Shown here in pieces: positions 1-64,000 of a stretch of 64,000 bases of DNA. This DNA is from Brachionus koreanus (lineage: Eukaryota > Rotifera > Eurotatoria > Ploima > Brachionidae), in NCBI GenBank assembly GCA_016987375.1, contig PJRA01000313.1, positions 3,198,361-3,262,360 of the forward strand, written 5' to 3'. The position numbers and the translations under genes are program-made. Numbering within the stretch: position 1 is the stretch's first letter; the number at the start of each line of letters is the position of its first letter. The notes under the pieces are model-generated. The model saw only the letters and a list, made by a program, of their open reading frames with translations. It ran no database searches and had not been told where the DNA came from.

Positions 1-1
1 A

Positions 2-187
2 TTCTATAAAATCGACAAAAAGTACAATCATGTTAATTGGTACTACGATGCGAAACTCATGAGCTCAGTAAATAATGAAGGACCAAGTGGAGGAGTAAGA
101 GGAGCAAAGCATCGCATATGCTCACAGCTAACAAAATGTGAAGCAAGACGAAACTTTCTCTTTTGTGTTAATTTTTTCAAAACTTAA
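2..187 (+). CDS. Possible 3' end of an unidentified gene (partial)
   Basis: An open frame enters from the left edge and runs 61 codons to a TAA at 185-187. The stretch is clearly richer in G+C than the AT-rich DNA beyond it and has mixed polar and aromatic residues (for example GPSGGVRGAKHRIC), which is typical of coding sequence in this genome. There is no start in view, so it would be the last exon of a plus-strand gene lying mostly outside the window. I do not recognise the protein. It could also be part of a mobile element. Confidence 0.35.
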   Translation, partial: FYKIDKKYNHVNWYYDAKLMSSVNNEGPSGGVRGAKHRICSQLTKCEARRNFLFCVNFFKT

Positions 188-413
188 TTAACTATTTCTA
201 TATAGTTATAAGTCATTTATTTAGCTTAACCCGAAAATTTGAAAAAGAAACTTAAGAGGTTTATTGGTTGCTTCATGATTAAAATTAAATGAAAATAAAT
301 TATTTGTGCAAGACATATTAAATTTAGGCTTTGCATTGTGTTGAATTTTAGGATTTTTTGATTTTTTAAGGAAAAATATAATTGAAAAATATAAAAGGTG
401 ACAATATTATCTT

Positions 414-635
414 TTATAAAAATAGTGTACAGAGGGTATTTTCAAAAAAATAATTACGGTCTTTTAGTGGACTACTGTTCACGGGACATTTGAGACACTT
501 TAGACCAACTGTGTCAATAACTTCACTCTCTGAACAATTGAAATTTCCAAAATTTATTGAATTTATCAAAAATGATTGCTGATTTGAGTCATCAATATTT
601 TTAAATAAAAATATCAAAAAGACAATGAAACGCAT
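414..635 (-). pseudogene. Duplicated first exon of a meckelin-like gene
   Basis: The minus-strand frame opens with ATG, a hydrophobic signal-peptide-like segment, then a Cys-rich stretch with CLKCPVNSSPLKD. This parallels the start of the TMEM67 gene about 6 kb away (CKECPENSVKKDG after a signal peptide), with the same spacing of Cys, Asp and CP-NS residues. The similarity stops where TMEM67 has its first short intron, and here too a GTAATT donor follows. The next TMEM67 exon (C-x-C then NNNYF) is not found in the remaining 400 bases to the window edge. It is therefore either a stranded exon-1 duplicate or the first exon of a paralogue with a longer intron running out of the window. Confidence 0.5.
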
Positions 636-1049
636 TTTTTGTTGTTGAAAAAAAAACTTGAAAATATTTTAGTTTAATCTTAATTTATTTTGAGTTTAAA
701 AGATAAAACATTAGCAACTAGATAATTTTTATTAATAGACTATACTTTTAAAGATTTTATTTCAAGATAACATTTTTAATTTACGATTTTTTATTGATGT
801 AGAAAAATAAATGTGAACAACAAAATCAATTTCTTGAATTTTGGAAGAACTATCAAAACGGTAAACTAAATATTTATTTGGTTTCTAGGAAATTATTTAT
901 CGTTCGATTAAATTTTTTTTTTCAATCAATTTGCTGCCACGTAAAACTTTTTAAAAAAATAACTTAAGTAATTGATTATATTAGTATTTTTTTTTATTTA
1001 AATAAGAGTTTTTTTCAAAAATAATTTCCTTCTAATTAAACCCCTGCTT

Positions 1050-1735
1050 TGAGTATACAATTTTTAACAGATATGGTACAAGGAAATTAACTAAAACAAC
1101 TCTTGAAAAGGATCTAGGAGTTTATATTCAAAATGATTTAAAATGGATAAACCAAATAAAATATTTTGCCTCTTGTGAAAACCGTGTTTTAGGTATGATA
1201 GCTAAAAGCTTCAAGAAGTTGAACATCGACTCTTAAGAATGCTTTACACAGCACTAGTAAGACCTCATTTAGAATTTTCCATAAGTTCATGGTGTCCATT
1301 TCTTGAGAGATATTTCAGAAGTCTATAAGATACAAAGAAGAGCGACCAAGATCATTCCTTCACTTCGGAAATATGATTATGCCACAAGGCCTAAGATGTT
1401 TAACTTAACCGATCTCAAAATTAGGCGCATAAGAGGTGATTTAGTTCAATTATTTAAAATAATTAATGGACATGAAATTATTAGTTTTGAGAATGGTTAG
1501 GAATCGGAAGTACAGCTTGAGAAGACATAATAAATCTAGGGGACAACTGAAAAACTGCATGCAACGTTATCATTTTTTTGACTAACCGAGGAGTTAATGT
1601 CGGTATAGCTTACTCTCCAAAAATAATCTGGACCAATGGCTCAGGAAACAGTCGAATTTACTGCCATAGCTTCAAGGAAACTTTGCCCTAAGGGTCGCAG
1701 TATTAACTACTACTACCAGTAATTCAATTTTAGCA
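1050..1735 (+). mobile_element. Degraded LINE (non-LTR) reverse transcriptase C-terminus
   Basis: In shifting plus-strand frames one reads the C-terminal part of a non-LTR retrotransposon ORF2: LEKDLGVYI near 1105, YTALVRPHLEF near 1250, VYKIQRRATKIIPSL near 1320, then RRIRGDLVQLFKIING near 1420 and RYHFF-TNRGVNV near 1580. These are the hallmark blocks just after the reverse transcriptase domain of Jockey/CR1-type elements. Frameshifts and stops (TAG at 1498-1500) show it is dead. The end is marked by a TACTACTACCAG-like string near 1715-1730. Confidence 0.75.
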
Positions 1736-1739
1736 ATTA

Positions 1740-2850
1740 ATCTTCAATATAAAAAAAATTATCAAATATTGATATTTTCAAATAAAAAAAACTAATCTAT
1801 CGAATATTTCATCTATTTCAATCAGTAAATTGTTCTGAAGTTGTTTAAGATGCCTAAATAAATATTATATTAATAATAAAGGTTCTTTTGATATTTTTTA
1901 TTTAAATATATCCTATCATTACTGATAAGTAATACATATGTTGAAATTTATCTTTAATGATTTTTGTAACATGCGTTATATTTTAAAGTATATTTTCATA
2001 TTTGCATGGAAGAATTTTCAACTTTAGAACCATATATATTAAAATTAATTTTTATCTAAAGTAATATATTTTTATTTTGATAGTTATACTTTGTTTTTAT
2101 CGCAAATATTTTATAACCTCAAAAATAAAAACTAGTATTGTAGATATTAATAAAATTGTATTTTTTTTATTTTAATTTTTAATTCATTTTTTCTTCTTTT
2201 GTTTTTAGAGTATTAAAAGTTATTGCATAATAAAACCTCAATAGATTCTTCGGTCAACTTAGTTTAACTAAAATAAACAAATCAGGAAGACTAACGTAGT
2301 TCCGCTATACTAGATGTTTTCTTTTTTTATGGTCAAATACTCAGTAATAATCATAGAATAGAATTTTAATTTTTTTAATTAAAAAATATTGAAATTTCTT
2401 TTTCATTGACTAAAATTCATATATTTTTGGACATTAACTTCAAAATTTATACACTCTGGCCTTTTAATACTTTTGACACCTAACTACAGTCTATGACACT
2501 ATATACGTGTTAAAAAGAGCCATAGATTGCTTTTTTTTCCGTCTAGTTTTCAAGAAGATATAATCATGAAACAACGAGAAATGACCATTGTTCTATAATC
2601 TGCTAAGCTTAGGAGTTTTATGTTTTTATCGAATAACTTTTTATCAATACAAGGTATTATCCTTAAATTTTAAAATTCACATATATATTGATTTTGAGAT
2701 TTTAAAATAATATCTTATGTAAATGAAAAAAAATTATTTAAAGTCAAATTTTTTTAATTTTTACAGTCTTAGTACTAGCTTTTCTTAGCTTGATAATTTC
2801 CGAGAGAATAAAGGTCAATTATTAATTTAATTTATTTATTTATTTATTTA
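1740..2850. other. AT-rich intergenic stretch, no gene seen
   Basis: About 80 percent A+T with short homopolymer runs. I see no frame longer than chance, no RNA gene and no clear repeat structure, apart from a short TTTA repeat near 2825-2850 that probably marks the tail of the LINE remnant that follows. Confidence 0.6.
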
Positions 2851-3420
2851 AAATATAATTTAAAGGAGCTCGGAATAGCGTAGTTCCTTCTTTTCAGCCA
2901 ACCTGCTAAGAATATTTTTGTAATTTATAATTGTAGCTTATCAAGAAATGTTCTGAATTTTTTTGTGATTCATTGAGTCTTTTAGAGAGGTAATCGTAGA
3001 TTTTTTTTGCGATTAGTTCATGTTGAGCTCTCGTTTTCATAAATTTAATGAATAGTTTGTTTGATCTGTCTTATAATTTATCAATTTTAAGCACTCTATG
3101 TATAGTATCAATGCTTGTTTTGAGAGGAAAAATTTTTACAATTCTCAGAATCCTGTTTTGCATTTTTTGTAGTCCCGAATTTAAAATAATGAAACAATAG
3201 TCAAATTAATGATTTAAATTATTCATTTAAAAGTTCAGAATTAGTGTTTTGATAGTTCAAAAGACTTGTGTTTGTTCTGTTGTTTATTTCAAGTCCAATT
3301 TATTCAATATTGCGTTCAAGCTTCTCGATTTTTCCATGTTTTGGCTTTTCTCTTACGAATTGAGGCACTAAATCTAGATCTTTTATATTCTCTATATGGC
3401 CCGAAGGTTCTGTACGAGTT
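2825..3420 (-). mobile_element. Degraded LINE 3' end with A-rich tandem tail
   Basis: Read on the minus strand, this stretch gives LINE C-terminal sequence (LQKMQNRILRIVKIFPLKT near 3150, then RSNKLFIKFMKTRAQHELI near 3050) in broken frames. It is followed by a G+C-richer 3' UTR-like block (about 2870-2910) and an AAATAAAT tandem tail at about 2825-2850. The order reverse-transcriptase remnant, UTR and short tandem tail is typical of CR1/Jockey-type insertions. A related tail block occurs at 12925-13010. Confidence 0.6.
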
Positions 3421-3847
3421 AGGAAAAGCAATTGAGCTGTGATGCATACCTAAAGGAATCGTTGTTGAATTCAAAGAATTAATTCAAAATTCTGGGAGGC
3501 ATGTCGTGATATTTGAGGAGGAGCCATAACACTATAAAACGTGTTCATAAAGTCTATAAAATTGATTAAAAAGATTGCTTTCCTCTCAATACACTTTTTA
3601 AAATTGTGAAAACTACTTTCTAAGGGTTGCATTTGAGTTTCATTAGCAAGTAAAATAAATAAGTTGAATTTAATCTTGGTGTAAGGAAGATTTATTTAAC
3701 CGATAATGGTTTTAAGAGAACATAATAAAATATTTTTTAAATTAAAACTAATATTCAATTTAATTGAAATTTATATAATTGTGTTAAAAAATGTTTGCGT
3801 ATAAACTAGACAAAAAAAAATAAAAAAAAATACAAATTTTGCTTTGA

Positions 3848-6800
3848 TTAAATCAAGAATCTTTTATCAACCAAAGTTTTTCTGGAGATGTTTCTTTTTC
3901 CTAGATCATTTCTTAATGTATTGTAAATCTAGTTAAAAATAAAATTTAAAGTTTTTTTAAAATTATTTCTTTTTAAAATTTACCTTAATGACTAAAAAAA
4001 CACAAAAAGCTGCAAGCACGTAATTTTTGGCAAAGTAATCAACAAACAAAAATGTAATTAAATCAAAGACGAAAAGTTTAAGCTCTTGACCACAAAACAG
4101 AACTGATTCAAAAGTTCGATTTTCGTCTTAAAAAACAAAAAATTTAGCAAATTTAACTTTCTTCCTTTTTAATAAGAATTATGATGCTTACCAGCAAAAA
4201 AATATCCATTTTTGCTAGGATCTCTAAATTCAATGTTGAAAATATTTTCGAATAAATTTCTTCTTACAATTTTGTATTTCAGGTTACGCAAAATCTTTAT
4301 TTTTTTCAAAAATCAAGAATTTTTTTAAATAAATCAAGTGCTTACATTATCAATAAAGCCCATGAGAAATTTGTTCAAATTATTATAGGCTAGAACTCGC
4401 TTGTCAAACTCAGTTCCACTTATTCCACTACTTTTTCTCAATATAGTTTTCTTTTCGAAAAATTTATGTATATATTTTTTTTTAAATAAAATAAAATTTT
4501 ACTTGAATCAAAGGAATCATAACTTTGGAATATTCATTACTTAGTTTATTAGATATAAAAATAGAAAATGTTTGCTGATCAGAATTTTGACCAAGCCCAC
4601 GCTTGCTTGTCTCTTCGTTTTCTTCCTTGGCCAATGCTTTTGACATGTATTGCATGCTTACGTCAGAATTTCCGTGCGGAGACCGCCCATGTATGTAAAA
4701 ACCAAATTGAGTATGTGTCATAATGAACATACTAATGTTAGCCACCGAACAAAAGTCAATGAATTGTCCTACTTTGTCTGAAATACACCGTATGTAGAAA
4801 AACTCATATATCACGTATTGGAGTATTCCAATTCCAATGTACATTGACGCGGCCATCGCAATTCTCAATATACCGCTGTATTCTGCCTGATACTCGTTTG
4901 GATCCGGAGTGACACTTGTGTTGCAATCAGCCGTAGTTATTGCTTCCAAATTGACCACTTTTAGAAAAAACAAAACTCCAATCAGTTGCACCAATGAATC
5001 AATTTTTCTAAATGTTTGTATCTCGTTCCATTCATTAGCCACAAACAGTGTTCTCCAACAGGATATTTTATTATATTCAGACAGCTCTTTTCTAAGTAAA
5101 TTATCTTTTTCTTCGTCTTTGTTTTTTTCCATGACAATTGATGGAGTAAGCTGATTTATCATGTCTGACTTTGGTCGTTCCCAGTCAATGAAAAATATGT
5201 CAAAAGAAGTCTGAGAGAAAACCAAATGGAGCACATCGATTAATTTAAACACAAACGCCAACACCAGCATTACTATAAACACTGTCTGTTGATTACTATT
5301 GGGAAGAATTAGATAAGCTATTCCTTGTCCTTTGTAGAATATAAGCCAGTAAATAGAGCCGACAATTAATATTAAAAAAAAAACATTGCCCAAAGAAGAA
5401 CAAATGAACATGATAAATTTAAAAAGGGTTATCAAGTCAGGTGCTAGTTTTCCTGATCTTCTATTCCAGACTAGGGCTCGAATAAATGCCCATACTAGAG
5501 AGAAAAGTCCCAATATTCCAGATGTAATCCACATTGCCAAATCAGGTGCTTGAAAATTGCTGTTATAGCCAATTTCGAAGCTTAGCTCAACTGTACGTTC
5601 CAAATTATCCGTAGAAACATAATCATAATCAATAATAATCAATGGTGGATAAATTTCTCCGTTTGTTTGAGAGTCTCTTAATCTAATATTTATCAAAAAT
5701 GATTTGACGTAACGAATGAATCGAGGAGTTTGAGATGATGATTGTTTTGAGCTTATTGATTCAACCATAAAAAATCTTCTGTGCAATTTTTGATTTCGTT
5801 CATTTTCAAAATTAACCTGAACTCCATTTTCTTTGTAGTCTAATATTTTTACAGGAATAGGCAAAAACTCCGATGAATTATCAAATTTTAGGAAAAGTTC
5901 AAAAAATTTCGGATCTTTGCCAAATTCGAGAAGAGTTGATACGGACAAAAGACAAGATTGATTGTAGTTACTGGCTGCAAAAGCAGATACTTTTGAAGCT
6001 AGCGAATATGTTGCACTTAGATAATTGCACAATTGAAATTTTGAGATATCGACAAATGAATTAGTGTGAAACGAGCCGTCCAAGTTGTACTGTCTGGCAT
6101 AAAATTGAAAACTACTCGTTTGGCACTTGTCTTCAAAGCTTAGCTTTAAAAACCTATTATTTCCAAGACCGTTATTTTCATAGTTTGAAAAATATAAAGA
6201 AAAAGATTCTGAGTAGATTAGCCATGGTATATTTTCACCAGTCAGACGGCTGAATGCTTGACATGCATCAATTGCAGTTTGAGAATATATGGTGTTCATG
6301 TTGAGAACACACATGTTGGCTAATTGCTGACAGGCAGTCACATTTCTTTTACTAGTTTCGCATTGAGCATAAGCTGAAATTAAATTGTTAGTCAAATATT
6401 CCGAAGTAACTGTTTGACTATCAAAAACAATGTTGTATATAAAGTTGCTTGGTTGAATTAATCCACCATCGTTGATCAAAATTGAGCCAGATTCAAGAAA
6501 ATTGTCATCACAATTCAGTGTGTTAATATTTGCGTCGAAAAAGGAAAATATAAATGGACGACAGCTTCTACAAGAAGAATGGTACAGCCTTGAATCCCGA
6601 GGATTGCACAAAATACATTCGTAAGAGAGTAGCTTTGTTCCGTCTAATTCGGTATCACTCAGAAAACCTCTTGAAGTGTCACAATTTCTACACAAATTAT
6701 CACAATTTACACAAGAAAAGCCATCTGATGATTGGACTTGATTAGCTGGACAAGGTTTGCATTCAATCGAGCCTCCGCCATTGTCATATGAGGCAAAATA

Positions 6801-7055
6801 ATTATTATTACATTTACAATTAAAAACTTTTTTAAAAAAATTTAGTTTAACTAATTTTTTAGAATAAAAATTTTTACCATCTTTTTTGACGCTGTTTTCA
6901 GGACATTCTTTGCATTGAGATGAGAAAATATCAAAGAATTGAGTGTTTGAAATGCAATCTGTGGGTACTGCTAAATTTACGGGCTCTAAGGAGTTCAATT
7001 GGCATGTAACAAAATTAATCAAAGCTACATTAAATATTAAGGTGTTGAAAATCAT
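3848..7055 (-). CDS. TMEM67: Meckelin, ciliary transition-zone membrane protein
   Basis: Encodes meckelin, a receptor-like protein of the ciliary transition zone (MKS complex). Proposed exons on the minus strand: 6878-7055, 4503-6826, 4346-4450, 4192-4294, 3984-4126 and 3848-3928, joining to 977 aa (human about 995). A signal peptide is followed by a Cys-rich N-terminal region, a large extracellular domain, then several membrane helices. Diagnostic strings include FFIDWERPK, FVANEWNEIQT and the C-terminal KTLVDKRFLI, which ends as in vertebrate meckelin. The 51 nt at 6827-6877 keep the frame open but have GT-AG ends and fall where a Cys-rich repeat would otherwise be interrupted, so I treat them as an intron. 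The small 3' exons were found by frame and family similarity. Confidence 0.93.
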
Positions 7056-8389
7056 TTTCGTTTTTAATATTTATTGATTTTCTAGTCAAAAATGAAATTC
7101 TAATTTTAGCAGAATTTTTTTCGAATTCTAATTCACCTTTACATTTTTCAAATGTTGTTTCCTAGCAACATTTGAATACAAGTGAGATGATTGTATCGTT
7201 ACTTGTTTTGACATGATTATTCCCCTTTTGAATTCTGATCTTTTCTAAATGATTGAATTTTGTCTTAAAATCATAATTTTTAATTTTTTGAAATTTGATA
7301 AAAAATAAAAAAAATCGAACAGAAATTAATGCAAAAAAAGTCTATAACTTTTTTTCTTTACTAATTCTCTAAATACAACAACGAGAAGCATTCAAAGTTT
7401 CATCAATAGCTAAAGTCTGATTATTGAGCGTAAATCTATGCAAAATGTAACACAGTCAATTTTGTCAATATTTAAATTATACTAAATTTGTACAGCTTGG
7501 ACCAGAATGTTCTTAATGCATCCATGCACCAAGTTATATTTACAGAACTTGCTTTTGATACATAAAAAAAGTTTTTTTTTCTTTTTAAGAAGAACATGAA
7601 CCATCCGAAAATTGAATTTTTTAAAAGGAATTATATCGCATACCCATTTAAAGCTAGTTAAAGAGCTAAACAATATTACTCAATAGTCGATTTGTGATTT
7701 AATTGAAAGCTCATACAAGTTAATAATCTAAAATACCCTAATTTAAGTCCAAAAATTCTGAAAGCTCGTAAAAAACTGCACAAGATCCTACTATTTCAGC
7801 AAGTTTCGGCTAGAAATGCAAGAAGTTATTAAAGTTTAAAAATATATTTTCGAAATTTTGAATTTATTGTTCTTTTTCTATTTTACTAAAAATTGTCTTG
7901 TTTTTTTATTTAATCAGCTCAATAAACAATTGATTAATTAATAATATAAATTATAAAATCTAGTTTTGTTTCATACCAATAATAAAATACATTTAGGGCT
8001 GCTAAAAATATTTTTGAAGAAAATTTTCAGGCGTATAAAGTTGCAATTTTTTTCAAAAGATACAAAAGTTTTTAAGCAATCAAATAAAAAAGGTACTCTT
8101 TTTGTCAATTTCACAAAATCTGAATTACTTAATTTGTTTTGAATAATTGATTCTAATTTTATTCATTTAATTTTATTAATTAAATTATTTTATTTTTTAT
8201 TATTTTTTATTTTAATTAAATAGACATAAAAATAAACCGATTTTTAACTAAAATTTATGACGATAAAATATGGTTCTATTAAAATTGTTATTCTATCAAA
8301 ATTTTTAAAAAAATTTTATCTTGATAAAAATCATTAATTTAATTCTAACCAAATTATTTATCGTTAAAATAAAAAGCTAAAAAACATTC
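7056..8389. other. Intergenic region between TMEM67 and the SelW cluster
   Basis: AT-rich with no convincing gene. The 5' flank of TMEM67 has a direct repeat of TTTGAA-containing segments near 7147-7180 that I could not interpret. The 8109-8389 part is the 3' flank of SelW copy 1 and holds its SECIS candidate. Confidence 0.5.
8109..8166 (-). promoter_or_regulatory. Weak SECIS candidate for SelW copy 1
   Basis: On the minus strand ATGA (8163-8166) is followed by a possible 8-bp helix with GU pairs, an AA ten bases after ATGA, a possible 5-bp upper stem (AATTA with TAATT), and a GAAA on the 3' side (8109-8112). This resembles a form 2 SECIS, but the lower helix is only about 4 bp. Another ATGA at 8331-8334 also sits by a hairpin but lacks the opposing GA. 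A folding search is needed to choose between them. Confidence 0.3.
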
Positions 8390-8696
8390 TTATTGACTGT
8401 CTTTGATTGCTTTAGCTACTTCCATAATAATAGCGTTTGTATCAGGAAAATTTCCTCTTCTTAGTTTACTGTAGATTAGCTTTCCATTGATAGAAACTTC
8501 AAACGATGACCGTCGGCCAACACCCCCCGAGCATTTCGCGCCAGGAGCTTCTTTAAGAATAGCTCTTTTTAGCTCTCTGAAGCGATAGCCGTAACCTCAT
8601 CCACCACTTAAAAATATTTTTTAAAATAATCTTGAAAAAAAATTTTTTTCGTATTTAAAATTACCAATATTCAATAAAAATTTCTAAATTTGCCAT
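8390..8696 (-). CDS. Selenoprotein W-like, copy 1 (C-G-G-U)
   Basis: A small thioredoxin-like redox protein of the Rdx family (SelW/SelT/SelH), in which a Cys-x-x-Sec motif performs thiol-selenol chemistry. Exon 1 is 8665-8696 and exon 2 is 8390-8606; the intron (8607-8664) splits the motif Cys codon as TG/T. The joined frame gives 82 aa with Cys11-Gly-Gly-Sec14, the Sec codon being TGA at 8597-8599. After the TGA the frame stays open for 68 codons and carries the family signature SSFEVSINGKLIYSKL. Read with the standard code the protein would stop at residue 13. It is nearest to TMEM67 and begins a tandem series of five. Confidence 0.88.
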
Positions 8697-8973
8697 ATTT
8701 TGGATGTCTGTTTTTTTTTTTTCCAAATTTTTGAATTAACTATTTTTTTACTTGTTTTTAAATATAAATTTTGGAATTAAGTCAATTTCATCATGATGGA
8801 ATATATTTAAAGTAAGTTTTTTATTACTATAGTAACTCTATAACTAAAAATAATTCTTTCCTATGCTTAAAACAATCAGTTTGTTATTAAAATTTATTTT
8901 TGAAAGGTATCTTTAAATTAGTACCAAAAAAATTTTTAAAATTTTTATCTATAAATCAAACGATAAATGTATC

Positions 8974-9044
8974 AAATAAATTCTAACATCATTTGGTTAC
9001 GGATTGAGCATTTACCTTAACCATAAATCATAATCAATTTATTT
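8974..9044 (-). promoter_or_regulatory. SECIS element candidate of SelW copy 2
   Basis: Just 3' of the copy 2 stop, the minus strand folds as a classical SECIS: a 9-bp lower helix (8974-8982 with 9036-9044), a small internal loop, the quartet ATGA (9028-9031) facing TGAT (8988-8991), a helix UGGUU/AACCA, and an unpaired AA nine bases after ATGA. A GG/CC pair in the apical part suggests form 2. This is what recruits SBP2 and eEFSec to recode UGA in animals. Judged by eye only. Confidence 0.75.
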
Positions 9045-9081
9045 TGTTGCATTTATTTTGATTTAATTTAATAAAAATTGG

Positions 9082-9382
9082 CTATTCATTTGAATTGGCA
9101 ATTTTGACTACTTCTGAAGCTATAAAATTTCTATTTGGAAATTCGCCAGTCTCTAACATACTGTAAATAAGCTTGCCATTGACTGTGACTTCAAAAGACG
9201 ACCAACGACCAACATTTCCTATGACAATAGCATCAGGTACTTCTTTGAAGATAGCTCTCTGAACTTCCCTGAAGCGGGAAGCGAAACTTCATCCTCCACT
9301 TAATAGGAAAATATATTTAAATTCAAAATAAAAAATATAGTATTGCTTACCAGTATTCAATTAATATATTAATTTTCTTCAT
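9082..9382 (-). CDS. Selenoprotein W-like, copy 2 (C-G-G-U)
   Basis: Second SelW-like gene. Exon 1 is 9351-9382 and exon 2 is 9082-9298, with the intron again inside the Cys codon. It gives 82 aa with Cys11-Gly-Gly-Sec14; the Sec TGA is at 9289-9291. The residues after Sec differ from the other copies (SFASRF instead of GY-x-x-RF), while SSFEVTVNGKLIYS is kept. The stop is TAG. The best-formed SECIS candidate of the cluster lies 40 bases downstream, which supports recoding. The function is inferred as for copy 1: a cytosolic glutathione- or thioredoxin-linked redox protein. Confidence 0.9.
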
Positions 9383-9657
9383 TTCTATTTAAGGAAAAAT
9401 TACAAGTTATAAGAATAAACTAATTAATTTTTTAAAATGCTGAATCAGTTTTTTGGGTAAATGGCGTTTTAATTCTCCTTAATCATAGTGAATTAACGAA
9501 ATAAATTAATAAACATATTTTTTGCTAATTGATTCGAAATTTTTAATTTATTTTTAAGTTGTAAGAAAACAAATTCTAATTCAATAGTTTATTTACTAAG
9601 TCTAAATAATAACAAACTAAAATTTGAAAAAAAAATTTTTACACATTTCGAAAAATA

Positions 9658-9736
9658 CAGTTAAATTTTGAAAATTTTCGTGTTGCCATGATTTTTTTAT
9701 TTTTCACAAACAACAGTCATTTTAATAAAACTACTG
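9658..9736 (-). promoter_or_regulatory. SECIS element candidate of SelW copy 3
   Basis: In the minus-strand 3' flank of copy 3, ATGAC (around 9716-9720) faces CGAA (9677-9680). The helix UGUUG/CAACA continues through GU pairs and GUGA/UCAU to an A-rich apical loop that supplies the required AA about 12 bases after ATGA. A lower helix is formed by CAGT...GTTTT with AAAAT...ACTG (outer ends 9658 and 9736). Quartet, loop A's and distances match eukaryotic SECIS elements. Confidence 0.68.
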
Positions 9737-9795
9737 TAAATTTAGATTAGAAAAATTTTTTTTTTAATTTTAGCATTTTAATTAAGTTTGAACTT

Positions 9796-10088
9796 CTATT
9801 TTCCAGCTAATTCGGCGACTTGCAAAGCTATGTCATCGAAATTCGGAAAGCTTCCCTTTTGCAGCTTGCTGTAAATCAAGTTTCCATTTACAGTCACCTC
9901 GAAAGATGCCGAACGGCCTACTGATCCTGTTATCTGCGCATTCGGAACTTGAGCTGAAATTGTCTGCTTAAGCTCGCGAAAGCGAGGTCCGTAACCTCAT
10001 GCGCCACTATTAAAAAAATTTTAAGATAATACTCTTTTTTATTAAAGTTTAATTACCAGTATTCTATATGAACAGTTATTTGAGTCAT
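9796..10088 (-). CDS. Selenoprotein W-like, copy 3 (C-G-A-U)
   Basis: Third copy. Exon 1 is 10057-10088, exon 2 is 9796-10006, and the intron splits the motif Cys codon. It gives 80 aa with Cys11-Gly-Ala-Sec14, the same CGAU motif as in vertebrate SelW; the Sec TGA is at 9997-9999. The frame after TGA includes RSASFEVTVNGNLIYSKL and ends in a TAG. Its G+C content in exon 2 is well above the flanks, a sign of coding constraint. A SECIS candidate follows at 9658-9736. Confidence 0.9.
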
Positions 10089-11734
10089 TTTTTAGTTTCC
10101 AAAATTTTTTCGATAAAAAAATTAAATATATATTAGCAAATTTTAAAAGCTTTTTATAACGCTTTTTTTCATATTAATTATGCTTGAACATAATTCTTTT
10201 TTTTATAAACTAATCAAATAACCTTGATTATATGATATGTTCTAGAAATATTTACTATGTATTTATCTCTATTTAGAACCTTTAAAATATGCTATTTTAA
10301 AAACCTAAATTTGAGTATAAGATTTTAAATAGGTTAAAAATACAATGAGGATCAAATAAAATAATTCTCCTAATCGTTATTATTTTGATTTTTGCTTTAA
10401 ATATAAATTTCTAATCAAGAAAAAATTTTGTAAAAGAAATGCCTTTTTAGGAGTATGAGTGATTAATTTTAACAATATTTTTATCACTTGAAAAATCACA
10501 TATTAATTTTAACTGTTTTTCAATAAAATTAATGAAATTTGTTAAAATTAGCAAAAAAAAGAGTTTTTGATTCTGACAAAAGCAAAAAATATCGCCAAAA
10601 TTAGTTAATCTTCAAAATATAATTCATTTTGCTCTTTACTCTCTAGACATTTATAGTGTTGATTTGACACAAGGGTTTTTACCGTTGTTTACATAGAATT
10701 ATACTAAATGTTACTAAATTTTACAATATTTTTCGAAAAAGCTGGGAAAACTAAAACGTCCAAAAAAATCAAAACTCAAGCAATTAGAATTTTTGGAAAA
10801 TTTCTAGTAGACAGAAAATTTTTTTTAAAAATAATTTTTAATCAAAAATTGGAAAAATACAGGAAGTCTGAATTAAGTCTGAATAAGAGATATTTGGGCT
10901 TTGAGGGGCCTCTGTCAAAAAGCGCAGTAGTGATATTATTTGCGAACCTTGCTTCAAAATTTTAATTATTCTAATAAAATTTAGCTTTTAAATTTTAATT
11001 ATTCTAATAAAATTTAGCTTTTAAATTTTAAATTTAAATTCTTCATAAATTCGTTTTTTTCCTTGACTTTGAAACAAATAATAAGTTTAATTTTATTTTT
11101 TTGATTTAACTTAAAACTGTGACTTATAACAAAGTCTGATTTTAATTAAAAAAAAAAAAAACATATAATAAATATAGTAATGACTTTAGATTTGAATTTT
11201 GATTATTTTATTTTGAGAATGGTCAATAAAATTTGGTCAATTTCATTTTGCACGAAATAATTATTTATATTTTTTTAAATACAAAAATGTTTAAATATTT
11301 AAAAATAAAATTGATTAATCATAAATTTATTAATCATTTTGTATATGTAAGTATAGAGGCTTAAATCATGAGTTGCATTCAGACTTATCAATTTTGAGTC
11401 TGTGTAGATTTAATGTGAGATTTATTTGTGAGTCTAAATGATTTTTGTTTAAAAAAATAAATCCAGAAATTTGTTAAAAACTACTGAAAAAAATTTTCTT
11501 TAGGTTTAAATTTCAAAAATATTAAATACTAGAATGTATGAGACTACAATTTTTGATTTGGGATGCTATAAATAAGAAATAAAAGTTACAACTGATTAAT
11601 ATATTCGATTTTAATAAAGAAAAAAATTTTATTTTAGCAGAAATAGTTTAAAAATAATAAATCAAAATAAATTCTCGACTATTTTGTATACATCATGTTA
11701 TCATTTTTTTACTTTATAAAAATAACATTCATTA
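10089..11734. other. AT-rich intergenic stretch within the SelW cluster
   Basis: No gene is supported. An 85-codon plus-strand frame at 10708-10965 has low-complexity Lys/Ile/Phe composition and no family resemblance, so I do not call it. The stretch contains a perfect 33-bp tandem duplication (10960-11025). Confidence 0.5.
10960..11025. repeat. Two perfect 33-bp tandem copies
   Basis: The unit beginning TTTTAATTATTCTAATAAAA occurs at 10960-10992 and is repeated exactly at 10993-11025. The two copies are identical, so the duplication is recent. It lies in non-coding DNA and has no visible function. Confidence 0.9.
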
Positions 11735-11779
11735 ATCAAAATAATATCACAAAATTTATATTTGATATTTTTCTATCAT
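11735..11779 (-). promoter_or_regulatory. SECIS-like candidate of SelW copy 4
   Basis: In the minus-strand 3' flank of copy 4, ATGA (11776-11779) is followed after 12 bases by AAA in an apical loop. The stem AATATC/GATATT extends with GU pairs and one A-A mismatch toward TGAT (11735-11738). The AA distance is right, but the quartet registers only with a one-base bulge and the lower helix is weak. Several other ATGA strings lie between 11690 and 11740 on the same strand. Confidence 0.42.
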
Positions 11780-11790
11780 TTCTTTTTAAT

Positions 11791-12087
11791 TTAGATTTCT
11801 TTCTGTTGATTCATCACTGCAATTTGTTCAGCTAGCTCTTCTAGATTAGGAAAGACACCTGTTTTTAATTTGCTGAAAATCAATTTTCCATTTATTTTAA
11901 TTTCAAAGGCTGATGCTCGGCCAGTAGAACCAATTACTCTCGCTTCTGGAATTTCTTTGAGAATAAGTCTCTGAAGCTCTCTGAAGCGAGGACGGTATCC
12001 TCATGAAGAACTAGAAAATATTTTAACTAGAACAAAAAAATAAATTATTATTTACCAATATTCAACGTAGATTTCTAAATAGCTCAT
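11791..12087 (-). CDS. Selenoprotein W-like, copy 4 (C-S-S-U)
   Basis: Fourth copy. Exon 1 is 12056-12087, exon 2 is 11791-12010, and the intron splits the Cys codon. It gives 83 aa with Cys11-Ser-Ser-Sec14, a change of both spacer residues; the Sec TGA is at 12001-12003. The frame continues with GYRPRFRELQ and SAFEIKINGKLIFSKL to a TAA. The middle of the protein is more diverged than in copies 1 and 3, but all core positions are kept and there is no frameshift. POLR3K lies about 320 bp upstream on the same strand. Confidence 0.88.
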
Positions 12088-12408
12088 TTCGAAAAGATAT
12101 ATTCTTTAAATTTTAAAAAATGATCAAATTTTAATTTTAAATTAAAAAAAATTCATTTAAATATCAAAAATAATAAGTTTAAAAATAGAACACGTCATAA
12201 ATAGAATTTAAGAATTCGTTCAGCCCTGGTTATTATTTGCAAAAGCTAAACAACTTAATGTTCCCTAAATTTAAATCCTCTAAAAAAAGAAAAATTAAAA
12301 TTAAATTTTTTAATGTAAATTTTTATTTTATTTTTATTTAAAATAAAAATGATATTTTAGATTTCGACAAGGAAAGATTTTTTTTTATTTTTTAAAAATT
12401 AGTGATTT

Positions 12409-12735
12409 TTATTCACGCCAACGTTTTCCACATTGAGGATTACAGCATTTGTAAAATGTTGTCATGGGTTCATCGGCCGATCTTGTCTGAATTTGCATGA
12501 AATAAGCTCTATTGTGACCACACTCCTCACAAGTAATTTCCGTTGAGTCAACATTCTCCCATGCTGCCGCTCCACCGAGCACATCATCTATTTCTTTTAG
12601 TTTACAATATTTCCTATTTGACATCTTTTCTTTTATATTGTTTATAAATGGACAAGTGTTACATGCAAATCTGTAACAGTTTGGTCCCTCTTCGACAATA
12701 AGAACATTGCCGCAATTTGGGCAAAAGTAAAGCAT
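12409..12735 (-). CDS. POLR3K: RNA polymerase III subunit RPC11/RPC10
   Basis: Encodes the small Pol III subunit that stimulates RNA cleavage and termination/reinitiation. It is 108 aa in one exon, the same length as the human protein, and about 70 percent identical as I recall it. The N-terminal zinc ribbon (FCPNCGN ... CNTC, residues 5-28) resembles RPB9. The C-terminal ribbon is TFIIS-like, with CEEC, the catalytic hairpin QTRSADEPMTTFYKC (Asp-Glu at its tip) and a final CNPQCGKRWRE. It is intronless, unlike most neighbours, and sits inside the SelW cluster on the same strand, probably by chance. Confidence 0.97.
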   Translation of the reverse strand: MLYFCPNCGNVLIVEEGPNCYRFACNTCPFINNIKEKMSNRKYCKLKEIDDVLGGAAAWENVDSTEITCEECGHNRAYFMQIQTRSADEPMTTFYKCCNPQCGKRWRE

Positions 12736-12924
12736 TCCAATTTAAGAAATATTTTTTTTGGACTTGTAATTAAAATATTTCAAAAATTTCATAATTTTGT
12801 TAATTTTTTTAAAATTTTATGGCGAAAATATTTTGTCTTGTGAAAAAGTTTTTTTCAAAATTTAAAAAATAAATATTTTGATCTCATTTATTTAAAATTA
12901 TGAAAATTTAACATTATTATTATT

Positions 12925-13010
12925 TTTATATTTTATTTATTTGAGGGAAACCCTCAGGCTACTCAGAATGGAACAAAGTCCTTCTTTTTAACCTAACGAT
13001 TATTTAAAAG
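12925..13010 (-). mobile_element. LINE 3'-UTR and tail fragment
   Basis: A G+C-richer block with a 5-bp hairpin (GAGGG-AAA-CCCTC) and a minus-strand tail of AAATAAAT units resembles the 3' end block at 2860-2910 (both contain an AAAAGAAGGA then a TTCC-x-GAG string). No coding part is recognisable, so it is a short 5'-truncated insertion at most. Confidence 0.4.
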
Positions 13011-13263
13011 GATCAAAAATTGTTTAAACTGTGTAAATCAGATTTTGAATTGTTTGTAAATTTTCATACTTTTATCCTAATCAGATCAAAAAATTATTTA
13101 TAAATTCAGGCATTTCAGGCTGTTTTATTAAGATTATATAATTGTATGATTATAGCAAAAAGATTACCCCATTTATTTGAAAAAAAATTGTGGTTAAAAA
13201 AAAGATAAAATAAAATAATAAATCACAATTAAATTTTTGCTTCAAATTAATTCTAAGTTAAAT

Positions 13264-14762
13264 TTAAATTTTTTTTTTCTCATCTTTGACAGAATTATCG
13301 GATTTAGATAATGTCAAAAAATTATCACTAAACATGCTTGGTATTGAATTTCCAAAATAAATTTTAGTATTTTTAGCTAAGGCTTCGTATTTTATCATTT
13401 CCAAATATTCAGGTGTCAATTTAGCCTAAAATCATTTAGAAATTTACCATTTATTTAATTAAATTATTAAAGAATTATACTTTATTAGCTTCAATTTCTG
13501 TCTTAACTTTATAATAGGCCGCATCTGCCATCGATTTTTCTCTATTTACTTGCATCTGAACTAATGATTGAAAATGTAAATTTAAAATTATTTGAAAGCG
13601 ACGAAAACTTACCTTCTATATCGGCAATTTTTTTGTCCGATTCTTTTTCCATAATTTTTTGCTCGTACTGAATTTTAGAAACCTGAGAAACCTTTTCAGC
13701 CTCTAAAAAAATAAAAAATTTATCAATTAAAGATAATTTAGTTACCAATTATTGCTCTTTTTCTTTCAGTTTCAGCTTCTTTTTCAACAACTTTTTGATG
13801 CTGGGCTGAAATCAAAAGTTTTGTCTTTTCAGCTTCCCTTTATAAAAAAACTATTTAATAAGTATTCAAAACAAGACATTTGGTTTAAAAAACACATTAA
13901 TTCATAATTTTTTCTTATTTGTTCTGGAATTTTAGGTTTGGTAACACGGACTGCTTGGATGAAGAGACCAGGAGCTAGAGTGGTCAAGTCGGTCTGCAAA
14001 GCATTTTTTAAGTGTTCATCAATATCGGCTTTAGAATAAATTAGGTTGAAGCCTTTCTGGTTTAAGAAAATTTGGTTTCTTACAAAAGAGATCAATGTAG
14101 ACTTCTTGAAGACTGTGCACGCTGCAAAATTGATTTAACTCGTGATGTATTTTGTTAAAAATCAAAGGCTTGTCATAGTCGGCCGTAAATTTTTTTACAG
14201 TCTCATATACTTGAGATAAAGATTAATCAGAGAACCATGTTTTAGACTAAAATAAAAAAAATACCATGATCAGGAGACAAAAAGTTTACCACTTCGATTT
14301 TGTCAAAATATATCACCACACCACCGCTAAATAAACACTTAAAAAAACTTGATAAAAAAGTTAATTTATTACCTTGTTCCACAAGGTATATTCTTGACTT
14401 CGTCTGTTTGCATAGTTGTCTGCATTAAAATTTAATTTAGATGATTAATTAATAAATTTGAAAAATTTACAAAACCTGAACAGATTTGAATGATGTAACA
14501 AAAGGGATCATTAGATGAAAACCCGGACCCGATGTCGATTTTAATAATGCACCACCCTTATTTTTGCAAAAAGTAAAAAAAATTCTTTAATAATCTTATT
14601 TACTCTGTAATAAACACCAATGTGTCCTAGAATAATAAAAGTAATTTATTTTTGTATTAAGATACTAATTAATTTACCTTCTTCTATTTTGTGAATAGAC
14701 ATGCTGACTAAAAATGCTAACACAGCTGTTGCAATGGCAATGGTACCCACAAAACTCATCAT
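13264..14762 (-). CDS. ERLIN: Erlin, ER lipid-raft SPFH/prohibitin protein
   Basis: Erlins form large ER-membrane complexes that direct IP3 receptors and sterol regulators to ERAD. Eleven minus-strand exons join to 326 aa: 14678-14762, 14604-14626, 14476-14556, 14373-14419, 14265-14326, 14084-14209, 13896-14028, 13746-13837, 13613-13702, 13481-13560 and 13264-13425. An N-terminal membrane anchor precedes the SPFH domain ([42 protein letters not shown]), then [20 protein letters not shown] and [18 protein letters not shown], followed by a charged coiled-coil. Exon 2 has only 23 nt. Two ATG codons are adjacent at the start; I used the first. It could be erlin-1 or erlin-2, as invertebrates usually have one gene. 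Confidence 0.94.
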
Positions 14763-15315
14763 CTAATTTAATCTATTATTTAATCTTTAATTCAAAGCAC
14801 TTAAATCATAGATATTTAAGAGAAATAAAGAATAGGTAGAAATTCGAATGTATCAAACTATCTGAAGCATTTATTTCATGCACTAAATTTTCTCCAAAAA
14901 AAAAAGAAAAAAAAATTATTGAAAATTAAACAAATTTTGCATTTACTATGAAAAATTAGTTAAAATTATGCTGATACTAATTTACCAAAGAGAATATATT
15001 AAAATGTATGTCCATGGACAAAAATTTCTTCAAAGTACTTAATATTTTTAGCGTTTCAGTTGGTTAAACTTGGTGATTCAATTATTTCATTTAATAAAAA
15101 TTTTCTATTATTGAAGAAAATTAATTTATTTCGATTTTTTAATTTATCCATGGTAACTTATTAGATGAAATTTGTTTAAAATCATTTTCTTAGAGCAATT
15201 ACACTCTACGTAGAAAGAATTAGAAAAATGATAAAATTTTTAATTGTTTTATTTAAAGAAAATGATAAAAATGTATTGACTAATTTTTCTAAAAATCAAG
15301 AATTTTTCTAATAAA
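14763..15315. other. Intergenic region upstream of erlin
   Basis: AT-rich and unstructured, without a supported gene. It should contain the erlin promoter, but I see no recognisable element. Confidence 0.5.
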
Positions 15316-15411
15316 AAATTTGAATATTTAGAGACCAAAGTCTGAGTCATATTATGGCCAATTTTTTCAAATTTTTAGCCATATTAATCATAGATTAAAT
15401 AGTTCAAATTT
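15316..15411 (-). promoter_or_regulatory. SECIS element candidate of SelW copy 5
   Basis: The strongest hairpin of the series. On the minus strand a long lower helix pairs 15396-15411 with 15316-15330 (AAATTTGAA with TTCAAATTT and TATTTA with TAAATA). The quartet ATGA (15388-15391) faces TGAC (15346-15349). The upper helix AATATGGC/GCCATAATA has one A-A mismatch, and AA lies 11 bases after ATGA. The 3' side of the internal loop carries its own small AGAC/GTCT hairpin, which is unusual. Confidence 0.78.
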
Positions 15412-15457
15412 AGTTATTAAAAATTTCTAGATTTTTAAGTGAAAATAGAATAAATAA

Positions 15458-15813
15458 TTATGATATGACACACTGGCTTGATTGAACCTCAGTGACTTCA
15501 CTGACTTCAACACCTTTAGATGCCTTGATCACCTCTTCGACAATTTTATCGTAGACAGGAAATCCACTTTTGGCCAATTTGCTGAAGACTAGCTTGCCAT
15601 TGATTGTCACTTCGAAGGACGATCGACGGCCAACACGGCCTTCAACTCTCGCATTAGAAACCTCTTGTATTATTTCATACTGGAGCTGTCTAAAGCGAGA
15701 TGAATAACCTCATGCGCCGCTAAAATTTAAAATTGCTTTAAAAAAAAACAGAATAATCTCAAAATAATTTCTTACCAATATTCAATTTCAACTTGAATTG
15801 GATTAGTGCTCAT
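15458..15813 (-). CDS. Selenoprotein W-like, copy 5, extended C-terminus (C-G-A-U)
   Basis: Fifth copy, separated from copies 1-4 by POLR3K and erlin. Exon 1 is 15776-15813 and exon 2 is 15458-15719; the intron splits the Cys codon (TG/C). It gives 99 aa with Cys13-Gly-Ala-Sec16; the Sec TGA is at 15710-15712. The family core RRSSFEVTINGKLVFSKL is intact. Both ends are longer than in the other copies: two extra residues at the start and a Glu/Val/Ser-rich tail ending in SSQCVIS, with an extra Cys. It is divergently transcribed from CEP83, with 350 bp between the start codons, and is followed by the best SECIS candidate. Confidence 0.9.
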
Positions 15814-16163
15814 TTTGGCTTTAAAAATTTGTCTAAATTTTTTAAATGAATTTTATTTTTGAAAAAAAATCTTTCTTTTAAATGTTTTTTATGTTTAGAT
15901 AGGTGAATATGCAGTTTTTATTTTATGTAATTAGTGATCACTATAAGAATTAGGAAATATTCATAATTTTATAAAATTTGCGAACTGGATTCGCAAAAGA
16001 TTTAAAAATTATCTTAACATTAAATCAAATTGGGATTCTTTAGACCTTTATAGCCATAGCAACTCTTTTTTTTGCTAGTTCAAGTTAAAAATCAATACAT
16101 GTCCTAATTAGAAAATCGACCAGGATAATTTAAAATAAAAATTTATTTAATAAATATTTAAAT
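15814..16163. promoter_or_regulatory. Divergent promoter region, SelW copy 5 / CEP83
   Basis: The 350 bp between the two opposing start codons must hold both promoters. It is AT-rich; no TATA box can be singled out against that background. A short G+C-richer patch near 16040-16110 may be the shared core. Confidence 0.4.
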
Positions 16164-19100
16164 ATGCTATCTACAATCGGAAACAATAGCAATTTTGATG
16201 AGAATTTAATTTTGTCTTTGCCAGCTGCTTTGGCAAACAACAGCCGACTGGGTGAGCACAATATAAATGAGAACCTGAATCCGATCACGTCACAAAATTA
16301 TGCTGAAAAATATAAAGATTTAGAAAGCGTTTTGGCTGATGAAAAAAAAACCAATGAAGAATTACAAAAGTACTATAAAGTTCTCAAGACTGATCATACA
16401 AGGTGATATAAAGGAAATTTTTGCACTTTTTTTAAATTCGATTTTTTTTAGAATTAAAAATGAAACTTTTGAGCTTAAATCTCAAATGCAAAATTTGGTC
16501 GAAGAGAACAAAGTTATGCAGGACAAGTACAAGTCAATGTTTGACAAGATGCAGCAGGAATTAAGAAGAAAACAGCTTTTTATCGAAGAGCTGAAGACAA
16601 AAGTTATTTTTAAGACAATTTTTTTATAAAATTTTAAAATTAAATAAAGGAATTGGATGAAGTTAAAATGGAAAGATTAAAAGAAGAGCTAAGTCAACAG
16701 ATAGAAGCACCCTATAAGGATATAGTTCGTCAGCTAGAGCAAGAACTGCAGAAATTGCAATCTGAATGTGGTCGTGTTCGGCAAGAATCTAGTGTCTTAA
16801 GATCTGCTAATGAACACGAAAGAACCGAGCATCACAATTATTTAGAACAGATCAAACTTAAACAAGAGATTGAATTAAACGCTTTGAGAAAAGATAGAGA
16901 CATGCTTAGACAAAAATTACAAGAAAATAATCAAGCAGAGGCTATTAAGATAAAGGAGGTTATTAGAGAAAATAATCAGTTTAGGATTAAAATAAAATCT
17001 TTGGTTGAAGAAAATGAAGAGCTGAGAGAAAGACTGGATCATATTGAGTCTCATAATAATTCTTTGATTCGAAATCACTCCAAGCTCATTTCAGATTTAT
17101 CGACTAAAATTTCTGTTCTTGAAGTAAAAATCAAAAAATGCTTGAAAATAAATTTTTAAATTTTTTTTTAGAGTGAAAAAGAATCATTAAAGCAACAAGC
17201 TGAAAATTCGTACAAAGATAGTGTTAATTTACAAGAATCGTTGTCAAGCACGGTTAGAAAATTGCATGACGCTGAACGTGAAAATACATCACTCAAGTTG
17301 AAGTTTGACGAAGTGCAGCATAATTGTAAAAGAGACTTGGCAAATTTAAAACTTGAAATGGTCAAAGAAAGAGGTGAGCGAAACAGGGAAAAAGAAGCTC
17401 TCAATAACAACATTCAGGACCTAATTTTAAAAATTGAAATTGCAAATAATAATGTTGAATTGCAAAAAAAATTACTTGAAGAAAAAGACAGGGAATTGAC
17501 CAAAACAGTAAATGGAGTTAATGAAGAAAATTGGACTAAAATTAATGAGCTTACAAACGAAAAGTAATTTTTTTAAAAATTAGATTTTTTTGGCAATGTA
17601 AATTTTGAACAAAAAAAATTCAAATTGAAATAAATTTTTTGTTTTTGCCAAAAATTCATCCCGCAAAATGACAAAAGCTGATACAATTTTTTCCCCCAAA
17701 TTTAGTTTCTACAAAAGTCTTGGGTAATTAATCTATAGTTGAGAGTTATTGATATTTTTTTCTAATTTTAACATTTTTATAGAACAAACTTTTTATGTAA
17801 ACTTAACTACATTTTTCTTTTAACACTAGAACCATTTTTTCACGTTTTTTTTAATTCAAAAATATATTATAAAAAAAATATTATCATTTTAAAAATTTAT
17901 ATCGTTTTTTAAAGAAAATTTCAAAATCTACATAAATCAAAAAAGATATATTTATTTGAAAAATCTATTCAAAAGATATGAGGATTTAAAAATTCTTTCA
18001 AACGAGTCATTTGACTCGTTTGGTGCTTCTAATGTTAAAGAAAAGAATTATTGTAGTTTTCAAGAAAAATTGTCAATAATTTTTTTATTTCCAAGTAAAT
18101 ATCTTTTTAAAAAATTATCGGTTAAAAAAGGGTTATCTTTTTTTTCTTTTTTTTAATTTAATTCAAAAAAGAAAAATAAATCTATTAGAAGTATTTTATT
18201 TTTATCCTAAATAGAATGTTCATAAATCTAATCATTCAGCTACTTATGTTTTTTCACTATTTAGCCATGAGTTGTAATGGTATGATAAGCAGCTTTTGTT
18301 TAATTCATTTACATAGAGACAGATTTTGTTGTTTAATAATTTATTAATCAAAAATTATCATTAAACATGTTGAAAATTCTTTTTTTTTTAATTATTAATT
18401 ATTTATTAGAAACCCGGTTTTTTAATTTTTTTTTATTATTAGGATTGATTTAGAATCAAAAATTCAATTACTAAGCAAAGATTTTGAATTCAAACTTAGC
18501 TCTTTACAAGTAGAAAAAGACAAAAGTGATGATCGTTTGAAATCATTTGAACATCAAAGAGAAGAAATAATCAAAGAAAACACTCGATTAAGAGGTCTTA
18601 TAATCGATTCTGACAATTTAAGAAGTGAACTGGAAAAAGAACAGGAAAAAAGTCGAGAACTAGCTAGAAAATGTCAAAAACTTGAAACTGAACTTTCATC
18701 AAATACTGGTCTTGAGCAAGAATTAACAGAAATTAATCTTAAGCAAAAAAATGAGCTTTTATTCCATGGCCAAGAGGTTCAATGTCTTAAAGAGCAAATT
18801 AAAAGGGTAGATAACTTTATTTTGAGTCTTAAACTTTAACTAAATCGAATAAAAGTTAAGAGAAGAGTATGAGAACAGACTGACGGAGATAAAAACTGAT
18901 CATATTTCAGAGCGTAATGATTTGAGTTTTAAAAATCAAGACCTTCAGTCAAAATTAAATCGAGCACTTGAGAAAATTAATGAATTTAAACAAATAAATG
19001 AAAAAGTAAAAAAAAATATTAGATTTTTCTACAAATTTTTGATATTTTATTTCATAGAAAAAGAAAAAATTTCAAACCTATGCAAAGGCGATTAAGATGA

Positions 19101-19992
19101 AAGCAGATACATTAAATGCTAAAATGAAAGAATTAAAGCTCAAAGAGCAAAGTATGAACCAAATGGTTCCAATGCAAGCTTACAATAAATTAAAAGCACA
19201 TCTAGACTCTATTACATCTAGACATCAAGCTTTTCGAGAAGTTATAATTCAGGGTGAAAATTACTCCTCATCAAATATTGGTAATAAGACGGATCAAGCA
19301 ATCAGATTTAATCCAACATTTGATACAAGATATGACTCTTTAATGCCTATAGTTCAAACTGTAAGTCAGAGTAATTTTGGTTCCCCAAGAAATAAATCTC
19401 ATCAAGTCGAAAAAAAAAGCTTAATTGATGTTATTAAATTGGATCCATATGACTCAGATAAAAATGAATTGGTAAAGATTTTTACTTTTCTTTAAAGTTT
19501 TTTTTATTTATTTTTTTTTATAATTAGGAATCAAAAATTGAAAGTCTAACAAACAGACTAGACAATCTTCAAACTGAACAGAAAGATAAATTGAAATCAA
19601 ATTCTAAGATTACGGATGAAAATATGACTAACCGATCAACTGATAGATCAATAAGTCAATCTCCAGATATGAAAAATCAAATTAGAACACCAAGTCCAGA
19701 TAAATCAAAAAAGTTGAATGAATATATTGACCCATTTGAGCCTTTTGAAGACAATAAAAAGAAAGATTTGGAAATTAGAAAATTGTCTTATTCATCGTCT
19801 TCTTCATCATCTTCCCTATCAAACCTTTCACAAGATAACATACAAAAAAAAGATGAAAAAAAAGACAATATCAATGAAGAAAAAAAAGATGTAAAGCAAT
19901 CAAATATCCAGGAAGAAAATGAGTCTATAAGTTATGAGGAAGATTTTGAAAATTCAGTAAAATCTTCTTCATCAGATAATGATGATTTTTGA
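16164..19992 (+). CDS. CEP83: CEP83 (CCDC41), centriolar distal appendage protein
   Basis: CEP83 is the root component of centriole distal appendages, which dock the mother centriole to the membrane before ciliogenesis. Eight plus-strand exons join to 882 aa: 16164-16402, 16452-16602, 16650-17123, 17172-17563, 18443-18806, 18856-19005, 19058-19471 and 19528-19992. Nearly the whole protein is coiled-coil. Blocks shared with vertebrate CEP83 include KTDHTR near residue 75, KLHDAERENTSLKLK, KKLLEEKDREL and, near the C-terminus, MQAYNKLKAHLDSITSRHQA. The tail is Ser/Asp/Lys-rich (a run of Ser near 19790-19820), probably disordered and longer than in vertebrates. One intron (17564-18442) is much longer than the rest. 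Confidence 0.88.
17564..18442 (+). other. Long CEP83 intron with a perfect hairpin
   Basis: An 879-nt AT-rich intron in a gene whose other introns are about 50 nt. It contains an 11-bp perfect inverted repeat with a 2-base loop (17999-18009 and 18012-18022) and a short open frame (17956-18156) of low-complexity composition that I do not regard as a gene. It may contain old insertion debris. Confidence 0.55.
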
Positions 19993-20700
19993 TTATCAAT
20001 AACTAATTGATAAAATGATGGTCTTTAAAAATTTATTTAAAATTATATTTTAAAATAAATAAATGAGTTTATAAATATTTATTTAATAGTTTTTTGACAA
20101 AGAAATATTCTTCGACTTTTCAAGAGATACACATACAATACGTTTCTGTTCAAACATCAATATAATTTTCCAGTAGATTAATTTCTAGAAAATTTTGATA
20201 TTTTTCGATTATGCTTTTTAAATAATTTTGCTAAATATATGAATTGATACAAAACTCATTGAAACTCATTAATTGATTTTTATTGCAAATTTTATCTCAA
20301 AATTTGGTTACTAGATTTTGAGTTTTTGAAAATTTATAAAATTTGAATTTTTTAAACATATTGACTATATTTTGAGTTAAATAACTTGAAGTAGATTTAC
20401 TAATTCTAATATTTTCTACTTTAAAAAGAAGATTAAATATTACAATTAATCAATTATTTATCTTCTTTATTTTTGTCAGAAAAGATATATATATAAAATT
20501 AAAATTTTTGACATTCTAACTCTACTTTCTGAAAAAACAATTATTTAATTTTTTAGTAGAGGAATTAACGAAATTTAAAAAAAAAAAAAGAAAAAAGAAA
20601 TTATTTAAAAAAGTAAGACATTGAAACATTTAAATTAAATTTTTTGAATTTTTTCCTGTAATCTGTAAAAATCTAATTGATATTTTTGAAAATAGATTGC
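19993..20700. other. CEP83 3' flank, no gene seen
   Basis: AT-rich. AATAAA-type polyadenylation signals lie close to the stop (around 20056-20063). Nothing else is recognisable. Confidence 0.5.
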
Positions 20701-20704
20701 TTGA

Positions 20705-20905
20705 AAGTTTAAAACTTTAACATTGATCTCTTGATCACAATGCCATTTATCAGTCTCAAATAAAAATTTTTAAAGGTTTTTGAGTCATTTTTCTTTAATT
20801 TTATTCTTAAATTTTCAGGTGAATTATGGAAAAATAGTGTTTTATAGGCAAAAGATAGCATTCTATCAAGAGTTCTATGCTGAAAAGCAGTGTGACTTGT
20901 GCTTA
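20705..20905 (-). mobile_element. Possible LINE-derived fragment
   Basis: The minus strand encodes a run (HRTLDRMLSFAYKTLFF then NSPENLRIKL) that resembles the post-reverse-transcriptase region of Jockey-type LINEs. The fragment is short and abuts a MITE-like element. It could be chance; I offer it weakly. Confidence 0.3.
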
Positions 20906-20907
20906 TG

Positions 20908-21142
20908 TAGTGATTCTTGCTAAAATAAAACGATCCGTTTATGAAAATGAAATAAAACCTATTCTTATAAAAAAAAATCCCATCCATCTAATTTTAGCGC
21001 GGTTCATTATATTCTAAACGGAATAAAAAGAATGAAATGGATGAAAATAACGGATGGAATGGTAATGCTTTTAATAAATATGCATCTCAATTGCATTCAA
21101 TTTTCAGGAACGGAATGTTTCATTTTTAGCAAGAAGCACTGT
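20908..21142. mobile_element. MITE-like inverted-repeat element 1
   Basis: A left arm starting AGTGATTCTTGCTAAAAT (20909 onward) matches the reverse complement of the right arm ending at 21139-21142 (AGTGCTTCTTGCTAAAAA). The match continues imperfectly for about 40 bp (TCCGTT ... TGAAAA). The right end is flanked by TA, and the 5'-CAGTG start is seen in some Tc1/mariner-derived MITEs. It is about 235 bp long and carries no coding sequence of its own. Confidence 0.65.
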
Positions 21143-21317
21143 ATAAACTAGCACTCTTTTACGATCTATATGTAATATTATTAATAATAATTAAGATAAG
21201 AATTTTTGATGATTTTATTAATAATTGTTTCTAGTTCCATTATTTTATTATTTTGTGGTTTAAAAGGTTTTGTGTAATTTATTACAAAAGAAGATTCTTA
21301 TTACTTTTCTTCTAAAA

Positions 21318-21335
21318 GTCAAAAGCGCTTTTGAC
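21318..21335. repeat. Perfect 18-bp palindrome
   Basis: GTCAAAAGCGCTTTTGAC is a perfect palindrome in AT-rich DNA. Five bases further on is a second one, CTTGCGCAAG (21341-21350). Both adjoin the second foldback element. Confidence 0.85.
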
Positions 21336-21348
21336 ATTTACTTGCGCA

Positions 21349-21541
21349 AGTTCTGTAAATGCAAAATGGTGCATATTCAAAGTTGCACTATTATAAACAA
21401 TCTGGTAAAACTCTTCAAATTCATAATTAAAACTTGGACAAATATGGCTTTAGTCCATTTTGTAGAGACTTTACACAGCATTAGCAGACTTTGAATTTTG
21501 GGAAAATTAAGAATGTTGCACTTTGTAGTGCTTACAGAACT
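21349..21541. mobile_element. MITE-like inverted-repeat element 2
   Basis: The left arm AGTTCTGTAAATGCAAAA (21349 onward) matches the reverse complement of the right arm ending at 21541 (AGTTCTGTAAGCACTACAAA). The match then continues as GTGCA-x-ATTC, giving about 30 bp of imperfect terminal inverted repeat around 130 bp of non-coding interior. No target-site duplication is clear. Confidence 0.5.
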
Positions 21542-22613
21542 AATTAAAAACTTTCAGAAAAAAGTTATAGCTTTTTTAGCATTAATTTTTGTTTTATCTT
21601 TTTATTTTCTAGCAAATATCAGAAAACCGTTTAAATTAAAATACTTTTTTTAAATATTTTTTATATAGATAGATTAATTTAAACTTATTTTAAAGGTAGA
21701 TTTTTAGGAAAAATTACCATCATTTCAAATAAAATTTTAAATTTTTTTATAAGATAATGAAACAAGATTTTTATTCAACATGGTTGATATTATACTATTA
21801 GATATATTACCGAGCTAGTCTTGATTAAAAAACAATATGTGTATGTATTATCCATTTTTGAAAAACTAAAAAATATTATTTTAAAAATTTTTACTATTTT
21901 TATTAAGTTTATTTTTTTTCTTGAAAAAAAAATTTTTAAAAACCAATCTAATAAATAAATTTTATTTTAATTAAATTAATTAATTAATTTGTATAGCAGT
22001 TTATAAACTTCATAAGTTTTGTTTTGACGGGCTTGTCAATCAAATTCAAAGACCTGAATTAATACGAAACAATGAGATGATTTTTGTCAGTTTAATTTTA
22101 CTTGAAGTAGTTTGAATTTTTAATGTCAAAGAAATAAGGTCAAAAAAATCGATTTAACTCGTACAGGTAGATTAGAATATTTATCTTTTATTTATAACGT
22201 TAAGTTCATTCATCTATAGGTAAATTAATTAAAGTTCAATATTTTAATTTATTCATAAGTTCTAATTTTTTTTTTTCAAGTTAATAAATTTACGGATAGT
22301 GTCATGAGTATTTTTAATGCCTTTAAGCCACGTAATCCCCCGTTGATTTAATTAAGTGATTACGTTTTTTCATTAGAGACCTTGGTATCATCATTAAAAG
22401 CTTTAATTAAATACATTGAGCATAAGCAATAACGTTACATCTAAATTAAGAACCATATGAAAATTCCAATTTCTATGAGGCTCGGTTCGTATTTTAAGAA
22501 ATCTAAGGAATTCTGTAAAGGGATCGTTTCATATATATCAGTTCAAATCTTTTGAATATTTTAATATTTTTCTCTAATATTTTTAATTTATTAAGTTTTA
22601 AAATTGAGCTAAA
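21542..22613. other. Upstream region of the claudin-like gene cluster
   Basis: AT-rich; no gene or RNA is supported. A G+C-richer patch at about 22300-22520 immediately precedes the first claudin-like gene and may hold its promoter. Confidence 0.45.
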
Positions 22614-23323
22614 ATGTTGACATTTGAGACAATACTTCCTTATTTGTTGATGAAATTGACTCTAATTTTTGAGTTAATTTCATTTCTAAGCAGTCACATG
22701 ATTGATAGTCGAAATTTTACCACTCTTCATGAAGGAATTTTTCAGCGTTGTGTATACCCGGTCACTCAAGACCCATACACATTTAAGTGTCTATGGTGGA
22801 GCGCAGATACTTTTAACACTGATCGGAGTTAATTTAATTTAACTCAAAAATTTTCTTCTAGTTAATATTTTTTTTAAGCTTCATTGCAATTAGTGACAGT
22901 TCTAGCATTTATTTCTATGTTTTTAATTGGACTTACTCTGATATTCGGCGTGGTCAGTGGTTATATAACAGAATTAAGAGGAACAAATTACAAACCATCC
23001 ATGAACATTGCTTTACTAGCTAATGGTAAATTTTCTTCTTTCAATTAGAATTTAAAAAGAAAAATTTTAATTATTTTAATTTAAGCATTAATTTTGCTCA
23101 TCATTTTGATTGTTTATAGTTTTGTCTATGCCGGAGATACTAAAGTCATTCGTAAAAATTAAAACTTTAAGGATTGATTTTAAACTAATTATTTTATTTT
23201 ATAGCGGGAGTATCAACCACTTTAGTATTTTCGTGGTCGTATTACACACTCTTTGGAGCCCTAGCAACAAATATTCTTGCATTGGTATTCTTGATGTACA
23301 ATCCACTAAGAGGCTTCAAATAA
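22614..23323 (+). CDS. Claudin/PMP22-like four-span membrane protein A
   Basis: Four exons (22614-22827, 22879-23025, 23086-23151, 23205-23323) give 181 aa. The layout is that of the PMP22/EMP/claudin superfamily: one membrane helix at the N-terminus, a first extracellular loop with GIFQRC and KCLWW (compare the claudin G-L-W-x-x-C ... C pattern), then three closely spaced helices and a short cytoplasmic tail. Proteins of this fold act in cell-cell junctions or as channel subunits. The exact family is uncertain. It is the first of three tandem paralogues on the same strand with the same intron positions. Confidence 0.78.
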
Positions 23324-23462
23324 TTGACCCAAATTTTACTAACCCGTTTTTTCTTAACCATTTTTTTTCTCAAAATAAAGTTGTAACTATTCAATATTTT
23401 TATTTTATTTTCATTTTTTTTAGAAAAAAAATTTAAATCATAGAAAATTAGTGTTTTAAAAA

Positions 23463-24224
23463 ATGAGCTGTGTAGTTTCATCTTTGACATTTATATTCTT
23501 ATTGGCATCAATTGGAGCACAAGGAATATCTATGCTAACCAGCTATATGGTTGTAAATAGATATGCTCCTGGTCTTCATGACGGAATATTTCAGCGATGC
23601 GGTGGACTTGCGTATTTTCAAAATTCGATAAACGCAGTAGGTTCTTTTATGTCAAAAGCTTTGGATGGTTCGGTCAAAACTTTTACCTCCTGCTATTGGT
23701 GGAACAGTGATCTTTTCAAAAATGATACAAGTAAATAAGATAAATTAATCTTTTTTATTTATTTTATTTCATTATTTAAGTTCCTCTTCAAATTTGTGTT
23801 GTTTTATCTTTGGCATCAATTGGAGTAATTGGTCTCATTGGGATATTTTTTTTGCTTAGTCTAGTTGAAAGATTTAAAACAAAATCACTTAACCTTTTCC
23901 TAGGAGTACTTACAACAATTAATTGTAACGATATCTCAATTCAAGTTAAACAAAATTTCTAAAATTTTATTCAATTTAAGCTTTGATTTTGATTTCAATT
24001 ATAATTGTCTACACATTTTTTTATGCTAAAGAAGCCAAAATTACCCGTAAGTCTAGTATCTTGAAAATAAATAAAAGCTAATTAAAATTTTTGTTTTTAA
24101 AGCGGATCATAAGTCACCAATTTTGTTCTCATGGTCCTATTGGATTCTTTATGCTGCAAGTGCCGGCTATTTTCTGACAACCATACTTTTTTGCTGCAAC
24201 AATTCTAAATCATTTGATGACTAA
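23463..24224 (+). CDS. Claudin/PMP22-like four-span membrane protein B
   Basis: Four exons (23463-23730, 23781-23924, 23981-24046, 24103-24224) give 199 aa. It starts 140 bp after gene A, and exon 3 has exactly the same 66-nt length as in A and C. The first loop again has LHDGIFQRC and ends CYWWNSDLF, but is about 18 residues longer than in A. The last helix is preceded by FSWSYW (FSWSYY in A), and the tail is CCNNSKSFDD. It is clearly a duplicate of gene A. Confidence 0.78.
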
Positions 24225-24452
24225 ATCAAAAAAATTAAAATGGAGTGTAAATGGTGTAAATTATTTTTGCCAAATTTTGCAAAAATTTCTATTTTTTGTA
24301 GACGATAACTGGATCGTTTAATTTATTGTATTGTAGTTAATAGAGATATTTGATATTTTTGAATTAATTAATAAAAATTTTCTATATTTGTTAACTTTTT
24401 TTATCATAAATATAATTGAAAACTTTAAAGTTGAATTTTTTTTAAACTATAA

Positions 24453-25809
24453 ATGGGTTTGAGTGAAGTGATAACTTATATTTCTTATTCGCTACTGATA
24501 GCAACTGGTGTTCTCGAAGGACTTGGAATATTAAAAACAATAATATTTTTTGACAATAAGATAAGTTGTATTCAAGACTTTATAAATATGCAATGTTCAA
24601 GTTTTTCTTTTACAAAAGCATACATATCTTGTTTCTGGACTAGTTTTTTCAATATCAAAATTGATACAATAATATTTTTTAAAGGTATTTTTTAATAATT
24701 ATTATAGACCAGGAAATTAATAGTTCCTAATTCAAATTTTTGATATCAATATTGATTGAAGAAAAGAATTTAATATTTTAAAGGAAGAGACGCTTTAAAT
24801 TTTATTGATTTTATTATCAAAAAATCTAGATGAATTTTAAACAAAATATTATCTTTTTACATTTACAAAAAAATATGTAGTTTTAAAAATGAATTCTCTT
24901 TTTGAAAAGCTATTTTTAAGTGAATTTTTTTCAAGAAAATTAATTAAGTCTTTTGAATTGATAATTTAAAAAAATATGATTGAGACCTTAATTTTTTAAG
25001 TGGTAAATCTGGTGGCAGTGATTTCAGTCACATCGTACTTAATTTTGATATCTACTTTTATGATTACTTTTGTAACGTCTTTAGCAAACATAGTCAGGCC
25101 ACTAGTTCAGAAAATTCTCGGATTTATGATGATGATAAATGGTAAATTTTAATTTTGATTTTGGTCAAAATAGCGTTAAATTATTTTTAAGTATTTTTGA
25201 TTTCAATAATTATACTTGAATATGCCACTGTCTATGCAAGCGATATTTACAAAAAAGGTAAGATATGAATTTTTCGCTTAATATCACAGTCTGCTTGAAG
25301 GAATGAAGTGACCTGATTTTTATTCTGCTGAATTTTGTATTAAATTTCTATTAAATTCCGAAAATTCCTCAAAATACAGTAGCATGTAATTTTTTTTAGA
25401 GCTTATTGACTATTTAGATCAAAAGACGGAAACAATTTTTTAATAAATCAATAAAACAGTTGGAATTCAAATATTAAATTAGTACACAGTTGGAGTCTTT
25501 TATTACCTTGAATTAGTCACTTAAATGATTTAATTTTTGAAGTTCGATTAAGCTAAAATCTCTTTTTTTTTTTTGAAACATTACTTTTTGGGAATGAGCA
25601 CAAATGTTTATTAGAGCTTTAATCAAAAGACTAATTGTTTAAATTTTTAAGTGATCAACAAAGTTGAAACCGAAGTTCCTGATAGCAAATCGCGTTCATC
25701 TGCAACTCTTTATGCTGCAACTACATTGAGCTTTATATGTTCTTTGTCCTATTTTTATAATCCCATTAGAACAAATTTTTCACGCAGAGATTCAGAAGAT
25801 GACGATTAG
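24453..25809 (+). CDS. Claudin/PMP22-like four-span membrane protein C, divergent
   Basis: Four exons (24453-24684, 25001-25141, 25192-25257, 25652-25809) give 198 aa. Intron positions and phases match A and B, and exon 3 is again 66 nt, but introns 1 and 3 are much longer (316 and 394 nt). The GIFQRC loop motif has become SCIQDFINMQC, keeping only the Cys pattern, and the segment before helix 4 is Lys/Glu/Ser-rich. The C-terminus is acidic (SRRDSEDDD). It is the most diverged copy; splice sites are good and there is no internal stop, so I take it to be functional. Confidence 0.65.
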
Positions 25810-27140
25810 TTTTTTTTTAAAGAAAAATATTTTCTTAGATATTTTAATAAAACAATTTAAATTTCAATAAATAAAATATTTGCTCTCAATCCTCTTATTT
25901 AGCACACCTGTATATGAATTTATAACAGTGTCAATTCAAATATTTACAAGTAGAAAATTTGAATGCCGGAAAATTTCCTATCTATTCAAAAGAGTTTCCT
26001 TTTGAAAAACATGCATGATAAAGACAAAAATAAAAAGCAAACATATCTAAGATTAAAAAAGTAAACATATCGTTTTGTCAAAATAAAAATGCAAACATTT
26101 TGAGTATTTACCTTCTAAACAGAGGTTAATAAATTTGGTTAATATTTGTTTTTTAATAGTAGACTATTTACTCGATAGCCAGGAGTTAATTGATGAGTGT
26201 TTTCTTAGCCAAAATATTCGCGAAAATCCGGATTAGACAGGTGAAATTTTACTTGCAATCTTAGTAGAATTCAGTCTGGACACTTAGTTGTAATCAAGAA
26301 TCTAGTTAAAAGTTTATTTCTAAACCAAATTTCAAATTAAAAGCTAAAATAACAAAATGTGAGAATAATTTTTATTTACATTTTAACTTTTAAATTATAA
26401 AATAAATAGTTGACAATTGTTTTATCTCGATTTATCTTTGTAAAAAATAAATTGATTTGAAAATTATTGAAAAATTGCTTAAATTGACTGAATGTCTATG
26501 ATCTAGTTTCATTACCTTGATTACTTTTATAAATGATAAAATTAAAATTTTCGATCGAAATTCATATTCATTTGTATGACTAAAATTTTTCAAAACTCTC
26601 AATGAAAGTCTTCAGAAAACTAAAAAGATTAAAATTTTATTAAATACTAGCTCTATCATTAATAATAAAGGGTAGCCACAAACCCTACAATGAGAATGAA
26701 TAAGTTTTTCTTTATATTTTATTTTTATTTTAATATAACAATAAGAAGCATTTGAAAATAATAAATAAAAAAATCAATGAATTCTTTTCTTATTTATTTT
26801 TTAAATTTGAAATAAAAAAGCTTCAACTTGAATTGTTCTTTGCTTTTTTTTTCTCTTATTATTTCTTTTTTCTTTTTTGAATTTGCTTTGTTTTTCTTTC
26901 TACTAATTCTTCACAAAAGTGTCTCAAAAGATGCTTTTGTGCTTAACACGATGGAACAATTAGACATCGCTAATATATTTTTCTCATTTGTCGAGCAACT
27001 CAAGGATCCCTTTAAACCGTTTATTTCGCTCTTTCATTCCTATTTTCTTTTTATGTTGTTGAATTGAATTTTCTTTCAAAATTTCAAACAAAAGCAATCT
27101 TAATAATTAAAATTTATTAAAAAGACAATATTATTTGAAT
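25810..27140. other. Intergenic region after the claudin-like cluster
   Basis: Mostly AT-rich and unstructured. A plus-strand frame at 26828-27067 ends with a coding-looking stretch (NTMEQLDIANIFFSFVEQLKDPFKPF), which could be a terminal exon after an acceptor at about 26918, but no partner exon or family is apparent. Confidence 0.4.
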
Positions 27141-27294
27141 TTTTTTTATTTATTTCAAAACACAAAACATTAACAATAACTCAGCTCTTTTCTTTATATA
27201 TTTTTTTGAAATATCAATAATATTTCTTTTTTTTTTAAAGGGAAAAGAAATTAAAATAACAAAGAAATAACAAAAATTTAAATTTTTAGTTTTT

Positions 27295-27720
27295 TTTTTC
27301 AATTTTGGGTATAAATATGGAGGCTTAGACAAACTTTTTTCTCGAAAAAGCCTATTGCATTTATCCATACAATTATTTTAACCACTTCATTTTTATACAA
27401 ACCAAGATACAAATTTTTCGTACAATCGAGCGCTTCGTACAAGCAAAAATGGTTGCACATATCAGCGTCAACAAATAGTAAGTAATTTTTTAGACACTTC
27501 TTAAGGAATATTTGTTTTCTTTTTTGTTTCTCAAGTAAGTCAATATTGATTTCAGGAAATTGAGCACCGATATTTTTAGATGAGCTTATTATTATCTTAA
27601 TATTTTTGTCAAATAGTAAGACAATGATGCGTACCTTTAACACCTTGTTTGGCACTTAATCCATAAGAAAGGCTCGAACACTCGTCATTAAGAAAAAATC
27701 ATGATTTTTAAATATTTAAC
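27295..27720 (-). other. Unresolved coding-like segment
   Basis: The minus strand here has coding-like composition, but no single clean frame begins with ATG. One frame (27299-27655) is open for 118 codons and contains NYLLFVDADMCNHFCLYEALDC. It starts directly after a TAA, just downstream of MTSVRAFLMD in the same frame. Another reading uses a GTACGC donor at about 27634 and a second exon in a different frame. It is either a small spliced gene that I could not resolve or a decayed one. Confidence 0.3.
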
Positions 27721-28820
27721 TAGGGATTTTTTTATTTTTAATTCTACCAAAATAATTAAACTCTAATTTTTGATTTTTGATGGTGATTTATCTTTTCATT
27801 GATTGTTATAGTGTGGTAAAATTTGATTTTAAAAGATTAAGTGCTTAAGAATATCAATAGCCGTATTATTTGAGCACATATGAAAAGTTTTGAGCTAATT
27901 TGCCCTAGCCGTGAACAATTAGATGCCTAATTATACAACTAACTGTCAAAATCAGTAAATACTCAAAATTTTGAGTTTATCATACACTGTAATTAAACAG
28001 TGCCCTGTCGGAAATCGTTGAGCTGCAAATTTTACATTGTAAAATTGCTTAAACTTATTATGGCCAATTAGTGATGCTTAAATAGTCACTTATCTACTAT
28101 GTCATTAAATGTGACTAACCAGTTGTTTTCCTCTCAATAGGACCCGAAGAATTCCGCAGTTTTGCCATCTGCTGAAAAATATTATTTGCTAGCACACTCA
28201 CACATTTAAACACAATAGATCGCATATTTATGCATTTTTTTTCGTTTAATGACAACTTTAGTAATAAACAAATGACCCAGACTGAATGTCATCCATGAAA
28301 AACAGAGCAATCAAAATCAGCAATTAAAAATTTGGAATTTAAAATTAGATAAGATTTAGTTGACAAAAAAATTTACATAATCTAAAGATATAAGACTTAG
28401 ATATATAGGTGCTTACATGAACGTTAAAATACATACAAGCTTTTTAGATGAGGTTCATATGATAACAGTGCCATAAGCTATTTAGTCAACTTTTTCTCTT
28501 TTTTTTTTATTTAAAAAATAAATAAGATTATGTTCAGATTAGTAAACTAATGCTCTGTGTACAAATTTGGCTTGGAGACATTTCCAAAGCAAATTTTTAT
28601 TTTCGTCTAAAATGCTCATTTGACTAGTAATTATCGAACCTATTGAAATTTTTTTTTTTTTATTTCTTGTGGTTACATAGTTATAGCCCTGACAAAATAT
28701 GAGTGATATCAAAAAAAAAAAAAGAGTTTAATAAAGCACTTAAGCGTAATTTATGTGATAAAGAGAGATTAAATAAATAGGTATTTGATTAGTAGACTAT
28801 TTGAGAAACTAGTATTAGCT

Positions 28821-29045
28821 CACCTGATTTTGTGTCAGCAATGCTTTCCATCTTAATGCTCCAGTGAACATTTTTCTAATCGGATTTATGTTCAAACATG
28901 AAATATAATCTGTTAAATTTGTGGCAAAATAGTTTAGTTGGTGAGTTATGCAACTTATGTTTAAAATGCCTCTAAGAAATGAATATGAATATTTTTCGGT
29001 TTTTAATTTAAAGCATCCGTAACTAGAATGCATTCCAGATGACAT
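28821..29045 (-). CDS. Possible first exon of an unidentified gene
   Basis: A minus-strand ATG at 29043-29045 opens 75 codons that end at a good splice donor (CAG/GTGAGC at 28821). Six Cys and mixed polar residues make it look less random than most frames here. No continuation exon was identified with confidence, although the coding-like segment at 27.3-27.7 kb lies in the right direction. I do not recognise it. Confidence 0.25.
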
Positions 29046-30798
29046 TTAGAATGTCAATGGTCGCAAGTTTTACAATTCAATAGATTCAATTAAAATATTT
29101 TTAATTTATTTTTTTTTTTCAATTTTTTATTTTGAATTTTCTTCCAAGTCTATAATTAAATTCCGGTATTCGGTGTGTTGAAATTTTGTCGTTGTTAAGT
29201 GATTTCAATTAATTTTCAAATTCCGGAATTTAGAAAAATTGTTTGAGTTAAGTTTAGAGAGCGGATGTGCGCCTTATTTAGTGCCGAACAACCAAGACAT
29301 TAGAACTGTTCTTGTTAATCGAGTATTGTTGATCAACAATTAAAAGAAAAATTCTAAAAAAATTGCACTTGATTTCATGGGCAATATTGGCAAAAAAAAT
29401 TGCTTCCTTATCAAATTAGCCAAGTTTTCTAGACACATATTTCGACAATTTTTATAAGCAAAAAAAAGAAAAATTTTGCTCGAACTATTTTAAGTGGACT
29501 TATGACACATAGTTGTTGGCATCATAAGTTAGACTTAAGCGTTTTTTCTTCATTTTTTTGCTCAAGAATAAATTAAATTCCAATCGAGACTGTTTTAAAT
29601 ATTCATAAGCATGAAAAAGTTTTCAAGTTTTGAAAAAACAAGCTATTCCACTTGAATATTCATAGCTCTAATTTTGCTCTCTCGAATACTGGCTGTTTGT
29701 TTTGAGCTGACTATTATCCGCAGATTAGGGATTTACACGGATTTAAGAAGCCAGTAATCGAATACACCAAGATTACATGCAATTGTGTTCCTATTTACTA
29801 TGTGTTAAGTGTGTTGTTGTATATGTGTACTGGAACTGCTAATCCGAGTATCGATTTGCCCAGTTAGCTAATTGCTCTAACTTGAAATTCTATACACTCT
29901 AAATAGGTTTTTATACCTCATGTAGATTGGTGATAATTATAGGTATTTAGGCTAATTTTGAGTGAAGAGCAGAGAAAATTGATAAGAAAATGACATTTTT
30001 TTTCAAGTTTTTTTTTTTAAATGGAATTTTAGCACATATTTTTCTTGTCATAATCATCAAATTCAAATTTTTTTCTTTGTGTCTAAGGTTTATTAAATTT
30101 TAATAATTCTCGTTCCATCAATGCAAAACCGTACTTAAATAATAATTAGAGAATTTCAGTTTTTTTTTCATTTTTTTTCAAGTAGCATTAAGCACATTAA
30201 TCATTGAATAGGTCTGATTCAAAAGTAGGTCTCCCACTGTTTATCTCGCTAAAGCGATGAAACTAAACACCTTTTTCTTTCTTAGTTTAAATTTAGTGTA
30301 GATTTATTGGAAATAGTTTATGATTAAACTCTAATTAAGATAAGAAAAATTAAAGATAAATTTTTGTTATTGTTGTCGTTGTTCCTGTGACATTTTGTCT
30401 CGATAAGTTTTGTTTGTATCGAGTGCAATTAATTGAGTCGGCTCTAGATAAACGCTCGTTGCAAATAATGGCTTAATTAAGTGTTTATCTGAGCATATCT
30501 CGATTAATTTATTTTATTGGCAATACGGTTTTTTTATGTAGAGAATTAATCGATTGGTTTATAGCGCTATCGCTCCCTAAATATGATTTGTCAAAATTTC
30601 TCTATCTAAATATATGTTTCTATAATAACACTAATTGTATGTTTTAGTTTAATTAAAAATATGAAAAAAAAATTAGTCAAACGGCAATTTTGGGATGTAA
30701 TTTTAAAAATTTGAAATATATATATTTTTTTCTATCTTATCAATCGAGTCTAGAGCGTCATTGTTTCGAATTAGGCTCATGGCCCTGGGGAAATTTGA

Positions 30799-30833
30799 GT
30801 GTGTATATGTGTATGTGTGTCTGTGTGTGTGTG
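30799..30833. repeat. TG-rich microsatellite
   Basis: Imperfect alternating TG/TA repeat of about 35 bp. Confidence 0.9.
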
Positions 30834-31506
30834 CCAATTCAATTTAATTCAATTCTATCAACAAATAGCTTAATAATGGCAGAAAAATAATTGACTTTTT
30901 TTCAATTTTAAAATCTTGTTATTCTATTCACTGAGATTTTCTTTTTATTTATTGATTTACTAAATCAGACACTTTGTTGGCGAATTGTGACTAAAAAGAA
31001 TAGATAGACAAATTTAAATTAGCGAGCACAATAGTTTGAAGCTAAGTCGAGTAAATGGGATCAAGGACTATTTAATTTACTCGGCAAACAAACGTTTAGG
31101 AGTTCTAGTTTGCTTACGAAACCCTATGCATATAAAGAAATGTGAGCAATTTTTGATAAAATGTCAATCGGATGGTTTGTTCTATTGTTTTAGTTTTTAG
31201 AGTAGTTTAAATTTTCAAGTTCGAACAAATATCTTAATTAAAGCCAATGATGTAGTTCTTTGTTCTTTTTGGTAATCGTTGGCAAATAGATAAGAGGTAT
31301 TTTGTAAACAAATTTAATTTAATTCAATTGGATTTATTTGGATTAGAGGTAGAAAATAAATGAGAAGTGGCAAGGAAAAAAAACTATCATTCCATTTCAA
31401 TCCAACACAAATATCCGCATTTAGCTAAATAAAAAAAAAAAACTTTTTAGTCTAGTATCTAAATTCTTTTTGTTCCTCGTCTCATTTCCGCACAATATCT
31501 CTATTT

Positions 31507-31527
31507 CTCTCTCTCTCTTTCTCTTTC
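31507..31527. repeat. CT-rich tract 1
   Basis: CT dinucleotide repeat with interspersed T, in the SoxB 5' region. Confidence 0.85.
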
Positions 31528-32437
31528 AATTCATTGTACCTTTTTGAATAATTAAAATAATTTAAATATTTAAACAGTAAATAGCATAGAGAATGGGCAA
31601 ACTGTATTTTAAATTTAGTCGATAAAATAAAAACAAAATAGAATAAAATATATTTTAGCATTGTTAAGTCTTCCTATTTAGCAAAATTTTTAATTATATA
31701 ACCAGGAAGTTGCATTTGGTTCCGTAAAATTCTGTTTAATTAAAATTCTGATTTTTATTTTAAACAATTTTTTTTGAATTTTAATTAACCAGAAATGCAC
31801 AGATTACCTAACTGAATTTTTATAAAAAAAAAAAGAAGAAAACTGACTCCCTGGATGCGAGTCACATGAGCCACAACACGACAAGGATCATTTTTTTTTT
31901 CTTAAATAAAATTCACTTTTTTAATAGCTTAAAGTAATTTGCCATAAACTCAATTAATAGCAGAATTAAGGCCTCGGGCTCCTTAGGCTTGGATTAGGCC
32001 AGAACCGGTTGTGAGCTAAATAAAAGGATTGCGAACAATTGTTTAAATAGATCACCCTGAAGAAGTTTATTTTTTTGCTAAAGTCAGATAGAATTTCAAT
32101 TATTTTTTATTCTTTAAAATTCTAAAATTCAATTAATTTCAACAATAAGAATAACAGTAGCTCCAAACCATGAACAAGTTAGAATCAAGTTATAATTATG
32201 TTATTACCTTTGGATATAGTATCTCTAATGAATAAGAAAAAAAATAACACTTAATTTTAATATTTAAATTTAAAATCAGTAAATAAAGCTTCAAGTCATA
32301 CTTTGATTATAAGACTTATTTCGGTATTGAGGCTGCAAGTCGACGATAAAATTTAAATTTAAAATCTTGTTTTTGTTTAATATTCCAAATTATATGTAAA
32401 TGTTTTTGTTTTAGAATTCTGGATTTTTGGTGTTTTT

Positions 32438-32492
32438 TTTTTGTTTCTCTCTTTTTCTTTCTTCTCTCTTTCTTTGTCTTTGGCTGTCTCTT
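32438..32492. repeat. CT-rich polypyrimidine tract 2
   Basis: A 55-bp pyrimidine-rich run with several TCTCTC cores. Confidence 0.85.
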
Positions 32493-32856
32493 TATTTAAC
32501 AAATGCTTGTCATGATAAGGAAAGAGTCCTGGCGAGCAAAATTTAATAGTGCACGCAAATGTGCAACACTATGAAATCGTAATTTAATTAACTATAGGAA
32601 ACCAAAAGTCGGCTCTGAACTAGTCATCAAAACACCTTGTCACTCATCATAGCATCCATAATTTGCTAGATCTCCTATTTCAAATAAGCATAGAAAATAA
32701 AGAAAAATGATTAATGATAATTTTTATTAAATTAGAAAAAAAAATTCTAAAAGTTATCTATTTGAATTTTTTCGATTAGTTCTGCTGTGTAATTTTCTCA
32801 AAATAGATCAGATAATTTGGAATTTTGAAAAGATCAAGATAAAATATTTTCCATTT

Positions 32857-32897
32857 TTCTCTCTCTCTCTCTCTTTCTCTCTTTTTTTCTCTCTCTT
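32857..32897. repeat. CT-rich tract 3
   Basis: About 41 bp of CT repeat broken by T runs, same strand as tracts 1, 2 and 4. Confidence 0.9.
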
Positions 32898-33437
32898 TGT
32901 CGATCGCTCTCATTGCATCGCTTGGTATATTTGGCACAGAATATTTCTGAATGTGTAAATTAGATCTTTATCATTTATGCAATTGATCGATTCATATTGA
33001 TTTCATTGATGGTTATTGTAGTATTAAAAAACATAAACAATATCCAAGTTTACATTTACTAGATTTTTTTGTAAATTTAAAAAAAAAAGACTCGCAGCAT
33101 GATGAATAAGAATAAACAATACACTTTAATGAATATGACTTAAGAGCGGCTAGATGAATCGAGTCTAAAATTCCATTAATTCGAAACTTTTGGGTAGACA
33201 ACTAGATGACGAGTTAATTAGGACACACTTGACCCCTTAATGTGGTCTAAATCCAAATCGGATTAAATTAAATATCACATTTGCTTTAGTCAAACTTGGC
33301 TTGATCTTAGTTAAGCGACATTTAGCTGGCCACGACTAAGGCAGAGTTAGTCGTGATCAAGATGCGATGTTGCGAGATTAATTTTGAATTCATGCAAATC
33401 GAGCTCGTGGTGAGGAAAAATGTACAATTTTCACCTT

Positions 33438-33440
<3 letters not shown>

Positions 33441-33473
<33 letters not shown>

Positions 33474-33480
33474 TCTCTCG
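33441..33480. repeat. CT-rich tract 4
   Basis: The longest near-perfect CT repeat of the window (about 14 uninterrupted units), 1.2 kb upstream of the SoxB start. Confidence 0.92.
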
Positions 33481-33692
33481 GTATCAAATATTTATCACAT
33501 TTTTCAGCTATGTTTTCAAAACTCATGAATATTTAGATATGCATTCGTGTTGACAGAGACACCAGCAAATTCTTTCTGGAATTTGTGCTATTGTTTATAA
33601 GGCTTGTATAGTACAGCTAGGAATAAATTAGTTATTTAAGATTAGAAAATAGATAGACACATACATGAAGTTAAATTAATCTGTTGAAACAA

Positions 33693-33720
33693 AGATCGAT
33701 CGATCGATTGATTGATTTAT
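33693..33720. repeat. GATC/GATT tetranucleotide repeat
   Basis: Three GATC units followed by GATT units, 28 bp. Confidence 0.85.
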
Positions 33721-34635
33721 GGATTGTGCAATAGTAGAATGTTTTAAGAGGCGAATCTTTTTATGATTTTAGTCAAGCCGAGATTTAATTGGTTATAAGC
33801 TAATTGAGCGACATGAATAATTAAGAGCAAGCTTGAGCCAATGAAATAGAAGCGAAATTCAAGCTGAATGAATGAAGTACTTTAGCAAGGCCATAAGCCA
33901 ATCATATATTTTCTAAATTTTAGGCTTGTTGTGTGCCTATGCGGTTAATAGTTACTTTAATTGGATGCTGACAACAGTCCAGCCCAATAATTCAATTCTC
34001 CATTCAATAAATAAACACAGAAACATTTTTCGATTCCAGTGTATTTACCTTAGAATAATTTTCAAACAAAGAGCATAATTTTTCTTATTTCTTTAGATTT
34101 TTATCTTTAGGGAAAATTAGATAGAAACAAAATAGCAATATTTTTTCCAAAGTGTTGATTTTTTTTTGTTGATGGAATAGTAAAATTTTAAAATTTTAAT
34201 AAAACGTAGTTTTGACTTGAAAGCTAAAAGCTAGCTAAAATTAAATCATCACTATGCATGATGAAAAGTCACTTAATTCGTATGCTGAGCTCGAGCCCGT
34301 TGACTTAGTTCTCTATCACAGTTTAAAATAGAAAAAAAAATAAAAAAGAAAAGCGCTCATTCTTATAAAACACCAAGACCCAAGAATTTAAAATAAAAAA
34401 AGACTAGAATCTAAATTTAGAAGCATCAATTTTCGATCAGCATTAACTCTATTAATTATACTAGCAAACGATTTTAAATTTATTTTTTTTTTTTTCTCTT
34501 TGTTTCTCAATTTATTTTACATTCTTTTTATTTTTTTTTTGAATAATTAAAAAAAAAATTATTTTATTTTTACTTTAAGCTTGTTGAAAATAAAATCTAT
34601 TGAATTGTTTGACAAATATAATAACGTAAAAAATA

Positions 34636-36471
34636 ATGGTTAGCAATTTGGTCGCAATGTTCGGCGGAGGAGGCAATCAAGTGTCAATGAACGGTAGCCA
34701 GGTAACCCCCAACGACATGGAACAACAGAGTTCACTAATGGGTCAAATGATGCTCCAGAATTACTCGCAGACACAAAATTTTGCAGCTCAGCCGACCTAC
34801 GGACAGGCTCACTTCAATCATCACCTAGTAGGCCATCATTTTCATCATGCCCAGCATCAACAGCAACAGCATCAGCAACAGTATCTGCTACAGCAGTACG
34901 GTGGCGATGCGCACTATCAGACAGCGGACACGATCGCAGCTCATGCTAAACACGACGACGAGGAAGATGATGAAATGCACGAAGAAGATGAGGAAGAAGA
35001 CGAGGAGAACGAGCACGTTGAGGGCGAAATTTCTTCGTCCTCTCCGTCGCCCAACGACTCGTCGATCGGCAGTGGTGGCAATGGATCGAGTCGATCTCAA
35101 TTGGTTCACCGAAATTCGGCCAAGTCAATGTCGAGTGCTGAGCTCGAGCGTGTCAAAAGACCCATGAACGCTTTCATGGTCTGGTCGAGGAGCAAGCGAC
35201 GACAAATGGCTCAGGAAAATCCAAAAATGCACAATTCAGAAATAAGCAAGCGCTTGGGTGCCGAATGGAAAATGCTCAACGAGGACGAAAAACGTCCGTA
35301 TATTGACGAAGCCAAACGCCTCAGGGCTGTGCATATGAAAGAACATCCAGATTATAAATACAGACCTAGGAGAAAAAACAAATCCATAATGAAAAAAGAA
35401 AAAATTGGTTCATTATCAAATGGTGTGACCAATGGTCCCAATGGTCAAATAAACCATCACGGTCTACACCATCATTTGGTCATGAATTCGCATCCAAATA
35501 ATCAATTTAACGCAAATCATCACTACTTGCAGCAACAAGGGGTCTCTCCGGCCCATTTGGTACACCATTCGGCTCATTCGATTTCTCAGCATGGACATCA
35601 TCCAAATTCAGTTGCATCGCATGGCTTTTCGCAACAATTTCAGCACAATCAAGCCTATTCGAATCAAACACCGCACATGCTAAATCCACAACATCATTTG
35701 CATCATCATTCGGCCTATCAAAATGTCGCATGGCCATCGGAGTCAAGTTTACACGAGCCTGGCTATGTAGCCACTGTTCATGTTCAGCATCAACAACAAC
35801 AACAACAACAGCAACAGCAACAGCAGCAGCAGCAGCAACAACATGCCAATTATCATCAATTAAATCAGCCAAAAACGCCGACTAGTCTTCAAACAACGCC
35901 AAATTCAAGCAATAGCCAAGTGATGTACAATCAATTGTATGCAAACAAGACTCAATCAAGCACACCAGTTCATCAGAATTCACAATACTTAATGTCGAAT
36001 AATCTGCAAAATTTGGGCTATTATTCAAACCAACTGACACCACCACCCTCAATAAAACAAGAGTCGACCTCTTCGTCATCGTCGTCGAGTAGCTCAAACA
36101 ATTCAGCAAACAGCTTAACCAACAGTCCTCAGCATCAAAGAAGCTCACGCAATCCAAGCACATCACCCATGTTCTACGCTACACAAAATCAGCAAAACGA
36201 GTATATGTACGCACATGGTCAGCATTTAACTGCTCAACAAGCTTCATCTCCACCACTTAATACCGATCAAAATTTAACATCGCTTTTGCATCATCCGTAT
36301 CACATAATAGCAGCGGCTGCTGCTGTTCAGCAAAGTTTAACGCAGAGTTTGTCGCAGCCATCGTTATTAGGCACTCGAAACGACTCATCGCCGCCTAATT
36401 CGGACATGACTCGAACATCGAACTCACCGCAAACTAATAACCAAACAACGCCTGCTGTTGTTTCAGCATAA
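34636..36471 (+). CDS. SoxB: SoxB-group HMG-box transcription factor
   Basis: Encodes a 611-aa nuclear transcription factor in a single exon, as usual for SoxB genes. The HMG box spans about residues 172-250 ([45 protein letters not shown]) and ends with the basic [10 protein letters not shown] found in SoxB1 (Sox1/2/3). The box has SK where vertebrate SoxB1 proteins have GQ after WSR. Flanks are of low complexity: His/Gln-rich N-terminus, an acidic Glu/Asp block at about 106-130, a 17-residue poly-Gln (386-402) and Ser/Pro/Asn-rich activation-like regions. SoxB1 proteins maintain neural and stem-like states. I cannot separate SoxB1 from SoxB2 with certainty. The codons are much richer in G+C than in other genes here. 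Confidence 0.93.
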
Positions 36472-37470
36472 AATCATTCATTCACTACATTACCGATCGA
36501 CCGAATGTTTTTAAATAAAAAAAACAAACAAACAAGCAAAAAGTAAAATACCAAATGAAGAATAATAACAGTATAGGAGTAACGATGAGAATTTACCAGT
36601 GTTTATGAGAAATATGCGACACTAGGAGAATATTAATAGAATGTTAATTTCTTTATAATTATTAAATATTTTTTATTTTTTGTTAATTGGTGGTTGAGAA
36701 TCCATTGGTAACAAAATGCTAATTTTTCGTTCAATCGATAATGTTGGTGATCGATTAAGTGTTTTAAATGTTTTCGTTTTTGTTCACCTTATATAAACCA
36801 CATAATTATTGTAAATTTGATTGTATACCATTTAAATATTTTAAATATAGGAAAGCAAAAAATAAAAAAAATTGTTTTGAAAAATGTAAAAAATTTCATT
36901 TCATTTAACTTTTTTTATTTTCGTTTTTATTTTAGTTGATGATTTAATTTTAAATATAGTTTTTGTTTTTTTTTTTTAATTTCCTCGTCTCCTCTTATAC
37001 TACTTGTCAAATCGATAGGAATATTTAAAATAAATTAAATTTTTAACTTTTTAAATTAGAAATATTTTCTCTTAATTATTTTTTTTAGATAAACTTAATA
37101 AAAATAAAAAAATTAACAAAAAAATACATTTTATACTTTTTTTTTCAATTTTTTATAAGCCAAATAAGACAAGACTGATGAAATAGTGAAATAATTTTAG
37201 AACAATTCCTATGTTCTTTGTTTGAAAAGCTTTGCTAAACTTTATACTCAAAATTCACGCTTAATTGGAGCTACAACATTGCTTGTAAAATCTTCTTCAT
37301 CATTTAGACATGAAAAAAGTTATCATTAGGAAATTTATGCTTTAATTTAACGACTAACAATAATATGATCTAAAAAAATTGAAAATCTCTCTGTGGATAA
37401 TAATTAGAATGATAAATAACTCTGTAATCAATAAATCAATGTGTGAAACTGATAAAAGAAGTTTGAGCAA
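36472..37470. other. SoxB 3' UTR and flank
   Basis: The first 400 bp are moderately complex and likely the 3' UTR, with AATAAA-like signals near 36860. The rest is AT-rich without features. Confidence 0.5.
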
Positions 37471-37479
37471 CTTCCACAC

Positions 37480-37720
37480 AGGAAACCTGTGAAGGATTCT
37501 GGGGATACACAACAACAAAAGGTTGCGATGGCATGGACATACTTAGAATGAAAGAAAAAAGAATATCAAAAAAGACCCTTTAATGGACACCACAAGGGCG
37601 ACGTAAGGTAGAAAGACCAGCATGGAGCTCAACAAAAATAAAAAAGCTCACCGAAATGGGAACGAATTGAGTGGAAATCAAAAGGAATGACTCTATGCTC
37701 CACAAGAAGTGAATAAGGAA
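37480..37720 (+). mobile_element. Degraded LINE C-terminus, endonuclease-RT family 2, copy 1
   Basis: Plus-strand frames give LRWHGH, LRMKEKRISKKTL, WTPQGRRKVERP and KLTEMGTN. These are the conserved C-terminal blocks (RRLKWLGHVLRM ... WTPQGKRNAGRP) of the same LINE family found at 53410-53780. A frameshift and several TGA/TAA codons at former Trp positions show it is dead. Confidence 0.75.
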
Positions 37721-38595
37721 AAAAAATAAATCAATGTAGTAGATTGATCAATTGCAAAAAAATTCATAAATTAAAATTTAATAAAATAAAAAAATATTTT
37801 CGGAAAAATGTCATTGCATAATGTCGATTGCAACTTTTTTTAAATCAAAAATTAAATCTTTAATTAATTATTTTAATATTGATCAAATCAATAATCAAAT
37901 TTATCTTGTTGATAATTTTTTTGTCTTTTGGTGCATGAAAAACTGGCAATAAGGAGAAAAAGGTGTATTATAACATGTTGAAATAAGATATTTTTTGTTT
38001 AAATATCAGTTTAATAAAAAGTAACTATTCTAATTTAAATTAATTATCAAAAAAGGTTAACCCATTAAAAGTAAAATATAACCAATTTGATTTTCTAAAA
38101 TTTAGTTAAAAAATGTACAAATATTAGATTTAAATTTAAATTTTTTATCTTTATTCAAATAATTTAAAAAAAAATATTTTTAAAATTTTTAATGAACTTT
38201 AAATTGAATGATTAAATAAAAGAAAAAAAATATTTTATTTGAGTTTTTGTTTTAAATATCTTGGAAATTATTATTCAATTATTATTAAATAAATGGTATC
38301 AAAATCAAAAGCAAGATATATTTGAACAAAAATGCACAACTATTTTTATTCAATTTTCCTATCCAAAAAAAAACTAAATATATTCTGTTTGATAAAATAA
38401 TTTACTGATTCACTCTCGGTCATTCGAACCGATAAAGTTTTTGATTTATTACTTCCATTTGGTAAAAGAATATTTGCTTCAATTTGATCATTTAATTAAA
38501 AACAGATTAAACATCTTGATATTAAAAAATTTTGAACTAAATATGACCAGAAATACCAAAAAATATTTAAACAAAATTTTTTGAACAATTTATTA
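37721..38595. other. AT-rich stretch, no gene seen
   Basis: No supported frame. A GTTCGAAT-like string at 38420-38440 was checked as a tRNA T-arm and rejected. Confidence 0.5.
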
Positions 38596-38886
38596 GCATT
38601 GTGAAATTTCATACAAAACTTCCAAAACAAAAAGTAAAAAATCTTATAACTTTCGTTCTAGTAGTCAAAAATTTGTTGTGGAGATGAAACAAAGTGAGAA
38701 AATTGTTGTTTTACCCATTGAGCAAGTCTGCAAAATTTGTGCAAAATTCAACTCTAAAAATTCAAATAATGATATTGAAAATAAATCGCAATCAATTTGC
38801 AAAAATTTTGCAGACTTGCTTAATGGGTGAAACAACAATTGTTTCACTTTGTCGAATTGGAAGTTTTGTATGAAATTTCACAATGC
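38596..38886. mobile_element. Foldback/MITE element 3 with long inverted repeats
   Basis: Outer arms 38596-38624 and 38858-38886 are perfect inverted repeats of 29 bp starting GCATTGTGAAATTTC. Inner arms 38689-38745 and 38796-38852 (57 bp) are inverted repeats with only a few mismatches. The left half has about 64 bp between outer and inner arm where the right half has 5, so one side has gained or lost sequence. The loop is 50 bp. There is no coding capacity. The high arm identity points to recent origin. Confidence 0.85.
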
Positions 38887-40734
38887 CCAATTTTCAATTT
38901 CACAATTTTGTCTAATTTTATTGTTGAGCCCAAGTAATTTACTCAAATTTACACCTGCTAGATGACTGCAAAGCACTAAAACTCAACTTTTTTCCTATAT
39001 ATTATCTGCTCTCGATGCAAAATGTAAAAACCCGCAAAATTAACATCCATATTCTTCAAAAAGTTTAAAAAAGAATTTTCCTGGCGGTTCAATTTTGTTT
39101 AACTCTGATTTTATTTAAGTTAAAAAATGAAGATAATTTAATTTTTGACATATAACTGTCTTAATTTCAATAAAAATTTTATCATTATCCAAAGTGATTA
39201 ATTTTTTTTCTATTTTACTAGAGTTTTTTTTTAAAATTGAATCTCATAAAGAAACTGATTTACTCTTTTAATCAAAAGTTTGTATCACAAAAATGTAGCT
39301 TATGTTAGATTCAATTAATTAATTTTATTTAATTTTTCACACCACAAGCTATTTTAAGTTATTTATTATTCTAAAAATAATGTGATGGAATTAAACAAAA
39401 AAAGTTTAATGATTACCTTATAACAATAAAATTAAAAATTGGCTTTCAAAAAATACTCAAAAGAATTCATTTTACTTACACATAATTCATTTTGACTTAA
39501 AACTTACCAACCATATCATTCAGAATCACATGTATCTAGCATAAATTTTCATTTAATTTTTTTTTCAACTCAAATTATTAATTATATTCAAAAGTTCTAA
39601 ACAATAAAGAATAACTTAGAATCAAATAAATACTAATGCAGGCAATAATCAAATTAATTTTTAAAAAAAAATTGACTATTTAAAAAAAGTTTTCACTTGA
39701 ATCCAAAAAATTTTAGTCTAAAATAAATTACAAAAAGCTTTAATTAAAAATGATTGAATAAATATTTTTTTTCTTAAAATTGAATTTAAAATTAACTTCA
39801 ATTATGAGAATTTTTTAATCCATTGTCTTTAGAATAAAAAAAACTATTAATGTGCTATAATTAAGCTATAATAATGTGACAAGAAAACGATCTGATTAAT
39901 AAAAATTTGAAATTTTCGATATTTATATGAATATTGTAGACAATAATCAATTATTTATTATTTAACTTAAATGCCTTGTTGTAAAAAAATTTCAAATAAC
40001 AATTAAATCAATAATTACATTCAATTTTATAATATTATATATTTTTAATTTAAATAATTTTTTCTATTTAAATGATAAATTAAATAAATGAAGTGTTGAG
40101 ATGGGCACTAACTTGGTGATTTACATTAAAATTCAAAAAAAACTTATCTTTAAATATTATGTATATTAGATTTAAATCATATTTTAGTTTTTTTTCGAAA
40201 TTTATACTTTAAAAAAATTTTATTTACAATTACATTTTATTTTAACGATTAAATATGAGTTTTCCTAACATTACTTAAAGTTTTCAATAATGAAATGTCA
40301 TTTCAAAAATCGAAAATTTTAATCAAAATTATGTTTTAACAAAATTAGCAATAACTTTTTTAACAAATAGACTAGTTTAAAGAGGAAATTTTTGTTGAAA
40401 TTCACTACATTCAAGCTTTCTATTAACAATAATATAAATTTAATTTTAATAGATTTTGTTGAAAAAGAAAATTGATTTTAATTTTTCTAATTAGTCAAAA
40501 CTATTATTTTATTTTAAAGTTTTTGGGATTAAATTTAATCCTAAGCAGCGGATTTAGTTAAAACCCTCTTTTTTTTATTTCGCCATAATCCATATTTAAT
40601 TTCATAATCATTTTGTTTAATACACACTATTGATAATTTCCAGTACACTTTGTTCAAATGAAACAGAGTAATTAATCTATTCTGTTCTTAATAGAATTGG
40701 TATTTTTATTCTACAAATTTTCATGTCCAGTATA
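38887..40734. other. AT-rich stretch, no gene seen
   Basis: About 1.8 kb with A+T near 80 percent, homopolymer runs, and no frame, RNA or repeat that I can support. Confidence 0.55.
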
Positions 40735-41130
40735 ATTCAATTTTGTGACTCCGCAGTGACGAGCAAGCTGTCTCTCAATTGAAAATTGACCCCCTTTTGT
40801 ATTACCTGTCGAACCGCTTAATTTATTAAAAGTAAGAAACTGATTGCCTTGAATAAATTCAACCTTATCATATCCATAGTTGATTTTGTGTAGCTGAATT
40901 AAATCACCTCACCTACGTCTTTCTTTAAGTGCTATCCAACCGAAAACATTTCTTCTTTCAACATAATATTTAGACTTAAGATCCGGAGCCAATTTCGAGA
41001 ATTTTCTCTTTACCTTCTCAAGAATTTCAATGTCCACTCGACGAAAAGGATTCCAAGCAGCAACGGCCAGCTCAAGATGAGATGGAACAAACGATTTGCC
41101 ATAATAGCAATAGTTTTTAGCTGGTGTCGA
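40735..41130 (-). mobile_element. Degraded LINE reverse transcriptase C-terminus
   Basis: The minus strand reads YGKSFVPSHLELAVAAWNPF, then DIEILEKVKRKFSKLAPDLK, then GDLIQLHKINYGYDKV, the typical post-RT region of Jockey/CR1-like ORF2. A TGA interrupts the frame just before GDLIQ. It belongs to the same broad class as the copy at 1050-1735, but in a different subfamily and orientation. Confidence 0.75.
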
Positions 41131-41349
41131 TCATTATTGATCTAAAATCAATCTAAACATTAATAATGCAGAAATTGGATAGACGGGTTATAGAGTACTG
41201 ATATAAACACTAAAAGATTACATTAAAGACATAGATTTTTCAAATATTTTAGTAAATTCTGATGTAGCAGAGTAGAATAATAAAAAATTTTGATTATTTT
41301 AAAAATGGATAATTTAATTTAACATATTCAAAATAATCTACAACTTTGT

Positions 41350-42980
41350 TTATAACCATTTTATTTGACAATCTAAATTATTATTTTTTACCAAAAGCTT
41401 CATTTTAAAAGAGTCGTGTCTACTAATCATTTTACACTCTGCAAGCATAATTTCTTTAAGACTATTTTTGCTATCTTTAAGGAAATAATTTACAATCAAT
41501 CGTGAACCAATACTATTCATTTCTTTTAATTCCAAAATTTGAATACTTTGATGTATCAATTTGTGGCCGGAATACCTTGGAGCATGAGTAGAGCACATGC
41601 ATTGAAAAAACTCTTCATCCAGCTCGTTTAAGCCAGCCAAATGTAAAAATCTCACTTGGCCATTTGACAATAATTGTGTAAGATGACTTTTGAATTTTCC
41701 TATATTTAAATGAATAATGTCTGACCGAGAACAAATATTGCTCACCGATAAGTGATCTAAGTTATTAATAAAACATTTTTCGTTATCTTGAATGTCTGTG
41801 TCTTCACATGGTTCATAGTAATCGATTAATTCGACATTTAATTTAACCAAATTGGGACAGTATTTAGCTATACATTGAAGATTAATGTCTGCTAAGTTTA
41901 TTAAAGTTAATTTTTTCAGTCTTTTTCCATAGGACTTGATAAATTGAAGAAAATATCCACCAAATTTATAGGTTAAAAGTGACGGATTGGCAACTGTTAG
42001 CTCTGACAAATAATTAAATGCATTTAAATAATTTAAGCATTCATTTTTGCCGACACAATTTATCCTTAAATTTCTTATCTTTGGACAAGTGAAAACAAGG
42101 GCTTCCATGTGGTGCGGCTTTAACAAAACATCTGAATCAATATAAAAGGTTTCCAGACTATATTGCTTGTAGTTCTGTAGAGTGTTATTTTCGGTTTCAT
42201 CATGCTGATTTTTATAAAATTTCCAGATCCGATCTGCAAGCTCTGACACATACAAAAATTTTAGACTTTTGAAAAGGTCCAAGGATTTTTCGATTTTTTC
42301 ATCTGACAAGGAAACATTGTCAATATTAATGTATTTAAATAATGGATTTTTAATCATATTTAACGCATCCAAACAATCGTCAAAAATTGATTTGCAATTT
42401 TCTAGATTTAAATGCTCTAACTTTGGACAATTAGAGGCGAGGAGTTGACAAACTGCAAGGTTTGCTTTTGTATGCGATAAATCCAATTTTTTCAAATTTT
42501 TCAATGAATACATAATTGAGCACAAATTTTTTGGATGAATTTCATTTAATGCACTCAAATTAAGTTCTGTTAAATTCTTTTAATAATCAAATTTAATTTA
42601 AGAATTTTTTTTTCTATTTGTTATCTTACAAAGCAATTTTTTCCCAAATAATTACAAATGAGAGAGTTGAAAAACGATTTTTTCCTGATAAAATTAAAGT
42701 CGGCTGACCTCAGTCGACCATGAACACACAAGCAAAAGTAGTTTCTATTGAAATTATTCGATTGATAGAGTTTTTTTAAAATAAAACTAACAGTTTCATC
42801 ATCTAGTTGCTCAAAAGGACCTATTAGGTACTTTTTTTTGCCAAAATTGGTACTAGGATCATCGAGAGATACGTCAATTTGAGCATCGGCTTTGAATTTC
42901 ATCCAATGTTGCTCAATATTTTTAATTAGATTTGCTACACACAAAACACTAAGGTTTTGTGGTTGTTTAATCGGTGGCAT
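41350..42980 (-). CDS. Leucine-rich-repeat protein, possible F-box/LRR type
   Basis: Two minus-strand exons (42630-42980, 41350-42576) give 525 aa. From about residue 118 the protein is a series of LRRs of the RNI/AMN1 kind (LTELNLSALNEI, LKKLDLSHTKANLAVCQLL, CPKLEHLNLENCKSI), which form a curved binding surface. The segment PFEQLDDETVSFILKKL near residue 55 is placed like an F-box helix pair, which would make it a substrate receptor of an SCF ubiquitin ligase, but the F-box is not convincing. No signal peptide or membrane helix. I cannot name an orthologue. Confidence 0.72.
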
Positions 42981-44817
42981 CGGAAGAAACTAATTTAAAA
43001 TTAAAATAAAATATTTCATTTAAAATGAAGCATGTTTTTAAAAAAATCACGTGATTTTAATTTCAAATTAAACTCGGCATATACTAAATTAAGTTGATGA
43101 AGTTTTAAATGCGTTTATCTTAAAGACATTTTTTCATTAATTTTTAAAATTTTTTAAAATTATTTATAGCCTATTTTACTATTAATGATTTTATTTTTAC
43201 ATTTAACTTATTAGAAATTCTAATTTAATTTAAGAATAAAGATTAATAACAAAAATTAAGATTTTTTTTTTATCTAAATTTGAAAAAATTTATATATTAA
43301 ATATTAAAAGGTTAGTATTAATTATTTTGTTTTACATTCCTTTGGTCTTTTTTTCCATCTGGTTTAGATTAAAAAAATTTCTGTGGAAAAACTTTCAGCT
43401 TTTAATTAATTGCAATTCTTAGCATAAATTTATAAACAGATGTTTTTAAATACTAGTGTAATTTTAGTGTTAGGTACCGTTAGTTGCGGCCACTAGACTG
43501 CCAAAACTTTGAGCTAGCCTTTTTTACAAAAATTACAAAAATTAAAATAAAAATAAATTCAAATATAAAAATTTGATAGATAAAGAATTAATTTTAAGAA
43601 AAAAAATTAAAATTAAGATTGTATAAAAAAATTGTATCACCCACGGCCAACACTAACTTTTTTCCAAGGCAGATCAAGCACACATTTAGATATGGGAAAC
43701 CGATTAATGGAACCGAATTTTGGATTTTAAATAAAATTTTTATATGAGAAGAAAAAATTAAAGACTTTTTTTTCACTTTATGATAATTGATTTTAATCAT
43801 TTTTTATTTAAATTCAAGAAGATTCAGCAATTATATTTGTAAAGAAAATTAAGAAAAATCATTAAACAATAACTTTAAAAAAATAGCACTAAAAAAACGC
43901 CCCCAATTTTTTTCCATGAAAAAATTTAAAATAAATTATAAAAAATTGACTAATTAATTATTCCCCCAAAAATAATAAAACCAAGCTATTGATACAGTTA
44001 ATTATTTTTTAAATGACCAATCTATTCAAAGCTTTGCGAATTTTGAGAAAACTATTTTCAATTACAAAGATTCATAGCATTTAACGTTTAAATATCTAAT
44101 TTTTTTTAGATAAAAACGAATAATAAGCTAAACATTATTTTTTTAATAAATAAATAAATTTGAATCAATATTTAAATGAAGATGATGATTTTTTTTTTTA
44201 AGAGTTTAACAAATGAAGGTTGTTCTTTTCTGAAGATTTAAAAAAATATGTTTATATTCTGAAAAAAATTGATCATTTTCTAAGAATTAAAAAAATTATC
44301 TTTGTAATTGTCATTTTTAATACAATGGAAGGGATTAAATTTAAATTAAGAAAACAATTTTTCAATGTAAAGTTTTATTTAAATTTTAGTAATATTGTTA
44401 AAAAATTCCAATTTCAATTCAATATAAGTTGAGTAATTTGGTTTTAATTTAATTTAGGTAATTAATAAGAACTAATTATTATTTAATTATATGTATGAAT
44501 TTTTTTTAAATTCTATGTTCTTATAATTCAAAAACCATTCTGTTTGATTTTTAATTAATCAAATAAATAAAAAAATTGCTATTTAAAATTGACAATTATA
44601 GTTAAAAAAATATTTAACAAAATTATATTTTTTTTATTCGGATTAACTTTTTAAAAAGTAAATTAAATTTAAAAAAGACTTTTTTTTTGCAACCAAAAAA
44701 TTTGCAATAATGTAAATTCATATTTGCAATGATATATTTCTTTAAAACAGCTTAAATAGTTTTTAATTTTAAATAATAATAAAGAAATATTACAAATAGT
44801 AAATTTTCGTGGAAAAA
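42981..44817. other. AT-rich region between LRR gene and TIMM13
   Basis: No gene supported. A short G+C-richer island at about 43475-43520, and another at 43640-43720 with coding-like minus-strand sequence (KFGSINRFPISKCVLDLPWK), may be transposon debris. Confidence 0.45.
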
Positions 44818-45163
44818 ATGGACTATTCATCAACAACTCCTAGAGGCTCTTTGGGCCCAAATGAAAGAGCTGCTCTCATGAACAACATTAAACAACAGCT
44901 TGATGTAGCACATGCTCAAGAACTTTTGCAGCAGGTTAGTGAAAAATGCTTTAAAATGTGTATACAAAAGCCAAGTTCATCTTTATCAAGTTCCGAACAA
45001 GTAATTTATTTCTATTTTAAAATAGAAATTTTAAATTTATTCTTAATTTTTTTGCAAACAGAAATGCCTTACGTATTGTATGGACAGATTTTTTGATGCA
45101 GCCAATATTGTGTCTAAAGCATATGGTCAAAGATTACAAAAAGAGCTGGGAAATGCTAGATAA
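44818..45163 (+). CDS. TIMM13: Mitochondrial small TIM chaperone Tim13
   Basis: Tim13 pairs with Tim8 in a hexamer that escorts hydrophobic precursors across the mitochondrial intermembrane space to TIM22. Two exons (44818-45000, 45062-45163) give 94 aa, the usual size. Both CX3C motifs are present (CFKMC and CLTYC), at the usual spacing, within the family pattern [19 protein letters not shown] and [13 protein letters not shown]. The intron lies just before the second motif. The first ATG at 44818 is used; the frame upstream of it has no ATG. Confidence 0.95.
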
Positions 45164-45403
45164 TTTTTTTATAAACAAAAAAGCAAATAAATTTTTCTTC
45201 TAATGAATTTTTTTCTTAAAATGAATATTTTAAAAAAAATTGAGAACAATTGATAAAAAAAGTTAGTTTATAAAATTTATTATCTTATTCTCAAAAAAAA
45301 TACAAAATTTTAAATAATTAACAAGTCATTAAAAAAAAATACAAATTTATATCGTTCGACAAGTTAAATTAAAGATAATTAAACCTAACATTTAATTCAA
45401 ATA

Positions 45404-46423
45404 TCAAAATTTTGAAATTTCCAAACAAGAACGCTCCAAATTAAAGTCATAATTGATCTAAATTAATAAATTTTAATTGAAAATTAATATTAATAAATAT
45501 TTTATTTCAAAAATTACTTTGTCCAACATTTGCATAAAATAGGCAAGTTTTTTATCTATTTTTTCCGCATCCTACAGATAAAATATTAAAATTAAAAATT
45601 AATTAAATTATTAAATAAATACAATAAGAATTTCTTTTTGACTGGCACTTTTTAAATATTGATAAACTGGATTAATCTCAAACGGAACATCATGCAAAGG
45701 GTTAACATTCAAACTGTTTTGATTTGAAGTTATTGATTTCATTGTATTAAAATTTTGACTATTGGGAGTCTGATTAAGCGTCTCATTTGGCCCCATTATG
45801 TGAACATAATCTTTTTCAAGCGGGTCTAGACTAATTGTCTGTGTTTGATATGGTCTTGGAGGAATTGGTGGAGGACCGGCCGGTTTCGCTTGACTTCTAT
45901 ATGTCGGAGAGTTATTCGGAATTTGGGAAAACTTAATGCAAATCGACTGACCATTTACTTCACCAATATAAGAATATCCAATGGGTGGTCTCTTGTTTTT
46001 AATTAGTATAATCAAGTCACTAACTGCCGTTTGAGTGTAGAATCTCTGGGATACTTTGATACAAAGGATTTTTTTCTGAAAGGCCTTTTCACTTGTGTCA
46101 AAGCACTTATCAATGGGAATAAAACCGGACAATACTTCTCTCTCATTCAGTAATTTTATGTCTTCTATCACATTAAAGGTCTTAAGTCAAAGTCTAGTAG
46201 GGAGAAAAAAAATTATTGCAAAATTTACATCATTAATTGGGTAATCTTTAGTAAAGCAAATGTATCTGTTTGTTTTTTTTCCAAAAATACTGTCTTTCCA
46301 TAGATCAGTTTCTGTATTTGTATCATAACTCTTGAAAATTGGTGTATAAATTGCTGGACATTTGCCTTTATCAGCTACTATACACATAGCTGTTATTGGC
46401 AACTCAGGCTGGCTCGAAATCAT
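45404..46423 (-). CDS. MVB12: ESCRT-I subunit MVB12
   Basis: MVB12 is the fourth subunit of ESCRT-I, which sorts ubiquitinated cargo at endosomes. Four minus-strand exons (46229-46423, 45623-46180, 45518-45571, 45404-45457) give 286 aa. The N-terminal MABP domain is recognisable by DLWKDSIFGKKTNRYICFTK, GFIPIDKCFDTSEKAFQKK and YSYIGEVNGQ. A Pro-rich linker follows (PAGPPPIPPRPYQ), possibly an SH3 ligand, then the UMA domain, split between exons: LHDVPFEINP at the end of exon 2 and YDFNLERSCLEI in exon 4. The two 54-nt terminal exons were placed by frame and family fit. It corresponds to MVB12A/B of vertebrates. Confidence 0.88.
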
Positions 46424-46798
46424 TTTATTCTCAAATTAAGCGCTTATTTCCAGATAGTAAAATTTATGACTCACCCTATGAAATTAAAATAAACCTTAAT
46501 GAAATTTAGCTTTTCAAAGCTTAGAAACTTCTAGCAAAATTAAATTATTTTTTTCGCAGAAGATACTATGTTGCCAAGATAAGACTTAATTAGGATTGTT
46601 TTTTGTTTCAAATTATCAATTTTTAAAGTACCGATCCCAATTGTAATTTTAAGCTAAATACTTGAATAACAAATTAGGCAAATTTTTTTCCAAATTTAAA
46701 TTTTTTTTCTAAATTCAAGGATAAATTTAGTTTCTGAAATCTAAAAATTCTTAAAATAAAAATTCTTGAAAATAAGCTTTTTATAAAAAAAATAAAAA
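46424..46798. promoter_or_regulatory. Divergent MVB12 / sHsp promoter region with heat-shock-element motifs
   Basis: The 375 bp between the start codons contain AGAAACTTCT (46523-46532), an inverted GAA/TTC pair as in heat shock elements, and TTCTTGAA near 46763-46770, a tail-to-tail pair close to the sHsp start. Both fit HSF binding units, which is reasonable before a small heat-shock gene. AT-rich DNA produces such pairs by chance, so this is suggestive only. Confidence 0.45.
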
Positions 46799-47547
46799 AT
46801 GAAGAATTTGAATTTTATTAAGCATGCAAAGTTGGTCAATTATTTTGGACGTTTTGGTCAATCTGGCATACAACAACTGACGAGAAATTTATCACTTAGT
46901 AGCAGTAAAAATCGACTATTTTTTGGTCGACATGACCCGTTAGACGACAGATTTTTTGGACTGGCCTCGAATTTGATGAGAAGTCTTGAAAGAGAATTTG
47001 ATTATGCCAAACATCAGTTCGAAAAAACAATGAATCTTTTACCACCAAATTATCTGCCAAGTCTCAATAGACCTAGAGCTTTGGAAAGCGATATTGTTCG
47101 AATTGATAATGAAGGTAACCGTAATTTACAAATAGAATATGATTTAAGCGATTTTGAACCTGAGGAAGTTAAAATCAAGACTCATGGACATACATTGAAA
47201 ATAACTGCAAAAAAAGAAAAAAAAGTTATTTTTTTAAAATATTTTCGAATTTTTTTTTTACTTTTTTTTAAAATATTTTTAAGTCGGATAAAGATTATTA
47301 TTTAAAAGAATTTTCACAGAGTTATACTCTGCCTAAAGAGCTTAAATTGGAAGATCTAAAATCTAAATGGAGTGATGATGGTATTCTTATAATTGAAGCG
47401 CCCCTACCAAAAATGGTCGAATCAAAAAAGAAAGAAAGAGAAATACCGATCGAACATGGTGAAGTAAAGAACATTAGCGAAGGAGCAGAAGCTGCTGGAA
47501 AAAAGGCTTCAGAATATGCTGGAACAGAGACTAATGTCAAAAGCTAG
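46799..47547 (+). CDS. Small heat-shock protein (alpha-crystallin), probably mitochondrial
   Basis: An ATP-independent holdase chaperone. Exons 46799-47224 and 47284-47547 give 229 aa. The alpha-crystallin domain runs from about residue 95 to 185 (NLQIEYDLSDFEPEEVKIKTHGHTLKITAKKE across the intron to FSQSYTLPKELKLEDLKSKWSDDGILIIEAPLP). The first 45 residues contain Lys/Arg, Ser and hydrophobic residues and no acidic ones, the composition of a mitochondrial import presequence; Drosophila Hsp22 is a known mitochondrial relative in role. The C-terminal tail is charged and lacks a clear I-x-I motif, although REIPIEH is near the expected place. The intron sits inside the beta-sandwich. Confidence 0.9.
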
Positions 47548-49513
47548 ATTTTTTTTCTAATAAATTTTTTTTAATTAATTTTTTTAAGCAAAAAGTTTTG
47601 CTTTTTTTATTTTTTTTTTAAATATTTTATTTGTACAAGCGTGAAAAAGGCTTTGAAATTCCGCGCTCAAAACTGCTATCCACATTAGAATTTTTTTGAA
47701 ACTTTACTTTTCCAGCAAAACCAATATTTTCTGGTCAATTTTAATAATCATCTGTATAATACCCAACATTTACTAGTATTTCATTACAAATGCCCTCCTG
47801 AATAAAATTTTTCACAGTTTTTTTCAAGAGTGAGTCTTTCAGCAAGATAAAATTATCCGATATTAATCTTATGATGTCTAACAGCTATTTTCTGTCAATT
47901 ATCAACCTTTTGTTTTTTTTCATGGTATCGTCAACCACAAATGAAGTTCTCATCCTTCTTTGATAATTCTATTTTAGATATGAAATTGGGATTTTTATTT
48001 TTTTCACTACATATATATAGATAGAATGCTTTTTTTTAAATGGTTGTACTGGAGAAAATATCATATCCATGCTAGAAGATTTGCATATCAGGAGGAGTTA
48101 TATATACTGATGGGACCAAATAGAATGAGACTTTTTAATTAAAACATAATCCGCATGGATAAGGTAATAAATGTAAAAAATAAGCCTCATCGGTGGCTAA
48201 CTTACAGCATCAGATCAGCATCCCAGCCCTAGCAACAACAGACCCATCGATGGACACAGAGGTTTCTTAAATACTGATCTTTTGATTAGGCGACATAAGT
48301 ATATACATATACAAATTAATAATAAAAAAAAGCTTTTGAAATTTACGGTTATTAGATAGGTCGTATATTAGCTCAATTTTGAATTTTTATTATAAATTTT
48401 ATTTTATTTGAATGCTAAGTTTAATTTTTAATTTCTTACCAAACGCTTATGATAATGAGGTTATGAATTTCTTTTATTTATAACTTCATTACCTAATCAA
48501 ACAAGTGCAGAATTTAATAATATTTTTTTTAATTAATTATTCAAAATCTTTTTTAGGTGAAATTTTTGATTCAGATCATTGAATTTTATCATTTAATTCA
48601 AAATTTAAATTAATTTTTTAATTTAGAATTTTTTTTGTCTAAATAAAAGATTAAAATTACCTATAATTTTTTTATGCTGACTTTGCTTTTTTATTTTTAA
48701 ACCTAAAACGTAAATTTACTTTGAATATTACTTTAGTAAAGCTAAATTATTATGAGAAAACTAACAAAATTTAGATTTTTTTTTCAAGTTGATTCAAAAA
48801 CACTTTAAATACCTTCCTAATAGCAAGACTTTTATTGAGTTTCTACCTGTAGAAGGTGTGCAGCAATCTAACTTCTTTTAATTAATGCTCAAAAAATAAG
48901 TTAATTTAAAATATTTAGGAGAATTTTTTCAGGCAAAATTTTGTTTGCGAAAACTAGTTTAAGAATAATTTGTTTCAAATAGTTAGCAATCTTAAAATTT
49001 ACCTTTGACTTAATAAATATAGGAAAAAATTTATTATTATTAGATTATTATTATTTTTTTATTTAGATATTATTTTCAAAAATTTTGTTGGAAAATATTT
49101 TGTTTTTTCTTTGAAAGAAAATTCATTATCATAATTGTTACTGAATTTAAGTTTTTTGAGTCAATTAATTTGATGAATAATAATTTATGCATCAAGCAAA
49201 ATCATAAACTTGATAAATAAAAAAATATTTAAATTTAAATTAGTTAACTAAACAAAATCTAATTAAGTTAAAATAAAAAATAGGCTTAAGAAAAAAGACT
49301 ATTTGATTATTTTAGCTAATAGAAAATATGCAAAAAAAACATCAAAAATTAAATTATTTTTCAATTTATTATCTAATTTTTTGATAAAAAATACTAAAAT
49401 TTAAAGATTTAATTAAACTTTATTCTTTCAAATTCATATTTTTATTAACAACTTACACATAACTCAACAATAAAATTATCATTATTGTATCATTTATTCA
49501 TTTATCATTTGAG
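47548..49513. other. Intergenic region with an unexplained G+C-richer island
   Basis: Mostly AT-rich. The part from about 47990 to 48300 is more complex (for example CATCAGATCAGCATCCCAGC near 48208) and has broken coding-like frames on the plus strand, suggestive of a decayed transposon that I cannot assign. The rest shows nothing. Confidence 0.4.
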
Positions 49514-50747
49514 CTAATATTTTACATTTTTATACTTGACATAGAATCGAGTAAAGAGATTATTTCGTTCTTTTTTAACAACTTTATACATAACTGAATT
49601 AAGACCGTCAACTTTCATTCTAGAAGCTGCTGTCATGTAAAGCATGAATCTAATTTAAATCAAAATTTAAAATAAACTTATTATTTAACTTTTGATTATT
49701 TTACCTGTAGGGATTTTTCTCTTGTTTTTCATGACAGTTGGCAAAATAACGCCCAATATTAGGTTTTTGTCGAGCAATTCTGGGAAAATGCTCCAAAACC
49801 CTATTTCGCGCGTCATCATCTACAAATAAAATTTAGAAATTTTTTTCTCACTGTCCAAATATTACCTTCTATACCCCAGCCGTAATACGAATTAGAAAAT
49901 CCATTTATTTTTTTGAATTGCTCTCTAGTAAACGCATTAATTCCACCAAAGTATTTTTCTTTGAAATATCCATCGGTTCTTTAAAAATAACTAGATAAAA
50001 ATATTCAAAAGATGATATTTGATTAACTTACGAATAGCTATAAGTGTTGATAGCGACTGCCATTTGTTTCGGGACCTCTGCATCACATTCATAAATGTTC
50101 AATTTGTTTTCCGGTAGCATGTCTACATCCTTTGATTAAAAAAAAGCATGATATTGATTTAAATTTAATTTAGTATTTTTAAATACATGAAATATGAAGC
50201 AGTCCCAGGTTGGGTCGTCTCTGAGCGCCTCTAAATAGCCAGCATTGAGAAGCAGAGCTCTGTTGAATGTTAAATGCTTTAAAGGTTCGACTATATAGAT
50301 ACCATAGTCAATGTTCTGGTTTGTCAAATATTTGTGCATGTAGAGCAAGAAAATATGAAAATTTTTGATTCTATCGCGATAGGGCACGATTATAGCTACT
50401 TTTGATTTGCGTGAAATTTCTGTTTTTGGTGACCATTTACCTCCGTAATGGAGTGATAAATGACTTAACTCGCTTTCAACTTGATTTATTGTTAAATTTT
50501 TTAAATTTAAACTTTTACTTGCTTTAAAAAATAAAAATAAAGATAAAAAAATTTCCTAAAGATTAAATTTACTAATGTTGAATGGAATGAATCGGCATAA
50601 TTCATCATTAATTGGTATTTGTATGATGTCGATAGTGTTAAAAATTTTCTCATGATACAGTACTGCAAGTACAATCAAAATATTAACACCGGTTGTTAAA
50701 TAGAACAATAGTTGTAGCCTTCTTCGTCTGAGTCGGAAAAATCTCAT
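49514..50747 (-). CDS. B4GALT: Beta-1,4-galactosyltransferase family enzyme
   Basis: A Golgi type II glycosyltransferase (GT7) that transfers a galactose-type sugar to GlcNAc, Glc or Xyl acceptors. Six minus-strand exons (50573-50747, 50187-50521, 50032-50129, 49866-49978, 49705-49819, 49514-49649) give 323 aa. A short cytoplasmic tail of Arg residues precedes one membrane helix (about 12-31). The catalytic domain has VAIIVPYRDR, FNRALLLNAGYLEAL, the metal-binding DVD (split from FIFH by an intron), YFGGINAFT and YGWGIEDDD, all family hallmarks. The usual WGWGGED is YGWGIED here, a change next to the acceptor site. It could equally be B4GALT7-like or a GalNAc-transferring invertebrate form; the specificity cannot be told. 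Confidence 0.9.
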
Positions 50748-53050
50748 AATTTAATTCAAAATAAATACTAATCAATTTTTTGTTTCTTTCACTTTGTTTA
50801 TCAACTAAACTAAAAAAAAAATTAGGTTCGCTTTTATTTAAAATTAATTAGAAAAAAATCCAATAAAGTCTGTGATTTGCCCGATATGATTGCTTAGCGT
50901 GCTTACGTTTACGTAAAATTATGAATTTAAAAATATAATTTCGATTGAAACTTAGTAACAATTTTAGGAAATTTAGAATGTTTAACGTATTAAAAAGTCT
51001 TTGAGCATTAAAAAAGACGTATTTCAAAATATTTCTAAACAATTTTCTAAGGTACCAGTGCTGTATTTGCTCAAAATCACTTGGGCAATAAAATAAATTT
51101 TTTTGATTGTTTTATTTTTCATTATTTTAAATTTAAATACTAAAATTTTAAATATGAAGCTTGTTTTTTTTTCCTTTATGTTTTTATCAAATTTTGTAAC
51201 TTATATCATTAGTCATTGCTTTATTAGAATAAAATTTAAATTTTATATCCCCAAAAAAAGATTAAAAAAAAACTGTAGCTTTTCAAAATACTTGAGTTTT
51301 TGAAATCTTGTTTTTACAAAATTTTCTCTTTTTCTAAGCTCAAGTATTTTCAGTAGCAGTAATTGTTTCTCCCATTACTTTATGCATGATTGATAAATTT
51401 TGTTTTTAATTTAGGCACATAAAATATTTTTTGACAAACTATTCTAAAACTTTAAAACCTTTGTAAAAATAAAAAAATTATTCAAGCAATTTTCAAAGCC
51501 AAATACATAAATTATTCTTCTTCTAAATTAGCGTTAAAAAATTCAGGCATCCAAACAAGTTTAAACAAAAAAATCTAGTTTATGAAAACTAATTTGTATT
51601 TTATTTTGACAGACTTTGAACACTTGAGCCCATTTAAAAAAAAAGCCAAAATAAAAATCCTTAAAGATTACTAATTTAGTTATTCATTAAATAGGTCTTG
51701 TTTACTCTAGAATATTAGTCAATCTAAAAAAGCTGCTTAATTTAACATTTTTTTTAACTATATTTTAAACTAAAGTTTAATTTAAATAGAATTAAAGTTT
51801 AATATGACAGATAAATATTTATTTTTTAAGAAAAAAATAGGCTAGGCATAAAAAAAAAATTTTTTTTTTGTCAGTAATTTTAAAAAACAAAATTTTGAGC
51901 ATATTTTTCACCTAACTATTTAAAATATAAAGAAAGAAGAAAAATTTTATTATTTTTTTACTACAAGTATGCAATCATTATTATTATTCAAATATTTATG
52001 CAAAAATTAGATTCCAGAATTAAAAAATAAGAAAGATCGATTATATATATGATTATTGATGTATTAATAAATTTCAAATAAGCAAATATTTAGAATTTTA
52101 TCTCAATTTCATGTTCTAATTAGAATATTTTGATAAAAGCTATAATAAATTTAATAAAAAACCTGGGAACAAAAAAAATCTAGCATCTTGATAAATAAAG
52201 TATATTTTACTAAGTTTTATCAAATAAATAAATAAAATCGAAAAAAATTGTTTCACAATATAATAAAGCTAAAAAACAAAGTAGAAAAAAAATTATATTT
52301 TTATTTTTGATTCACAGGAAATTTACAATTCACAAATAAGGGCCCTCAGTCAATTTAGAAATATATTAAATTGAAATTTCCGAGTCAATTATTTCAAACG
52401 ATTACTTCAAATATGCGATGTTTTGAATGGGAATGATTAGGTTATCAAAGTGGGCCCGCAAGAATTTATTAAAGCAGATTTTATCTAATATATTATTTTG
52501 AAAATTTGTCTTTAACTTCGGCTACTTTTGGTTGTGGACTCTAAGAGTCAATTTACGTTGTGCTTTTATTATCTCATATAAAAATATTATTTTAATATTT
52601 ACTATAGAATTGGAATAAAAATAAAAATTTTTAGTTTAATCAATTTTTTATTCACAACTATTTTTTAAAGAAATATATATAAAGCTTCAATTTTTTTTCA
52701 ATTCAATTTAATCAAATTCAATATTGATATATCGAAAGGAACAAAAAAAATTTAAAAATTTATTTAAATTTTTTTTTAGTAAGCATTTTTGTTTTAATAA
52801 TTTGGTATTTTGAAAATACAATTCCAAACTTTATAAAAGACCTTTAACAAAATTTTACAAAATAATTGTCATGCCTTAAAAATTGTAGAATTTATGTAAA
52901 TCAAATTTTATTTTAACCAATACCCTCTGAGACTTGTCTGCATCAATTTGCGTTCGAGCAGAACGTTTAAACGCATAGTTAAATTGGCAATTAATTAAAT
53001 TTTTTGAGAAAGATCAAGATCATGTGCCCGGAATTCTCAGTTTATCAATA
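50748..53050. other. AT-rich intergenic stretch, no gene seen
   Basis: More than 2 kb of A+T-rich DNA with only chance-length frames. A small G+C-richer spot at about 52390-52470 has no recognisable content. Confidence 0.5.
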
Positions 53051-53059
53051 AGTGTTTAT

Positions 53060-53280
53060 TTTTCAATTTTTTACATTAGAATATATTTTTATTTTTCTCA
53101 AAAATAAAATGCTGGGAGAGGGATTTGGATTCTTGTTTGCATCATTTCTACCTACTTTCGATTACTTACGTTGGAATCTCCATAGGAATTTTGTTTTTTG
53201 TGTCTGTCGATCGGTCGGAACTTCGCTGCTCTTCCACTTGAGTTAATAATAACAAATAAATAAATAACAAATAAACTTAT
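53060..53280 (+). mobile_element. Probable retroelement 3' end with AAATAAAT tail
   Basis: A complex, G+C-richer block (53105-53245) ends in AAATAAATAAATAAC-type tandem units at 53250-53275. This is the form of a LINE 3' UTR plus tail, similar in design to those at 2825 and 12925. No coding domain is left. Confidence 0.4.
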
Positions 53281-53404
53281 TTACTGGTTTAAGAAACAAT
53301 GAGTTTCTTGTGACCAATTTACCGTCTCTTGCTACTGTTCAAGCTATTTATAATACTTGAAACTATTTATAATCAATTTTTGTATGATTTAAATTTATTT
53401 AGAA

Positions 53405-53790
53405 TATTTCTTCTTCTTCTATCTTCTACTCCCATTTGGAGCATAGGCCGTCCACACGTCCCCTCCATTTTACCCTGTCCTTAGCAACAATTTCTCCTTG
53501 TCTCTATGTGAGTTTCATTTCTCTCAGATCTCTTTCAACTGTTCTCCTCTAGGTAATCTTTGGTCTTCCAGCATTTCTCTTTCCTTGAGGTGTCCAAGAT
53601 AGTGCAACTCTAGGAATTCTGTCTGTTGACATTCTAAGAACATGACCAAGCCATTTAAGTCGTCTTCTGCGTATAATGTTGCCGATTGGTTCGGACATTG
53701 ATCTGTTGTACAGTTCTTCATTTGTGAAAGCTTTCGGATAGAAGATTCTCAAAAGTTTTCATAGGCAATTGTTATGGATTACTTCGATCT
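53405..53790 (-). mobile_element. Degraded LINE C-terminus, family 2, copy 2
   Basis: The minus strand reads LLRIFYPKAFTNEELYNRS, EPIGNIIRRRRLKWLGHVLR, SWTPQGKRNAGRPKIT and, after a stop, RRTVERDLREMKLT and KDRVKWRGRVDGLC. This is the end of an endonuclease/RT ORF of an RTE- or Jockey-type LINE. Stops fall at TAG codons where relatives have Trp. A CTT repeat at about 53405-53420 lies just beyond its 3' end. Confidence 0.85.
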
Positions 53791-54199
53791 TTTGAAGAAA
53801 TACTGTTTAAATTATCTGAAATGTCTAAAAATTTTTATTTATTTATTCAATATTTAAAAACAAAAATAGATCTTGTAGATGCACTTCCTAAACAGCTTGA
53901 AATTTGTATTGAGTGTGTTTGAAAGAGTTCTTCTGTTATAATAAGACTTAGCCAAAAGCCAATCAAAATTCCTTTGAATTATTTAATTATAGAAAATCAC
54001 TTATAAATCAATACAATTGAGCTTTGAAAGAAGCTAGATAAAAATAGTGTTTTTTTTTTTTTTTTAAAAATATTTTAAATTTACCAAAAATTACGTAATT
54101 AATTATTTCCAATATTTAATTCTATTATATATCTTTAAACGGTTTAAAGATATATTAATTGATTAAAAATTTTTCATCCTTAAAAAATCATGCGTGAAT

Positions 54200-54540
54200 T
54201 AGATTACGAACATGCATTTACATAGATCCAGAAATTTATTGGGAACTAAATTTTTTCCAGTAATTTTGATGTTTTGGTTTAAAAACAACTTGTCATCCTT
54301 TATATTTGTAAATGGAATAGTCCGTGAATTCAACAAAAATGGCTCATTCCGATATAAATTTCTTGCAAATAGAGTGGTGTCAATTTGGAAGGGGTTGTCA
54401 GGCCATGTAATATCCGCAAAGTCAGTAAACAGTTTTAAATCAAGAATTGACAAAGAAGTGTTTGGTTTAAATTAAAGCAACGACTGCAATGGCTCTAGGG
54501 CATCACGTTCTGGTTTAGGTGCACCATAAAATGAAGTTCA
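54200..54540 (+). mobile_element. LINE C-terminal fragment with intact end
   Basis: An 87-codon plus-strand frame (54212-54475) ends in FRYKFLANRVVSIWKGLSGH, then SVNSFKSRIDKEVFGLN and a TAA. These are the last residues of CR1/Jockey-like ORF2 proteins (RFNFFTNRVVNIWNSLP ... VNSFKNRLD). A complex 3' UTR of about 80 bp follows and ends in CTACTAGTACTACC, similar to the end of the copy at 1050-1735. Only the terminal part is present (5' truncation). Confidence 0.8.
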
Positions 54541-55121
54541 CTCATACTACTAGTACTACCTTTTTTAATTATTTTTTCTTTAATTCATTTTTAATTAGAC
54601 ATGTTGTTGTTGTTGTTGTTAAAATATAAAGAACTATTCAATGACAGCTAATTAAGTTCACGCCAGTTTGTTTTAGAAAGCTATAAAAAGATTGATATTA
54701 TAGTGAATATTTTAAAATATAAGATTAAATAATGAATGATAAACAATTTTAAGTATTAATAATTTTTAAGTATCAAAAGTACTTATTAATAATTATTAAG
54801 TTTATAAATTAAATATCATTTATCGTTTCATGCTCAAATTTAATAATTGATTAATTTATTATTAACAATTTTACAATGACTTTAATAGATAAAAAATCTT
54901 CATTTTTTAAAAATTTTTAAAGATTCAGTTTTTTCTTTTTGGCCTTTTCAATTTGTCATTATTTATTTTTTATTAAGAAAAGCTTTTTTTTTTTTTGAAG
55001 GTTAGAAAATCAGGTTTTTTTTCTCCTTTTTTAACTAAATAATAATTTTATTTAATTTGAGTTAAAATTTTAACCTAAATTGTTTCTCAAGTAAAATCAA
55101 ATTAAAAATAAATTAAAAATT
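54541..55121. other. AT-rich stretch downstream of KYAT
   Basis: Contains a short TTG repeat (about 54603-54620) and nothing else recognisable. Confidence 0.55.
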
Positions 55122-56652
55122 TTAATCGATGTGCAAATTTTTCAAAATTTCTGCAGCTTTTTCAAGTGTTTTCTCGTCCTTTAAAATAAAAATAAAATTA
55201 GTTTCCAAATTTAGGCGATAAAGTTTACTTTAAAAAAACAAAATCGAATAAAATTTTCGCCAATTATTTTGTGTTCATCACTGTAGAATGCAGTGTTAGG
55301 AATAGTGGCCAAACCCTTAGTAAAAGAATAATTAGAAATTATCTGATTTATAAATTTAAAAATTTAAAAACTTTTTCTTTAATTAAATATTTAACAAATT
55401 TGCTATCCTTGCATTCAGTTTGATCCGAATGAAAATTTGGCGCAACTTTTGATATATCAGCGAGCATAAAGTATCCACCTTCAGGAATAACAGGTTTAAG
55501 ACCTGCATCAATCAGTAGTTTGGCCAATCTGTCACGCTTAGGCTTCAGTTCAGCAGAAATCGATCTAAAATAGCATTCGTCTTTATCAAGACGAGATAGC
55601 TCTAATTCAAAGCAGCGAGCAATAACTTCCTGAATAAATGTTGGACAACAATAAATGCTATTATTATGAACTGATTGGCACAAACGAATCAATTCTTTCG
55701 GTCCTACTGTCCATCCAAGCTTTAAATAAACACAAATAAAATAGAAAAGAATATTTTTCATTTTTTCATTTTACTTTAGCTCCTGTAGAACTGAAAGCCT
55801 TACCAGCACTTCCAACTGTAATTGTTCTTTCCCACATTCCTGGCAATGTAGATATTCTAATATGTTCTCTATCATAAGTAATGTGTTCATAGACTTCGTC
55901 CGATATACACAAAGTATTATGTTTGATACACAAGTCAGCAATTTGCTGTAATTCTTCTCGAGTGTAAATTTTACCAAGTGGATTATTTGGTGTGTTGATC
56001 AAGATTAGTTTTGTTTTTGAATTGAAAGCAGACTCCAATTCATTTGTATCCCAAGACCAATCAGCTGATGTGGTCACATCTTTATCACTTTTTGGCTTTA
56101 AAGGAACAAAAACACATTTGCCTCCCGCAATTACACTCATTGGTGCATAGCAATCAAAAAAAGGCTCTATTATTATTATTTCATCATTTTCTGACATAAA
56201 ACTTGAAATAGCATTGAACAAAGAACCATATGCTCCACTAGTCACTAATACTTCATTCAATGGATTTATTTCCCTTCCTGTTAGTTTTCCATAGCAGCTG
56301 GCAATAGCAGTTGCTAATCTCAAATGCCCCTTTGCTTAATTTTAAAAAGGGAAATATTATTGATATTAAATTTAGTACTGGAGATCTTGTATATTGATGA
56401 AAAATATTGCTTGATTCTTTGGCACATTCTAAAACTTTTTCATTTAAATATTTAACGCTATCATAGTCGGGGAATCCCTTCAAAATTTCTTAATTAGAAA
56501 GTTTGAGAAACATTTTCATGCCTTACTTGTCCAAGATTAACTGCTTTGTAATCTCTTGCTAAAGCAGTAAACTCTACCCATACATTTTTATCGCCAATTG
56601 GACTATATTTTTTATTGAAATCGTAATGCTTGCTTGCACTATCATCAGACAT
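55122..56652 (-). CDS. KYAT: Kynurenine aminotransferase / glutamine transaminase K
   Basis: A PLP-dependent class I/II aminotransferase that converts kynurenine to kynurenic acid and can cleave cysteine S-conjugates. Six minus-strand exons (56527-56652, 56379-56477, 55775-56329, 55372-55719, 55229-55315, 55122-55178) give 423 aa, the length of vertebrate KYAT1. Visible features: VWVEFTALARDYKAVNLGQGFPD at the N-terminus, NTPNNPLGK, ISDEVYEHITYD, and the cofactor loop SAGKAFSSTGAKLGW, in which the Lys before LGW should form the Schiff base. ENFIRFCFFK is the usual C-terminal motif with the carboxylate-binding Arg. No mitochondrial presequence is evident, so it is likely cytosolic. It could be the KYAT1 or KYAT3 orthologue. 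Confidence 0.93.
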
Positions 56653-57647
56653 TCTTTTTAATATTTCTTTTAGACTTAAATTATTTTTTGGGAAAAAACA
56701 AAATTTTTACTTTCGCTCGTTTATAACTAGTGATGAATTTTTTCCAAAATTTTTAATCAAACTTATTATAAATAGAATTAGATAAGAATTTTTTTAAATA
56801 ATTTTTTTTCTCGCAACTTTGATGCTTTTTGTCAATAAACTTTAACAAAATTTTTAGCTATTTACCCGTTTATATTTTGGCTATATTTAAAAGAATTTTG
56901 AACCAATTTTAGACGACTCAATGACATATTTTTAATTTATCTATAAAAAAGCAATTACAAAGTCCAGGTTTATTTCTTAGAATTTTTTTTCAAAGTATGC
57001 TTTGTTTCTAATATGATTAGGAAAATTGCGAAATGCAGTCAATATTTTTTGTCTTAGAATGTTAACAAAAAGGCTAAATTAGAACACTCCCATGACGCTT
57101 GTTAATTATTTTTAATACTTTAATTTGATTAAATATTAATAAAAATTTTTAAACTATTTTAATCAATTAGAAACACTTAATTAATTGAAACAAATATTCT
57201 CAATGTCAAATTTTAGTTAACAATTTAGCCAAAAACTGGATGCAGCTGTAAGAAATAATGATCAATTCATGATTTGATAAAAATTTGCTTTTAGCTAATT
57301 TTATTCTCTATCAGATTTTTTCAAGATAAGGTATTTAGAATTGAAAAAAATGCATTCAAACAAATGTAAATTTTATTAATCAAACTTCAATTAAACTATA
57401 AAGAAATCTAAAAAATCGAAAAAAAAACTAATTAAAATAAAATTTACAATCTTAAAATTTTTGTGTTCAATTTTAAATTTTTCTAACTTTTCAGTTACAC
57501 AAAATAAAGCTGCTGTGCCTTGAAATTGAGTCTTGATTAAAATTGAAAAAAAAATAAAATAAATAAAACAAAAATATTACAGTTGGGTTAATTAAAAATT
57601 GAATTAATTTTCAAAAGTCTGATTTTTCTTAATAAAAATTTTTATTT
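56653..57647. other. Intergenic region between AMPD and KYAT
   Basis: About 1 kb, AT-rich, containing the KYAT promoter and the AMPD 3' flank. Nothing distinctive is seen. Confidence 0.5.
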
Positions 57648-60600
57648 TTATTTGGATGTTTGAAGCTTTTTGTTTACACCCTCGACCAACAAATTCAGTT
57701 CATAAACCCAAGTGTCATATCTATATGCAACTCTGATATTTGGGATATTTGTTCTTTTAACATCGTTTCCTTGAATGCCTTCTTTTTTGAAATTACATCC
57801 TAACCAATGCTTTTTAACCCAAGTGGGAAAACCGCTCATCACAACACTATTACGTGCTAGTTCACACATATCAACTGGACTCAATTTCCAAACTTGGGTT
57901 GCAATACTATATTCCTCCATAAGAGGTTCTTTGGTAAAGTGAAATTGCAATGGATCATCAGTCGAAAGACTAACATTCAAACCAATTTGATGGTATTCGT
58001 AAAATGGATTTTTGATGTAATTTAAAAACATCGAATTATTGCTCAATGGTGACATGGCAATACCTATTTGACATAGATAAAACAAATATTGTAATACTGG
58101 CACTTTCCTTAGCACTAGACCGTGTGAAATGTTGTCAGCTAGCAAAAATGATGTGATCAAATGACTGCTTGAGCCAGCCTCTCCACAGTGCGGTCGAAAA
58201 TTGAAAATGTTCATGTTTCGAAATTGTCTAAAATTGTTTAATACTTGAATATTGGCATACATGTAATACGAATAGTAGACATAAGGTGGATTTTCTTCCA
58301 TGTTCCAGTCCTCGGGCTTAGCTGTCTTGGAATTGAATCTGTCTTTTTCAGGCTTGGACTCATCATCAACTGAATCAAATCCGGATACCTGAATTTTAGC
58401 TACAAGTTAATTTTAAAATTTTTTTCTATTTAAAGATTACATGACACAAAAACTGGTGTAAATATGGATGTGAGTTTGGATCATTTGTTACCTCAAACAA
58501 CGGCATGAAAATATTGTACAAAATTTGACTAAAATTTTCAACTAGTTTGTTTGCTTTGAAAATGTCGCTAGAATTTAGTTAAAATAAAGTTTTTTTTTGG
58601 TTTAATTTAAAAAATTTTCAATTACTAAATTCTAGGAACTTGAATCATCCAACGATTGTTTGGTGAATACATTTTGTTTTTGACAGCCCATTCAGCCAAT
58701 CTGTCCCATTCATTATACTTTCTACCATATATCGAAAGTCTTAATTCTGAATTTTGATATTTGCTTTCTTCTAAGTCAGACGTCACTTCCTTTAAACAAA
58801 TACATTAAAAAGTTATTACAGAAAAAAAAATAATTACTTTCAAAATTTCAGCAAAAAATTCACCATTAATATCATTGTCAACTTTGATAAATATATCTCT
58901 AAGACTTGTCTGACCGAGTGGGTTGTATTTGGCATTAAATTTGTCAAAACGATGAAATGTGTTTCTGTCCTAAAATTAATAGATTTAATTTTTTGTTGTT
59001 GTTTAATTCAACACTTGTTTTTAATGCCACTATATGTTCGAAATAATAAACAAAATCATGCCCAAAACTAATATAAAAATAATATTCATTTTTTTGTTCC
59101 AAAAATTAAATTAAAAATTGGATAATATTTTTTTAAAAAAAAGTTATGGACAGATTTTATTTGTATTTAAAGCTTAAATAATTAGAAAATTTTTATCTTA
59201 CTAATGAAGTTGTCAAGAATTGACTCATTATCTTTGAATAAGCCTTTTTAAAGAAGATTAAAATAAATCAAAATTATTTGGCTACAATAGTACAACAACT
59301 ATGATAATGAAGCAATTAATTAAGTAATTAAAATAATGGCACGTCATCGACAATAAATACAACTTACTGCATGCATTGCGAGTTTGTCCACGCTCAGATC
59401 ATAGGTGGTCAGATTTAGGTCTTCAAATACTTGGTTGAGAGTCATTGGACCTTTAGTTTGATGATTCAAAACAATTGTATCACCACTGGTTTTTATCTTT
59501 TTTTTAATGAAACGTAAAAGATGCTTTTGATTCATGCATGATGCTCCGTGTATGTGCGTATCAACTTTTCGCACATTGTAAAAATCTCTATGCGGAACTG
59601 ACTTTTGCTGGCTGATCTCTTTGAATTCATTGAGCATACAGTGCAATTCAAATTTTGATTTCAAATATTGTAATCTTCTATAGCAGAAAGTTTTTCTAAA
59701 TGAAAATTAAGAAATTAAAAAAGATTAAACACAAAAAGAATCTAAGTTGTCGTACAAGGGTCCGTTGCTGATAAAATTGGCCATCAATCTGTAGTCATCT
59801 ATGAACATATTTATGTCTGGATAGACAAAGTCACTAAATTTTGAGCCGTCCTCATTGAATATTTGAATGACACCGCCGATCATTTTCATTCGGCATTTCA
59901 AGCTTGGCTGAAATTCAATATCGAACGGATCGCCTTCAGTCTCGGGCGGGTGAATTGGATGATCTATTTTAGAGTTAAATTTAAAATTATATTCTTTAAG
60001 TAACGTGCAAAATTTTTTCATCATTTGCCAAAAATTTTTATAAGCCAAATTTTTCAATCAAAAGCATTTTAAAAAAATTTCTCTAAGAAAAAACACAGAA
60101 TTTTTAGAAGTAGAGGTGCAAAAAGAGTTGTTTTTTTTTTGTTACACTAAGGGTGGTATTAAAGTTAACACACGTAGAACAAGGTGTTTAGAAACATTAG
60201 TTAAGGTTTTTTAGTTTCATTCTTAGTGAAGTGATTCATTTTTTTTAGTCACTTACTATCAGCTGCTTTTTTTGTTTCCCAAAGCTGATTATATAAATTC
60301 TCATCTTCCACAATTTGCTTATCTTTTCTATTTAGTTTTACATCTTTAACAATTAAAAAAAGAGAAGTAAATTGGGCTGCATAATTTAAGATTATTTTAA
60401 AAAGCGGGCTTTTGAGTCAAGTCTCAAAATTTTCATAATACTCACCATCATTTTTTTCGAAAAATTCTTGTTCACTTTGCTCAGCTGAGAAAATTGAGTT
60501 TCGTCTGTCCATGTTCTGGTCATCCAAAAATACTTTGTTTAAATATTTTGCTGTTGTAAACGGATAGGATTGTTGACTCAACATCATATATTTTTCTCTC

Positions 60601-62949
60601 ATAATCATTGCTTTTATCAAGAGCTGTGAGCAAAATTCCAAATCTTCAATCTCAGCTCCCTTTGCTTCAAGATTAATTTGTTCAATTTAATAAAAAAATT
60701 TGCATACCTCAGCATCTTCGTTTATCAAAATTCTGTTGTAATTTACTTCATGTTCCAGGTGGGCAGAGTCAGGTTCAATAAATTCACTCTTAGCATGTTC
60801 TGTTTCAGTTCTTGATTTAAAAAATAATTTTTTAAATTTTTGCTTTGTAAATGTATTCAGCTTTTCAAGCTTAGTGAAGTTTTTTTAATGCAATTTAAGA
60901 AAAAAATTATTTATTCAATTTAGCTGATATATTGACAGATTTAAAGAAAAATTTTAAGGTCAATTTTTTTCTGGTAAAATTTTCACTTTGTAAACTAATT
61001 TGAAATTTTAATTTTTTACACTAAATTGGTTTATTTCGCGCTAATAAATAAATATAGCCTTGGTTGTAAACCAAAGGTTGCTAATAAAATTTAAACAGTG
61101 TTTTAGTAAGTGAGCTTGACACAAGACAGAGTTTGTTAATCAAGCGGATTATTGGGTTAAAAAAGTTTACTGGAATGACCCGATCTATTGAGATTTATTT
61201 TTAACATAAAATTTATTTTTAGAACAACTGATAATGCAAAGAAGTTTTACATTTTATTAAAGTCAATCAAAAGTTGATAAGAAAAACATTTAGTTCTGTG
61301 TGCAACTTATCCGTTTAGAGAACCGCTTGTTTATTAAATGCTCGGAGTATGAATGCAAAATTGTGAAAATTTTTATACAACTTAAACTAATTTTTTAATT
61401 GGATTTATCAATTAAAGAATTATATTTTACTTTTTTAAAAACTAACTATTTCATTCAAAAATTTAACTTTGAAGCGAATTTTGTAATGCAAAGATGAGGT
61501 TTAAAAGGAAGGCTATTGTAATTTTGACAATTTATGTGTTTTCTGAAACTTTTATGTTAATAATAAAAATAATTATTATTATAATTGAACTGATCATATC
61601 CCTGTAATTGCTGACAACTTCACCGATCTTGATCTTTTTTTTAAAAGCATATTATAATTTATTTTGGTAATCAAAATAGCTTAATTTTTGAAATAAGAAT
61701 ATGAAAACACAAAGAAAACCAAAATAAATGGATAAATAAAATTAAAACTTAGCACGAAATATGTAATAAATAACACAAGTAATCTTCAAAAGGATTACTC
61801 AAACGATATTAAGTTAAAGCATTACTATATTTAGTTAAGGATTAACAATTAGTCACTATTACTTACTCAATTAAGTCGGATCTTTTGAATTTCAAATTTA
61901 AAAATAAAAAAAAATCGTGTTAGAAGGGTTTAAAAAAAAATCTTTTAAGATTTTAAAAAAGCAAAACAAAAAAAATTTCATAAAAATATAGGTGAAAATT
62001 ACTTGATGCTCATGTGTCTTTCTATGGCATGTTTTTGGTTTTCGATTAACTCAATGGGATATTCAGAAACTTCATCACTAGATTTTTGAAAATCAGCACT
62101 AGAACCATCTAGATTTTTTTGCTCTTTTATTTCGTTTATGAACGGAGTAACGCTCGTTAGTCGAGCATGGTTGGATTGAAAAATGTATTTTGGTAGTGAG
62201 TGCAGCAATTGAGAATTCATCATCGCTTCACTGTAAGTTTGCTTCAGACCAACATTTTTCTCACCTCCATTTTGTTCATTTGATTCTAGTTTGTTTAAAA
62301 CATCAAGTTCTTCGGTTTGTGAGGATGGCTGAACGTTGTCGTTTGATTTATTGGTCATGTCACTGTCGTCAGATTCTTCTTCAAAATCGCAGGAAACTAA
62401 AATATTTTGTTAAATTAAATCTCTAATAAAAAAAGAATTTAAAATCTTATTTTTAGCGCTCAATTGGCCAAAATATTTGTTTTCTCTTAACCTAGTCTAA
62501 ATGTTTTATAGTTCTAAAATGAAAATCGGAATTTATTTTTAGGAGATATTCGCCCTAAAAAATTTGTCACCATCAATTTAATCTTGATATTTTGTTTGCA
62601 TTTAAAGACAAATAATTATCAGTAAACTAAATTTTTGACCATGGTCAAAAATTTTTATCTTTTATCAAACTAAAAAATTTTTATATTAACTAAACAATTC
62701 TGTCTGTATGAATAAAATAAAAATAAATACACTTAAAATTTCACTCATTTTGAATTAGAAATTTAAGCATATTGCATAATTTTTTCACAATTTTAAACAA
62801 AACTTACATCTAACTTTGTGGTTATCATTTGCCTTGACAACAATATTGTTATTATTACAATAATCTGAATCATTCAAATTTCCATTCTTTTTTCCATTCA
62901 AATAAGAGTCTTTGCTCTCAGACAAATTTTTATTTACTATTTCAGACAT
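57648..62949 (-). CDS. AMPD: AMP deaminase
   Basis: Converts AMP to IMP and ammonia in the purine nucleotide cycle. Eleven minus-strand exons (62808-62949, 62003-62396, 60708-60810, 60446-60659, 60257-60343, 59756-59963, 59368-59695, 58838-58969, 58626-58789, 58441-58567, 57648-58388) give 879 aa, similar to AMPD2. The N-terminal 180 residues are Asn/Ser/Glu-rich and poorly conserved. The catalytic domain has the zinc-binding [19 protein letters not shown], the His of RPHCGEAG and the Asp pair of [20 protein letters not shown]. The 1.2-kb intron (60811-62002) is far longer than most here. The start ATG at 62947-62949 is the first in frame, but the N-terminus is the least certain part. Confidence 0.93.
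60811..62002 (-). other. Long AMPD intron
   Basis: A 1.2-kb AT-rich intron separating the variable N-terminal exons from the conserved part of AMPD. No nested gene or repeat is evident; an alternative first exon could lie here, as AMPD genes often use alternative N-termini. Confidence 0.5.
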
Positions 62950-63193
62950 ATTTTCTAAAATTATCTTTTTTTTTATTTATTTTTATTGTTTGTTGGTTAA
63001 TTTAAATAAGAAAAAAATTTAAGCTAAATCAGCAATATTTAATTTGAGCTTTAAATCCCAAAATTATAAAACAAAAAAATAAATATAATAAAAAATACAT
63101 TTTATTATCATGATTATATCATTTTAAATAAACGTGGCTGATAAATAAATAAATAGGGTTGAATAGAAATTGAAATAAATTATCTGAGCACAT

Positions 63194-64000
63194 TTAGGGT
63201 CTTTGACCAACTCCACCGGCAAGGTCGTAGACCAATTGACAAACTTGTTTGGCTAAGTTATCAGTTGATTCCTGAGTATCGGCTTCTGCGTAGACTCGTA
63301 CAACATCTTCAGTGCCTGAGGGTCGAACAAACGAGCGCAGCATCTTGCCCTCGTTTGACTTGACCAATTCATCTATTCTCTTTTGTAGCTCGGCCGGCTC
63401 AGATACCCGTCTCTCGGCATCATAAGTTTTTATCAAATTTCTGCCCTTGATTCTGACTTTTAGCTGTCTACTTGGTAGATCAGTGTACATTTTGTTCCAA
63501 TCTGCGATGCTCATGTGTCTCATAGCCAGAATAAGTTCAACGACTAAAAGATCACTGACTGCATCACCAACTGTTTGATTAATGCAATCTTTCAAGTGCT
63601 TGAGAACATACAAAGAACGTCTGACTCGATCGCTTCTTATCCAGTCATTGAAAAAAACAGACTCGTCAAGCTCTTCAGATTTTTTCATTAATTCGGCATA
63701 TCTATCTTCAATTATATTCTCAGCTTTTTGACTCAATAAAATCTAATAAAAAATAATTTTTAGATTAAAATTTTTAATTTTAGAAACCTACAGTTCCGTG
63801 TCCGTTCGCCTCAAAATAAACGCCGATGTCAAATTTTTGAGCCTCGTGATGCAAATGCTTAACTCCAGTGGGAACACAGCTAGCTCTTATTTTCTAAACA
63901 AAACAAAAATTTAAAATATGTCATTTTAAAGTCTTGTTTTGAAGTAATATTTACCATGACATTTTCAATGAAATTTGTCGAGCTTCCATTGGCATATGCG
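63194..64000 (-). CDS. PGM3: Phosphoacetylglucosamine mutase (partial, 5' end outside window)
   Basis: Interconverts GlcNAc-6-P and GlcNAc-1-P on the route to UDP-GlcNAc. The visible part comprises three minus-strand exons (63955-64000 and beyond, 63792-63893, 63194-63742), the C-terminal 230 or so residues of a protein usually near 540. It contains [34 protein letters not shown] (sugar-binding EANGHG), the insert [10 protein letters not shown], and the phosphate-binding loop [17 protein letters not shown], ending GGVGQRP as in animal AGM1 proteins. The active-site Ser region lies beyond the window edge. Confidence 0.95.

Follow-up and report, generated by a model that had tools for sequence, protein, structure and literature searches.

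Five two-exon genes with an in-frame UGA

Positions 8390-15813 of the window (the whole 64-kb stretch of Brachionus koreanus DNA that was analysed) contain five adjacent two-exon genes on the minus strand, designated A to E and together spanning 7.4 kb. When the genes were rebuilt from the DNA, the C-x-x-TGA pattern described in the initial annotation was recovered in 5/5. The five copies are as follows.

15458..15813, minus strand, copy A (exons 15813-15776 and 15719-15458): 99 residues, CGAU, C-terminal CVIS (CAAX box)
11791..12087, minus strand, copy B (exons 12087-12056 and 12010-11791): 83 residues, CSSU, without CAAX box
9796..10088, minus strand, copy C (exons 10088-10057 and 10006-9796): 80 residues, CGAU, without CAAX box
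9082..9382, minus strand, copy D (exons 9382-9351 and 9298-9082): 82 residues, CGGU, without CAAX box
8390..8696, minus strand, copy E (exons 8696-8665 and 8606-8390): 82 residues, CGGU, without CAAX box

The introns are 45-58 bases long with GT..AG ends, and in all five copies the intron interrupts the Cys codon of the CxxU redox motif near the N-terminus. The TGA had been placed at the same codon in every copy; it does fall in one alignment column (5/5), but it is codon 16 of A and codon 14 of B-E. Long open stretches after the TGA were likewise found in all five, with a range of 66-83 codons instead of 64-83. The SelW signature, previously put at the protein end, actually lies mid-protein, with the form FEIKINGKL in B and FEVTVNGNL in C.

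With base frequencies averaged over the window, 8.5% of codons would be stops, which makes each open stretch after the TGA unlikely by chance; the individual probabilities are about 0.0007-0.0035 (A was entered with 83 codons and the other copies with 64-67, each of these two short of its actual count). The paralogues are 45-55% identical to one another, pointing to ancient duplications. Changes after the TGA were most frequent at third codon positions in 10/10 pairs, and pS exceeded pN in every pair (0.57-0.82 vs 0.29-0.38), so the sequence after the TGA is under purifying selection.

The same region was compared with an allelic contig, C27, which reads N over the stretch where A and B might lie. 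Only 9/741 coding bases of C, D and E differed between the haplotypes, against 90/1600 intron and other bases (Fisher p 1e-7; the 2/88 differing bases in the C and D hairpins were kept apart from this count), making the coding bases approximately five times less diverged than their surroundings. Differences numbered 2/243 bases in C, 1/249 in D and 6/249 in E, four of the last altering residues; the change in E was still lower than that of its flanks (p 0.03). What marks a eukaryotic selenoprotein gene, an in-frame UGA at a conserved redox position with constraint beyond it, was found at this locus.

SECIS-like hairpins and the two haplotypes

One SECIS-like hairpin was located 3' of each gene (5/5).

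15346..15391, minus strand, SECIS-like hairpin of A: 66 bases past the stop; ATGA...AA...TGAC; -8.6 kcal/mol; 0/400 shuffles as good
11692..11732, minus strand, weak SECIS-like hairpin of B: -2.8 kcal/mol; 0.05 of shuffles as good
9677..9720, minus strand, SECIS-like hairpin of C: -5.9 kcal/mol; 0.005 of shuffles as good
8988..9031, minus strand, SECIS-like hairpin of D: -5.2 kcal/mol (-6.3 on C27); 0.01 of shuffles as good
8110..8166, minus strand, weak SECIS-like hairpin of E: 223 bases past the stop; -2.7 kcal/mol; 0.065 of shuffles as good

A, C and D have good candidates; those of B and E are near chance level. Absence of SECIS elements on folding had been named as evidence against Sec translation; folding gave clear hairpins for A, C and D and only weak ones for B and E. 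The combined shuffle p for the five was 4.5e-6, assuming independence, and the P values are not blind because the scanner was written after the candidates had been spotted by eye. An earlier scanner with a different score returned top candidates for A and B beginning at the same base as those of the later one, and placed the reported hairpin of E level with another candidate. The top-scoring candidate on the whole minus strand of the window was outside the array, at 54177 (-9.1). A second possible hairpin 3' of B, starting at 11779, failed the scanner rules. The Rfam SECIS search gave no match in the array at E up to 10; as it was likewise silent at the SPS2 gene of this genome, the result was not taken as absence of SECIS elements.

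On C27 an identical 44-base segment is present for the hairpin of C. The C27 allele of E lacks 25/57 hairpin bases, mainly of the 3' arm, in addition to carrying the four residue changes; Sec function of this copy seems to be on the way to loss on one haplotype. Looser quartets downstream of E did not improve on the window's candidate and left C27 with no good hairpin. These results raise the alternative that only A, C and D work, B and E having lost or being in the course of losing effective SECIS elements and yielding truncated 13-residue peptides or unstable mRNA. The weak hairpins of B and E and the C27 allele favor it, as does a passage of PMC3473315 describing members without a SECIS element in other invertebrate clusters. 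On the other hand, both copies have retained the full open frame, the intron and the UGA column since the ancient duplication, the B-E comparison gave pS 0.57 against pN 0.36, and the coding sequence of E has changed less than its flanks. We regard this alternative as unlikely, though still deserving weight. The earlier proposal that all copies are probably translated with Sec has good support in A, C and D and less in B and E.

Sec-decoding machinery, family assignment and gene models

Genes for Sec decoding were found in the same genome. The tRNA-Sec gene scored 76.6 bits with UCA in its anticodon loop, SepSecS was present, and SPS2 carried its own in-frame UGA at KG-U-GCKVPQ, the known Sec site. 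The top PDB match of the eEFSec frames (L025 and L026) was human eEFSec (3.9e-86). Another frame, L024, was the best selB match and was dropped as eEFSec, being EF-Tu-like. The PSTK match was weak (69.4 bits vs a cut-off of 382). Searches of the genome with a piece of human SBP2, which were insensitive, gave no candidates. An L7Ae family search returned 8 matches, an identical set on repeat, which from their open frames are presumably ribosomal proteins plus one RPP38-like frame; since NHP2 and SNU13 were also missing among them, the search was too insensitive to show that SBP2 is absent. Of the machinery whose lack would have counted against Sec translation, SBP2 was therefore the exception, not being found.

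All five products scored above the cut-off of Pfam Rdx (PF10262; 54.5-71 vs 22.6 bits), and all exceeded that of TIGR02174 (SelT/SelW/SelH). Among solved structures, MIEN1 (2ljk) outranked SelW (2npb) for every copy, and 2npb gave no match to copy D at E 0.001. The genes had been called selenoprotein W-like; the better match to MIEN1/Rdx12 in 5/5 instead places them in the SelW2/MIEN1 branch, in Sec form. The alignment of copy A with MIEN1 reaches within one residue of its end, and A finishes with CVIS; the CAAX box is absent from B-E (4/4). By similarity, B-E are filed as paralogues in the SelW2/MIEN1 branch and not as MIEN1 proper. A protein tree of 22 rows supported A with P0003 and P0004, D with P0012, P0005 with P0006 and little else; it contained five long end branches, and the SelW2/MIEN1 branch was not resolved in it. 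CAAX-like ends occur in 11/19 fetched homologues, including the A-like B. plicatilis model P0003, which also ends in CVIS. Human MIEN1 ends in CVIL and is geranylgeranylated, according to a passage of PMC6738349.

Standard annotation had been expected to report none of these genes. Public B. plicatilis models of A-, C- and D-like genes do exist, in records named MIEN1, and they begin past the UGA or splice around it, so annotation garbles such genes rather than omitting them. Eight of the 19 homologues show W at the Sec position, probably the result of gene callers translating UGA as Trp. Taken at face value, these W residues would favor decoding of the UGA as another residue (Trp, or near-cognate readthrough). 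That reading is very improbable given tRNA-Sec, SepSecS, eEFSec and an SPS2 with UGA at its known Sec site, and given the lack of any in-frame TGA in a long host frame (L024, 450 residues). CxxU is moreover the motif of SelW, SelW2 and SelV proteins in a passage of PMC3316567. That the TGA is a true stop, leaving pseudogenes or genes making the downstream part only, would suit the B. plicatilis models and is hardly credible, because all copies (5/5) preserve exon 1, the Cys codon divided by the intron and the frame beyond the TGA, and the coding sequence of C, D and E diverges so little between haplotypes.

Among the open-licence papers listed (titles and starts of abstracts), no study of rotifer SelW, SelW2 or MIEN1 was found, nor any paper joining selenoproteome with Rotifera, or migration and invasion enhancer with Brachionus. 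Two hits were rejected as rotifer selenoprotein papers: the match in PMC3253786 consisted only of the words 'selenoprotein was', and the matching passage of PMC4661974 concerns mammals.

Interpretation and comparison with known systems

With a probability of about 0.88, we read the locus as a tandem array of five Sec-containing MIEN1/Rdx12 (SelW2) paralogues, with Sec decoding as proposed here and a membrane/soluble split. The products of A-E very probably contain selenocysteine. Each mRNA would be spliced inside the Cys codon of CxxU; eEFSec and tRNA-Sec would then insert selenocysteine at the UGA, guided by the SECIS hairpin that the same mRNA carries in its 3' UTR. A small, thioredoxin-like protein with a redox function is predicted, with Cys-x-x-Sec as its putative active pair. 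Copy A, with the MIEN1 CAAX tail, is expected to be prenylated and membrane-bound, whereas B-E, which finish just past the Rdx domain, should be soluble; such a division of labour is plausible.

The local expansion of an Rdx-family selenoprotein suggested in the initial annotation agrees with the decoding genes and the downstream hairpins, and the array is a genuine enlargement of a selenoprotein family already known. A tentative scenario is that in rotifers one prenylated Sec-MIEN1 gave rise to five Sec proteins of ancient origin; four would have left the membrane, all would have kept Sec over Cys, and one would be SECIS-polymorphic. If that polymorphism is real, a single diploid individual would have one chromosome on which the gene encodes a selenoprotein and another on which it does not. 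Five diverged copies that have all kept UGA, one of them (E) with an allele seemingly losing its SECIS element, make a clean natural series in which the retention of Sec can be studied. Public sequence data suggest that several other organisms have a CAAX-tailed MIEN1 with Sec, and the Cys MIEN1 of tetrapods may be one of its outcomes. The locus is also a concrete case of gene models spoiled around UGA in the SelW2/MIEN1 family.

Mammalian MIEN1/Rdx12 (C17orf37) is the best solved-structure match of all five copies, and copy A aligns with it over domain and tail, with CVIS where the human CAAX box is CVIL. It differs in having Cys where Sec is predicted here (PMC3316567, in part, and our alignment), and the rotifer has five copies, of which B-E lack the box. 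SelW2 of fish and frog is a Sec-containing relative of Rdx12, and zebrafish SelW2a and SelW2b lie in tandem on chromosome 3 (passage in PMC3316567); the rotifer array has five copies, about half identical mutually, in one cluster. No paper on SelW2 with a CAAX box was found in the open-licence literature. SelW1 shares the Rdx family and the CxxU motif with the array, and each copy matches it less well than MIEN1.

Neither enlarged SelW sets nor selenoprotein genes clustered in tandem are new. SelW numbers of 1-3 are given for six tabulated species in PMC3473315, where a passage also describes six tandem deiodinase genes in Trichoplax; such invertebrate clusters resemble the array as tandem paralogues and differ in belonging to another family. 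The free-living flatworm Schmidtea mediterranea likewise has several SelW selenoprotein genes, six according to a passage of PMC3828610, in whose main text the word 'tandem' is absent. The planarian set mixes three SelW1 with three SelW2, whereas the five rotifer genes all fit the SelW2/MIEN1 branch within 7.4 kb.

Structure of the five genes and their place in the Rdx family

The five genes that the initial annotation had placed on the minus strand at 8390-15813 of the window (A to E, each with an in-frame TGA at CxxU) could be rebuilt as two exons each, separated by GT..AG introns of 45-58 bases. In all five genes the intron interrupts the Cys codon of CxxU. The TGA does fall at a common position, occupying a single alignment column in A-E. 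From the base composition of the window 8.5% of codons were expected to be stops, and the chance of each open stretch after the TGA was about 0.0007 to 0.0035. All five copies scored above the cut-offs of Pfam Rdx (PF10262) and NCBIfam TIGR02174. When the whole assembly (83.26 Mb, 92 contigs) was searched for Rdx, eight matches were obtained, five in the cluster and three on contig C27; no further member was found genome-wide by this exon-by-exon search, which may miss some.

The array is interrupted, as two genes sit between A and B:

12412-12735, minus strand, Zn_ribbon_TFIIS gene, presumably POLR3K-like
about 13260-14760, minus strand, Band_7 gene, which we take to be erlin-like

The window also holds a gene for meckelin (TMEM67), whose open frame is very long (4482-7070, minus strand), and an HMG-box protein with long Gln and His runs, presumably Sox-type (34630-36471, plus strand).

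The genes had been described as selenoprotein W (SelW)-like. Their assignment to the Rdx family stood, but not that to SelW itself: in a comparison against solved structures, human MIEN1 (C17orf37, 2ljk) outranked SelW (2npb) for all five copies.

Table. Copies A to E in minus-strand order: protein length; values against MIEN1 and SelW; energy of the 3' hairpin (kcal/mol); dinucleotide shuffles as good, for downstream stretches of up to 600 bases (C 414, D 386) and of 250 bases
A: 99 residues; MIEN1 7e-16, SelW 2e-5; -8.6; 0/400, 0
B: 83 residues; MIEN1 3e-13, SelW 5e-5; -2.8; 0.050, 0.043
C: 80 residues; MIEN1 1e-12, SelW 2e-7; -5.9; 0.005, 0.002
D: 82 residues; MIEN1 1e-10, SelW none at 0.001; -5.2; 0.010, 0.015
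E: 82 residues; MIEN1 9e-13, SelW 2e-8; -2.7; 0.065, 0.018

The alignment of A with MIEN1 reaches within one residue of the end of A, which terminates in CVIS where human MIEN1 has CVIL, described in PMC6738349 as geranylgeranylated. Unlike MIEN1, B-E end shortly after the Rdx domain without a CAAX box. Among the 19 homologues fetched of 24 listed, 11 had a CAAX-like end and eight had W at the expected Sec position (P0002, P0005-P0008, P0011, P0013 and P0019, database proteins from ENA or JGI), five of these eight also having the CAAX-like end. The W is probably a UGA rendered as Trp by gene callers. Judging by these ends and W residues, Sec-containing MIEN1 proteins with a CAAX tail seem not to be confined to this animal. 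Copy A looks like the ancestral form; the protein tree called for initially was built and did not resolve this question.

Candidate SECIS elements and Sec-decoding machinery

SECIS-directed recoding most likely would allow each copy to make a thioredoxin-like Cys-x-x-Sec redox protein, A probably being prenylated and membrane-bound and B-E probably soluble. Absence of SECIS elements had been named as evidence against Sec. Using a scanner (ATGA - helix - AA - helix - NGAN) written only after candidates had been spotted by eye, we found one hairpin 3' of each gene; those of A, C and D were rarely matched by shuffles, while B and E lay near chance (Table). The combined p for the longer stretches, assumed independent, was 4.5e-6; when sets of five background stretches were drawn 200,000 times, no set equalled the five hairpins rank by rank. 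The background reached -2.7, -5.2 and -8.6 kcal/mol in 8.6%, 3.1% and 1.0% of 2174 overlapping 600-base stretches, respectively. Across the window the scanner gave 72 minus-strand and 67 plus-strand candidates; on neither strand was the top one among the five gene-linked hairpins. Rfam reported no SECIS in the cluster and none at SPS2 of this genome, which should need one; at the SPS2 stop region the same scanner gave one weak candidate (0.0 kcal/mol). Since SPS2 itself shows a weak hairpin, weak scores do not exclude function in this AT-rich genome, where the scanner may be a poor judge of SECIS elements or these may be unusually weak.

Lack of the decoding machinery had also been considered; tRNA-Sec, SepSecS, SPS2 and eEFSec were present, PSTK was weak and SBP2 was not found. 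One of 26 tRNA-Sec matches exceeded the gathering score (76.6 bits), and its loop reads CUUCAAA, hence anticodon UCA; this tRNA was absent from the ARAGORN output. SepSecS gave four matches on a single contig (top 225.5 bits, cut-off 224.85), two of which cross TAA or TAG and were taken to span introns. SPS2 (L033, G000:C13:1162949-1163914; 256 bits) has an in-frame UGA at KG-U-GCKVPQ. The only PSTK match, at 69.4 bits, fell well below its cut-off of 382. The genome searches for SBP2 also missed, in frames as read, other L7Ae proteins expected in an animal, so its non-detection is uninformative. Two eEFSec copies were located:

L025, G000:C36:688966-690015
L026, G000:C10:698719-699426

A 240-residue piece of L025 matched human eEFSec (5izk) at 3.9e-86. 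The copies are 85% and 80% identical in two long frames and 78% at the DNA level, which argues that they are likely paralogues rather than alleles. Two diverged eEFSec genes occur in a genome that also has an expanded Sec protein family.

Age, constraint and comparison with known systems

Amino-acid identity among the copies was 45-55%, and synonymous change after the TGA was near or at saturation (pS 0.57-0.82, ten pairs), indicating that the five copies are old. Nonsynonymous change (pN 0.29-0.38) was well below synonymous change in all ten pairs.

Contig C27 is collinear with the window in nine blocks, each longer than 400 bases and 87.4-96.2% identical, that are separated by gaps; C27 was read as the other haplotype of the window. 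Copies C, D and E are present on it, and the segment expected to hold A and B reads N. Coding differences between haplotypes (9/741 bases; C 2, D 1, E 6) were fewer than those in introns (8/159) and at other bases (82/1441) taken together (Fisher p 1e-7); the hairpins of C and D, kept out of this comparison, differed at 2/88 bases. The C hairpin segment is identical on C27 and the D hairpin is present at -6.3 kcal/mol. Of the E hairpin, 25/57 bases are absent, mainly from the 3' arm, and no replacement SECIS for E was found on C27. The C27 allele is about 150 bases shorter 3' of E (window about 7940-8166), hairpin bases included. With four amino-acid changes on C27, R43P among them, and the damaged hairpin, E seems to be declining on one haplotype.

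Standard annotation had been expected to report none of these genes. This did not hold in Brachionus plicatilis, whose proteins are the closest named relatives of A, C and D and include models named MIEN1 for all three:

P0003, counterpart of A, without 19 residues around the UGA; 90% identical over the aligned part, 72/99 columns with the 19-residue gap
P0001, counterpart of C, the post-UGA part fused to an unrelated start; 56/67 residues identical
P0012, counterpart of D, without the four residues GGUS; 72/82 columns identical, the gap included

No B. plicatilis model of B or E was among the matches of the three protein searches, which reach close relatives only. From these identities the animal is probably a rotifer close to B. 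plicatilis. Because P0001 and P0012 are both assigned to one contig of 14921 bases, C and D are probably close together in B. plicatilis too, and these copies are therefore probably older than the split of the two species.

In fish and frog SelW2 is described as containing Sec, and its Cys relative in tetrapods is Rdx12 (PMC3316567). Schmidtea is credited with six SelW genes, of which three are SelW2 (PMC3828610), and six other invertebrate species with one to three SelW genes (PMC3473315). In the open-licence literature searched we met neither five tandem SelW2/MIEN1 copies nor a split in the CAAX tail; zebrafish has a tandem SelW2 pair (PMC3316567). With that pair, the six Schmidtea genes and the tandem clusters reported for other selenoproteins, certain members of which lack a SECIS (PMC3473315), the kind of finding is already known.
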